Both the position numbers and the translations under genes were made by a program. A stretch of DNA of 42,729 nucleotides. It comes from Caulobacteraceae bacterium (lineage in GTDB: Bacteria; Pseudomonadota; Alphaproteobacteria; Caulobacterales; Caulobacteraceae). Positions 1 through 42,729 of this stretch are shown here, piece after piece (the first letter of the stretch is position 1; every line of letters begins with the position of its first letter). The notes beneath the pieces were generated by a model. That model saw only the letters and a program-made list of their open reading frames with translations, made no database searches and was not told the DNA's origin. Where the stretch lies: NCBI GenBank assembly GCA_027452265.1, contig DAIDGR010000093.1, positions 1 through 42,729 of the forward strand, given 5' to 3'.

Positions 1-1
1 C

Positions 2-358
2 CTCGCGGCGCGTCTGCCGCGCGAGGCGCCCAGTCACTGGGTCTCGCCAGCGGGCCTCTCGCATCCCATCGCCTATGACGTCGATGGTGGGCCACGCGTG
101 GAGGCGCGGGTCCAGGCGCTTTACGGTCTGACGCGCCATCCGACGGTCGGGCGGGGCGAGCCTCTGGTCCTGGTTCTGCTCTCACCGGCCGGCCGGCCGA
201 TCCAGGTCACCCGCGACCTGCCGGGCTTCTGGCGCGGCGCCTGGGCTGACGTGCGGAAGGACATGCGCGGTCGCTATCCCAAGCATGACTGGCCCGAGCG
301 CCCGGACCTCGCGACGCCCCGCGCCCGACCCGGCAAGACGCAGGATCTGAAAGCCTAG
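2..358 (+). CDS. hrpB: ATP-dependent helicase HrpB, C-terminal end (partial)
   Basis: This is the last 118 codons of a protein that begins before the window. The tail carries the conserved end of the HrpB family of DEAH-box ATP-dependent helicases: a stretch reading LPGFWRGAWADVRKDMRGRY followed by PKHDWPERP. In HrpB this segment is the terminal domain after the helicase core. The helicase core itself is outside the window, so motor motifs cannot be checked. HrpB is a putative RNA helicase whose precise role in Alphaproteobacteria is not settled. The stop codon overlaps the stop codon of the convergent galE gene, so the two genes meet tail to tail with no room for a separate terminator. Family assignment is confident from the C-terminal signature. 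Confidence 0.9.
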   Translation, partial: LAARLPREAPSHWVSPAGLSHPIAYDVDGGPRVEARVQALYGLTRHPTVGRGEPLVLVLLSPAGRPIQVTRDLPGFWRGAWADVRKDMRGRYPKHDWPERPDLATPRARPGKTQDLKA

Positions 359-1338
359 GCCGGTAGCGCCCCCGCCCAGCTAAGGGCGGACCGCAGAATC
401 TCGTGCAGATCCTCATGTTGCGGCGACCAGTCGAGCGTGGCGCGCAAGCGTGTGACGTCGGAAAAGTATCGGGCCGGATCGCCCGGACGGCGCGCCGCCC
501 GGCGGGTCTCCAGCTTGCGCCCAAGCACCGTCTCCAGGGCTGCGATCACCTCAAGCACGGTATAGCCCTTGCCATAGCCGAGGTTGAGCGTGGTCGAGGG
601 GGAGCCCGCCTCCAGGTAGTTGAGAGCTGCCAGGTGAGCCGAGGCCAGATCGGTGATGTGGATATAGTCGCGCTCGCAGGTCCCATCCCGGGTTGCGTAG
701 TCGTCGCCGAACACCTCAAGCACCTGGCGTCGACCCAGGGCCGTCTCCACGGCGAGCTTGACGAGGCCCGCCGCCTCGGGATTGCGCTGCCCGGCCCGCC
801 CCAAGGGGTCGGCGCCCGCGACATTGAAATAGCGAAGGCGCACCGATCGGAAGCTGGGATGGGCCACGCCGAGATCCTGGAGCATGACCTCGCTCATCCA
901 TTTGGAGGCGGCATAGGGGCTGACCGGGGCCGGCGGCAGATCCTCTGGGCAGGGGCAGATCTTGGCTTCGCCATAGACCGAGGATGAGGACGAGAAGATG
1001 AAATGGGCGATGCCCGCCGCGATGCAGGTCTCGGCCAGGCTCAGGGTGCCGCAGGTATTGTTCAGATAGTACTTTCCGGGCTGGGCGACCGACTCGGGCA
1101 CCGACATGCTGCCCGCGAAGTGCATGACGGCGCTGATCTGTTCGCGCGTGAGCACATCGTGGACAAAAGATCGATCGGCGATGTCCCCCTGGTAGAAGGC
1201 GATGTCGGCCGGGACGGCCTCGCGAAAGCCTGTGCTGAGGTCGTCCAGCACGACGACCTCACGGCCGGCGTCGCGCAGGGCGAGCACGGCATGGCTGCCG
1301 ATATAGCCGGCGCCTCCGGTAACCAGGACCTTGCTCAA
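355..1338 (-). CDS. galE: UDP-glucose 4-epimerase
   Basis: A 327-residue extended short-chain dehydrogenase that interconverts UDP-glucose and UDP-galactose with a bound NAD. The Rossmann glycine motif GGAGYIG is at residues 8-14, the catalytic serines lie around 118-121 in a run of serines before VYGE, and the YxxxK pair is Y142 and K146. Length is normal for GalE (about 330). It is the last gene on the minus strand before hrpB and lies 136 bp beyond the class III aminotransferase gene, with which it shares direction. Next to a PIG-L deacetylase and an aminotransferase it could supply nucleotide sugar for cell-surface polysaccharide. That link is inference from position. Another UDP-sugar epimerase specificity cannot be excluded from sequence alone. 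Confidence 0.92.
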   Translation of the reverse strand: MSKVLVTGGAGYIGSHAVLALRDAGREVVVLDDLSTGFREAVPADIAFYQGDIADRSFVHDVLTREQISAVMHFAGSMSVPESVAQPGKYYLNNTCGTLSLAETCIAAGIAHFIFSSSSSVYGEAKICPCPEDLPPAPVSPYAASKWMSEVMLQDLGVAHPSFRSVRLRYFNVAGADPLGRAGQRNPEAAGLVKLAVETALGRRQVLEVFGDDYATRDGTCERDYIHITDLASAHLAALNYLEAGSPSTTLNLGYGKGYTVLEVIAALETVLGRKLETRRAARRPGDPARYFSDVTRLRATLDWSPQHEDLHEILRSALSWAGALPA

Positions 1339-1474
1339 TCAACCCTCCAGCGCACAGGAAACCGGGGCGCGTCTAACACAACCTCCCCCAGCCCGGGCAG
1401 GGGCAAACCGGCAAGGGGGGCCCGATGCGCCCTCGTGGACGAGGCGCGCGGGCCTCAGTCCAAGGCGCCGCGAT

Positions 1475-2740
1475 TCATGCGACCAGGAAGGCCAGCCTGG
1501 CATTGGGCGTGGTGGCGGAGGGATCGTGTCGGACGGCCTCAAAGGCTCCTTCGGCGGCGTCCAGGGTCTCATCGATATCGGCCGTCGTCATGGCCGCACA
1601 CAGGAACATGTTGTGCCAGGGATGCAGGTAGACGCCGCGCGCCAACATTTGCGAGCACCAGGCAAAGCCCAGACGAATGTCCGGGTCGTCTTCGAACAGG
1701 AAGAGCGGCATGGTCGAAGGGCCGGACTGCTTGAGCTTGAATCCGGCCGCTGTCGCACGGGCGTCCAGACCCTCCCTCAGCCGGGCGCCCAGGGCTTCGA
1801 TGTGTTCGAGATAATCGCTGTGGCGTACCCGATGGAGGGTGGCCAGCGCCGCCGCCATCGGCGCCGCCTGGAACCAGAACGAGCCGGTGGCGTAAACAGA
1901 GGAAGCGGCCTTGCGCACCTTGTCTGAGCCCAGAAGGGCGGAGATGGGATGGCCGTTGGCGATGCACTTTCCCCAGCTCGACAGGTCGGGCGCCACGCCC
2001 ACCTTGGACCAGCTGCAGTCACGCGCCACGCGAAGCCCGGCCCGGACGTCGTCGACCACCAGAACCGCTCCGGTTGCGTCGCACAGTTCGCGCGCCCGCC
2101 GGGCATAGGCCGGGTCGGGGAGGGCCTGGTCGATGAAGGCGTCATGCTTGAGGGGCGCGGCGAACACCGCCGCCAGATCGTCGCCCGCCTGGGCGACAGC
2201 GGCCTCCAGACTCGCCACGTCATTGTAGTCGCAAAGGATCTGATGGGCCTTGTCGCCCGGCGTGACGCCCGCCGTGCGGGTCTGACACCAGGGATTGGCG
2301 CCGTGATAGGCGCCCCGAGCCATGACGAGCGTCTTTCGCCGCGTGTGGGCGCGCGCAATCATCACCGCCATCTGGGTCGCGTCGCCGCCGTTCTTGCAGA
2401 ACATGGCCCAGTCGGCGTGGCTCACCAGGGCGACGAAACGCTCGGCCAGCTCGACCATGAGCGGCGTGGGGCCGGTCAGGGTGTCGCCATGACGGAGCTG
2501 TTCGATGTAGGCGGCGTCGATCTCCGCGTCGCCGTAGCCCATGAGGTTGGGGCCATAGGCGCACATGAAGTCCAGAAGCTCCTGCCCGTCGGCGTCCCAG
2601 AGTCGGGCGCCCTTGGCCCGTGCGAAGAACTGTGGGTAGTCGTCGGGGAGTAGGCGGGTGGACTGGTGGCCGTACATGCCGCCGGGAATCACAGCCTCGG
2701 CGCGATCCCGCCACTGCCGATCACGCGAATTGGCTCTCAT
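1475..2740 (-). CDS. Class III (PLP) aminotransferase, glutamate-1-semialdehyde aminomutase-like
   Basis: A 421-residue fold-type I, class III PLP enzyme. The Schiff-base lysine is K258 in DLSSWGKCIANGHP, and the PLP-ring aspartate lies in VLVVDDVRAGLR (residues 227-236), where the usual DE pair reads DD. The N-terminal AEAVIPGGMYGHQ and the FCKNGGDATQ segment (114-123) resemble HemL-like enzymes. True HemL, however, belongs to tetrapyrrole synthesis and this gene has no such neighbours. It follows the PIG-L deacetylase by 45 bp on the same strand and precedes galE. The likely role is amination of a keto-sugar or other carbonyl metabolite, but the substrate is unknown. The call is solid at family level and weak for reaction. 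Confidence 0.85.
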   Translation of the reverse strand: MRANSRDRQWRDRAEAVIPGGMYGHQSTRLLPDDYPQFFARAKGARLWDADGQELLDFMCAYGPNLMGYGDAEIDAAYIEQLRHGDTLTGPTPLMVELAERFVALVSHADWAMFCKNGGDATQMAVMIARAHTRRKTLVMARGAYHGANPWCQTRTAGVTPGDKAHQILCDYNDVASLEAAVAQAGDDLAAVFAAPLKHDAFIDQALPDPAYARRARELCDATGAVLVVDDVRAGLRVARDCSWSKVGVAPDLSSWGKCIANGHPISALLGSDKVRKAASSVYATGSFWFQAAPMAAALATLHRVRHSDYLEHIEALGARLREGLDARATAAGFKLKQSGPSTMPLFLFEDDPDIRLGFAWCSQMLARGVYLHPWHNMFLCAAMTTADIDETLDAAEGAFEAVRHDPSATTPNARLAFLVA

Positions 2741-2785
2741 CCCACGCCTCTGGCCACGCCTCTGGTTTCGTTGGTTCGGATCACC

Positions 2786-3577
2786 TTAACCGCCGCTCGC
2801 GTCGACGGAAGGGGGGGACCCCTGGCGATCGACACGGTAAGGCCCCAGGAGCGTTTGCAGCAACGGCTCGCGTGGGAACGGGTGACCGCGATACTGCCGG
2901 TAGCCCTCGGCGAACGCCACGCCATAGGGCGCGCCGCGCCGCGCGCTCTGAACCTCCATGGCCGCGACAAAATCTTCGATGCCATGCTGCTGGCGCAGCC
3001 AGTCTGCCTGGCTCTTGTGGGCGGCGAGCATCTGGCGCTTTTCGGTGATCACCGAACTGATATCGACCACCAGATCAGCGGGTGTCGCGCGTCCGTCGGC
3101 GTCCCGCCCGCCGACCGGATCGATCCAGTAGAGGTGCGGAATGGCGGGGAGGGGCGGCGCCTCTCCGGCGACATAGGCGGGGACTGAGGCGGCGAAGCAG
3201 GCGTCCCGAGCCAGCCGCCCGACCGCCTCATGGTCGGGATGATAATCCGCCATGGGAGCGGCCAGGACGAGGTCAGGCCGCACCTCGCGCAGAAGGGCGA
3301 CGACTGCACGCCGGGTGGGAGCGTCGTTGAATACGCCAAGGTCGGGCGCCCCCAGGCATCGATAATGCGCGCCGATCAAACGGGCGGCGGTCGCCGCTTC
3401 TCCGCGACGCACAGCGCCGGTGATCTCGGGCGAATTGGCGGTCGAACCACACTCGCCGGCGGTAAGTGTGGCCATGACGATCGTCGCCCCGGCCTTGGCC
3501 AGGAGGGTGAGGGCGCCCGCGGCGAAGGTCTCAAGATCGTCAGGATGGGCATGAAGGGCCAGGACGCGCAGGGTCAT
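2786..3577 (-). CDS. PIG-L family deacetylase (LmbE-like)
   Basis: A 263-residue zinc-dependent N-acetyl deacetylase of the PIG-L/LmbE family. The metal motif HAHPDD is at residues 7-12 of the chosen start (MTLRVLALHAHPDD), and the distal metal histidine lies in ADYHPDHEAVGR. I chose the ATG at 3577 because it overlaps the stop of the upstream methyltransferase gene as ATGA. A longer reading frame upstream adds an arginine-rich tail that only mirrors the neighbouring gene. Family members remove acetyl groups from N-acetylglucosamine-containing lipids, thiols or glycans. The aminotransferase and galE downstream suggest glycoconjugate metabolism, which is inference. The specific substrate is not visible. 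Confidence 0.87.
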   Translation of the reverse strand: MTLRVLALHAHPDDLETFAAGALTLLAKAGATIVMATLTAGECGSTANSPEITGAVRRGEAATAARLIGAHYRCLGAPDLGVFNDAPTRRAVVALLREVRPDLVLAAPMADYHPDHEAVGRLARDACFAASVPAYVAGEAPPLPAIPHLYWIDPVGGRDADGRATPADLVVDISSVITEKRQMLAAHKSQADWLRQQHGIEDFVAAMEVQSARRGAPYGVAFAEGYRQYRGHPFPREPLLQTLLGPYRVDRQGSPPSVDASGG

Positions 3578-4380
3578 CGGCCTTCCAGGCGCGCGCGCAC
3601 GGCGTAGGCGAGAATGCCCGTCGCCACGGCGAGATTCAGGCTGTCGGCGCGTCCAAGCATGGGGATTCGGACGGCGACGTCGCAAGCCTTCGCAGCCGCC
3701 TCGGAGAGCCCCGCCTGTTCATTGCCCATCAGGATCAGGGTCGGGGCTTGGTACGGCGCCGCCAGATAATCATCGCTGGCCTGAAGCCGCGCAGCCGCCA
3801 CCGTCCCCGGCCAGGCGCGGCGCCAGCTAAGAAACGCGTCGAGCGAGGTTTCAATCAACGGCGTCGCGAAGATCGACCCCATGGTGGCGCGCACGGCCTC
3901 GACCGAAAAGGGATCGCAGCATTCGCCAATGAGCATGACCCCGCCCGCGCCCACGGCGTCGGCGGTGCGAAGAACGGCGCCCAGATTCCCCGGGTCGCGC
4001 ACGGCCTCCAGCCCGATCCAAAGCGGCGACAGGGTCGGGTCAAGCTTCGAAAGGCTGGTGGTTTTCTGGGCGAAGACCCCGATGACGGTCTGTGGATTAT
4101 CGCGGCGGGAGACCTTGGCCAAAATGGCGTCGGTGACCATCAGCGCCTCGTCAGCGCGCTCGGCTGCGGCCAGAAGCCTGGGATGGGTCGCCGCCCGTTC
4201 CCCATAGAGGAGGATCTTGGGCGCCTCGCCCAGCTCCAGGGCCTCGCTGACGCTACGCAGGCCTTCCACGAGAAACAGGCCGCTCTGGCGCCGCTCTCGC
4301 CGCTGGTGCAGGGCGCGGACCGCTTTGACCGTGGGATTGGTAAGTGAGGTGACGGCGCGCCCGGTCACGCGGCGCTCCAT
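3574..4380 (-). CDS. TrmH family RNA 2'-O-methyltransferase (SpoU-type)
   Basis: A 268-residue SPOUT-superfamily methyltransferase that transfers a methyl group from S-adenosylmethionine to a ribose 2'-OH in rRNA or tRNA. All three SpoU motifs are present: motif 1 as EAVRDPGNLGAVLRTADA near residue 125, motif 2 as LILMGNEQAGLS near 220, and motif 3 as IPMLGRADSLNLAVATGI near 240. An N-terminal substrate-binding domain (LTNPTVKAVRALHQRRER...FLVEGLRSV) resembles that of 23S rRNA-modifying members such as RlmB. Its start overlaps the end of the upstream methyltransferase gene by 16 bp, and its stop overlaps the PIG-L start by 4 bp, so the genes are probably co-transcribed. The modified nucleotide cannot be named. 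Confidence 0.9.
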   Translation of the reverse strand: MERRVTGRAVTSLTNPTVKAVRALHQRRERRQSGLFLVEGLRSVSEALELGEAPKILLYGERAATHPRLLAAAERADEALMVTDAILAKVSRRDNPQTVIGVFAQKTTSLSKLDPTLSPLWIGLEAVRDPGNLGAVLRTADAVGAGGVMLIGECCDPFSVEAVRATMGSIFATPLIETSLDAFLSWRRAWPGTVAAARLQASDDYLAAPYQAPTLILMGNEQAGLSEAAAKACDVAVRIPMLGRADSLNLAVATGILAYAVRARLEGR

Positions 4381-5273
4381 CGGGCGAAAAAGGACAGGCC
4401 AACCCCGCGGGCGCCGCGCGCTTCAATCAAGGCAAGCTCGCCCCAGTCGACCCCCCCGCCGCGCCCGGCCATGACCTCGGCCAGGAGATGGGCAAGGGCG
4501 AGGCCCGTCAGGCGTTCGGAATAAGCATTCAGGAGCAGAAACAGAGGGGTGTCGCTGAGCAGGGCGGCGCAGGCGACGAGCAGGTCGGGAAGATCCTGAT
4601 AGAGACGCCAGACATCGCCGTCCGGTCCCCGGCCATATTTGGGCGGATCCAGGATGATCGCGTCATACTTTGCGCCCCGCCGCAGCTCCCGCCGGACATA
4701 GGTTCGCGCATCTTCGGTCAACCAACGGATCGGCGCGCCATCCAGCCCTGACATCCGGGCGTTCTCCCGGGCCCAGGCCACCGACTTCCGCGAGGCGTCG
4801 ACATGGGTCACCTGCGCGCCGTGCGAGGCCGCGACCAGGGTGGCGACGCCGGTATAGCCAAAGAGGTTGAGCACCCGAGCCCCTCGCGGCGCGCCCGAAA
4901 GGGCCCGGCCAATCCAGTCCCAGTTGGCGGCCTGTTCGGGAAACAGACCCAGATGGCGAAATGCGGTGAGGCGCGCCTCGAAGCAGACTTCGCCCCAGCG
5001 CATCGGCCAGGCGTCAGGGCAGCCGCTTTTGCGCGTCCAGCGCCCCTGGTCTTCGTCGTCCCGTCCCTCGAACACGGCGTCGGCGGCGTCCCACACTTCG
5101 GGCGCCAGACCAGGCCGCCAAAGGCATTGCGGCTCTGGCCGCACGGCCGTCACCGCGCCGAAGCGCTCCAGCTTGCGCCCGTCGCCGCTGTCGATCAGCG
5201 CATAGTCGTCCCACGCGCCCGCGCTGAGAGCCAAGGGAGCGGCGGCGACGCGAGGCGGGAAAGGCCCAGTCAT
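4365..5273 (-). CDS. Class I SAM-dependent methyltransferase, RlmI/RlmK-like
   Basis: A 302-residue Rossmann-fold methyltransferase related to COG1092 23S rRNA cytosine/guanine methyltransferases. The SAM-binding loop is VLNLFGYTGVATL, followed by the acidic motif VTHVDASRKSVAWARENA and the catalytic LDPPKYGRG (DPPK motif IV) around residue 205. It is shorter than full RlmI (about 390) and lacks an obvious N-terminal PUA domain. It is the first gene of the leftward group methyltransferase, TrmH, PIG-L, aminotransferase. A 174-bp gap separates it from the divergent TetR gene, which leaves space for promoters of both. The enzyme class is secure; the target is inferred from homology only. Confidence 0.82.
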   Translation of the reverse strand: MTGPFPPRVAAAPLALSAGAWDDYALIDSGDGRKLERFGAVTAVRPEPQCLWRPGLAPEVWDAADAVFEGRDDEDQGRWTRKSGCPDAWPMRWGEVCFEARLTAFRHLGLFPEQAANWDWIGRALSGAPRGARVLNLFGYTGVATLVAASHGAQVTHVDASRKSVAWARENARMSGLDGAPIRWLTEDARTYVRRELRRGAKYDAIILDPPKYGRGPDGDVWRLYQDLPDLLVACAALLSDTPLFLLLNAYSERLTGLALAHLLAEVMAGRGGGVDWGELALIEARGARGVGLSFFARWSAA

Positions 5274-5447
5274 GGTCGGTCAGTAAGGCCTTCGCATCGG
5301 GATGGTCCAGAGCCCGATCGATTTGCAGAGCGCCTCCTTCGGATGGATCCAGCGGATCGCCCGCGCGGTGGGTTGCCGGGGGCTCCAAGCGGCCTGCGGC
5401 CCGGGGCGCACTTGCCCCCGGGGAAAAACAACCGTTAAGTCCACCCT

Positions 5448-6101
5448 ATGATCCAGCCCGGTTCCTCGCAGTCGACCCTGCCGCCCGCCCTGCGGTCCAC
5501 CCGTAAGGCCAAGGGTCATGGTCATCTGCGGCGGGCGGAAATCCTGCGCGCGGCCGAGCGGATATTCCTCGCCGAGGGCTATGAGGGGGCCACGATCCGC
5601 AAGATCGCGGACGAGGTCGGGGTCTCATCCACGTGCCTCTATATGCATTTCCGCGACAAGGACGATATCCTCAACGAGATCTGTTGTGCGGCGCTTGAGG
5701 AACTCCTCACCCTCAATAGCCAGATCGGCGCCATGCCGCTGGACGCTGTGGAGCGGGCGCGGCGGATGCTGTGCGCCTATGTCGAGTTCGCCCTTCGCAA
5801 TCCCAACGCCTATCGTCTGGTGTTCTGCACGCCCGTGCGTCCCGGGGCGAGCCCGGGCGCGGAAACGCCTCGGGAAATGGGCCGCCGCGCCGCTGAGCGC
5901 TTCCTCGATGTCGTCCGCGAGATCGCAGCCGAGGGGCGCCTAAAGACCGGTGATCCGGAGTCGGTCCATCGGACCCTTTGGGCGGCCTGCCACGGCCTCG
6001 CCTCGTTGATGATCACCAAGCCGGATCTGGAGTGGCGGGACGTCCAGAGCGAATCGACCCTCATTGTCGAGGGGATGCTGTTCGGCCTGATCGCAGACTG
6101 A
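5448..6101 (+). CDS. TetR/AcrR family transcriptional regulator
   Basis: A 217-residue one-component repressor-type protein. The N-terminal TetR helix-turn-helix spans about residues 27-75 (AEILRAAERIFLAEGYEGAT, then IRKIADEVGVSSTCLYMHF, then RDKDDILNEI), which is a textbook TetR_N. The C-terminal part (MLCAYVEFALRNPNAYRLVF, later ESVHRTLWAACHGLASLMI) matches the WHG type of TetR ligand domain. It is transcribed away from the methyltransferase group at 4365-5273, the usual arrangement for a TetR protein acting on its divergent neighbour or itself. No clear operator was found in the 174-bp gap. The ligand is unknown. Confidence 0.9.
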   Translation: MIQPGSSQSTLPPALRSTRKAKGHGHLRRAEILRAAERIFLAEGYEGATIRKIADEVGVSSTCLYMHFRDKDDILNEICCAALEELLTLNSQIGAMPLDAVERARRMLCAYVEFALRNPNAYRLVFCTPVRPGASPGAETPREMGRRAAERFLDVVREIAAEGRLKTGDPESVHRTLWAACHGLASLMITKPDLEWRDVQSESTLIVEGMLFGLIAD

Positions 6102-6180
6102 TTTTCCGGCGGTGTCCCAGGCGCGTGCGGCCGCCGCCGCTCAACTGTAACGCAATGGCATCGCGCGCCCAGAGCGCGTT

Positions 6181-6274
6181 GCGTTCGAACGGAACCAACC
6201 TGGCGCGTCGCAGCGCGCTCAAGGACTCTAAGACCGAGCCCGATTCAGCGCTTTCGCGAACTCCGCGAAAACGC
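6181..6274 (+). repeat. 94-bp structured intergenic repeat, copy 1
   Basis: This block is the same as 36154-36247 read on the opposite strand, with 84 of 94 positions identical and no gaps. Three short hairpins can be drawn in both copies: GCGCG/CGCGC around a 6-nt loop; GACTC TAAGACC GAGTC (one mismatch here, GAGCC); and TTTCGCG AACTC CGCGAAA, which is shortened in the other copy. It lies between the convergent tetR and lytic transglycosylase genes, 8 bp beyond the latter's stop. It looks like a dispersed non-coding element rather than a gene. Function is unknown; a transcript-end structure for the two convergent genes is one possibility. Confidence 0.8.
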
Positions 6275-6282
6275 ATCGGGCT

Positions 6283-8547
6283 CTAATGCATTGATATGCC
6301 CGCCGCGCCGGTTTCGGTCGCGCTGGCCGCCGTCGTGGCGGCGGCCTGGACGGGCAGGGCCCCATATCCCCCGCGATGCAGGTCGGCGACGATCTCAAGC
6401 GGCGCGGACCCGCCATTCAGGCGAGCGCGATAGACTTCCGTCGTCTCGATGACCCGCATGACGTAATCCCGCGTCTCAGAGAACGGGATGCACTCGATGA
6501 AATCGAGCGGGTCGGTCCCGGCGCCTCGCGGATCTCCGCACAGGCTGACCCACTGGGTCGGGCGCGAGGGACCGGCGTTGTACGCCGCCGCGGCCATGAC
6601 ATAGGAGCCGCTGAAGCTGTCGACGAGGTGGCCAAGATAGTCGGAGCCGACCCGCATGTTGAAGTCCGGGTCTTCCAGCCGTCCCCAGCCCAGTCCGTCG
6701 CGCCGCGCGATCAGCCGGGCGGTGGCCGGCATGAGCTGCATCATGCCGAGGGCCCCAGCGCCGGAGCGTGCGCTGGGATTGAAGCTGCTTTCCTGGCGCG
6801 TGACGCTGAGGATGAGGGCCGGCTCTGGGGCGTCGGCCAGATCGGTCGGCGCCGCGTGTAGGGGATATCCGCGATCCGGAAGGATCAGTCCCCGGCGTGC
6901 GGCGTCGCGCACCACCCGGAGCGCCAGGGCTTGGTCGCCTCGGCTCTCAACGAGATCCACGAGTTGCGCCTCGTCCGCGGCCGCCGGCAGGGCGTTGGCC
7001 AGGCCCAGAACAAACACGCGCCAGAGATCGGTCTCGCCAAGGCTTGCCAGAACGCGGGTCGCGCGGACCGGAGCCCGGTTCTCGAAGGCGGCGCGTTCCG
7101 CGGGGGTCAGAACGGGATCGTGGCCGATGTTGAGGCTGGTCAATCCCGCCCTCGCGGCGCCGAGCTGTCCGTAAAAGGTCGTCGGGAAGCGGGCGGCCTG
7201 GGCGTAAAAGAGCTGCGCCCCGACCGGATCGCCTTCCGCATCCGCCGCGCGGCCGCGCCAATACAGCGCCCGCGCCTGGGTGATGGGCGAGTCACTCAAG
7301 CGCTCGAGCTGGGCGAAACGGCGATCGGCCTCCTGCGCATCCTTGAGGCGCGTCAGCGCGATCCAGCCCGCGTAAAACTCCGCCTCGGCCGCCGGAACGC
7401 CGCTGCGCAGGCCTGAATGGGAGGCCGCCAGGAACGCCTTTTGCGCGTCGCCTGCTTCCAGAGCCTCGACCACCAGAAGGCCGTGGCGCCAGAGCTTCTC
7501 AGCCGCGGTTTCCGAGGGGAGGACCGGCGCAAGATAGCCGATCAGGGCCAGCTCACCCTGGGTGTCGCCAGCCTGCCGAAGGGCCAGGAGTCGCTCGTAG
7601 ATCAGGCCCGGATCCGATTGATCGCTGGTCGGGAGCGCTGAGATCAGGTTCGCTGCATTGGGATCGCCATGCCGCACGGCCAGGCGCGCCGCCACCACGG
7701 CCTGGCGGTCGGGGGGGAGAAGGGGGATCAGGGCGCCCGCGGATGACTCGTCAGGCCCATAGAGGAGAAAATCGACACGTGCGGCGAGGTCGGCGGGGGT
7801 CAAAAGACCCGCGAACCGGACGAGAATGGACTGCTGCACGCTCAGCTCGCCGGGCAGGCTCGTCCAGGCGGCGCGAAGGACCTGGGCGGCGCGCTGGCTC
7901 TGGCCGGTGACGCGCAAGGCGGCCGCGAGGCTCGCCGCGCCTTCGAGGGTGGCGGGCGCACGGGCGCCGAACCAGGCGATCACCGCCGGCGCCGAAAGAC
8001 CGGACTGGTCCAGCAGACGCTCCGCCGCCAGTTCGCGCCGGCTTGCATGCGGCCAGTCGCCCAGGGTCAGGCGCGCCGCGTCCGCCTCGCTCCAGGTCAG
8101 AGCCTGGGGGATCGCGTCGGCCAGCTCCCAGAGGGCGAACTGCCGGGCGACAGGATCGGGCGTGGCCGCCATGATCGCCCTTAGACGGTCTGCATCGCCG
8201 GCATGGGCCGCACGAATCGCATCCTCCACCGCCTGACTGTCCTGGCCGGGCGCGAGGCTCCAGAGCCCCTGAGAGGTCACGGTCGCAAGGGACTGCGGCG
8301 GGGGGGCTGATTGGGCAGGCGCTGATGGGGGTTGGGCGGGCGCCGGGGCGGGGGCCGCAACCGGCGTCGAGGTTGCAGGCGGGGCCTCCTGCGACCAGGC
8401 AAGACTTCCCCAGCTCAGCGCCCAGGCCAGGAGGACGACTGAGGCGGCCGGCGTCACGGTCCTGCGCGGCCGTCCGTGCGGCGGGGGCAGGTCCGTCGTC
8501 GCAGGTGATTTCAGGCGCAAATCCAGGCGGGCGATGGAGTGGGCCAA
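6283..8547 (-). CDS. slt: Soluble lytic murein transglycosylase (SLT domain)
   Basis: A periplasmic enzyme that cleaves peptidoglycan glycan strands to form 1,6-anhydro-muropeptides. The C-terminal SLT domain is clear: ILSVTRQESSFNPSARSGAG holds the catalytic glutamate (QESSF), followed by ALGMMQLMPATARLIAR and MAAAAYNAGP. In front lies a long helical region with repeated TPR-like helices, as in the Slt70 superhelix. A signal peptide with core VVLLAWALSWGSLAWS is followed by a proline/alanine-rich linker. The start is uncertain. The frame stays open to 8694, but those starts run into dapA. TTG at 8547 has AGGG nine bases upstream and keeps the signal peptide near the N-terminus; GTG at 8457 is an alternative. 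Convergent with tetR, divergent from dapA. Confidence 0.87.
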   Translation of the reverse strand: MAHSIARLDLRLKSPATTDLPPPHGRPRRTVTPAASVVLLAWALSWGSLAWSQEAPPATSTPVAAPAPAPAQPPSAPAQSAPPPQSLATVTSQGLWSLAPGQDSQAVEDAIRAAHAGDADRLRAIMAATPDPVARQFALWELADAIPQALTWSEADAARLTLGDWPHASRRELAAERLLDQSGLSAPAVIAWFGARAPATLEGAASLAAALRVTGQSQRAAQVLRAAWTSLPGELSVQQSILVRFAGLLTPADLAARVDFLLYGPDESSAGALIPLLPPDRQAVVAARLAVRHGDPNAANLISALPTSDQSDPGLIYERLLALRQAGDTQGELALIGYLAPVLPSETAAEKLWRHGLLVVEALEAGDAQKAFLAASHSGLRSGVPAAEAEFYAGWIALTRLKDAQEADRRFAQLERLSDSPITQARALYWRGRAADAEGDPVGAQLFYAQAARFPTTFYGQLGAARAGLTSLNIGHDPVLTPAERAAFENRAPVRATRVLASLGETDLWRVFVLGLANALPAAADEAQLVDLVESRGDQALALRVVRDAARRGLILPDRGYPLHAAPTDLADAPEPALILSVTRQESSFNPSARSGAGALGMMQLMPATARLIARRDGLGWGRLEDPDFNMRVGSDYLGHLVDSFSGSYVMAAAAYNAGPSRPTQWVSLCGDPRGAGTDPLDFIECIPFSETRDYVMRVIETTEVYRARLNGGSAPLEIVADLHRGGYGALPVQAAATTAASATETGAAGISMH

Positions 8548-8635
8548 TTGCCGAGTCCCTATCGAAGTCCCTATTGTCCCTCTGTAAGCTCTCACGGCAA
8601 CTCTTAACGCTCTCGAACTGGCGCCATCCCCTCCC

Positions 8636-9523
8636 ATGGATATGAATCGATTCAAAGGCGTGTTCACCGCCCTGGTGACGCCTTTCAAGAACAATCGGGT
8701 GGACGAAGACGCCTTCGTGCGGCTCGTGGAGCGTCAGATCGCCGCCGGCGTGCACGGTCTCGTGCCGGTCGGCACGACCGGCGAAACCTCGACCCTGAGC
8801 CACGAAGAGCATCGGCGCGTGGTGAAGCTGTGCGTCGATACGGCGCGGAATCGCGTTCCGGTGATTGCGGGAGCCGGCTCAAACTCAACCGCCGAGGCGC
8901 TCGATTTTATCCGGCACGCCAGCGATTGCGGGGCGGATGCGGCCCTGGTTGTGACGCCCTATTACAACCGGCCGAGCCAGGAAGGGCTCTATCAGCACTA
9001 CGCGTCCCTGGCGGCGGCCACGGCGATGCCGATCTTCGTCTACAACGTCCCGTCGCGCACCTCGGTCGACATTTCCAACGACACCCTGGCCCGCCTATCG
9101 GCCCTGCCGGGCATTGCGGGGGTCAAGGACGCCACGGGGGACCTCGCCCGGCCGAGCATCCAGCGCAAGCTCTGCGGGCCAAGCTGGGTCATGCTCTCAG
9201 GCGACGACCCCAGCGGCCTCGGCTACATGGCTCATGGCGGCCATGGCTGCATCTCGGTCACGTCCAACGTCGCCCCCGGGGCCTGCGCGGCCTTTTATGA
9301 GGCATGCCTCGCCGAGGACTATGGCGCCGCCCGCGACCTGCAGGACCGCCTGATCCACCTGCACAAGGCCCTGTTCCTCGACGCCTCGCCGGCGCCGACC
9401 AAGTTTGCCCTGGCGCGGCTGGGCCTTTGCGAGGACGCGGTCCGGTTGCCGATCTCACCTTGCGATCCGAGCGCCCACGCCGCGATCATCGCGGCCATGG
9501 AGGAGGCGGGAGCGAGCGCTTGA
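8636..9523 (+). CDS. dapA: 4-hydroxy-tetrahydrodipicolinate synthase
   Basis: A 295-residue class I aldolase that condenses pyruvate with aspartate semialdehyde in the first committed step of lysine and meso-diaminopimelate synthesis. Active-site residues are visible: T47/T48 in [10 protein letters not shown]136 in [10 protein letters not shown]141, and the Schiff-base lysine K164 in GVKDATGDL. Length is typical. ATG at 8636 is used; the ATG two codons later (8642) is equally possible. Its stop overlaps the smpB start by 4 bp (TTGA), indicating co-translation. It is divergent from the lytic transglycosylase gene, so a peptidoglycan-precursor gene and a peptidoglycan-cleaving gene share an upstream region. 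Confidence 0.96.
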
Positions 9524-9972
9524 GCCAGCTTATTGCGGAGAACCGCCGCGCCCGGTTCGACTATCTCCTGGAGGAACGCTTCGAAGCCGGAATCTCGCTC
9601 ACCGGATCGGAGGTCAAGGCGCTGCGCCAGGGACGAGCCAACATCGCCGAGTCCTATGCTGCGGCGGATCGCGCCGGTGTGACTCTCGTCAACGCCTACA
9701 TTCCCGAATACGGACCCGCCAACCGGTTCAATCACGAGCCGCGGCGGCCGCGGCGTTTGTTGCTGCACCGAAAAGAGCTCAACCGCCTTCTGGGCGCGGT
9801 TCAGCGCGAGGGGCGTACCCTTATTCCCCTGAGGCTTTATTGGAACGAAAAGGGCCTGGCGAAGCTGGAGCTGGCCCTGGCCAAGGGAAAATCGGCGCCG
9901 GACAAGCGGGCGGCGGTTGCTGATCGGGACTGGAAGCGCGAACAGGGACGCCTGCTCCGCGACAAGGGCTAG
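9520..9972 (+). CDS. smpB: SsrA-binding protein SmpB
   Basis: A 150-residue partner of tmRNA in trans-translation, which frees stalled ribosomes and tags the unfinished peptide. The signature is complete: [34 protein letters not shown], then LLLHRKEL and [20 protein letters not shown], ending in a basic tail with [13 protein letters not shown] place the start at TTG 9520, inside the dapA stop (TTGA overlap), because GGGAG lies 7 nt upstream and SmpB proteins begin just before NRRA. A longer open frame into dapA is a shadow. In Caulobacter SmpB levels vary in the cell cycle; nothing in the sequence here shows that. Confidence 0.95.
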
Positions 9973-10010
9973 TTTGCGCGGCGCGAGCGCGGGACGGAGA
10001 CGGAGAGGCC

Positions 10011-11207
10011 ATGCTGGAGCGGCTGCGAGTCGTGGAGTTCTCCACCTGGGTGGCCGGGCCCAGCGCCGCCATGCTGATGGCCGACTGGGGCGCCAATGTC
10101 ATCAAGGTCGAGAGTCCGACGGGCGATCCGGTCCGCCACCTCTTCGCCGCGCGATCCGACTGGGACGTGAATCCGGTCTTTGAGCTGGAGAACCGTGGCA
10201 AGCGCAGCGTCGTGCTCGACATCGGCAAGGCCAAGGGGCGCGAAGCCCTGTTGCGGCTGCTCGATGGCGCCGACGTGTTCATCACCAATCTGCGTCCTGG
10301 AGCCCTGAAACGCGCGCATCTCGACTATGAGTCGGTCAAGGATAGGTTTCCGCGGCTGATCTACGCCAATGTCACCGGCTATGGCCTTGAGGGCGAGGCG
10401 GCCGACCTGCCGGCCTTCGACATCGCCGCCCTGTGGACCCGCTCAGGTCTTGCCGGCGCCACCATTCCGGACGGGGTCGATCCGTTTCCGTGTCGCCCGG
10501 GCATGGGCGACTCGATCTGCGCGCTCGCGACGGCCGCGGCATCCCTGGCGGCGGTGGTGGAGCGCTCCCTGACCGGCAAGGGCCGCCAGGTGGAGACATC
10601 GCTCTTGCGCACGGGCGTCTTCGCCATCGGCTGGGACATGGCGATCCAGTTGCGACATGGCGAACATGTCCGGGCCATGCCGCGCAGCCAGACCCAGAGC
10701 CCTGTCGCCAACTACTTCCGGGATCGGGACGGAAACTGGATCTCGATCTCGGTGCGCGCGGCCAGCGACTGGCCAGCGATCGCCGCGGCGGCGGGGCGCC
10801 CGGACCTGCCCGAAGACCCACGGTTCGCCACACCCACCGACCGGATCGCCAACGCCCAGATCCTGCTGGCCGAGCTTGAGGCCGCTTTTGGGGCGATGAG
10901 TTTTGAGGAGATGGCCGGACGCCTGACGGCGCACGACGTGATCTGGGCGCCGTTGCAGTCCCTGGCGGAGGTGGCCGAGGACCCCGTGGCGCACGAAGCC
11001 GGGTGCTTTGTCGAGGTCGTGGAGGAAAGCGGCGAGGCCTATCTCGCGCCGGCTTCGCCGGTACGCCTGCCCGGGGTCACGCCGACCGCCGCGCGTCCGG
11101 CGCCGCGACTTGGGGCTCATACCCGCGAGGTGCTCAAGGAAGCCGGCTATTCCATCGCGGAGATCGAGGCCCTGCTGACCTCAGGGGCCGCGGCTCAGGC
11201 GGAGTGA
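10011..11207 (+). CDS. Class III (CaiB/BaiF) CoA-transferase
   Basis: A 398-residue enzyme of the formyl-CoA transferase/CaiB-BaiF family, which moves CoA between carboxylic acids through a glutamyl- or aspartyl-bound intermediate. The N-terminus LRVVEFSTWVAGPSAAMLMA, the segment GANVIKVESPTGD, and NLRPGALKRAHLDYE are family hallmarks. The catalytic aspartate is D137 in LPAFDIAALW. The gene lies 38 bp after smpB but has no functional link to it. Its end overlaps the end of the convergent uracil-DNA glycosylase gene by 13 bp. The acyl substrate is not predictable from the sequence. Confidence 0.9.
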   Translation: MLERLRVVEFSTWVAGPSAAMLMADWGANVIKVESPTGDPVRHLFAARSDWDVNPVFELENRGKRSVVLDIGKAKGREALLRLLDGADVFITNLRPGALKRAHLDYESVKDRFPRLIYANVTGYGLEGEAADLPAFDIAALWTRSGLAGATIPDGVDPFPCRPGMGDSICALATAAASLAAVVERSLTGKGRQVETSLLRTGVFAIGWDMAIQLRHGEHVRAMPRSQTQSPVANYFRDRDGNWISISVRAASDWPAIAAAAGRPDLPEDPRFATPTDRIANAQILLAELEAAFGAMSFEEMAGRLTAHDVIWAPLQSLAEVAEDPVAHEAGCFVEVVEESGEAYLAPASPVRLPGVTPTAARPAPRLGAHTREVLKEAGYSIAEIEALLTSGAAAQAE

Positions 11208-11839
11208 GCGCAGAGGCGCGCCTGGGCCTTAGAGAAGATCGCGTGAAACATGTCGGGCGTCAGGCGCCCCGTGTTCGTGTTGAGGCGCGAGCAGTGATAG
11301 CTGTGGATCAGGGTGCAGGCCCCAAGTTCGAGCACAGCCCCATGGCCGACACTGGTCGAGACGCCGCGCACGCCGAGCGCCCTCTGGACATTGCGCCGCG
11401 CCACATCGCCCAGGGTCACGATCACCCGAAGTCGGGGCAGGGCGCTAAGCCTTGCGGCGAGGAAGGGGCGGCAGGCGGCCTCCTCCATGGGGAGGGGGCG
11501 ATTGCCCGGAGGCGCGCAGCGCACGGCGTTGGTGACCATGCAATCGACCAGGCGGAGGCCGTCGTCTGGCGTGGCGCCGTAACGTCCTTCCGCGAAGCCG
11601 AACCGGAGCAGGGTGCTGTAAAGCAGGTCTCCGGCATAGTCGCCGGTGAACGGGCGGCCCGTGCGGTTGGCGCCGGTGCGTCCTGGCGCAAGGCCAACCA
11701 CAAGAAGCCTGGCCTGCGGGTCGCCAAACGAGGGCGCCGGGCCGTTGAACCAATCGGGGTGGGCCGCGCGGTTGTCCTGGCGATAGTCGACCAGGCGCGG
11801 GCAGAGGTGGCAGTCGCGCGGAGGCTCGGGATCGACCAT
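11195..11839 (-). CDS. Family 5 (UDGb-type) uracil-DNA glycosylase
   Basis: A 214-residue DNA repair enzyme that removes uracil and other deaminated bases. The family 5 active-site loop GLAPGRTGANRTGRPFTGDY spans residues 49-68, where family 4 would have GEAPG with an acidic residue. The substrate-binding segment is IHSYHCSRLNTNTGRLT near the C-terminus. Four cysteines, C10, C13, C108 and C123, fit the iron-sulfur cluster of this family. I chose ATG at 11839 because the conserved protein begins there; the open frame continues upstream only as a shadow of folK. That start codon overlaps the divergent folK start codon by 2 bp. Confidence 0.92.
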   Translation of the reverse strand: MVDPEPPRDCHLCPRLVDYRQDNRAAHPDWFNGPAPSFGDPQARLLVVGLAPGRTGANRTGRPFTGDYAGDLLYSTLLRFGFAEGRYGATPDDGLRLVDCMVTNAVRCAPPGNRPLPMEEAACRPFLAARLSALPRLRVIVTLGDVARRNVQRALGVRGVSTSVGHGAVLELGACTLIHSYHCSRLNTNTGRLTPDMFHAIFSKAQARLCAHSA

Positions 11840-12410
11840 GGCCACGGACCATAGAAGATTCGCCCGCCTCGCGCCCGACCAGGCGATCATCGCCCTGGGC
11901 TCCAGCCTTGCGGGCCGCTTTGGCTCGAGCACGGAACTCGTCTCCGAGGCGCTGAAGGCCCTCGACTCCGCCGGCCTGACGGTTCTGGCGCAATCCTCCC
12001 TCTGGTTCTCCCCGGCCTGGCCCGATCCGCGGGACCCACCCTTTATCAACGCGGTCGTCGTGGCGCGGGCCTTCCGCGATCCTGAGGCCACGCTCGCGGA
12101 GCTCATGGCCCTGGAACAGCGCTTCGATCGTACCCGCAAGGGCGCCAACGGGCCGAGGACCCTTGATCTGGACCTCATCGCCCAGGGCGAGGCCCGGATG
12201 CACTCAGATGGCCTGATCCTTCCCCATCCCCGGGCGCATGAGCGACGATTCGTCATGGCTCCCCTAGCGGAGATCGCTCCGGACTGGATGCACCCCGCCT
12301 TGGGTGCGCGCGCCGCCGATCTGGCCGCGGCCGCGCCGATCGGCCGGGAGGCGAGGCCTCTCTCGCAGGCGCGAAATCGTCGACGCGAACGATTGCATCG
12401 AGGCGGCTAA
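11838..12410 (+). CDS. folK: 2-amino-4-hydroxy-6-hydroxymethyldihydropteridine pyrophosphokinase
   Basis: A 190-residue HPPK that transfers pyrophosphate from ATP to 6-hydroxymethyl-dihydropterin in folate synthesis. The motif IIALGSSLAGRFGSS (residues 17-31) starts the fold, with the usual ALGSN reading ALGSS. The signature GPRTLDLDLI and the later LPHPRAHERRFVMAPLAEIAPDW complete it. No other start codon lies before ALGSS, so ATG 11838 is the only choice. It overlaps the start codon of the divergent glycosylase gene, leaving no leader of its own unless the promoter lies inside that gene. It is followed by rpoZ at 49 bp. Confidence 0.93.
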   Translation: MATDHRRFARLAPDQAIIALGSSLAGRFGSSTELVSEALKALDSAGLTVLAQSSLWFSPAWPDPRDPPFINAVVVARAFRDPEATLAELMALEQRFDRTRKGANGPRTLDLDLIAQGEARMHSDGLILPHPRAHERRFVMAPLAEIAPDWMHPALGARAADLAAAAPIGREARPLSQARNRRRERLHRGG

Positions 12411-12421
12411 ACCTCTATTTG
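12393..12421 (+). promoter_or_regulatory. Possible promoter for rpoZ-spoT
   Basis: At the folK/rpoZ junction TTGCAT and TATTTG are spaced by 17 bp, as in a sigma-70 promoter. Inside this lies GCTAAACC (12406-12413), close to the Caulobacter housekeeping -10 consensus GCTANAWC. It lies just upstream of the rpoZ start at 12459. This is pattern matching only. Confidence 0.3.
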
Positions 12422-12458
12422 GAAAGGCTGTCCCCCGCACAATCGAGATCTGGACTTC

Positions 12459-12818
12459 ATGGCCCGCGTCACTGTTGAAGATTGCGTCGAGAAGGTTCCC
12501 AACCGCTTTTCGCTGGTGCTGTTGTCGGCCAATCGCGCCCGCGCCATCGCGGCCGGCTCGGCGCTTACGCTTGACCGTGACAATGACAAGAACCCCGTGG
12601 TGGCGCTTCGCGAAATCGCTGAGGACACGGTCAATCCCGAGGATCTGAAGGAAACGCTGGTCTCCAGCCTGCAGCGGGTGGACGAGCACTCGGAAGCCGA
12701 GGAGGAGGCCGAGACCCTGGCCCTGCTGGCTGACCCGACCCACGCTCAGATGAGCGAGATGGAACTGGTTCGCGCGCTGCAGAGCGATCGCGATGGCGGC
12801 CAGGAGGAGCGCTACTGA
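12459..12818 (+). CDS. rpoZ: DNA-directed RNA polymerase subunit omega
   Basis: A 119-residue small RNA polymerase subunit that helps assemble the beta' subunit and carries part of a ppGpp-binding site in proteobacteria. The core [20 protein letters not shown], then [10 protein letters not shown] and [12 protein letters not shown], is the standard omega fold. The acidic C-terminal extension is typical of Alphaproteobacteria. It directly precedes the (p)ppGpp synthetase/hydrolase gene, a conserved pairing in proteobacteria: the alarmone enzyme next to a polymerase subunit that senses the alarmone. The stop codon TGA is part of CTGA, where the next gene probably begins. Confidence 0.96.
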
Positions 12819-15097
12819 GCGTCGAGGACGTTCAAGCTCCTGACTCGCTCGCGACGGACCTCGCGCCGCCGCCCCCTTCGAACGCCAAATCAAAGGCCAG
12901 ATCCGGCCGCGCTGAACCTGACAGCGCCGGACGTCGTGTCCTGCGACAATATGAGCTGATCGAGCGGGTCAAGGCCTATGACCCAAGCGCCGACGAAGCT
13001 CTGCTCAATCGGGCCTATGTCTATGCCGTGCGAATGCACGGCTCGCAAAAGCGGGCGTCGGGCGACCCCTATTTCGCTCACCCCATCGAGGTGGCCGGAA
13101 TCCTGACAGACTATCGGCTGGATACCGCGACCATCGTCACCGCGCTCCTGCACGATGTGATTGAGGACACGACAGCCTCACGCTCAGACATCGACGGCAT
13201 GTTTGGCTCCGAGGTGGGGGAGCTTGTCGAGGGCGTCACAAAGCTTTCCAGTCTGGAGGTCACGGCCGACTACCGGCGCCAGGCGGAGAACCTGCAGAAG
13301 TTCATCCTTGCGGTGTCCAAGGACGTCCGCGTGCTGTTGGTCAAGCTCGCCGACCGCCTGCACAACATGCGGACGCTGCAATATCTCAAGACGCCGGCCA
13401 AGCGTGAACGCATCGCCCGCGAGACCCTGGAGATCTATGCGCCCCTGGCCCGATCGATCGGATGCCATCGGATCTGCGTTGAGCTTGAGGATCTCGCCTT
13501 CGCCCACCTCAACCCCGTGGCGCGCAACGCCATCATCCGCCGGCTCGAGGTGTTACGAGAACAGCAGGGTCAGGCGGTGGCCGAGGCCAGCGCCGAGATC
13601 ACCGCGCGCCTGACCGAGTCCGGGCTCGACTGCCGCGTGATCGGACGAGAAAAGACGGCCTACTCAATCTGGCGCAAGCTCCAGCGCAAGTCGGTGGGGT
13701 TCGACAAGCTCTCGGACATCTACGGCTTTCGCGTGATCGTCGACAGCGAGGCCGACTGCTACCGCGCCCTGGGCGTGGTGCACCGCGCCTGGCCCTGCGT
13801 CCCCGAGCGGTTCAAGGACTTCATCTCCCTGCCTAAGATGAACAATTACCGGTCGCTGCACACGACGGTCGTGGGTCGCAAGGGTATGCGGATCGAGATG
13901 CAGATCCGCACCGAGGTCATGGACCGGGTGGCGGAGGAGGGGGTCGCCGCCCACTGGCGCTACAAAAACCAGAGCTATGGGTTCGATCCCGAGGCCCAGG
14001 CCGAGACCGGCGGCGTCGACCCGACCAAGAACCTGCGACAGTTCGTCCAGGTGCTGGAGCATGGCGGCGACGCCGAGGACCTCCTGGAGCACGCCAAGCT
14101 CGAACTGTTCCTCGATCAGGTGTTCGTGTTCACCCCGAAGGGCCGGCTGATCAACCTGCCGTCAGGGGCCATGCCGCTTGATTTCGCCTACGCCCTGCAC
14201 ACCGACATCGGCGACAGCTGTCTGGGGGCCAAGATCAACGGCGAACTTCGTCCCCTGCGCACGCTTCTGACCAATGGTGATGTGGTCGAAATTGTTCGGG
14301 GCGTCTCGGCGCCTCCGCCCGACTGGCAGAGCCTGGCGGTCACGGGACGCGCGCGCTCGGCGATTCGCCGACGGATCCGGCTCTCTGAACGGGGCGAATT
14401 TCAACGCCTCGGCCGCGAGGCGGTGGAACATATCTTCGCCAAGGCGGGAAAGACGTTGGCGGGGGTCTCTCTGCGGCCTGCTCTGGACCGTTTCGCCGCC
14501 GGCGCCGATGGCGATCTGTTCCAGGAAATTGGCCGAGGACGAATCTCGCCCCAGCAGATTCTGGAGGCGGTGTTTCCGGGCCTGGCGGAGTCCGAAAAGG
14601 CGGCGGCCTTGGCCCGCACCCGGATCGAAATCGATGCCTCGGCCGTACATTTTCGCGGCGGCGGCGTGGCGCCGGGCGACAAGCTGCGGCTCTCGCCGTG
14701 TTGCGGACCGGTACCGGGCGACCGGATTGTCGGCATCGCTGAACCCGACGGAACGATCGCCGTGCATACGGTCGACTGTGCGCGTCTGGCGGAGTTCGAA
14801 ACGGAGCAGGAACGGTGGCGCGACCTGCAGTGGACCCCGGAGGCCGAGCGCAACAGCCTGTGCGAGACCCGCCTGCACGCCACGATCCGCGACGCTCCCG
14901 GGGTGCTTGGCCAGGCCTGTACGATCATCGGGGAGGCCGGCGGCAACATCATAGGCGTCAATATGCGCCATCGGCACACCGACTTTTTTGACGTCGACTT
15001 CGACGTGGAGGTGAAGGACGCCCGGCACCTCACCCAGATCGCGGCCGGTCTGCGCGCCTGTCCCAGCATCATGACCGTGGACCGCTTTCAGGGCTGA
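12815..15097 (+). CDS. spoT: Bifunctional (p)ppGpp synthetase/hydrolase, RelA/SpoT homologue; probable CTG start
   Basis: A roughly 760-residue stringent-response enzyme that makes and degrades (p)ppGpp. Order of domains: HD hydrolase ([23 protein letters not shown]), synthetase ([32 protein letters not shown]), TGS ([20 protein letters not shown]), a helical region, and a C-terminal ACT domain. The RFKD loop is typical of bifunctional enzymes. The start is unusual. The first ATG, GTG or TTG in frame is GTG 13028, which would cut off [20 protein letters not shown] and the first HD helix. Upstream the frame is open back to a stop at 12731. CTG 12815 overlaps the rpoZ stop (CTGA) and has GGAGGAG at 12803-12809, so I take it as the start. 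A sequencing error is the main alternative. Confidence 0.93.
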
Positions 15098-15141
15098 GGC
15101 GACGCCTCGCCTTCGCCACAGCTCCGTTGTAAGCAATCCCC

Positions 15142-15726
15142 ATGACCGAGGATGACGTTCTCAAGGAATTTCGCGACGCGGGCGCGCTTCGTGAGGGCCA
15201 CTTTGTGCTCTCCTCTGGCCTGCACTCCCCCATCTTTCTGCAAAAGAATCTGGTGTTCATGCACCCTGACCGGGCTGAGCGGCTTTGTCGCGCCCTGGCC
15301 GCGCGGATTCGCGAGACGGTCGGGACGGTCGATGTCTGCGTCTCGCCCGCCGTGGGCGGCATTATCCCGGGCTATGAGACCGCCCGGCATCTGGGTGTGC
15401 CGTCGATCTATGTTGAACGGGAAGGGGGCGAGTTGCGCTTCCGGCGCGGCTTCCACCTGACGCCGGGCGCCCGGGTGGCCATGGTCGAGGACATCGTCAG
15501 CACAGGGCTGTCCTCGCGCGAATGTGTCGCGGCGATCCAGGCCGCGGGGGGTAATGTGGTCTGCACGGCCTGCATCGTCGACCGTTCGGGCGGCAAGGCT
15601 GAGACCGGCGGGACCCGCGTCGCCCTGGCTGTCCTCGATGTCCCGGCCTATCCCGCGAACGCGCTTCCGCCGGAATTGGCGGCCCTGCCCACCGAGGACC
15701 CGGGCAGCCGGAGGCTCCACGCGTGA
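15142..15726 (+). CDS. pyrE: Orotate phosphoribosyltransferase
   Basis: A 194-residue enzyme of pyrimidine synthesis that joins orotate to PRPP to give orotidine monophosphate. The PRPP-binding motif is [16 protein letters not shown] near residue 115, preceded by the flexible-loop region [12 protein letters not shown] and the N-terminal [17 protein letters not shown]. Length and layout match the alphaproteobacterial form. It begins 44 bp after spoT and ends in GTGA, overlapping the pdxJ start by 4 bp. Membership of the run spoT-pyrE-pdxJ-acpS-lepB is conserved in related genomes and supports the call. Confidence 0.95.
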
Positions 15727-16499
15727 AGCCGCTCCGGCTCGGGGTCAATATCGACCATGTGGCCACGATCCGGAACGCCCGGGGCGAGGCCTATCCTGAT
15801 CCCGCGCGGGCGGCCGAGCTCGCTCTGATGGCCGGCGCCGACGGCATCACCGCGCACCTGCGTGAAGATCGGCGGCACATTTCCGACCGCGATATCGCGG
15901 TCCTTGCCGATTTGACGCGGCGGCGCGGTCTGCCGCTGAACCTCGAAATGGCGGTGACCCCTGAGATGGAGGCCGCGGCCCTGACCCACCTCCCGCACGC
16001 CGTGTGCCTGGTGCCTGAGCGACGCGAGGAGGTCACCACCGAGGGCGGTCTGGACGTGGCGGGACAATACAACCGCATCGCCCCACTTGTCGGGCGCCTG
16101 CGCCAGGCGGGCATCCGCGTCTCTCTGTTCATCGAGCCGGTCCGGCCGCAGATTGAGGCCGCCGCCGCCATGGGCGCGGACGTCGTCGAGCTCCATACCG
16201 GAGCCTGGTGTCTTTCGGTGCGCGAGCGGACCCACGAGGCGCACCAGCGCTTTTCCGCCCTGCGGGACGGAGCGGTCCTGGCGGAGGCCCTGGGCCTGGA
16301 GGTTCATGCCGGCCACGGGCTCGATTACGAGACGGTCGGCCCGATCGCCGCCCTGCCGCAGATCGCGGAGCTCAACATCGGTCACTTCCTGATCGGCGAG
16401 GCGATCTTTGTCGGGCTGGGCCCGGCGATCACCCGGATGCGCCGCCTGATGGATCAGGCGCGCGGGGCCCCTGCGCCCGCCGGGGAGGCGGCGGCTTGA
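15723..16499 (+). CDS. pdxJ: Pyridoxine 5'-phosphate synthase
   Basis: A 258-residue TIM barrel that closes the pyridoxine ring from deoxyxylulose 5-phosphate and an aminoacetone phosphate. The start [20 protein letters not shown] holds the catalytic histidine. Further signatures are [44 protein letters not shown] and [11 protein letters not shown]. It starts with GTG inside the pyrE stop (GTGA), and its stop overlaps the acpS start (TTGA). The pdxJ-acpS pair is a widespread proteobacterial arrangement. Confidence 0.96.
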
Positions 16500-16954
16500 T
16501 CCTCGGCGTTGGCAGCGACCTGACCGATATCCGCCGTATCTCCGCCACCTTGGAGCGGTTTGGCGCGCGGTTCCTGGATCGTGTGTTCACCGACATCGAG
16601 CGGCGGCGCGCGGCGCGGGGGACCGATCCGGCGCCCACCCTCGCCAAGCGTTTTGCGGCCAAGGAGGCCTGCGCCAAGGCCCTGGGCACGGGTTTGCGTC
16701 GCGGTGTCTTTTGGCGCGACATGGGCGTGATCAATGCCCCGTCCGGCCAGCCGACCCTGGCCCTGACCGGCGGCGCCGCCGCGCGGCTCGCCGCCCTGAC
16801 GCCCAACGGCCATGTTGCGCGAATCCATCTCTCGCTTACCGATGATCTGCCTTACGCCCAGGCCTTTGTGATCATCGAGGCCGTGCCGGCCGACGCGGTG
16901 TCGATCGTCCAGGGGGCGGATGTCGCCCTTGCCCATCCCGGGCCCAAGGGCTAG
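16496..16954 (+). CDS. acpS: Holo-[acyl-carrier-protein] synthase
   Basis: A 152-residue phosphopantetheinyl transferase that activates acyl carrier protein for fatty-acid synthesis. Magnesium-binding residues are D8 in [12 protein letters not shown] and E57 in [12 protein letters not shown], both in normal positions. The C-terminal tail after VIIEA is some 20 residues longer than usual. The start is TTG 16496, in the TTGA overlap with the pdxJ stop; GGGGAGG lies upstream within pdxJ, and the family begins at the ILGVGSD segment. A longer open frame into pdxJ is not coding. It is followed by lepB at 36 bp. Confidence 0.93.
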
Positions 16955-16990
16955 ACGCCGCGCTCTCCCGCGAAAGGACTCTTCCCGTTC

Positions 16991-17827
16991 ATGGCTCAAT
17001 CATCGAAAGGCCAGGCCGCCGACCAAGCTGCGTCGGGCGAGGGGATGTGGGAGTCGGTCAAGACGATCGTCTATGCGTTGCTGATCGCCCTGGTGATCCG
17101 GACCTTTGTCTTTCAGCCCTATACGATCCCGTCGGCGTCCGAAGAGCCGAACCTCTATCAGGGCGACTACATCATCGTCACCAAGTGGTCCTATGGTTTT
17201 AGCCGGCATTCGATCCTGTTCAGCCCGCCATTGCCGCATGGACGCATCTTCTTCACCCCGCCCAAGCGGGGCGACATCATCGTCTTCAAGCTGCCTCGCG
17301 ATGGCCATACCGACTACATCAAGCGCCTGATCGGTCTGCCCGGAGACCGGATCCAACTGCGGCGCGGCCAGCTTTTCATCAATGACAAGGCGGTCGCCGA
17401 GCAGCCGCTGAAAACCATCGATACCGACGACCGCGGCCCTGGGCTCCTGGAGCGCGAAACCAATCCAGAAGGACGCCAGTATCTGATCCAGGTTCACGGA
17501 CCCGATGAGCCGGCGGACAATACCGGCGTCTACGTCGTGCCGCCGCACTGCTATTTCATGATGGGCGATAACCGCGACGACTCCGCTGACAGCCGCTTCG
17601 ATCCGGGCGTGGCGCCGGAAGATCCGAAGCTAGGAGGATGCGGCTGGGACAGTCGTCTGGACGCGGCCCTGAACGACAATATCGGCGTCGGTTTTGTCCC
17701 TGAGGACAATCTGGTCGGCCGTGCGCGGCTGGTGCTTCTTTCCTGGTCGCCGGGCGTGTCGGTTTTCAAGCCCTGGACGTGGATTACCGATCTTCGCCCC
17801 CAACGCTTCTTCCTCTGGCTCAAATGA
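16991..17827 (+). CDS. lepB: Signal peptidase I
   Basis: A 278-residue membrane-bound serine protease that removes signal peptides from exported proteins. One N-terminal membrane segment lies at about residues 25-41 (TIVYALLIALVIRTFVF). The catalytic serine is S50 in TIPSASEEPNLYQGD and the general-base lysine is K111 in DYIKRLIGLPGDR. The C-terminal box reads CYFMMGDNRDDSADSRF. The usual SMxPTL after the serine reads SEEPNL; serine and lysine are kept, so activity is expected. It sits before rnc and era, the same order as in many proteobacteria, with 13 bp to the rnc start. Confidence 0.95.
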   Translation: MAQSSKGQAADQAASGEGMWESVKTIVYALLIALVIRTFVFQPYTIPSASEEPNLYQGDYIIVTKWSYGFSRHSILFSPPLPHGRIFFTPPKRGDIIVFKLPRDGHTDYIKRLIGLPGDRIQLRRGQLFINDKAVAEQPLKTIDTDDRGPGLLERETNPEGRQYLIQVHGPDEPADNTGVYVVPPHCYFMMGDNRDDSADSRFDPGVAPEDPKLGGCGWDSRLDAALNDNIGVGFVPEDNLVGRARLVLLSWSPGVSVFKPWTWITDLRPQRFFLWLK

Positions 17828-17840
17828 GCCGGACCGCCGC

Positions 17841-18539
17841 ATGAACCGGCGCGCCGCCGCCCTTGAGGCCCTGCAGGTGCGGCTGGGACGTCGCTTCGCC
17901 GATCCCGACCTGCTCGACCGGGCCTTGACCCATTCCAGCGTCAAGGGCTCCGCCGCGCCGCGCGCCGACAATGAGCGTCTCGAGTTTCTGGGGGATCGGG
18001 TCCTTGGTCTGGCCATCGCCGATGCGCTTCGCCGCCGTGACCCGGAGGCCGAGGCTGGCGTCCTCAGCAAACGGCTCCATGTCCTGGTGAGCCGCGAGGC
18101 CTGCGCGGAGATGGCCCGGAAGCTCGATCTTGGCCCGGCCCTACGTCTGCCGGGGGGCGAAACCCGGCGCGGCGGGCGAACCCACGAGACGATCCTCGCC
18201 GACGCCTGCGAGGCGGTCCTGGCCGCCCTGTTCCTGGAGGCGGGCTACGACGTCGCGGCAAAGGTCATCGAGACCTTGTGGCGTGAGCGCCTCGATGCGC
18301 CCATGGATCTGGCCCAGGTCAATCCGAAGTCGGCGGTGCAGGAGTGGGCCGCCGCGGCCCGCCTGCCTTTGCCGATCTATCGGGAACTGGCGCGCTCGGG
18401 TCCCGATCACCAGCCGGTGTTTCGCGTCGAAGTCCGGGTGGGCGAGGCCTGGAGCGCCGAAGGCGAAGGCGGCTCTTTGCAACTGGCTCAGAAGGCCGCC
18501 GCCCTGGCCCTGCTGGCGCGCGCAGGTGAGGCTCCATGA
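17841..18539 (+). CDS. rnc: Ribonuclease III
   Basis: A 232-residue double-stranded-RNA endonuclease that processes rRNA precursors and some mRNAs. The signature NERLEFLGDRVLGL spans residues 44-57 and includes the catalytic acids E45 and D52; the second acidic pair is D121 and E124 in ILADACEAVLAAL. A dsRNA-binding domain follows from about 156 (NPKSAVQEWAAAARLPLP onward). Start ATG 17841 lies 13 bp after lepB; the longer open frame into lepB is a shadow. The stop overlaps the era start as ATGA, which implies coupled translation. Confidence 0.96.
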   Translation: MNRRAAALEALQVRLGRRFADPDLLDRALTHSSVKGSAAPRADNERLEFLGDRVLGLAIADALRRRDPEAEAGVLSKRLHVLVSREACAEMARKLDLGPALRLPGGETRRGGRTHETILADACEAVLAALFLEAGYDVAAKVIETLWRERLDAPMDLAQVNPKSAVQEWAAAARLPLPIYRELARSGPDHQPVFRVEVRVGEAWSAEGEGGSLQLAQKAAALALLARAGEAP

Positions 18540-19462
18540 CCCGATGCGCCTTCATCGCGGTGATCGGCGCGCCGAACGCCGGCAAATCGACCCTGGTCAA
18601 CCGCCTGTGCGGCGCCAAGGTCTCGATCGTTACGCACAAGGTGCAGACCACGCGCTTTCCCGTGCGGGGGGTTGCGGTTCGCGGCGCCGCTCAGCTCGTC
18701 TTTGTCGACACGCCTGGGGTCTTCGCGCCCCGACGTCGGCTGGACCGGGCCATGGTGGGGGCCGCGTGGACCCAGGCGCGAGAGGCCGATCTCATCGTCC
18801 ATCTGGTCGACGCCAGAGCCGAACTGGCCGAGGGTCGCGTCTCGGGCGCCGATCGCAAGGCCAGGGCGGACTGCGCCAGCATCGTGGCCGGCCTCAAAGC
18901 CGAGGGCCGTCAGGCCATTCTGGCGCTGAACAAGATCGACACGGTACGCCGCGATCGGCTGTTGGAGCTTGCGGCGCGCCTGCACGCCGAAGGGGTGTAT
19001 GGGGACGTCTTCATGATTTCCGCCGAGACGGGGTCGGGTCTGGAGGATCTCAGCCTTGCCCTGGCCGCCGCCGCGCCGGAGGGGCCCTGGATGTTCCCGG
19101 CGGACCAGACGTCGGATCTTTCCGATTCCCTGCGCGCCGCCGAGATTACCCGTGAGAAGCTCTACCTGCGCGTGCACCAGGAACTGCCTTACGCCGCCAG
19201 CGTCGAGACCGTGGCGTTTGGCGAGGACGAAGACGGCGTGCTGCGCATCGACCAGACGATCTTGGTTGAGCGCGATGGCCAGAAAGCGATCGTGGTTGGC
19301 GGCGGGGGACAGACCCTGAAGGCCATCGGCCAGGCGGCGCGCGAAGAGATCTCCGCCTGGCTCAAGCGGCCGGTGCGACTCTTCCTGACCGTCCGCGTGG
19401 CTTCGAACTGGGCCGATGACCGGCGTCGGTTCGAGGGGCTGGGGCTCGATTTCGAGACGTAA
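18536..19462 (+). CDS. era: GTPase Era
   Basis: A 308-residue GTPase that binds 16S rRNA and helps mature the 30S subunit. The G-protein motifs are GAPNAGKST (11-19), VDTPG (57-61) and NKID (132-135). A C-terminal KH RNA-binding domain with VVGGGGQTLKAIGQAARE completes the protein. The KH loop usually has a lysine-rich GKGG-type element and reads GGGG here. It overlaps rnc by 4 bp and is followed by recO after 3 bp, so rnc-era-recO is one translational block. Confidence 0.96.
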   Translation: MTRCAFIAVIGAPNAGKSTLVNRLCGAKVSIVTHKVQTTRFPVRGVAVRGAAQLVFVDTPGVFAPRRRLDRAMVGAAWTQAREADLIVHLVDARAELAEGRVSGADRKARADCASIVAGLKAEGRQAILALNKIDTVRRDRLLELAARLHAEGVYGDVFMISAETGSGLEDLSLALAAAAPEGPWMFPADQTSDLSDSLRAAEITREKLYLRVHQELPYAASVETVAFGEDEDGVLRIDQTILVERDGQKAIVVGGGGQTLKAIGQAAREEISAWLKRPVRLFLTVRVASNWADDRRRFEGLGLDFET

Positions 19463-19465
19463 GGG

Positions 19466-20197
19466 ATGGAGTTCGAGGACGACGCCTTTGTCCTGGACGC
19501 CCGGCCGCATGGCGAGGCCGGGGCGATCGTCGAGACCCTGACGGCTGGTCATGGTCGCTGGGCGGCGCATGTGGCCGGGGGCGCCTCGCGCCGCCTCAAG
19601 GCCATCCTGCAACCGGGAACGCGGGTGCGCATCGCTTATCGGGCGCGGGTCTCAGACCAGCTCGGGGCCGCCCGGCTCGAGGCCGAAGGGGAGGGCGCGT
19701 CGGCCCTGTTCGACGACCCCCTGCCCCTGGCGGCCCTGGCCTCGGCGGCGGCCGTGGTGGCCGGGGCCCTTCCGGAGCGCGAGCCCCATCCCGGGGTGTT
19801 CCTCGCCTTTGAAGCCCTGTCGAAGGCCCTCGAGTCGCCGGAGATCTGGCCGGCGGTGCTGGTGCGGTTCGAGATGGGCCTCCTGGCCGAACTCGGCTTT
19901 GGCCTGGACCTGAGCCGCTGCGCCGCCACGGGGACGCTCGAGGACCTGATCTATGTCAGCCCGCGCACCGGACGCGCGGTCAGCGCCGCCGCCGGCGAGA
20001 GCTACAAGGATCGTCTTCTGACGCTCCCGCCGTTTCTTCTGGGAGCCCAGGGCGGTCTCAGGCCTGGCGATATCGGCGCGGGACTGGCCCTGACGGGCCA
20101 TTTTCTGGAGGCGAGCGTATTCGCCGCCCTGAACCGGCCGCTCCCGCCCGCGCGGGCCCGGCTGATCTCCCGCCTGGATGCGCAGGCGCGTCTTTAA
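19466..20197 (+). CDS. recO: DNA repair protein RecO
   Basis: A 243-residue recombination mediator that, with RecF and RecR, loads RecA on gapped DNA. The N-terminal OB-fold (FEDDAFVLDARPHGEAGAIV, then VAGGASRRLKAILQPGTRV) and the helical C-terminal part (FEMGLLAELGFGLDLSRCAATG) match the family. The zinc-binding cysteines of some RecO proteins are mostly absent, which is common in Alphaproteobacteria. The gene is convergent with the efflux adaptor gene, with 44 bp between them. Confidence 0.94.
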   Translation: MEFEDDAFVLDARPHGEAGAIVETLTAGHGRWAAHVAGGASRRLKAILQPGTRVRIAYRARVSDQLGAARLEAEGEGASALFDDPLPLAALASAAAVVAGALPEREPHPGVFLAFEALSKALESPEIWPAVLVRFEMGLLAELGFGLDLSRCAATGTLEDLIYVSPRTGRAVSAAAGESYKDRLLTLPPFLLGAQGGLRPGDIGAGLALTGHFLEASVFAALNRPLPPARARLISRLDAQARL

Positions 20198-20219
20198 GCG
20201 CGGGCGGAGAAGGCCACTT

Positions 20220-20243
20220 AGGCGGACCCTCAGGCGGATCCTC
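20220..20243. repeat. 12-bp tandem direct repeat between recO and the efflux operon
   Basis: AGGCGGACCCTC is followed directly by AGGCGGATCCTC, differing at one base. The second unit runs into the stop codon of the HlyD-type gene on the minus strand. It lies between two convergent genes. No strong hairpin with a T run is seen, so it is recorded only as a small duplication. Confidence 0.5.
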
Positions 20244-21171
20244 AGGCCTGGGGCTTGAGGAACTTCACCAGCACCCTCTGACCCACCAGGAACGGCGCGG
20301 CGTCAGCGCTGACCACCACCTCGACCACCCGGTCGTCGGTCCGCTCGGTGGGGTCGTCCGACTGCAGCTTGCGTTCGCCGAACACCGCCGCCCGGCGCAA
20401 CACCTTTCCGACGTAGTAGTGAGCCTGATCCGTCTCGGTGGACAGATGCACGGTCTCGCCCAGGCTCACCGTCGGCAGTTCGGTCTCGGTGACCTCGGCC
20501 CGGACGATCCGCTGGCCGGCGGGCTCCAAGTCGAACATCGGGGTGACGTTGAGCGTCGAGGCGCCCGCCCCCGGATTGGCGTAACGACGGACGATGATCC
20601 CGTCGACGGGCGCCCGGATGATGGTCTGTTCTAGCCGGTAGCGCGCCTCGGCCAGGGCGGCCGCCTGAACGGCGATGGCGGCGCGTTCGGAGGCCAGATT
20701 GGCCTGGGCGGCAGCTATGGCGTCCTGCGCCTGATCGATTTGCTGGCGTGAGACAACGCCGCTCAGGGCGACGAGGCGCGCATGTTCACGCGTGGCGGCG
20801 GTCAGCTGCACCCCGGTGGCCGCGAGCTGCGCCTTTGCGTCGGCGAGGTTGGCCTCGGCCGTCTGCACCGCCAGACGCGGCGCATCGTCCTCCTGGCGGG
20901 CGAGGATCTGACCCTTCACCACATGCTGGCCCTCCAGGACATTCACGGTCTCGACAATGCCGGCCGTACGCGAGGCGACCTGGATGATGCCGCCTTCCAC
21001 ATCGGCCTTCCCTTCGGCCACAGCCGCGTAGGCTATTCTGGCGTGAGTTGCGGGAAGGGCGGCGTGCGGCGCGGCGGCGTGGACGCGGGTGAAGGCGAGG
21101 CCAAGGGCGGCGACGACCAGAAGGCCGAGGGCGGCGAGCCAGGTCAGGGGGCGGCGGAGGAGGGCGGTCAT
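20242..21171 (-). CDS. HlyD-family efflux adaptor (periplasmic membrane fusion protein)
   Basis: A 309-residue periplasmic adaptor linking an inner-membrane ABC permease to an outer-membrane channel. One N-terminal membrane anchor (LTWLAALGLLVVAALGLAF, residues 8-26) is followed by a lipoyl-type half motif (GGIIQVASRTAGIVETVNVL), a coiled-coil hairpin of about 90 residues rich in alanine and glutamine, and the second half motif VDGIIVRRYANPGAG. Beta-barrel and membrane-proximal domains follow. It is the last gene of the four-gene export operon, 4 bp after the ATPase gene. The DevB/MacA type is the closest fit. The exported substrate is unknown. Confidence 0.88.
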   Translation of the reverse strand: MTALLRRPLTWLAALGLLVVAALGLAFTRVHAAAPHAALPATHARIAYAAVAEGKADVEGGIIQVASRTAGIVETVNVLEGQHVVKGQILARQEDDAPRLAVQTAEANLADAKAQLAATGVQLTAATREHARLVALSGVVSRQQIDQAQDAIAAAQANLASERAAIAVQAAALAEARYRLEQTIIRAPVDGIIVRRYANPGAGASTLNVTPMFDLEPAGQRIVRAEVTETELPTVSLGETVHLSTETDQAHYYVGKVLRRAAVFGERKLQSDDPTERTDDRVVEVVVSADAAPFLVGQRVLVKFLKPQA

Positions 21172-21175
21172 GGAA

Positions 21176-21886
21176 TCAGGCTCCGGCGGGACGGACGGGG
21201 TCGAGGGGGATCAGCCCATCCTCGATGTGGATGATGCGGTCGGCGAAGGCCTCGAGGCGCGGATCGTGCGTGACGCAGATCACCGCGGCGTGGTGCTCCA
21301 CCGCTGCGCGGCGCAGGAGGCGGATGACGATCTGGCCATTTTCGCCGTCGAGGGCGGAGGTCGGTTCGTCGGCAAAGAGCAGGGTCGGGCGTTTGGAGAT
21401 CGCCCGGGCAATGGCGATCCGCTGCTTTTCGCCGCCGGACAGCTCATGGGGGCGCTGCTTCATACGTGGGCCCAGACCCACCTCGTCCAGGGCCTCGACA
21501 GCCCGCGTGTGCGCCTCGCCGCGCGACAGGCCCTGTCGCCGCAGGACCAGGGTCACCTGCTGGAGCGCATTGAGCGCCGGAAACAGGTTGAAGCCCTGAA
21601 AGATGAATCCGCAGTGGTCGAGCCTGAAACGGTCGATCTTGGCGCGGGAGCGCCCCCACAGATCCTCTCCCAGCGCGCTCACCTTGCCTTCATCAGGCTT
21701 CATCAGCCCGGACAGGGCGGCGATCAGGGTCGACTTGCCCGAACCTGACGGGCCCATGACCATGGTGACCTGGCCATGACGGGCGGAAAAATCGACGCCC
21801 TTGAGGACGCTCACCGTGCTGCGGCCGGTCTTGAACCGCTTCACCAGTCCGGTGGCCGACAGCGCCATGGAGGAGTTCGGGGTCAT
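21176..21886 (-). CDS. ABC transporter ATP-binding protein (LolD/MacB/DevA type)
   Basis: A 236-residue ATPase. Walker A is GPSGSGKST, the Q-loop lies in GFIFQGFNLFPAL, the signature is LSGGEKQRIAIARAI, Walker B is LLFADEPTSALD, and the switch histidine is in VICVTHDPR. All are intact. The chosen ATG 21886 overlaps the permease stop by 4 bp (ATGA); a longer frame upstream only reads the permease DNA. Family members power mechanotransmission-type exporters rather than substrate passage through a classic channel. It is sandwiched between the permease and adaptor genes, which fixes its role in this export system. Confidence 0.93.
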   Translation of the reverse strand: MTPNSSMALSATGLVKRFKTGRSTVSVLKGVDFSARHGQVTMVMGPSGSGKSTLIAALSGLMKPDEGKVSALGEDLWGRSRAKIDRFRLDHCGFIFQGFNLFPALNALQQVTLVLRRQGLSRGEAHTRAVEALDEVGLGPRMKQRPHELSGGEKQRIAIARAISKRPTLLFADEPTSALDGENGQIVIRLLRRAAVEHHAAVICVTHDPRLEAFADRIIHIEDGLIPLDPVRPAGA

Positions 21887-23019
21887 CTGAGGAGGTCCGC
21901 CGGTTGGCTGCGCTTGAGGATGCCCATGGCCATGGCCCCCGAGATGACGGCGATCCCCATCAGGAGGACGCACAGTCCGGTCGCGGGAAGGGGGCGGATC
22001 ACCAGCGGCAAACCCGCCGCGCCAGCCGCCAGGGTGGTCAGGGTGGTGAGGCCCAGGGCCGCGCCGACACCGGCGAGGCCGACCCAGAAGGAGAGCTCCA
22101 TGACGATCCAGCGCAAGGAACCCATGGAGATCCCCAGGGCGCGCAGGGAGGCGAACTCGCGAATGTTCGAGAGGATCGCCCCGCGCAGGGTCTGGGACGT
22201 GATGCCGACCCCGATGAGCATGGCCATGAAGGTGAGGAAGATGAGCAGGATGCCAATGATCTGCTCGCCCATGACGGCGCTTTCATTGGCCTTGCTGAAT
22301 TCGGCCCGCGTCCACGCCTTGTAGGCTCCATGCGCGTTGGCGTTGAGCTGGGCCGCCACCTCTTTGGCCAGGGCGGGATTGTCGATCTTGACCATCAGGG
22401 GGCCGGTGTCGCCTGTGGTGTTGGGCCGCCGGGCGATGATCCGCACGGTGTCGCGCGAGGCGACCACGGTGGGCTGCTCCAGGGTCTGGTAGCCATGCAG
22501 GATGGCGCGCACGAAGACGGTGTGGCCGTTGACCAGGGCCTTGTCGCCAAGCTTCACCCCCAGCCCTTTGAGACCGGACTCGTCGATCGCGATGGCCCCG
22601 GGCTCCATAAGGGCAATCCGGGTGGCCTCGGGATAGTCAGGCGGAAGGGTCACCGCGCCCGGGATCGGATCGATCGCCCAGACGTCCACGAACTTCTGCA
22701 CCTGCTTGCCGCTCGCCCCGGTGGCCCAGGAGCCGAAGCTGTCCTCGATGCTGCGCACCTCGACCACGTGTGGGTTGAGGAAGATCAGCGGCTCGATCCG
22801 GGCCGGCAGGCTGACGTCGGAATTGACCATGCTCGCCACCTTCGGCGGGAGGATGAAAATGTCGGCGCGGGAACGCTCGGTGGTGGCGAGGTCGGCGTGG
22901 ATGATGCCCGTGAAGAGGCCCAGCATCACCAGGACCAGCATTCCTGACAGGGCCAGGGCGATGACGGCGGCCAGGTATCGGCGCCATTCGAAGATCAGGG
23001 TGGCCAGGGCGAGGGACAT
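21883..23019 (-). CDS. ABC transporter permease, FtsX/DevC type
   Basis: A 378-residue inner-membrane permease. One N-terminal membrane helix (AAVIALALSGMLVLVMLGLF) is followed by a large periplasmic domain of about 200 residues and then three C-terminal helices (IIGILLIFLTFMAMLIGVGI, LSFWVGLAGVGAALGL, ATGLCVLLMGIAVISGAMAM). This is the four-helix FtsX topology of DevC and MacB permeases. The gene starts 2 bp after the outer-membrane channel gene and overlaps the ATPase gene by 4 bp. It forms the energised core of the exporter with the ATPase and the HlyD adaptor. Confidence 0.9.
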   Translation of the reverse strand: MSLALATLIFEWRRYLAAVIALALSGMLVLVMLGLFTGIIHADLATTERSRADIFILPPKVASMVNSDVSLPARIEPLIFLNPHVVEVRSIEDSFGSWATGASGKQVQKFVDVWAIDPIPGAVTLPPDYPEATRIALMEPGAIAIDESGLKGLGVKLGDKALVNGHTVFVRAILHGYQTLEQPTVVASRDTVRIIARRPNTTGDTGPLMVKIDNPALAKEVAAQLNANAHGAYKAWTRAEFSKANESAVMGEQIIGILLIFLTFMAMLIGVGITSQTLRGAILSNIREFASLRALGISMGSLRWIVMELSFWVGLAGVGAALGLTTLTTLAAGAAGLPLVIRPLPATGLCVLLMGIAVISGAMAMGILKRSQPADLLR

Positions 23020-23021
23020 GT

Positions 23022-24542
23022 TCAGCCGCCCTGGACCTGGGTCGAGGCCCAGCCGCCGCCAAGCGCCTTATAGGTACGGACGGCCCGACGCAGGGTATCG
23101 ATGCGCTCGGTGGTGAGAGCGGCGTTCAGGCTGCGCCAGGACTGCTCCGCGGTGAGGGCCGCGGTCAGATCGTCCAGGCCCTCGGCATACCGCCGGCGCG
23201 ACCCTTCATAGGCCTTGTGCGCCTGGACCTCGCCGGAGGTCAGGAGGGCGGTGGCGCGCTCTCCAGCGGCCAGATCATCCAGCGCGTTCTGCGCCTCGCC
23301 AAAGGCGGTGCGGACCGTCTTCTGGTAGGCGATCGCCGCCTCGCGCGCCCGGGCGTCTTCGGCGTGCGCCTGATCAAGCAGCTTTGGGATGTCGAGCAGG
23401 GGAATGCTGACCCCGCCGCCAAGGGTCCAGAAGCTCGTCGTCACCGACTGCTGACTGGTGATCAGGGTCGCCGGCGGAATGAAGGACACACCCGGCGAGA
23501 TCGAGGTGTTGAGGCCAAGGCCTGGCAGCAGGGTGAAGGTCGGGAACAGGGCCCGGTGGGCGAGGGTCCGGGTCCCGAGCTCCGCCTGAAGCTTGAACTC
23601 CGCCTCGCGCACATCGGGCCGTCGCGCCAGGAGTTCGCCTGGAAGCACCCGTGGCGGCGGAGGAACCGCCGGAGGCGCAGCGTCAGCCAGCCGGTCAAGA
23701 TCTCCAAGGTCGCGGCCAACCAGGATCAGCAGCAGGCGGCGCTGATCGTCGAGTTGCGCCCGAAGATCGGCGGCCTGGGCGTCGGCCTGATCGGCCTGGG
23801 CGCCGGCGCGGTCGATGTCGTCGTCCGGCCCCGCGCCCGCCGCCGCCTTGCGCCGGGCAATGTCCAGCAGGTCCTTGGCGATGCGGGCGCTGGCCTCGGC
23901 GTCGTCCAGTCGGATGCGCAGGCCGCGCACCTGAAAGTAGGAGTCGGCCACATCGGCGGCCAGGGCGGCGCGTGAGCCTTCGATATTGAACCGCGCCTCC
24001 TGGGCCGTGGCGCGCGCCACACGGCGCTGCGCCTTCAGCCTGCCAAACAGATCGAGCTCCCAGGATAGGTTGAGGGTCTCAGTGAGAGAGTCGAACTGGC
24101 CGCCAAAGCTGCTGAGGTCGCTGCTGTTCTCCGCTACGACATTGGCCGACTGCCGGCTGGCGTTGGCGGCGATGTTTCCTGTGGGCAGGGTCTGGGCGAT
24201 CTGGGCCGCGCGGGTGGCGCGGGCCTCCAGAAGGCGCGCGGCCACGGTCTCGATATCCGGCGAGGTTCGGAAGGCTTCGGCCTCCAGCGCGTCGAGCACC
24301 GGGTCCTGGAAGAGGAGCCACCACCGATCGAGCGCCTCGGGCGTCAGGATGACGCCCGTCTTTCCGGCCTCATAGGTCGCGGGAAGCGATATGCGGGGCG
24401 GCGAGGGCGGGACGGGCCTCGCCTGGGCGGCGGGGGCCGTGGCGAGAGCGAGGACCACGCCGGAGACAGCGCCGGTGAGGGTGGTCACAAGCGCGACCTT
24501 GGCGAGGCCGGGCGAATGGGCGGGGCGGCGGACGACCGGCAT
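23022..24542 (-). CDS. Outer-membrane efflux channel, NodT/TolC family
   Basis: A 506-residue outer-membrane factor. The N-terminus has a signal peptide with core VALVTTLTGAVSGVVLALA and a likely cut after AAQA; no lipobox cysteine is present, although many NodT proteins are lipoproteins. Two OEP repeats follow, with TSPDIETVAARLLEARATRA in the first and RRPDVREAEFKLQAELGTRT in the second, and long coiled-coil helices typical of the TolC barrel-tunnel. It is the first gene of the operon and supplies the exit duct. No regulator gene is attached. The upstream 225-bp region is shared with the divergent parC gene and holds two dyads. Confidence 0.9.
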   Translation of the reverse strand: MPVVRRPAHSPGLAKVALVTTLTGAVSGVVLALATAPAAQARPVPPSPPRISLPATYEAGKTGVILTPEALDRWWLLFQDPVLDALEAEAFRTSPDIETVAARLLEARATRAAQIAQTLPTGNIAANASRQSANVVAENSSDLSSFGGQFDSLTETLNLSWELDLFGRLKAQRRVARATAQEARFNIEGSRAALAADVADSYFQVRGLRIRLDDAEASARIAKDLLDIARRKAAAGAGPDDDIDRAGAQADQADAQAADLRAQLDDQRRLLLILVGRDLGDLDRLADAAPPAVPPPPRVLPGELLARRPDVREAEFKLQAELGTRTLAHRALFPTFTLLPGLGLNTSISPGVSFIPPATLITSQQSVTTSFWTLGGGVSIPLLDIPKLLDQAHAEDARAREAAIAYQKTVRTAFGEAQNALDDLAAGERATALLTSGEVQAHKAYEGSRRRYAEGLDDLTAALTAEQSWRSLNAALTTERIDTLRRAVRTYKALGGGWASTQVQGG

Positions 24543-24627
24543 GGGAGCTCGCAGAGCTGAAGACTTGACGTCTCGGGCTGAACAGCCAGGCCCGATATCT
24601 CGGCAAGTGAGCCCTCAGTCCCAAGCT

Positions 24628-24648
24628 TGACCAGTTAAACTTTGGTCA
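24628..24648. promoter_or_regulatory. Inverted repeat upstream of the efflux operon (candidate operator)
   Basis: Perfect arms TGACCA and TGGTCA are separated by 9 bp, and the spacer holds a smaller dyad, AGTT-A-AACT. The site is 86 bp upstream of the channel gene start and 121 bp upstream of parC. Its size and symmetry suit a dimeric repressor such as a TetR protein. The binding protein is unknown. Confidence 0.4.
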
Positions 24649-24674
24649 TCTTCGCGTGTCGGCGCAGACCCTTA

Positions 24675-24697
24675 AATTACGGATTTTTAATGTAATT
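24675..24697. promoter_or_regulatory. AT-rich inverted repeat in the parC/efflux divergent region
   Basis: Arms AATTAC and GTAATT are separated by an 11-bp A/T-rich spacer, in the only strongly AT-rich stretch of this region. It lies 72 bp upstream of parC. It may be a promoter or a protein-binding site. An alternating GC tract follows it at 24699-24731. Confidence 0.35.
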
Positions 24698-24768
24698 CTC
24701 GCGCGCGCCGGACGCGCGACGCGCGCGCGGTCTGGACAGGCCTGGGGGACTCGGATTGAAGCTCGCCC

Positions 24769-27015
24769 ATGGACGATTTGAGCCCGATCGACCCTGACGA
24801 GGGCGGCCGGATCCTGGACGAACCTTTCAGCGAGGCGCTGTCGCGGCGCTACCTCGCCTATGCTCTGTCGACCATTACCCAGAGGGCCCTGCCGGACGTC
24901 CGGGATGGACTCAAGCCCGTGCACCGGCGGCTTCTTTACGCCATGCGCCTGCTGCGGCTCGACCCTCAGGCCTCGGCCAAGAAGTCGGCCCGGGTGGTGG
25001 GCGACGTCATCGGCAAGTATCACCCTCACGGGGATGTGGCCGTCTATGACGCCCTGGTCCGCCTCGCCCAAGATTTCGCCCAGCGCTACCCGCTGATCGA
25101 TGGCCAGGGCAACTTTGGCAATATCGACGGCGATAACGCCGCGGCCATGAGGTACACCGAGTGCCGCCTGACCGAAGCCGCCCGCCTGCTGCTGGACGGG
25201 ATCGATGAGGACGCCGTCGACCTTCGCGCCACCTATGACGGCGAGGATGAAGAACCCGTGGTCCTTCCGGCCGGGTTCCCCAATCTGCTGGCCAACGGGT
25301 CTTCGGGCATTGCCGTGGGCATGGCCACTTCGATCCCGCCGCACAATGCCGGTGAGCTGATCGATGCGTGCCTCGCCCTGATCAAGGACCCCGACCTCTC
25401 TACCTCTGACCTCCTGGCCCTGGCGCCGGGACCGGACTTCCCCACCGGCGGGGTGATCGTCGAGCCTCGCGCCTCATTGGCGGAGGTCTATGAGACCGGG
25501 CGGGGCGGGGTCCGGCTGCGCGCCCGCTGGGAGAAGGAGGATGCCGGCCGGGGACTCTGGCGCATCGTCGTCACCGAGGTGCCCTATCAGGTCAAGAAGG
25601 CGGACCTGGTGGAGCAGCTCGCCAGCCTGCTGGAGGATAAGAAGGTCCCGCTTCTGGGGGACGTCCGCGACGAGTCCGCGGAGGACGTTCGCCTGGTTCT
25701 GGAGCCGCGTTCGCGCACGGTCGAGCCCGAGGTCTTGATGGAGAGCCTGTTCAAGCTGTCCGACCTCGAGGTCCGGGTCCCCGTGAACATGAATGTGTTG
25801 AACGCCCGGGGCGCGCCCGAGGTCATGGGGCTGAAGGCGGCGCTAAGGGCCTATCTCGACCACCGGCGCGAAGTGGTGGTGCGCCGGGCCCAGTTCCGTC
25901 TCGCCCGGATCGAGCGGCGCCTGCATGTCCTGGACGGCCTCCTGATCGTCTTCCTCAACCTCGACGAGGTGATTCGGATCGTCCGTTACGAGGACGAGCC
26001 GAGGGTTCGGCTGATCGCGGCCTTCGCCCTTTCGGAGGTCCAGGCCGACGCCGTGCTCGACACGCGGCTCAGGCAACTGGCCAAGCTCGAAGAAGCGCAG
26101 ATCCGCGCCGAGCACACCCAGCTGTCCCTGGAGCGTGACGAGCTAAACGCCGTGGTCGCCACGCCGCAGAAGCAGTGGAGGCGGGTGGCGGAGGGGCTGG
26201 CCGAGGCGCGCAAACTCCTGGGCGACAAGCCGGGGCTTGGCCCGCGGCGTTCGAGCTTCGGCGAGGCCCCCAACATCGACCTGGCGCAGGCGGTGGAGGC
26301 GCGGGTGGTGCGCGAGGCGATCACCGTGATCGTCTCCGAGCGCGGTTGGATTCGCGCCGCCAAGGGGCGGGTCGAGGACCCGGCCTCACTCACCTTCAAG
26401 GAAGGCGATCGTCTGGCCTTCGCCGTCGCCGCCGAGACCACCGATCGGCTGATGCTTTTCGCCTCCGATGGACGGGTCTTTACCCTGCCGTGCGACAAGC
26501 TCCCCTCGGCGCGCGGCCAGGGTGAGCCCCTGCGCCTGATGATCGAACTCGGCGAACAGGAGCGAGTCCTGAGTGTGTTCGCCCATCGCCCCGGAGCGCG
26601 GCGCATCGTGGCCTCGGCGGCGGGCTATGGGTTCATCTTCGAGGAGAGCGAGGCGATCGCCGCCAAGCGTTCGGGTAAGCAGGTGCTCAATCTCTCGGAC
26701 GGGACGGCCGCGGCGGTGTGCCTGGAGGTGAAGGGCGATCAGGTGGCGGTGATCGGCGACAACGGCAAGATCCTGATCTTTTCCGTGGATGAACTGCCGG
26801 TGATGGCCCGCGGCAAGGGCGTCAAATTGCAGTCCTATCGCGAGGGGGGGCTTCGGGACGCCATGACCTTCGGGGCGGAGGAGGGCGCGAGCTGGGTCGA
26901 CAGCGGGGGGCGCACCCGGTCGTGGCCCGAATGGCGCGACTGGGTCGGACGACGCGGATCGGCGGGAAAGGCCGCGCCGCGCGGCTTTGCGGCCAACCGT
27001 CGCTTCCGCCCGTGA
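24769..27015 (+). CDS. parC: DNA topoisomerase IV subunit A
   Basis: A 748-residue type IIA topoisomerase subunit that, with ParE, unlinks daughter chromosomes. The N-terminal breakage-reunion domain has [32 protein letters not shown] and the catalytic tyrosine Y129 in [10 protein letters not shown]. The shorter C-terminal beta-propeller lacks a GyrA box, which fits ParC rather than GyrA. The residue matching the quinolone-determining serine (S80 in E. coli ParC) is V90; the acidic residue four positions later is kept as D94. It is divergent from the efflux operon. A decatenation enzyme about 8 kb from a candidate dif site is noteworthy but may be chance. Confidence 0.95.
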
Positions 27016-27060
27016 GCCCGGCCCCGGTCGTTCAGCCCTCTACAAGCGGGGGAGGGGCGC

Positions 27061-27252
27061 TTGCTTGAAATGAAACGCGGCTGTGAGCGCTGTTCCGCAA
27101 GCCTGCCGGCGAGCTCGGACGACGCCTTCATCTGCAGCTATGAATGCACCTTCTGCCGGGCTTGCACCGAAGGCCCTTTGGACGGGGTCTGCCCCAACTG
27201 CCGGGGCGAGCTGCGACAGAGACCACGGCGGGCGCCGCGCAGCCCGGCTTGA
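27061..27252 (+). CDS. DUF1272 domain zinc-ribbon-like small protein
   Basis: A 63-residue protein with paired cysteines: CERCS, then CSYECTFCRAC and CPNC. This is the DUF1272 pattern, whose members are small, probably zinc-binding and of unknown function. The start is TTG 27061 with a strong purine-rich ribosome site (GGGGGAGGGG) directly upstream. It follows parC by 45 bp and may be co-transcribed with it. The 169 bp between it and the hydrolase gene show no further gene. Confidence 0.85.
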   Translation: MLEMKRGCERCSASLPASSDDAFICSYECTFCRACTEGPLDGVCPNCRGELRQRPRRAPRSPA

Positions 27253-27421
27253 GGGCCGAACCTTCGATGCGTTGCAGCGCCTCTAGATCCGGGGGGCGTC
27301 AGGACGGCCCGGCGGCGCGTCATGGTTTGACTCGAAGTCGAAGGGCAGGCCCTAAAGAGGGTTCAATCAGGTCGGCCTTCGCCTCAGCCCTGGGCGCGGC
27401 CAGGACATGCAGGAGACCGTG

Positions 27422-28135
27422 ATGACCACAGCGCGTGAGATTCCCTTTCAGCTCGGCGGCAAGACCCACCAGGGCCGGCTCGTCGCGCATGAGGGCGCCC
27501 CGCGGCCAACGGTGATTGTCTTCCACGCCTGGGACGGCCGGAGCGAGGGGGTCGACAGAATGGCCGAACGGGTCGCGGACCTGGGTTGGAACACCTTCAG
27601 CGCCGATCTCTATGGCCAAGGGGTGCGCGGCGAGACGGTGGAGGCCTGCCAGGCCCTGATGACCCCGCTGCTGAATGACCGCGGCCACCTCCGCGACCTC
27701 TTGCTGGGAACCGTGACCACGGTTCAGGGCCTTGCCGAGACAGACGCCGCGCGGGTCGCCGCCATCGGCTTCTGCTTCGGAGGCCTGTGCGTCCTCGATC
27801 TGGCGCGCGCCAACGCCCCCCTCAAGGCCGTGGCCAGCTTCCATGGCCTGTTCACCCCCTCAGGCCTTGCCGCCAAGGGACCGATCACCCCCAAGGTCGC
27901 GGCGTTCCACGGCTGGGACGACCCTATGGCCCCGCCGGAGTCGGTGGTCGCCTTCGCCGCCGAATTCACCGCTCTTGGCGCCGACTGGCAGATTCACGGC
28001 TATGGCGGAACCTTGCACGGCTTCATGATGGAGGGGGCGAACAACCCGGCCCTGGGAGTGGCCTATAATCCCGCCTCGGCCCGGCGCGCCTTCGCCAGCC
28101 TGACCTCGCTTCTCGAAGAGTCTCTGGGGGGCTAA
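27422..28135 (+). CDS. Dienelactone hydrolase family protein
   Basis: A 237-residue alpha/beta hydrolase of the dienelactone hydrolase (COG0412) family. The nucleophile is the cysteine C118 in AIGFCFGG; an aspartate lies in HGWDDPM (about 166) and the histidine is H199 in TLHGFM, giving a Cys-Asp-His triad as in DLH. I chose ATG 27422 because AGGAG lies 6 nt upstream; an ATG five codons earlier lacks such a site. Family members hydrolyse lactones or esters, but many are uncharacterised. It is followed at 6 bp by the metallo-beta-lactamase gene, so the three genes hydrolase, MBL and TauE may form one transcript. Confidence 0.87.
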   Translation: MTTAREIPFQLGGKTHQGRLVAHEGAPRPTVIVFHAWDGRSEGVDRMAERVADLGWNTFSADLYGQGVRGETVEACQALMTPLLNDRGHLRDLLLGTVTTVQGLAETDAARVAAIGFCFGGLCVLDLARANAPLKAVASFHGLFTPSGLAAKGPITPKVAAFHGWDDPMAPPESVVAFAAEFTALGADWQIHGYGGTLHGFMMEGANNPALGVAYNPASARRAFASLTSLLEESLGG

Positions 28136-28141
28136 AGACCG

Positions 28142-29074
28142 ATGGCGGGGGATAAGGCGGCCATGGGCGAAGATCCCGCGCTCGCGGAGGCGATCCGGAT
28201 CGCGCGGGGACCCGCCCCGAGGGTCATGACCGTATTCGATGAGCCAACCTTCACGGCGAGCCATATCGTGGCCGACCCGGCGAGTGGCGCCTGCGCGGTG
28301 ATCGACCCGGTTCTGGGTTTCGATCCGTCATCCGGGCGGACAGACACGCGCTCGGCCGATCGGCTGATCGCTCTCGTGCGAGACGAGGGGCTGAGCGTCG
28401 CCTGGATCCTCGAGACCCATGCCCATGCCGACCATCTCTCCGCCGCGCCCTACATCCGCGAGAACCTCGGCGGGCGGATCGCCATCGGGGCGAAGATCGG
28501 CTTGGTCCGGGACGTCTTTGCGCCCCTGTTTGGCGCCCATGCCGGCCTGTCGGAGACGCCGCTGCCCTTCGACCGCCTGTTCGAGGACGCCGAGACGTTC
28601 GCCATTGGCGAGCTTACGGCCCTGGCCTTGCACACGCCCGGCCATACCCCCGCCGATCTTACCTATGTGCTGGGGGGCTGCGCCTTCATCGGCGACACCC
28701 TGTTCATGCCCGACAGCGGCACGGCCCGGACCGATTTCCCAGGGGGCGACGCGCACGGCCTCTACCGCTCGATCCGCCGGATCCTGAACCTGCCTGAGGC
28801 GACGCGGCTGTATCTTTGCCACGACTACAAGGCGCCGGGTCGCGAGGCCTATATCTGGTGCGCCACGGTGAGTGAGCAGAGGGCCGCCAATATTCATATC
28901 CATGATGGCGTATCCGAGGACGCCTTTGTCGCCCTGCGTGAGGCGCGGGACGCCACCCTGGACATGCCGCGTCTGATCCTGCCTTCCCTTCAGGTCAACC
29001 TCCGCGCGGGGTTCCTGCCTGAGCCGGACGCGGATGGCGTAAGACGCCTCGTCCTTCCCCTGAACGCGCTCTGA
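28142..29074 (+). CDS. MBL-fold hydrolase, persulfide dioxygenase-like (Blh/ETHE1 type)
   Basis: A protein of up to 310 residues with the metallo-beta-lactamase fold. Metal motif THAHADH lies in ILETHAHADHLSAA, followed by LHTPGHTPADLTYVLG, GDTLFMPDSGTARTDFPGGD and LCHDY. This set (H-x-H, a GTARTDF segment, a late CHDY) is the persulfide dioxygenase/ETHE1 pattern, which uses one iron to oxidise glutathione persulfide to sulfite. The true start may be ATG 28163 or 28226, since the first 28 residues look less conserved. The TauE-type exporter gene 11 bp downstream supports a sulfur role: sulfite made here would be exported there. No BigR-type sulfide sensor gene is adjacent. Confidence 0.85.
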   Translation: MAGDKAAMGEDPALAEAIRIARGPAPRVMTVFDEPTFTASHIVADPASGACAVIDPVLGFDPSSGRTDTRSADRLIALVRDEGLSVAWILETHAHADHLSAAPYIRENLGGRIAIGAKIGLVRDVFAPLFGAHAGLSETPLPFDRLFEDAETFAIGELTALALHTPGHTPADLTYVLGGCAFIGDTLFMPDSGTARTDFPGGDAHGLYRSIRRILNLPEATRLYLCHDYKAPGREAYIWCATVSEQRAANIHIHDGVSEDAFVALREARDATLDMPRLILPSLQVNLRAGFLPEPDADGVRRLVLPLNAL

Positions 29075-29085
29075 AGGGTGGTCCC

Positions 29086-29865
29086 ATGACCCTCAGTCTC
29101 GTCCAGGATCTGATCGGCCTTCTTTGCGGTGGTCTGGTGGGCTTTTCCCTGGGCCTCGTGGGGGGAGGGGGCTCGATCCTCGCGGTCCCGCTCATGGTTT
29201 ATGTCGTGGGGCTAAAGGACCCCCATCTGGCGATCGGAACCAGCGCCGCGGCCGTGGGCGTCAATGCTCTGGTCAATCTCATCCCGCATGCACGTCGCGG
29301 CAGCGTGGTCTGGTCCAGCGCCCTGATCTTCGCCGCCGCCGGGGTCGTGGGCGCGGCGATTGGATCGACGCTGGGCAAGGCGTTCGATGGCGGCAAGCTT
29401 CTGGTGCTCTTCGCCGGCCTGATGGTGGTGGTCGGGGTGCTGATGCTGCGGCCACGGCCCAACGAGTCGGGAGGGCGGCCCGGTCTCGATGCGCAGCGCA
29501 TCGGCAAACTTGTCCTCTCGGGCGCCGCAACCGGCGCCCTCTCCGGCTTCTTCGGCATCGGCGGAGGCTTTCTCATCGTCCCCGCCCTGATGGCCTCGAC
29601 GGGCATGCCCATTCTGTATTGTGTCGGGACTTCGCTCGTCTCGGTGGCGGCCTTCGGGCTGACCACGGCGGTGAACTATGCACGAAGCGGCCTGGTGGAT
29701 TGGGCCGCGGCGGCCGTGTTCGTCGTCGGCGGAATGGCGGGCGGGTTCGGCGGCGTCGCTCTGGCGCACCGTCTGGCGGGCGCCCGGGGCGCGCTCAACC
29801 GGGTCTTCGCCGGCCTGATCTTCGTCGTCGCGGCCTATGTCCTCTACCGCGGCCTCCGCCTCTAG
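29086..29865 (+). CDS. Sulfite exporter TauE/SafE family membrane protein
   Basis: A 259-residue polytopic inner-membrane protein with about eight hydrophobic segments. The N-terminal half motif GLVGGGGSILAVPLMVYVVG and the second-half counterpart GFFGIGGGFLIVPALMASTG are the two glycine-rich repeats of the TauE/SafE (DUF81) fold. Known members export sulfite, sulfoacetate or related anions. Pairing with a persulfide dioxygenase-like gene directly upstream points to sulfite or thiosulfate efflux in sulfide detoxification. That is inference from neighbourhood. The gene is convergent with otnC, 60 bp away. Confidence 0.9.
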   Translation: MTLSLVQDLIGLLCGGLVGFSLGLVGGGGSILAVPLMVYVVGLKDPHLAIGTSAAAVGVNALVNLIPHARRGSVVWSSALIFAAAGVVGAAIGSTLGKAFDGGKLLVLFAGLMVVVGVLMLRPRPNESGGRPGLDAQRIGKLVLSGAATGALSGFFGIGGGFLIVPALMASTGMPILYCVGTSLVSVAAFGLTTAVNYARSGLVDWAAAAVFVVGGMAGGFGGVALAHRLAGARGALNRVFAGLIFVVAAYVLYRGLRL

Positions 29866-29925
29866 GGCAGCTCACGCCGGGGCGTTCCACCCGCCATCGG
29901 GGCTCGCGCCGCCGGAGGGAGCGGC

Positions 29926-30588
29926 TTAGCGGACCGCGCCGTAGCGCTGGGCCTTCATCCGCTCAAAAAACTCTGTCCATTGCGCCTCACTCAGCCTTGA
30001 AGGCTCACCGAGCTGGCGGGCCAGGACATATTGCCGGCACATGATCTCCAGCCTGTGGGCCAGGTTCACCGCCGCATTGAGGCTCCGTGCGCGGCAGATC
30101 ATGCCGTGATTGCCCAGCAGGCAGGCCGTTCGCTCACGCAGGGCCAGGGCCGCGTCCCGCGCCAGGGTCTCGCCGCCGAAGGTGGAGTAGGGGACGCAGG
30201 GGACGTCCGAACCGCCAAACAGGCCCACCAGATAGTGAAACCCGGGCAGGGGCTGGTTATGGCACGAAACGGCCACGCAGTAGTCGGAATGGGTGTGGAC
30301 CACCGCGGCGGCGTCCGGATGTTCGGCATAAACCGCCGCGTGCATGCGCCACTCGCTGGAGGGGGTCTGGCCGGCGGGCCACGTTCCGTCGCCGCGCACC
30401 AAGACCAGGGCGTCTTCGGTCAGGGTATCGGCGGAGGCGCCAGTGGGCGAAATCAGCATGCCCTCGCCCAGCCGACAACTCAGATTGCCCGAGGACAGCT
30501 CGTTGAGCTTGAGAGCCTCGGTCCTCCGGTAGGCGGCGACCAACTCGCGTCTCAGCCGCGTCTCGTCGCTATCGCTCATTCCGCTCAC
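29926..30588 (-). CDS. otnC: Class II aldolase/adducin protein, 3-oxo-tetronate 4-phosphate decarboxylase-like
   Basis: A 220-residue zinc aldolase of the FucA/AraD family. The zinc site is formed by H98 and H100 in VVHTHSDYC and a third histidine in LLGNHGMI; E79 in SSEWRMH is the catalytic acid. The phosphate-binding loop is in NELSSGNLSCR and ISPTGAS. It lies 9 bp downstream of a 3-oxo-tetronate kinase gene on the same strand, the OtnK-OtnC pairing. In that pathway OtnC decarboxylates 3-oxo-tetronate 4-phosphate to dihydroxyacetone phosphate. The name rests on this pairing; the fold alone would only say class II aldolase. Confidence 0.83.
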   Translation of the reverse strand: MSGMSDSDETRLRRELVAAYRRTEALKLNELSSGNLSCRLGEGMLISPTGASADTLTEDALVLVRGDGTWPAGQTPSSEWRMHAAVYAEHPDAAAVVHTHSDYCVAVSCHNQPLPGFHYLVGLFGGSDVPCVPYSTFGGETLARDAALALRERTACLLGNHGMICRARSLNAAVNLAHRLEIMCRQYVLARQLGEPSRLSEAQWTEFFERMKAQRYGAVR

Positions 30589-30597
30589 GATCCCCCC

Positions 30598-31887
30598 TTA
30601 CAATCCCCGCTCAAACGCCTCGGGCGCCGCATCGGCCTCGGCAAGGCGCGCAAGGGCCAGATCGAAGAAGCTCGCATCGCCCACACTGCCCGCCTTGACC
30701 ACGAACGACATCGCCACGGGAGCGGCCGTCCGGCAATAACCGCCATACAGGTCATCATACGCGGCGACGTCCAGCCGCGCGACGCCGAGCGCGTTCAGGA
30801 CCTCGCCGGACGATTCCCCGCCGGCGATGACGAACTTGCGTACGCCCAGCCCGAACAGCTCGCGCGCGAGGCGTCCCAAGACCGCATCGGCCCGGGCCGC
30901 GGCGCCGTCCCGGCCAAACCGCGCCTGCGCCGCGCGGACCGCCTCGGGGCCCGCCGAGGTTGCGACGCCGACCGGTCCCTCCATCAGGCGCGGCCCCGCC
31001 CACGCTCGCACCCGCGTCACCAGATCGGGGTCATCGCCGTCGCGGGCCAAATCAATCCGCCAAACGGGGTGGCGCGCCTCAAACGCGTCGAGCTGAGCCA
31101 GGGTCTGGGGCGCGCAGCTTCCCGCCAGAACAGCGGCCGCGCCAGGGGAGGGGCCCAGAAGCCGGGGCGGCGAGAGGGGCGGCGGCGCTCCGCCTCGCCA
31201 CGCCCGGGCCAGGGCCGGCGCCAGGCTGTCCGCCCCGGTGATGAGCGGAAGCTCGAGGCCCAAGGCCGCAACGCGCGTCAGATCCTCCTCGTTCACCGTA
31301 TCCACGATCTGAAAGGGCCCCTTGGCGCCGGTCAGCCGCGCTCTGGCGGCCGCGGGATCGCGCAGGATCTTGTGCGGAATCAGCCCCACCTTGATCTGCG
31401 TCTGGGATTGAAGGACCTCCACCAGATCGGAGCTCCAGGCCGGCGTCGCGGGGTCGTTGCGCTTGAACGACTCGGCCAATGGGGTGGCGCGCACGAAAAG
31501 GCGCCCCTGATAGACCGTGACGTCGCGCTCCAGATAGGCGGGGCAGAAGAGGGTCGCAGGGGCCCCGGTCGCCTCAAGCAGGGCTTCGGCGATAGGCCCG
31601 ATATTTCCGTCTCGTCGGGAGTCGAAGAGGGCGCTGTACTTGGCGTAGAGCCGCCGCGCCCCGATACGGGCGAAGGCCGCCGCCGCCTGGCGGGCCTCTT
31701 CGCGCGCCGCCTCGGGCGGGATCAGACGAATCTTGCGCGCCAGGACCACCGCTTCGGCGCCCGGCGCCGCCAAGTCCAGGGCCTCGGCCGACAGGACCAG
31801 AGGGCAGGCGACGCCCTCGCGCACCATCAGGCTGGCCACCATCATGCCGCCGGTCAGATCATCGGCCAGGACACCCAGTTCGATCAT
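30598..31887 (-). CDS. otnK: 3-oxo-tetronate kinase-like protein (four-carbon acid sugar kinase)
   Basis: A 429-residue protein of the DUF1537 acid-sugar kinase family that phosphorylates 3-oxo-tetronates. The N-terminal ELGVLADDLTGGMMVASLMV carries the acidic substrate motif, here DDLTGG where DDFTGA/S is usual. The segment YAKYSALFDSRRDGNIGPIAEALLE and then CPAYLERDVTVYQGRLFV match the OtnK branch. The C-terminal nucleotide-binding half has VIAGGESSGEVLNALGV. ATG 31887 is chosen; an ATG six codons upstream is also possible. Isomerase (otnI) and dehydrogenase (ltnD) genes that usually go with this pair are not in the window. Confidence 0.85.
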   Translation of the reverse strand: MIELGVLADDLTGGMMVASLMVREGVACPLVLSAEALDLAAPGAEAVVLARKIRLIPPEAAREEARQAAAAFARIGARRLYAKYSALFDSRRDGNIGPIAEALLEATGAPATLFCPAYLERDVTVYQGRLFVRATPLAESFKRNDPATPAWSSDLVEVLQSQTQIKVGLIPHKILRDPAAARARLTGAKGPFQIVDTVNEEDLTRVAALGLELPLITGADSLAPALARAWRGGAPPPLSPPRLLGPSPGAAAVLAGSCAPQTLAQLDAFEARHPVWRIDLARDGDDPDLVTRVRAWAGPRLMEGPVGVATSAGPEAVRAAQARFGRDGAAARADAVLGRLARELFGLGVRKFVIAGGESSGEVLNALGVARLDVAAYDDLYGGYCRTAAPVAMSFVVKAGSVGDASFFDLALARLAEADAAPEAFERGL

Positions 31888-31947
31888 GCCCGCGAGGTCG
31901 CACAATCCGCGGGGAGCGCCTAGCCCGGCTTCGCGCTAGAAGACCGC

Positions 31948-32628
31948 ATGACCGTCACCTCGCACGCCATCCTCTTCGATCTTGACGGAACCCTTGTGGA
32001 TTCAGAGCCCGGGATCCGGGCCAGCTATCGTGCGGTGATGCGCGAGCTGGGGCATGACCCCGATCGGCTCGATCTTACTGGACTGATCGGGCCGCCGCTG
32101 GAGGACGGCATGGCCAAGGTCCTGGCGCGTGAGGGCGACACCCGCGTCGCCGAGGGTGTGAGGCTCTATCGCGAGCACTATGGCCGGGAAGGCCTATTCG
32201 AAACCCGGCTCTATCCAGGGATCGTGGACATGCTGGACAGGCTGGCCAAGGATCACGCCCGCCTGTTCGTCGCCACGTCCAAGCAAACCGCCTTCGCCAG
32301 ACGAATCCTTGAGCATCTGGGTCTTGCGCCGCGCTTCGTGGCCATTCAGGGCGCCGAGCCGGGCGGGGTTGAGCGCAAGGCCGACGTGATCGGGGCCTTG
32401 CTCGCCGCGCACGACCTCCCAGAGCCTCTGACCTTGATGGTCGGCGACCGTCACCACGACGTGGATGGCGCTCGGGCGCACGGCTTGGCGACCATCGGCG
32501 TTCTTTGGGGATATGGCGCACGTGAGGAATTGGCTGGCGCGCAATGGCTGGTGGATCGCCCGGCCGAGCTTTCAGTCCTGGTGACCCGGATTTTGGCGGG
32601 GGGCGTGGACCCGGTGCGCGGGGCCTAG
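31948..32628 (+). CDS. HAD-family hydrolase, phosphoglycolate phosphatase-like
   Basis: A 226-residue haloacid-dehalogenase-superfamily phosphatase. Motif I is LFDLDGTLVDS (nucleophile D11, acid D13), motif II is FVATSKQ, the lysine of motif III is in ERKADVI, and motif IV is LMVGDRHHDVDGARAHGL. The cap domain between motifs I and II is of the Gph/PGM type. It divergently faces the otnK gene (60 bp apart), and its end lies 24 bp from the insertion element. Substrate cannot be told; phosphoglycolate or another sugar phosphate is likely. Confidence 0.88.
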   Translation: MTVTSHAILFDLDGTLVDSEPGIRASYRAVMRELGHDPDRLDLTGLIGPPLEDGMAKVLAREGDTRVAEGVRLYREHYGREGLFETRLYPGIVDMLDRLAKDHARLFVATSKQTAFARRILEHLGLAPRFVAIQGAEPGGVERKADVIGALLAAHDLPEPLTLMVGDRHHDVDGARAHGLATIGVLWGYGAREELAGAQWLVDRPAELSVLVTRILAGGVDPVRGA

Positions 32629-32646
32629 GGGCGTCTAGACCCAGGA

Positions 32647-32652
32647 TCCAAA
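32647..32652. repeat. Target-site duplication of the insertion element, left copy
   Basis: TCCAAA directly precedes the TGT left end of the element. The identical hexamer directly follows its ACA right end at 35104-35109. Confidence 0.8.
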
Positions 32653-32704
32653 TGTCTACGCCGGTTAGAGATGTCGCGGTTTGAACAAAATAGAGATGTC
32701 AGTC
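32653..32704 (+). repeat. Left terminal end of the insertion element
   Basis: The tip is TGTCTACGCCGGTTAGAG followed by ATGTC at 32671, and a second TAGAGATGTCAGTC lies at 32691-32704. Spacing of the ATGTC sites matches the right end within one base. The match to the right end is confined to these sites rather than being one continuous inverted repeat. Confidence 0.75.
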
Positions 32705-32860
32705 ACCGGCCCATCAGGAGGGCGGCGGGCGGGCGCGTAGCCTTCACATCGCGCAGAGCCCGACCGCCGGCCGACGCACGGGCGGGGCAGCTTCGTCTTT
32801 GTTTTCCGAGTGCGCGTTAGCGCGCGAGGCACGTAGAGCCCGCGCCATCAGCGTGATTGC

Positions 32861-33649
32861 CTAGTATACGCTCTCGCGCGGCTTACCCGGTTCAAGATCG
32901 ATTGCCAGAATCCGCGCCTCGACGAAGCCAAACAGCCCGTAGGCTGGGTCGAGTTCAACCCTGAAACCTTGATCTGCGGTGCGGCTGAGCGCCAGTCCGT
33001 AGATGGCGTTCTGTTCGTTGAAATCGTTCAGCTCAAGGTTCACGACGCCCTCCAGCCGAAAGGACACCAGGGCATGTTTGTTCAAAACAAAGAAGCCTTT
33101 GGCGTCGACCTCGGACGTCATCTGGAATGCATGAATCTTGATGCTGCATCGGGCCATTTTCCGATCCAGCGACAATTCCAGCACTTCGGCGTCGTGAAAG
33201 GATGGCACGCGGCCGTCAAACCATTCCAATAGCTGCTGCCCGCCTGGGATCTCGCCGAGCAGTTCGGCCGTGGTGACAGGAAGCGGTGCGTCAGCCTCCC
33301 CCTGCTCATCCTCCCGCATTCTTGCGTAGAGCTCACGCTCAGCCTGGTTGATCTGCGACGGGTCACGATCGATCTCACGTTTGCTAGCCGGCAGATGGTG
33401 ACGTTTGTCAGCGTAGTTATAGAAAAGCGTCCCGTGGATTCCGTCCGCCTTGCTCTTGTGAATCGGACGGAGCCATAGGTTGTTGAGCACCTCCGCGACA
33501 TGGCTCTCGTGGTGTCGAGCTATGAAGTCCTCAATTATCTCAATGTCTTGGCCGGGGTTGGGGAACAGATACGAAAACTCGCTCTCCGTCGCCCTGAAGA
33601 TGCTGAGGGTCGCGTTGTCCGCCCCATCCCGGATCTGAACATTTTTCAA
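32861..33649 (-). CDS. Passenger gene of the insertion element: unknown N-terminal domain plus Imm50-like immunity domain
   Basis: A 262-residue protein encoded inside the element. The C-terminal half (about residues 140-255) has the layout of the Imm50 immunity family: VPSFHDAEVLELSLDR, a strand-rich centre, VNLELNDFNEQNAIYGLAL and LDPAYGLFGFVEARILAIDL. Imm50 proteins neutralise toxins of polymorphic toxin systems. The N-terminal half (NVQIRDGADNATLSIFRATE, later LFYNYADKRHHLPASKREID) I do not recognise. TTG 33649 is chosen because GGGAG lies 6 nt upstream; the frame is open to a GTG at 33727 that overlaps the transposase end. No toxin gene is present. The gene is lower in GC than its surroundings and presumably travels with the element. 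The Imm50 call is by eye. Confidence 0.7.
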   Translation of the reverse strand: MKNVQIRDGADNATLSIFRATESEFSYLFPNPGQDIEIIEDFIARHHESHVAEVLNNLWLRPIHKSKADGIHGTLFYNYADKRHHLPASKREIDRDPSQINQAERELYARMREDEQGEADAPLPVTTAELLGEIPGGQQLLEWFDGRVPSFHDAEVLELSLDRKMARCSIKIHAFQMTSEVDAKGFFVLNKHALVSFRLEGVVNLELNDFNEQNAIYGLALSRTADQGFRVELDPAYGLFGFVEARILAIDLEPGKPRESVY

Positions 33650-33716
33650 GCGCGACTCCCACGACCACAGTTCGCACGCATATCGCGAATGCTTGCGAGC
33701 CGCTATCCGGCGACGA

Positions 33717-35015
33717 TCACCCGACACCGAACATGTGCCCGCTCTGATCCCGACGCTTGGGCGCCCTGATGCTGCGCTTGTCGGGTTCGTGCATGTCCTG
33801 GCTCTGCCGGATCAGGTCGAGCAACGATCCCAGCCGCTTGTTCTCGGTGATGGCGGCCTGGTTGACCTTCCTGATCTTGTCGAAGGTGCGATAGGGGAGG
33901 TCGATCCCGTCGTGCCGGATCACTAGGCGCCCATCGGGATAGTCGTAGACGGTGACGCGCTTGCCGATCGCCGCCTGGGCGGCCTCGGTCGGCTCCAGAA
34001 TGAACATCACCTTGTCGTATTGCAGGGGCAGCGCCTGGGACAGGGTGCGCTCGACGCGCCAGTTGAAGGCCTCATCGAGATTATCGCGGTTGGTCATGAG
34101 TCTGTGCAGATCCTTGGGGTTGGCGGCGGGCTTGGCGAAACGGGCGTTGTAGTCAGCGAGAAAGCCGGGGAGGAAGGCGTTGCCTTCGGCAATACTGCCC
34201 ACGCCGGCGAGCCGAAGTTCCTTCACCAGCCGGTCCTGCAAGGTCTTGTTGGCGCGTTCGACACGGCCCTTGGCCTGGCTGGAGTTGGCGCAGATGATCT
34301 CGATGCTGAGGTCGTGCAGGGCGCGGCCGAACTGGGTCATGCCGTCCGTGGTCGCGCCGGCGGCCCGGTTCACGCGGAACACCGAATGCTTGTCGCTGTA
34401 GAAGGCGATCGGCTTGCCGTGGGTCTCAAGATAGGACCGCGTCGCCGAGAAATAGGAAAAGGTCGACTCCGTCTGGGCGAACTGCAGGTGCATGAGCCGG
34501 CTGGTGGCGTCGTCGATGAACACCAGCAGGGTGCACTTGGGGCCACGGTCCTCGAACCAGCGATGCTCGGAGCCGTCGATCTGGACGAGCTCGCCGAGGC
34601 AGTCGCGCCGGTCGCGCGGCTGGTGAACCTTGCCGCGACGCCTCTTGCGGGTCTGCCAAAGACCATCGGCCACCATCCAGGCTCGCAGCGTCTCGCGGGA
34701 GATAGCCAGGTCATGCAACTCACGCAGCTTCTCGGCGGCCAGCGTGGGTCCGAAGTCGGCGTACCGCTCCTTGACCAGGGCCATGGCCGTCAGCCGCACA
34801 TCATCGGGCGTCTTGCGGTTGCTTGGTCGGCCGCGCTTCCTGGAGATCAAGCCATCGGCGCCGCGGAGGCGGTAGGCCTTCAGCAGTCGCCAGACCTGTC
34901 GCTCAGTGAGCCCGAGGACCTGGGCGGCGGCGCGTACCGGCATCCGTTCGTGATCGACGTCTCGCAGAATCTCGAACTTGGTCAGCTCCGCATCGCTCAT
35001 GATCCGCACCGGCAT
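33717..35015 (-). CDS. ISNCY (IS1202 group) DDE transposase
   Basis: A 432-residue transposase. An N-terminal IS481-like helix-turn-helix (RAAAQVLGLTERQVWRLLKA) is followed by SRKRGRPSNRK and YADFGPTLAAEKL. The integrase core has the DDE triad, numbered from the longer ATG 35024 start: D150 in LVQIDGSEHRWFEDRGP, D211 in FYSDKHSVFRVN, and E256 in AKGRVERANKTLQDRLVKEL. These phrases are typical of proteins annotated as ISNCY family. The whole frame is open, so the gene looks functional. ATG 35015 has GGGAG nine bases upstream and is preferred over ATG 35024. The promoter would lie in the 88 bp to the right end of the element. Confidence 0.92.
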   Translation of the reverse strand: MPVRIMSDAELTKFEILRDVDHERMPVRAAAQVLGLTERQVWRLLKAYRLRGADGLISRKRGRPSNRKTPDDVRLTAMALVKERYADFGPTLAAEKLRELHDLAISRETLRAWMVADGLWQTRKRRRGKVHQPRDRRDCLGELVQIDGSEHRWFEDRGPKCTLLVFIDDATSRLMHLQFAQTESTFSYFSATRSYLETHGKPIAFYSDKHSVFRVNRAAGATTDGMTQFGRALHDLSIEIICANSSQAKGRVERANKTLQDRLVKELRLAGVGSIAEGNAFLPGFLADYNARFAKPAANPKDLHRLMTNRDNLDEAFNWRVERTLSQALPLQYDKVMFILEPTEAAQAAIGKRVTVYDYPDGRLVIRHDGIDLPYRTFDKIRKVNQAAITENKRLGSLLDLIRQSQDMHEPDKRSIRAPKRRDQSGHMFGVG

Positions 35016-35052
35016 GATGGTCATCTCCCATGGACCAGCCGATGGTCGGGGA

Positions 35053-35103
35053 GACTGACGTCTCTAACTTGCTCGGCACTGACATTTGCATTTTGCTGCT
35101 ACA
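35053..35103 (-). repeat. Right terminal end of the insertion element
   Basis: Read inward on the minus strand the tip is TGTAGCAGCAAAATGCAA, then ATGTC (35085-35081) and TAGAGACGTCAGTC (35066-35053). The two inner sites are at 18 and 42 nt from the tip, against 18 and 43 nt at the left end. Confidence 0.75.
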
Positions 35104-35109
35104 TCCAAA
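35104..35109. repeat. Target-site duplication of the insertion element, right copy
   Basis: TCCAAA directly after the ACA end, identical to 32647-32652. Its last base is also the first base of the dif-like site. Confidence 0.8.
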
Positions 35110-35136
35110 ATGCGCCTAAGATATATTATCAGAAAT
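35109..35136 (+). other. dif: Candidate chromosomal dif (XerC/XerD recombination) site
   Basis: A 28-bp sequence with the dif layout: 11-bp left arm AATGCGCCTAA, 6-bp centre GATATA, 11-bp right arm TTATCAGAAAT. Against the E. coli dif sequence as I remember it, 19 of 28 bases agree, including TAA and TTAT next to the centre and the AAAT end. It is an AT-rich island in GC-rich DNA, lies between convergent genes, and sits where the direction of genes and of KOPS-like octamers reverses. An IS1202-type element, a group I recall as inserting beside dif or pdif sites, has landed next to its XerC side. XerC and XerD would resolve chromosome dimers here, with FtsK activating the reaction at the division septum. 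Confidence 0.6.
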
Positions 35137-35178
35137 TTGAGATACCGTTTTTCGTCCGCGACTTAGACTAAAGACGCG

Positions 35179-36069
35179 TTATGTCCCCCGCGTCTCGGCC
35201 AGCAGCGCCGCGCGCACCGTATCGAGCTCGGCGCGACGGGCCTTCGAGGTCTTGGGAAACTGGGGATGCAGCTCACGCAAGGCGTCCAGCACGATTTGCG
35301 AGACGATCAGTCGCGCATTGGGCTTGTCGTCCGCCGGAACGATAAACCACGGCGCCCCGGCCGTGCTCGTGGCGTCCAGGCAGGCCTCATAGGCCTCCAT
35401 ATAGCTGTCCCAGAACCGCCGCTCTTCGATGTCGGCCATCGAGAACTTCCAGTTCTTTTCAGGCTCGTCGATGCGGCTCAAGAACCGCCGGCGTTGTTCG
35501 TCCTTCGACAAATGCAGGAAAATCTTGACGATTTTTGTCCCGTTGCGGGTCAGGTGCGCCTCGAAGTCGCAGATCGAACGATAGCGGTCGCGCCAGACAT
35601 CAGCGGCGCCCGCCTCGCGTCCGGGAACCCCTTCGGAGAGGAGCAGTTCGGGATGCACCCGAACGATCAGCACCTCCTCATAATAGGAGCGATTGAACAC
35701 GCCGATGCGGCCCCGCTCCGGCAGTTTCGTCGCGGCGCGCCATAGAAAGTCCCGGGTCAGCTCGGACTCGGTGGGATGTTTGAAGCTGGTGACCTCGCAT
35801 CCCTGCGGATTGAGGCCGGACATGACATGGGCGATGGCCCCGTCCTTGCCAGCCGCGTCCATCGCTTGAAAAATCACCAGCAAGGCATGGGCGTTGGCCG
35901 CGTAATGCACCCGTTGCAGGCGGCTGAGGGCCTTAACATGTCGCTGTAGCTGACGTCGGTAGTCGCCCCTGGAGGCGTAGAACGGCGCAATCAGGCTGTC
36001 TTGGTCGGCAAGCCGGGGGCGCGAGCCCGGCGCGACGCGAAATCGCCCGCTCTCGATCATCCCCGACAT
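35179..36069 (-). CDS. ppk2: Polyphosphate kinase 2 family protein (class III-like)
   Basis: A 296-residue PPK2 that uses polyphosphate to phosphorylate nucleotides, or the reverse. The Walker A region is [13 protein letters not shown] (residues 68-80) and the Walker B/lid region is [20 protein letters not shown] (122-141). FNRS followed by YEEV is the form seen in class III enzymes, which can act on both AMP and ADP. The [35 protein letters not shown] block is also characteristic. The ATG at 36069 has GGGGAGG about 8 nt upstream. It ends 42 bp from the dif-like site. Nucleotide preference is inferred, not shown. Confidence 0.92.
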
Positions 36070-36153
36070 GTGCGCCGCCTCCCCTTAGAGATCTCGAACA
36101 TCAGGGTGCGGCCGGCCTGTGTCCAGACCATCGCATGAACCCAAGAGCGCGAG

Positions 36154-36247
36154 GCGTGTTCGCGGACTCTGCGAAAGCGCTGAATCGGACTCGGTCTTAG
36201 AGTCCTTGAGCGCGTTGCGACGCGCCGGGTGGATTCCGTCCGAACGC
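36154..36247 (-). repeat. 94-bp structured intergenic repeat, copy 2
   Basis: The minus strand matches copy 1 (6181-6274) at 84 of 94 bases without gaps. The three potential hairpins are kept; the middle one (GACTC/GAGTC) is perfect here. It lies in the 303-bp gap between the ends of ppk2 (its start side) and the photolyase gene (its stop side). Apart from this repeat and the ppk2 ribosome site, the gap (36070-36372) shows no gene. Sitting upstream of ppk2 in the same orientation, it could lie in the ppk2 leader or end the photolyase transcript. Confidence 0.8.
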
Positions 36248-36372
36248 CATGGTTTCCAGGGCGGACTTTGGGTTCGTGACACGGGCCATCCGCCCTATCT
36301 CTGGCCGCGCGGCTATGGACGATGACTGAGGCGTTGGACGCGGGGGACAAGCCTCTCGGCGCCCCTCCCCCT

Positions 36373-37905
36373 TCAGCCTTCCTCGGTGGCCGTCTTATCC
36401 AGATGCCGGGCCGCGACGGCTCGGAGAGCCGCCCGTCGATCGGGCGCCATCTTGTCCAAGGTGCGATAGGTCATCGCCAGGCGCAGATTTCCGCGAAACC
36501 GCGTTTCGTGGCGCATGAAGAAGTCCCAATAGAGCGCATCGAACGGACAGCCGGCGTCCGAACCCTTGGGCGCCTTGGCGTGGACGCACCCGGCGCAGTA
36601 GTCGCTCATACGCCCGATATAGGCGCTCGAAGCGGCATAGGGCTTGGAGCTCATCGAGCCGCCGTCCGCGAACAGCGCCATGCCATGGACATTGGGCAGC
36701 TCGACCCACTCAAAGGCGTCCGCGAAGACGGCGAGAAACCAGGTCTCAAGCTCCCCTGGCGCGACCCCGGCCAGGAGCGCGTAGTTGCCAAGCACCATCA
36801 GCCGCTGAATGTGGTGGGCGTAGGCATGGCGATGAATGTCACGCACGGTCTCGGCAAGACAGCGCATGGAGGTCTCGCCGGTCCAATAGAAGTCCGGCAG
36901 CCGCCGTGTGGCCCCAAGCTCATTGCTTTGGGCGAAAGCGCGACCGCCGCGCCAGTAGACGCCGCGGACAAACTCGCGCCAACCCAGGATCTGTCGGATG
37001 AAGCCCTCGACGGCGTTGAGCGGCGCCCTCCCCTCCCGCCAGGCCGCTTCCGCGGCGGCGCACACCTCCGACGCCGTGAGCAGTCCGAGGTTGAGATAGG
37101 GCGAGATGAGGCCGTGACAGAGAAAGGGCGCCCCTGCCTTCATGGCGTCCTGGTAGTCGCCAAACCCGCCGATCGCCCTGGCCAGGAAGTCGTCAAGCGC
37201 CTCAAGGGCGTCGGCGCGCGTCACGCCCCACGCGAAGCTCTCAACCTCGCCGAAATGGTCTGGGAAACGCGCAGCCGTAAGGTCCATGACCTCCCGGGTG
37301 ATCGCATCGGGCGAAAACCGCCGGCGAGAGGGCGGTCTTAGATCCTTGGGCCATCGCTTGCGGTTCTCGGCGTCGAAATTCCAGGCCCCGCCCACCGGCG
37401 CCCCGCCATCCATGAGGACGCCCGTCCTTTGCCGCATATGCCGATAGAACATCTCCATGCGCAGCTGGCGCCGAGAGCCGGCCCAGCGCGTGAAATCGGC
37501 GCGGGAGATCAAAAAGCGTCGGTCATCCAGAATATCGACCGGAACCCCCAGGCGATCGGGCCAGGCCGTCATTTCGTCCATGAGGCGAACTTCGCCGGGC
37601 TCTGTGACCATCAGCCGCCGGGCGTTGTGTCGGGCGATCGCGCGCGCCGCCTCCCCTGCGAGATCGCCGGTATTGGCGGGATCGTCGAGCGTCACGTAGT
37701 CGACGCGCAGACCGCGCGCGCGCAACTCCCCGGCGAAGTGGCGCATCGCCGAAAGGACCAGCACGATCTTCTGCTTGTGGTGCGCGACATAGGTCGTTTC
37801 GGCCGGGGCCTCGACCATGAGGACCACGTCCCCTGGCGCGACCACCTCCAAAACACCGACATCATGGGTGAGCTGGTCACCCAAAACGAGACGCAGAGTC
37901 GTCAT
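36373..37905 (-). CDS. phrB: Iron-sulfur bacterial photolyase/cryptochrome (FeS-BCP, PhrB type)
   Basis: A 510-residue flavoprotein of the FeS-BCP group, which repairs (6-4) photoproducts with light or acts as a photoreceptor. The N-terminal Rossmann domain starts TTLRLVLGDQLTHD. The FAD-binding helical domain contains FIRQILGWREFVRGVYW and HAYAHHIQRLMVLGNYALL. Four cysteines expected to hold a 4Fe-4S cluster are at C349, C437, C440 and C453, each one residue from the positions I recall for Agrobacterium PhrB (350, 438, 441, 454). Length is the same. It is the gene just downstream of the cold-shock gene on the same strand, 66 bp apart. Confidence 0.93.
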   Translation of the reverse strand: MTTLRLVLGDQLTHDVGVLEVVAPGDVVLMVEAPAETTYVAHHKQKIVLVLSAMRHFAGELRARGLRVDYVTLDDPANTGDLAGEAARAIARHNARRLMVTEPGEVRLMDEMTAWPDRLGVPVDILDDRRFLISRADFTRWAGSRRQLRMEMFYRHMRQRTGVLMDGGAPVGGAWNFDAENRKRWPKDLRPPSRRRFSPDAITREVMDLTAARFPDHFGEVESFAWGVTRADALEALDDFLARAIGGFGDYQDAMKAGAPFLCHGLISPYLNLGLLTASEVCAAAEAAWREGRAPLNAVEGFIRQILGWREFVRGVYWRGGRAFAQSNELGATRRLPDFYWTGETSMRCLAETVRDIHRHAYAHHIQRLMVLGNYALLAGVAPGELETWFLAVFADAFEWVELPNVHGMALFADGGSMSSKPYAASSAYIGRMSDYCAGCVHAKAPKGSDAGCPFDALYWDFFMRHETRFRGNLRLAMTYRTLDKMAPDRRAALRAVAARHLDKTATEEG

Positions 37906-37971
37906 CCCAGCCGGCCCGCCTGCCGTGGGGTCAAAGCCTGGGAGGCAAAGGAGGGCGCAAGGCCCTCCCCG

Positions 37972-38493
37972 TCAGCCCTCGAGACGCAGATTGGTCGCCG
38001 CCGGCTTCCCGGTCCGGCGATCCTGCTCCAGATCGTAGGACACCGCCTGCCCATCCGACAGACTGCCAAGGCCGGCGCGCTCGACCGCCGAGATGTGCAC
38101 GAACACATCGCTGCCGCCGTCGCTGGGCTGGATGAAGCCGAACCCCTTGGTCGGGTTGAACCACTTCACCACGCCGCTTCCGGCGCCCAGAACCTCACGC
38201 GGGCCGCCGGCCGGACGCGAGGACTGCCGGTCGAAGCTGCGCGGTCCCGCGGGACGCGGGGCGCGGGGCGCGGGCTGCACGAAACCGACCACGGTGAGGT
38301 CGACCGCCGCGAACTTGCCCGAACGCTTGTCCCGCTCGACTTCGAAGGTGACCTGGTCGCCTTCGTTGAGGCCGGCCAGACCGGAACGCTCAACCGCCGA
38401 GACATGCACGAAAACGTCGCTTCCGCCGTCATCGGGCGCGATGAAGCCGAACCCTTTGGCTCCGTTGAAGAATTTGATCACGCCGCTCGGCAT
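37972..38493 (-). CDS. Cold-shock protein with two tandem CSD domains
   Basis: A 173-residue RNA/DNA-binding protein. Domain 1 (about residues 1-67) has GAKGFGFIAPDDGGSDVFVH and domain 2 (about 105-170) has PTKGFGFIQPSDGGSDVFVH, so both RNP1 (KGFGFI) and RNP2 (VFVH) are complete. A proline/arginine-rich linker of about 35 residues joins them. Double-domain cold-shock proteins are known from Caulobacter (CspC and CspD), where they are linked to stationary phase rather than cold. ATG 38493 is chosen with GGAAAG upstream; a TTG six codons earlier is less likely. The near-identity of the two domains suggests internal duplication. Confidence 0.92.
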   Translation of the reverse strand: MPSGVIKFFNGAKGFGFIAPDDGGSDVFVHVSAVERSGLAGLNEGDQVTFEVERDKRSGKFAAVDLTVVGFVQPAPRAPRPAGPRSFDRQSSRPAGGPREVLGAGSGVVKWFNPTKGFGFIQPSDGGSDVFVHISAVERAGLGSLSDGQAVSYDLEQDRRTGKPAATNLRLEG

Positions 38494-38611
38494 ATAGGTC
38501 TTTCCGTTCAATAGGTGGAGATTTCATCTTACGCGTCACCCTGTCCGTTTGGCTAGTGGCCCAAACGCAGGAGCGTGCGACGACGGCATTGATGTGAAAT
38601 TTGAGCCCGCC

Positions 38612-39202
38612 TCACGCCGGCAGCCTGATTTCGCCCGCGCCGATCCGGCGCAGCACATCGATATAGAGCCCAGGCTCAATGGCCATGACCTTGGCCTCGA
38701 TTTCCGCGGGGCCATCGCCCGCCTCCACAGGGACCCTGGCCTGCATCAGGACCGGCCCGTGATCGTATTCCGGGTCGACGATATGGACGCTGGCGCCCGT
38801 CTCGGCCACGCCCGAGGCCAGGACCGCCTCGTGCACCCGGCGCCCATACATGCCCTGCCCCCCAAACCGAGGGAGCAAGGCGGGATGGATGTTGAGCACG
38901 CGTCCGGCGAAGCGCGACAGGGTCTTGGGCCCGAGTTTGCGCAGATAGCCCGAGAGAATGACAAGATCGGCGCCGACCTCGTCCAGCGCCTCGGACAGCC
39001 GCGCATCCGCCGCCTCGGGGTCGGGCAGGGTCGGGATATGCAGCGCCTTGAGGCCGTGCTCCCGGGCGAAGGCCAGGGCTGGGGCCCCCGCCTTGTTGCT
39101 GACCGCCAGGACGCCAACCGCATCCAGCTCGCCCGAAGCGATGGCCGCAAGGATGGCGCGAAAGCTCGACCCGTTGTTGGAGGCGAGGAAGGCCAGGCGC
39201 AT
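38612..39202 (-). CDS. purN: Phosphoribosylglycinamide formyltransferase, PurN-like
   Basis: A 196-residue formyltransferase of the GART fold that transfers a formyl group from 10-formyl-tetrahydrofolate to GAR in purine synthesis. The start MRLAFLASNNGSSFRAIL is the phosphate loop, and catalytic residues lie in LNIHPALLPRFGGQGMYG (Asn, His) and SVHIVDPEYDHGPVL (Asp). The loop after LLP reads RFGGQGMYGRRVHEAV rather than the AFPGxxxHxxA form of E. coli PurN, as in some other bacterial lineages. It is not next to purM. Its start overlaps the stop of the MBL gene by one base, making it the last gene of the tmk-holB-tatD run. Confidence 0.85.
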   Translation of the reverse strand: MRLAFLASNNGSSFRAILAAIASGELDAVGVLAVSNKAGAPALAFAREHGLKALHIPTLPDPEAADARLSEALDEVGADLVILSGYLRKLGPKTLSRFAGRVLNIHPALLPRFGGQGMYGRRVHEAVLASGVAETGASVHIVDPEYDHGPVLMQARVPVEAGDGPAEIEAKVMAIEPGLYIDVLRRIGAGEIRLPA

Positions 39203-40023
39203 CAGGCGTCCGCGAGATCGAGGATGAAGCTGAGCCCGTCATGCGCCGGTTCGACGCCGACGGGAAGGCGCGCGGCGAGCTCCGCATAGTCGAGATCGAT
39301 ATGCAGATTGGTGAGGATGGCGCGCCTGGGCCTGAGTTGGGCGATCCAGCTCAGCGCCTTCTCCACGTGGGCGTGTGTCGGATGGGGCGTATCGCGCAGG
39401 GCGTCGACGATCCACACGTCCAGGTCTTGCAAGGCCTCCATGGCCTCATCCGTCAGGTCCACCACGTCGCTGGAATAGGCGAGGCCGCCGATGCGCACGC
39501 CCAGGCTGCGGATCGGACCGTGATCCTGGTCGAAGGTCACGATGGGGATGTCGCCGGATGGGCCGGAGATGACGAAGGGTTTTCCATGAGCGGGCACGCG
39601 ATGCAGATTAGCGATCGCCGGATACAATCCCTCGCCTTCGAACAGATAGCCAAACCGGCGCGCGAGAGACGCGGCCGTGGGCCCGTCGGTCCAGCAGGGA
39701 ATCCGGACCCGCTGGCGGAGGGCGAAGGCGCGAATATCGTCGATGCCGTGGCACTGGTCGGCATGGTCATGCGTGATCAGCAGCCCATCCAGGCGCTTCA
39801 CCCCCGCCGCGGCCGTCTGCATGCGGAACTCGGGCGAGGCGTCCACGACGACCGTCGTCAGGGCCTCAGCCCCACCCTCACCCAGGCGCCGCACCATCAG
39901 CGAGCAGCGCGTACGCCAGTTGCGCCGGTCGTTGGGATCGCAGACGCCGAAGGCGCCGTCGGCCCTGGGGACCCCACCGGATGAACCGCAGCCGAGAATC
40001 CGCACTTCCAGGCGTCCACTCAT
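39202..40023 (-). CDS. MBL-fold metallohydrolase, PhnP-like
   Basis: A 273-residue metallo-beta-lactamase-fold protein of the PhnP type. The N-terminal ILGCGSSGGVPRADGAFGVC and NWRTRCSLMV are typical; the metal motif is ITHDHADQCHGIDDIRAF and later ligands lie in GLAYSSDVVDLT and HPTHAHVEKALSW. ATG 40023 overlaps the tatD stop (ATGA). PhnP cleaves cyclic phosphate in phosphonate breakdown, but in Alphaproteobacteria this gene sits after tatD in a DNA-replication gene cluster with no phosphonate genes, so its substrate is open; cyclic nucleotide or RNA-related phosphodiesters are possible. Confidence 0.87.
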   Translation of the reverse strand: MSGRLEVRILGCGSSGGVPRADGAFGVCDPNDRRNWRTRCSLMVRRLGEGGAEALTTVVVDASPEFRMQTAAAGVKRLDGLLITHDHADQCHGIDDIRAFALRQRVRIPCWTDGPTAASLARRFGYLFEGEGLYPAIANLHRVPAHGKPFVISGPSGDIPIVTFDQDHGPIRSLGVRIGGLAYSSDVVDLTDEAMEALQDLDVWIVDALRDTPHPTHAHVEKALSWIAQLRPRRAILTNLHIDLDYAELAARLPVGVEPAHDGLSFILDLADA

Positions 40024-40799
40024 GGCCGGGGAACCTTGTCGAACAGGGTGAAGAAGGCCTCGGCCGTGCGCGCCTCGGTCTCCGTCTCGCTCCAGCCCCG
40101 GATCGTCGCCAGGGCCGTGCGGACATGGGGCAGGAAGGCGGGCTCGTTGCGCCTTCCGCGCAGGGGCACGGGAGCCAGATAGGGGCAGTCGGTCTCCAGC
40201 AGCAGTCGGTCGGCGGGCATGTCGGCGATTACCGCGCGCACCTCCGAGGCCGTGCGGAAGGACGCGATGCCGCTCACCGAGAACCAGGCCCCAAGCGCCG
40301 CCGCGCGCCGCGCCAGGGCCGCGCCGGAGGTGTAACAGTGCATCAGGATGCGAAAGGGCCCCCGCGCCCATTCCTCCTCGAGGATCTCCGCCGTGTCGTC
40401 GTCCGCCTCGCGCGTATGCACGATCAGGGGCAGACCGCTTTCGCGCGCGGCCTCGATATGGACGCGAAAGAGCCGCCGCTGGTCGTCCCGGGGACTAAGA
40501 TCGTAGTGGTAGTCGAGGCCCGTCTCGCCAATCCCCACCACCTTGGGCCTCACCGCCAGGGCGAGCAGGTCATCGGCCGTCAGCTCGATATGGTCCTTAG
40601 CCTCATGGGGATGCACGCCCACCGAGGCGTAGATGTCGGGATGGGCCTGGGCGATGGCGTGTACCGCCTCGAATCGCGACAGGCGGTCGCAAATCGTTAC
40701 CATCAAGGCGACGCCAGCTTCCCGCGCCCGGGCGATCACGACCTCGCGGTCGTCGTCGAAAGCCGGGGCGTGGAGATTGACGTGGCTGTCGATCAGCAT
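40020..40799 (-). CDS. tatD: TatD family metal-dependent hydrolase
   Basis: A 259-residue TIM-barrel hydrolase of the TatD DNase family. Most metal ligands are present: H6, E92 in GIGETGLDYHYD, H128 in LIVHTRE, H154 in LMHCYTSG and D204 in LLETDCPYLAP. The usual N-terminal SHCHLD, however, reads SHVNLH, so the second histidine of the H-x-H pair is N8, with a histidine instead at position 10. The gene begins 6 bp after holB and overlaps the MBL gene by 4 bp. In relatives metG usually lies between holB and tatD; it is absent here. Confidence 0.92.
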   Translation of the reverse strand: MLIDSHVNLHAPAFDDDREVVIARAREAGVALMVTICDRLSRFEAVHAIAQAHPDIYASVGVHPHEAKDHIELTADDLLALAVRPKVVGIGETGLDYHYDLSPRDDQRRLFRVHIEAARESGLPLIVHTREADDDTAEILEEEWARGPFRILMHCYTSGAALARRAAALGAWFSVSGIASFRTASEVRAVIADMPADRLLLETDCPYLAPVPLRGRRNEPAFLPHVRTALATIRGWSETETEARTAEAFFTLFDKVPRP

Positions 40800-40805
40800 C
40801 GGCGT

Positions 40806-41807
40806 CTACGAGGCGGCGCGCGCGATCGCGCGCAGGCGCGAGGTGGTGGCCAGAAAGGCCTCGGCGCGGTCGAGATTGACGGCTTCCAACCGCCCCTTCA
40901 GCTCACCCATCTCGGTCCAGGCCCGGGCCCAGGCCTCGGCCCGGCGCGGATTGCGCGCGGCTTCCAAGATCGCTTCATCCCGCACCAGGCCCATCAGCCG
41001 CTCGAAGATCAGGCGGAAGCGCTCCGCCCCAGGGCCGAACCGAAAGCTCTCCGCCAGAGCCGGAAGATCGTGCCCCTTGCCGGGCGCCAGGCCCCGCCAG
41101 ATCTCCTCAGCCGTGCGGGCCGCCTCAAGCGCGTCGGCGGCGGCGAGACGCCAGGCCCCGCCGGGCGCGCCGCGGGCCATGTCCAGCAGGACCGCCGCCT
41201 GCGCCTCGGTCACCTCGGCCCGCCGCGAGACCCAGCCGATCGCGGCCTCACGATCCGGGGGCGAGACGACGACGCGGCGGCAGCGCGACACGAGGGTCGG
41301 CAGGATCCCACCGACCGCACGGGCCAAAAGAAAGATCACGCCGCGCTCGGGAGGCTCTTCCAGCGTCTTGAGCAGGGCATTGGCGGAGGCGGGGTTGAGG
41401 TCATCGGCGGTGTCGACGATGGCCACGCGATAGGGCGCGGCGGCCGGGGTCTTGGAGAAGAAGGGTGGCAATTCCCGCGCCTCCTCCACCGGGATCAGGC
41501 GCCGCGCGCGACCATCCTCCGCCTCGCGCTGGATCACCGCGAGATCGGGGTGCGACCGGCCCAGGACAAGTCGGGAGACCGGATCCTCCGCCTCGGCGCC
41601 CAGAACGCCGCGCGCCGGACTGGACCGCGCGCCAAGAAGGCGTCGGGCGGCGCGATAGGCGAAGGTCGCCCGGCCCGCGCCCTCGGGCCCGAGCACCAGC
41701 CAGGCATGATGGAGCCGCCCCCGGTCCATGGCGTCGGCGAAGGCGCGTTCATGCGCATCCGGGCCAATCCAGTCGAAGCTTTCGCGCGGATGAGGCGGCG
41801 CGCTCAT
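40806..41807 (-). CDS. holB: DNA polymerase III subunit delta'
   Basis: A 333-residue clamp-loader subunit. The N-terminus PHPRESFDWIGPDAHERAFAD leads to LVLGPEGAGRATFAYRAARRLL, a P-loop in which the lysine is arginine; delta' is not an ATPase in E. coli, so this is tolerated. The segments VAIVDTADDLNPASANALLK and LEEPPERGVIFLLARAVGGILPTLVSRCRRV include the sensor and SRC motifs. No zinc cysteine cluster is seen. The start overlaps the tmk stop (ATGA). The tmk-holB pair is conserved across proteobacteria. Confidence 0.93.
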   Translation of the reverse strand: MSAPPHPRESFDWIGPDAHERAFADAMDRGRLHHAWLVLGPEGAGRATFAYRAARRLLGARSSPARGVLGAEAEDPVSRLVLGRSHPDLAVIQREAEDGRARRLIPVEEARELPPFFSKTPAAAPYRVAIVDTADDLNPASANALLKTLEEPPERGVIFLLARAVGGILPTLVSRCRRVVVSPPDREAAIGWVSRRAEVTEAQAAVLLDMARGAPGGAWRLAAADALEAARTAEEIWRGLAPGKGHDLPALAESFRFGPGAERFRLIFERLMGLVRDEAILEAARNPRRAEAWARAWTEMGELKGRLEAVNLDRAEAFLATTSRLRAIARAAS

Positions 41808-42460
41808 GGCCGCGCGTCCAGGTCAGGCCAACGGTCCCGCAAAGCCGTCCAGATCCGCGCCTCCACCGCGTCGGCGCCGCCCGACGCATCGATCACGATG
41901 CATCGGCCTGGCTCCGCCTCGGCGATGGAAAGAAAGGCGGCCCGCAGGCGCTCGTGAAAGGCGATGCCCTTGCCCTCGAAGCGCGCCTCTCCGCCAAGGT
42001 TGGCCTGGGCGCGGGCCTGGGCGCGGGTCAGCCCCTCGGAGGCGGGCAGGTCGAGGATCAGGGTCAGGTCCGGTTGTGTGGCGCCCACGGTGAGGGCCTC
42101 GAGCGCGGCGACGGCATCGGCGGGAACCCCGCCGCCGGCGCCCTGATAGGCCCGGGTCGAATCGGCGAACCGGTCGCAAAGCACGATGTCGCCGCGCGCC
42201 AGGGCCGGCTGCAGCACCCGCTCGATATGGTCCCGCCGCGCCGCGTTCATCAGCAGGGCCTCGGTCACGGGGGACCAGCGATCCACGTCGCCTGAGACCA
42301 GCAAGGCGCGGATCGCCTCGCCGCCGGCGGAGCCCCCGGGCTCGCGGCTGACCGTCACGGTGCGGCCCATGGCCCTCAGCCGGCTGGCGAGGCGGGTGAT
42401 CTGGGTGGACTTGCCGACCCCCTCCCCGCCTTCGAATGTGATGAAGCGACCCTGAGCCAT
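41804..42460 (-). CDS. tmk: Thymidylate kinase
   Basis: A 218-residue kinase that converts dTMP to dTDP. The P-loop is FEGGEGVGKSTQ (residues 9-20), the DRH-type motif reads CDRFADSTRAYQG, and the LID region is RAQARAQANLGGEARFEGKG. REPGGSAGGEAIRALL is the dTMP-site motif. ATG 42460 is chosen because the conserved protein begins MAQGRFITFEGGEG; the longer open frame upstream is arginine- and glycine-rich shadow sequence. It is followed by holB with a 4-bp overlap. Confidence 0.95.
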   Translation of the reverse strand: MAQGRFITFEGGEGVGKSTQITRLASRLRAMGRTVTVSREPGGSAGGEAIRALLVSGDVDRWSPVTEALLMNAARRDHIERVLQPALARGDIVLCDRFADSTRAYQGAGGGVPADAVAALEALTVGATQPDLTLILDLPASEGLTRAQARAQANLGGEARFEGKGIAFHERLRAAFLSIAEAEPGRCIVIDASGGADAVEARIWTALRDRWPDLDARP

Positions 42461-42519
42461 CTCACGGCGTGATTGGCGCAATCGCCGACTTTGTCCAGTG
42501 CCCCCGCGGGCCGCCGGGA

Positions 42520-42729
42520 TCAGGGCAGAAGGCGCGCGCCGGGAAACCCGGCCCCGGCCAAGGCTCCCGCCAGGGTCGGCCCATCCTCGCCAGGAGGCGC
42601 CGCGACCACCACGCGCCATAGGGTCTGGTCGCCCCGGGTCACCGGCTCCAGACTGACCGCGCCAAACCGGCCGAGCGTCTGGGCGGCCGCCCGGGCATTG
42701 GCGGGATCGGCGAAGGCGCCGGCCTGGAC
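42520..42729 (-). CDS. SPOR-domain protein, C-terminal end (partial; probably RlpA or a D,D-carboxypeptidase)
   Basis: The last 69 codons of a protein that starts beyond the window. They form most of a SPOR domain: VQAGAFADPANARAAAQTLG, then a beta strand LEPVTRGDQTLWRVVVAAP and a final helix ending ARLLP. SPOR domains bind denuded glycan strands at the division septum. In related genomes the genes upstream of tmk are rlpA (septal lytic transglycosylase with a SPOR domain) and a dac D-alanyl-D-alanine carboxypeptidase, which sometimes also has one. Which of the two this is cannot be told from the fragment. It ends 60 bp before tmk. Confidence 0.8.
   Translation of the reverse strand, partial: VQAGAFADPANARAAAQTLGRFGAVSLEPVTRGDQTLWRVVVAAPPGEDGPTLAGALAGAGFPGARLLP

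Follow-up and report, generated by a model that had tools for sequence, protein, structure and literature searches.

A probable chromosomal dif site in Caulobacteraceae and the cargo-bearing IS1202-family transposon inserted beside it

An AT-rich stretch of 28 bases between two convergent genes of a Caulobacteraceae bacterium, with a transposon standing five nucleotides away, raises two linked questions: whether the 28-mer is the chromosomal dif of this organism, and whether the transposon came to its place by recognising it. Sequence searches easily miss dif sites that have diverged, and a transposon that keeps a fixed distance from them offers an independent footprint of probable Xer binding. 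The window analysed here, that is the whole stretch of 42,729 nucleotides, is an entire contig (C93; DAIDGR010000093.1) of a 117-contig draft assembly (GCA_027452265.1) of 2.73 Mb that is 98.88% complete.

RESULTS

The 28-mer is a single-copy, intergenic dif-like site

The sequence at 35109..35136 (+) reads AATGCGCCTAA-GATATA-TTATCAGAAAT. Alignment with E. coli dif identifies AATGCGCCTAA (35109..35119, +) as the XerC arm; it is followed by the central hexamer GATATA (35120..35125, +) and the XerD arm TTATCAGAAAT (35126..35136, +), and 6 of 11 positions are complementary between the arms. The two 11-bp arms around a 6-bp centre described in the first-pass annotation are indeed present and match the architecture of proteobacterial dif, while its count of 19 bases shared with E. 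coli dif has to be corrected to 20 of 28 by alignment with the E. coli sequence verified against a table in PMC2731167. The site is intergenic (between 32628 and 35179), and its GC content is 28.6% versus about 0.67 for the window.

The same annotation had called for a genome-wide search for further arm matches. Allowing up to three mismatches, the 28-mer matches only itself in its own genome, and a looser dif pattern of the family likewise gives a single match there. Both arms together match once in the window versus never in 100 shuffles. Among 98 other relatives, 23 have one match each to the arms at three mismatches or fewer, and a reversed control pattern has none; the looser pattern occurs in 237 of 298 genomes (own included), 22 of the 298 giving a hit for its reversed control. 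A score matrix built from 24 oriented dif sites of the family gives 35–44 to those same sites from which it was made, and the best score away from dif in the relative G026 is 13.3 (800 kb sampled, both strands). Two Xer genes were found in the source genome, with profile matches of 289 and 216 bits; both fall below the cut-off of the XerD model (329.6), which was exceeded in only 4 of 14 control genomes.

Single copy, recurrence in the family, low GC content, intergenic position and the two Xer genes all support the earlier reading of a candidate chromosomal dif. To judge from its sequence, the 28-mer is very probably the chromosomal dif of this bacterium, and presumably an active one. It should be noted that the C. 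crescentus dif entry in Table 1 of PMC2731167, AAGATCGACTTTGTAATTTATGTAAAGT, seems to differ from the sites found here in Caulobacteraceae; a recheck may be worthwhile.

Strand polarity changes around the site

The 28-mer lies, as had been annotated, between convergent genes with Pfam matches for a HAD-family phosphatase (31948..32628, +) and ppk2 (35179..36069, −), and the transposase gene sits between these two. Genes of a chromosomal kind occur nearby, namely for topoisomerase IV/gyrase A, DNA polymerase III delta' and thymidylate kinase. The topoisomerase IV/gyrase A subunit gene is at 24769-27015, about 8 kb from dif, and a gene for a deoxyribodipyrimidine photolyase-related protein (36373-37905) adjoins ppk2.

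Gene directions had been described as leftward for all nine genes on the right and mostly rightward on the left. To the right, all seven Pfam-matched genes do read leftward, but we did not recover nine genes, and our crude gene heuristic lists one rightward frame as well. To the left, directions are mixed: the heuristic, which is wrong in places, gives 16 rightward and 11 leftward frames. Left of the HAD gene it called an antisense frame as a gene where Pfam matches show otherwise, two leftward genes with strong matches (29926-30588 and 30598-31905) lying just ahead of HAD.

A skew change near 35.1 kb, another expectation of the annotation, is borne out in part. GC skew, which is weak in the window, changes sign from +0.022 left of the element to −0.012 right of dif; however, the cumulative skew of the window peaks at 27.6 kb, 7.5 kb left of dif, and not at dif itself. 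The octamer GGGNAGGG, which we take to be the FtsK-orienting motif (KOPS) of E. coli, also reverses: its plus-to-minus counts are 16:2 for the left side and 1:5 for the right side (Fisher p 0.0027). The same holds for further G/A-rich octamers, four of 56 arrangements reversing more strongly than GGGNAGGG, so the reversal reflects replichore polarity and not KOPS as such. In the single-contig relative G026, where skew is also weak, dif is at 1,323,423 and the cumulative skew maximum, sampled in 40 stretches of 20 kb, falls in the stretch 1,330-1,350 kb beside it; octamer counts within 500 kb of this dif are 32:6 versus 24:35.

A transposon with cargo stands five nucleotides from the XerC arm

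The element next to the site is a 2451-bp transposon of the IS1202 family (ISAjo2 type; 32653..35103, −) with TGT at 32653 and ACA at 35103 as outer bases and with the 5' end of its transposase gene next to dif. It is flanked by a target duplication TCCAAA, the distal copy at 32647..32652 and the dif-side copy at 35104..35109. The last base of the latter is the first base of the 28-mer, which leaves a gap of 5 nt between the transposon end and the XerC arm. The distal transposon end, TGTCTACGCCGGTTAGAGATGTCGCG (32653..32678, +), is found with 26 of 26 bases in loci of four relatives (G054, G023, G004, G027). The dif-side end (35078..35103, −) agrees with it, ungapped, at 12 of these 26 outermost bases; sub-terminal repeats agree better (80% over 25 nt and 83% over 18 nt). 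The element is of the published IS1202/ISAjo2 'dif-hunter' kind, in the published orientation. The annotated picture of an AT-rich island carrying an insertion element was right as to composition, intergenic position and the presence of a transposase gene, but 'interrupted' is better read as a targeted insertion that left dif intact. An empty site flanked by HAD and ppk2 was not found: HAD matched at E 1e-30 in 6 of 15 same-genus genomes, G005 (see below) not among them, and none of these six matches lies on the contig bearing that genome's dif.

The transposase (435 aa; 33717..35024, −) scores 495.8 bits on the ISNCY_2 model NF033594 of NCBIfam (cut-off 250), and alignment gives the residues D150, D211, E256 and Q263, the last at the E+7 position. 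Its structural model (mean pLDDT 73.6) resembles IstA, TnsB and MuA at Foldseek E values from 6e-14 to 6e-8, with low TM-scores of 0.28–0.42 by query length; a profile search against solved structures gave no sequence-level match, so that these matches are by fold alone. The only other gene of the element is a passenger ORF of 288 aa (32861..33727, −), which makes the element a transporter IS. No family matched the passenger above its cut-off in the profile libraries searched; its C-terminal half is weakly like Imm50 (24.1 bits, below the cut-off of 27.1), and its single-sequence model has a mean pLDDT of 32.9, too low to use. The libraries searched gave no match to TnsA, TnsC, TnsD or TnsE in the element.

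Different cargo genes occupy the same place in related transposons. In the three relatives' elements whose distal end was found beyond the transposase, the cargo is a serine beta-lactamase-family protein (PF00144; G001, L128 2294-3727), a DUF4279 protein (G023, L127 279-695) and an unknown 157-aa protein (G054, L124 8352-8822).

Related transposons keep their distance from dif

At a threshold of 1e-20, the transposase has matches in 27 of 298 genomes, own included. Thirty of the 36 matches listed were examined as loci, the window among them, and 7 of these are cut by contig ends. In 18 of the 23 testable loci a dif-like site lies 5 nt (15 loci) or 6 nt (3 loci) from the element; the former were recognised as ACA, 5 nt and a dif-like site, the latter all come from f5, a sister family in the same order, and some of the 18 are transposase remnants. 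Of the five loci without an adjacent dif, one is an inner copy of a tandem array, one is a truncated remnant, and three hold distant transposases (31-35% identity). Inspection by eye revealed a transposon end at the dif flank in 6 of the 12 same-genus genomes viewed, own included (G000, G001, G002, G005, G011, G012).

Two of the relatives deserve mention. G005 carries the identical 28-mer, flanked on the same side by a PPK2 of 69% identity, but its element at that position is a different one (56% identity over the 68 residues available before the contig ends, with a 5-nt gap TCAAA). In G054 (L124; G054:C90, 5348-10234) three elements stand in tandem at one dif, with CGCAT recurring at all three junctions seen. 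Successive insertions at a single base position next to dif would produce such a pattern. Separately, some contigs start a few bases ahead of dif (G043:C13:10, G160:C7:10, G160:C30:12), a pattern that would fit assemblies breaking off where a repeated transposon adjoins the site.

For a wider test we took the best 80 of 570 confirmed transposase places, at 71 of which at least 200 nt of upstream sequence was available, the other 9 being too short. A locus was called positive if a CTACA or TTACA end was followed, after 4-6 nt, by a dif-like palindrome scoring at least 9. Among these named loci 39 of 71 are dif-adjacent (31 at 5 nt, 8 at 6 nt), versus 1 of 1420 shuffled upstream sequences. The 32 loci below threshold include some with no recognised transposon end in range, some in which the end is followed by other sequence, and some with a degenerate site, for example Mesorhizobium loci that have an intact XerC arm only. 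In four of the latter (L259, L270, L230, L234) the XerC arm is 5-6 nt from the transposon and GTGTGGAAC or GACTGGAA replaces the XerD arm.

The target sites follow the host. Many rhizobial loci have TTATGGAAC(T/A)T, sphingomonads have TTATGTTAAAT or similar, and E. coli strain E69 has AGTGCGCATAATGTATATTATGTTAAAT. XerD arms at the targets vary as well (TTATCAGAAAT, TTATGGAACTT, TTGTCGCAAAT), and the inner arm letters AA-N6-TT are common to most recognised targets.

A divergent dif in the sister family f5

The sites that lie 6 nt from the three f5 transposases share the core ACAA-N6-TTGTCG, and the pattern CAAN6TTGTCGNAAA picks out a nearly fixed site common to many f5 genomes. Twenty such sites (L193-L212) give nnnnCGCACAA-TTTATA-TTGTCGCAAAT. 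They were chosen by their shared core, whose letters are thus partly selected for, but the unselected letters are also almost invariant: before CAA, G and C occur in 20 of 20 and A in 19 of 20, and the last T in 19 of 20. With one mismatch allowed, CGCACAAN6TTGTCGCAAAT is found in 48 of 62 f5 genomes (reversed control, 0), several of which have two or three copies, and the usual looser dif pattern is found in 7 of the 30 f5 genomes to which it was applied.

Two single-contig f5 genomes place the variant site near a change of skew. In G094 (site at 2,909.8 kb, C1:2909789-2909812) skew is +0.077 at 2,885-2,905 kb and −0.037 at 2,915-2,935 kb, flipping between the two stretches that flank the site. 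In G233 (site at 1,539.6 kb, C1:1539595-1539618) nine earlier stretches are all positive and are followed by −0.004 at 1,515-1,535 kb and −0.076 at 1,545-1,565 kb, which puts the flip somewhere within 1,380-1,545 kb. Octamer counts reverse from 11:2 to 0:10 in G094, the first seven stretches being excluded as beyond another sign change, and from 35:3 to 2:35 in G233, where the last stretch was excluded on the same ground.

It is likely, then, that the insertion footprints read out each host's dif, since the transposon would follow the Xer-bound site and not its letters, and that in f5 they expose a dif whose core has diverged to ACAA/TTGT (CGCACAA-N6-TTGTCGCAAAT), the two arms having changed in concert and related transposons having stayed with the site. 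Among the papers listed for the string or for dif with Hyphomonas, Parvularcula or Maricaulis, no report of this variant was found, although supplementary tables of PMC2731167 and PMC3025954 may hold it.

Two other loci merit a separate remark. G269 and G277 share, in different contexts, a nearly identical 1.7-kb segment (1704 of 1708 bases; L135 4094-5800, L136 4834-6540). The segment is bounded on the right by the transposon end, and its left boundary falls inside a second, inverted variant dif. A possible explanation is XerCD exchange of a dif module.

DISCUSSION

Position, spacing, orientation and target duplication of the element, the repeated use of the same base position by its relatives and the intact state of dif are direct observations. 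Taken as a whole, we are confident that 35109-35136 is the chromosomal dif and that the IS1202-family transposon was targeted to a position 5 nt outside its XerC arm, most likely via XerC or the XerCD–dif complex, dif acting as a reusable safe landing site. By homology, XerC and XerD, brought by FtsK, would bind the two arms and resolve chromosome dimers. The anatomy of the locus indicates that a transposon with a TnsB-like transposase inserted outside the XerC arm, duplicating TCCAAA and sparing dif. What the transposase recognises is most likely XerC or the XerCD–dif complex and not a fixed DNA sequence, because relatives keep the same distance from dif sites with differing arms; that the transposase contacts XerC has been proposed before (PMC10132070). 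Being intergenic, conserved and unharmed by the insertion, dif would be a safe place to land and, as the tandem array suggests, could be used again by later elements, with plasmid copies probably supplying the newcomers.

Could the 28-mer instead be a plasmid dif (pdif) or some other secondary dif, its replicon being integrated or separate, while the true terminus dif lies elsewhere? On plasmids, dif-hunter ISs are often found next to pdif sites (PMC10132070), and 4764 plasmid records contain a relative of the transposase at 1e-80. Against this stand the lack of any second match, strict or loose, in a nearly complete genome, neighbours of a chromosomal kind, with ppk2 flanking the identical site in G005, and the reversal of strand polarity around the 28-mer, and we regard a pdif as improbable. 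It is also true that 14.2% of dif sites are associated with IS, transposase or integrase genes (PMC2731167), so various kinds of mobile DNA collect in such a region, and an element might have reached it by chance or by a preference for AT-rich intergenic DNA, with dif and Xer playing no part. The fixed spacing and orientation in 18 of 23 loci, the excess of dif-adjacent named loci among the best 80 of 570 places over shuffled sequences, and the repeated insertion at one base position make such an origin extremely unlikely.

A more serious competitor concerns the mechanism and not the site: the transposase might read the arm DNA itself, XerC being dispensable. The shared inner letters AA-N6-TT speak for it. 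However, the nearly identical element of G269 and G277 stands beside two different sites, and the XerD arms at targets span the whole range from TTATCAGAAAT through TTATGGAACTT to TTGTCGCAAAT; direct reading of the arms therefore seems to us a minority possibility, though one of some weight. Recognition of XerC or XerCD–dif remains our preferred reading, and an element acting in this way can point to dif even in relatives whose sites look different. The tandem array lends itself to a simple test of the idea that dif can be landed on repeatedly and collects cargo genes.

The locus can be compared with three known systems. With E. coli XerCD/dif (Carnoy and Roten 2009, PMC2731167) it shares the 11-6-11 architecture, 20 of 28 bases, single copy, intergenic position, low GC content and two Xer genes. 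The difference is in the letters of the presumed Caulobacteraceae dif, which has CCTAA and TTATC(A/G)G where E. coli has CATAA and TTATGTT. Tn7, as described in PMC10132070, has in common with the element the TGT...ACA ends, repeated sub-terminal motifs, a TnsB-like fold and one preferred kind of chromosomal site, but the target here is dif and not attTn7, and the element has only its transposase and passenger genes, with no match to TnsA, C, D or E.

The closest likeness is to the ISAjo2 group, described by Harmer, Pong and Hall (2023, PMC10132070) as having a transposase of about 430-500 aa with Q at E+7, a duplication of 3-5 (6) bp and a position 5 bp from the XerC arm. The window element agrees in its 5-nt distance, the transposase start next to dif, the TGT...ACA ends, the short duplication and a DDE transposase with Q at E+7 and a TnsB-like fold. 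It departs from ISAjo2-type ISs of 1.5 kb by its length of 2451 bp and its passenger gene, features in which it resembles the transporter ISs ISRel10, ISKpn21 and ISKpn65, and from the group at large by a 6-bp duplication and weak outermost repeats; Caulobacteraceae do not appear as a host family in the tables of that paper. The same study left open whether loosely dif-like rhizobial targets are degenerate or of another consensus. The D arm TTATGGAACTT in its list is the D arm of the Agrobacterium chromosomal dif in PMC2731167, and it recurs in rhizobial named loci among the best 80 of 570 places, which bears on this question. Dif-targeting ISs are already published, and our well-supported finding is of an ordinary kind. 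Its additions are a Caulobacteraceae member with cargo, a tandem array, a variant dif, and the use of insertion footprints to find divergent dif sites.
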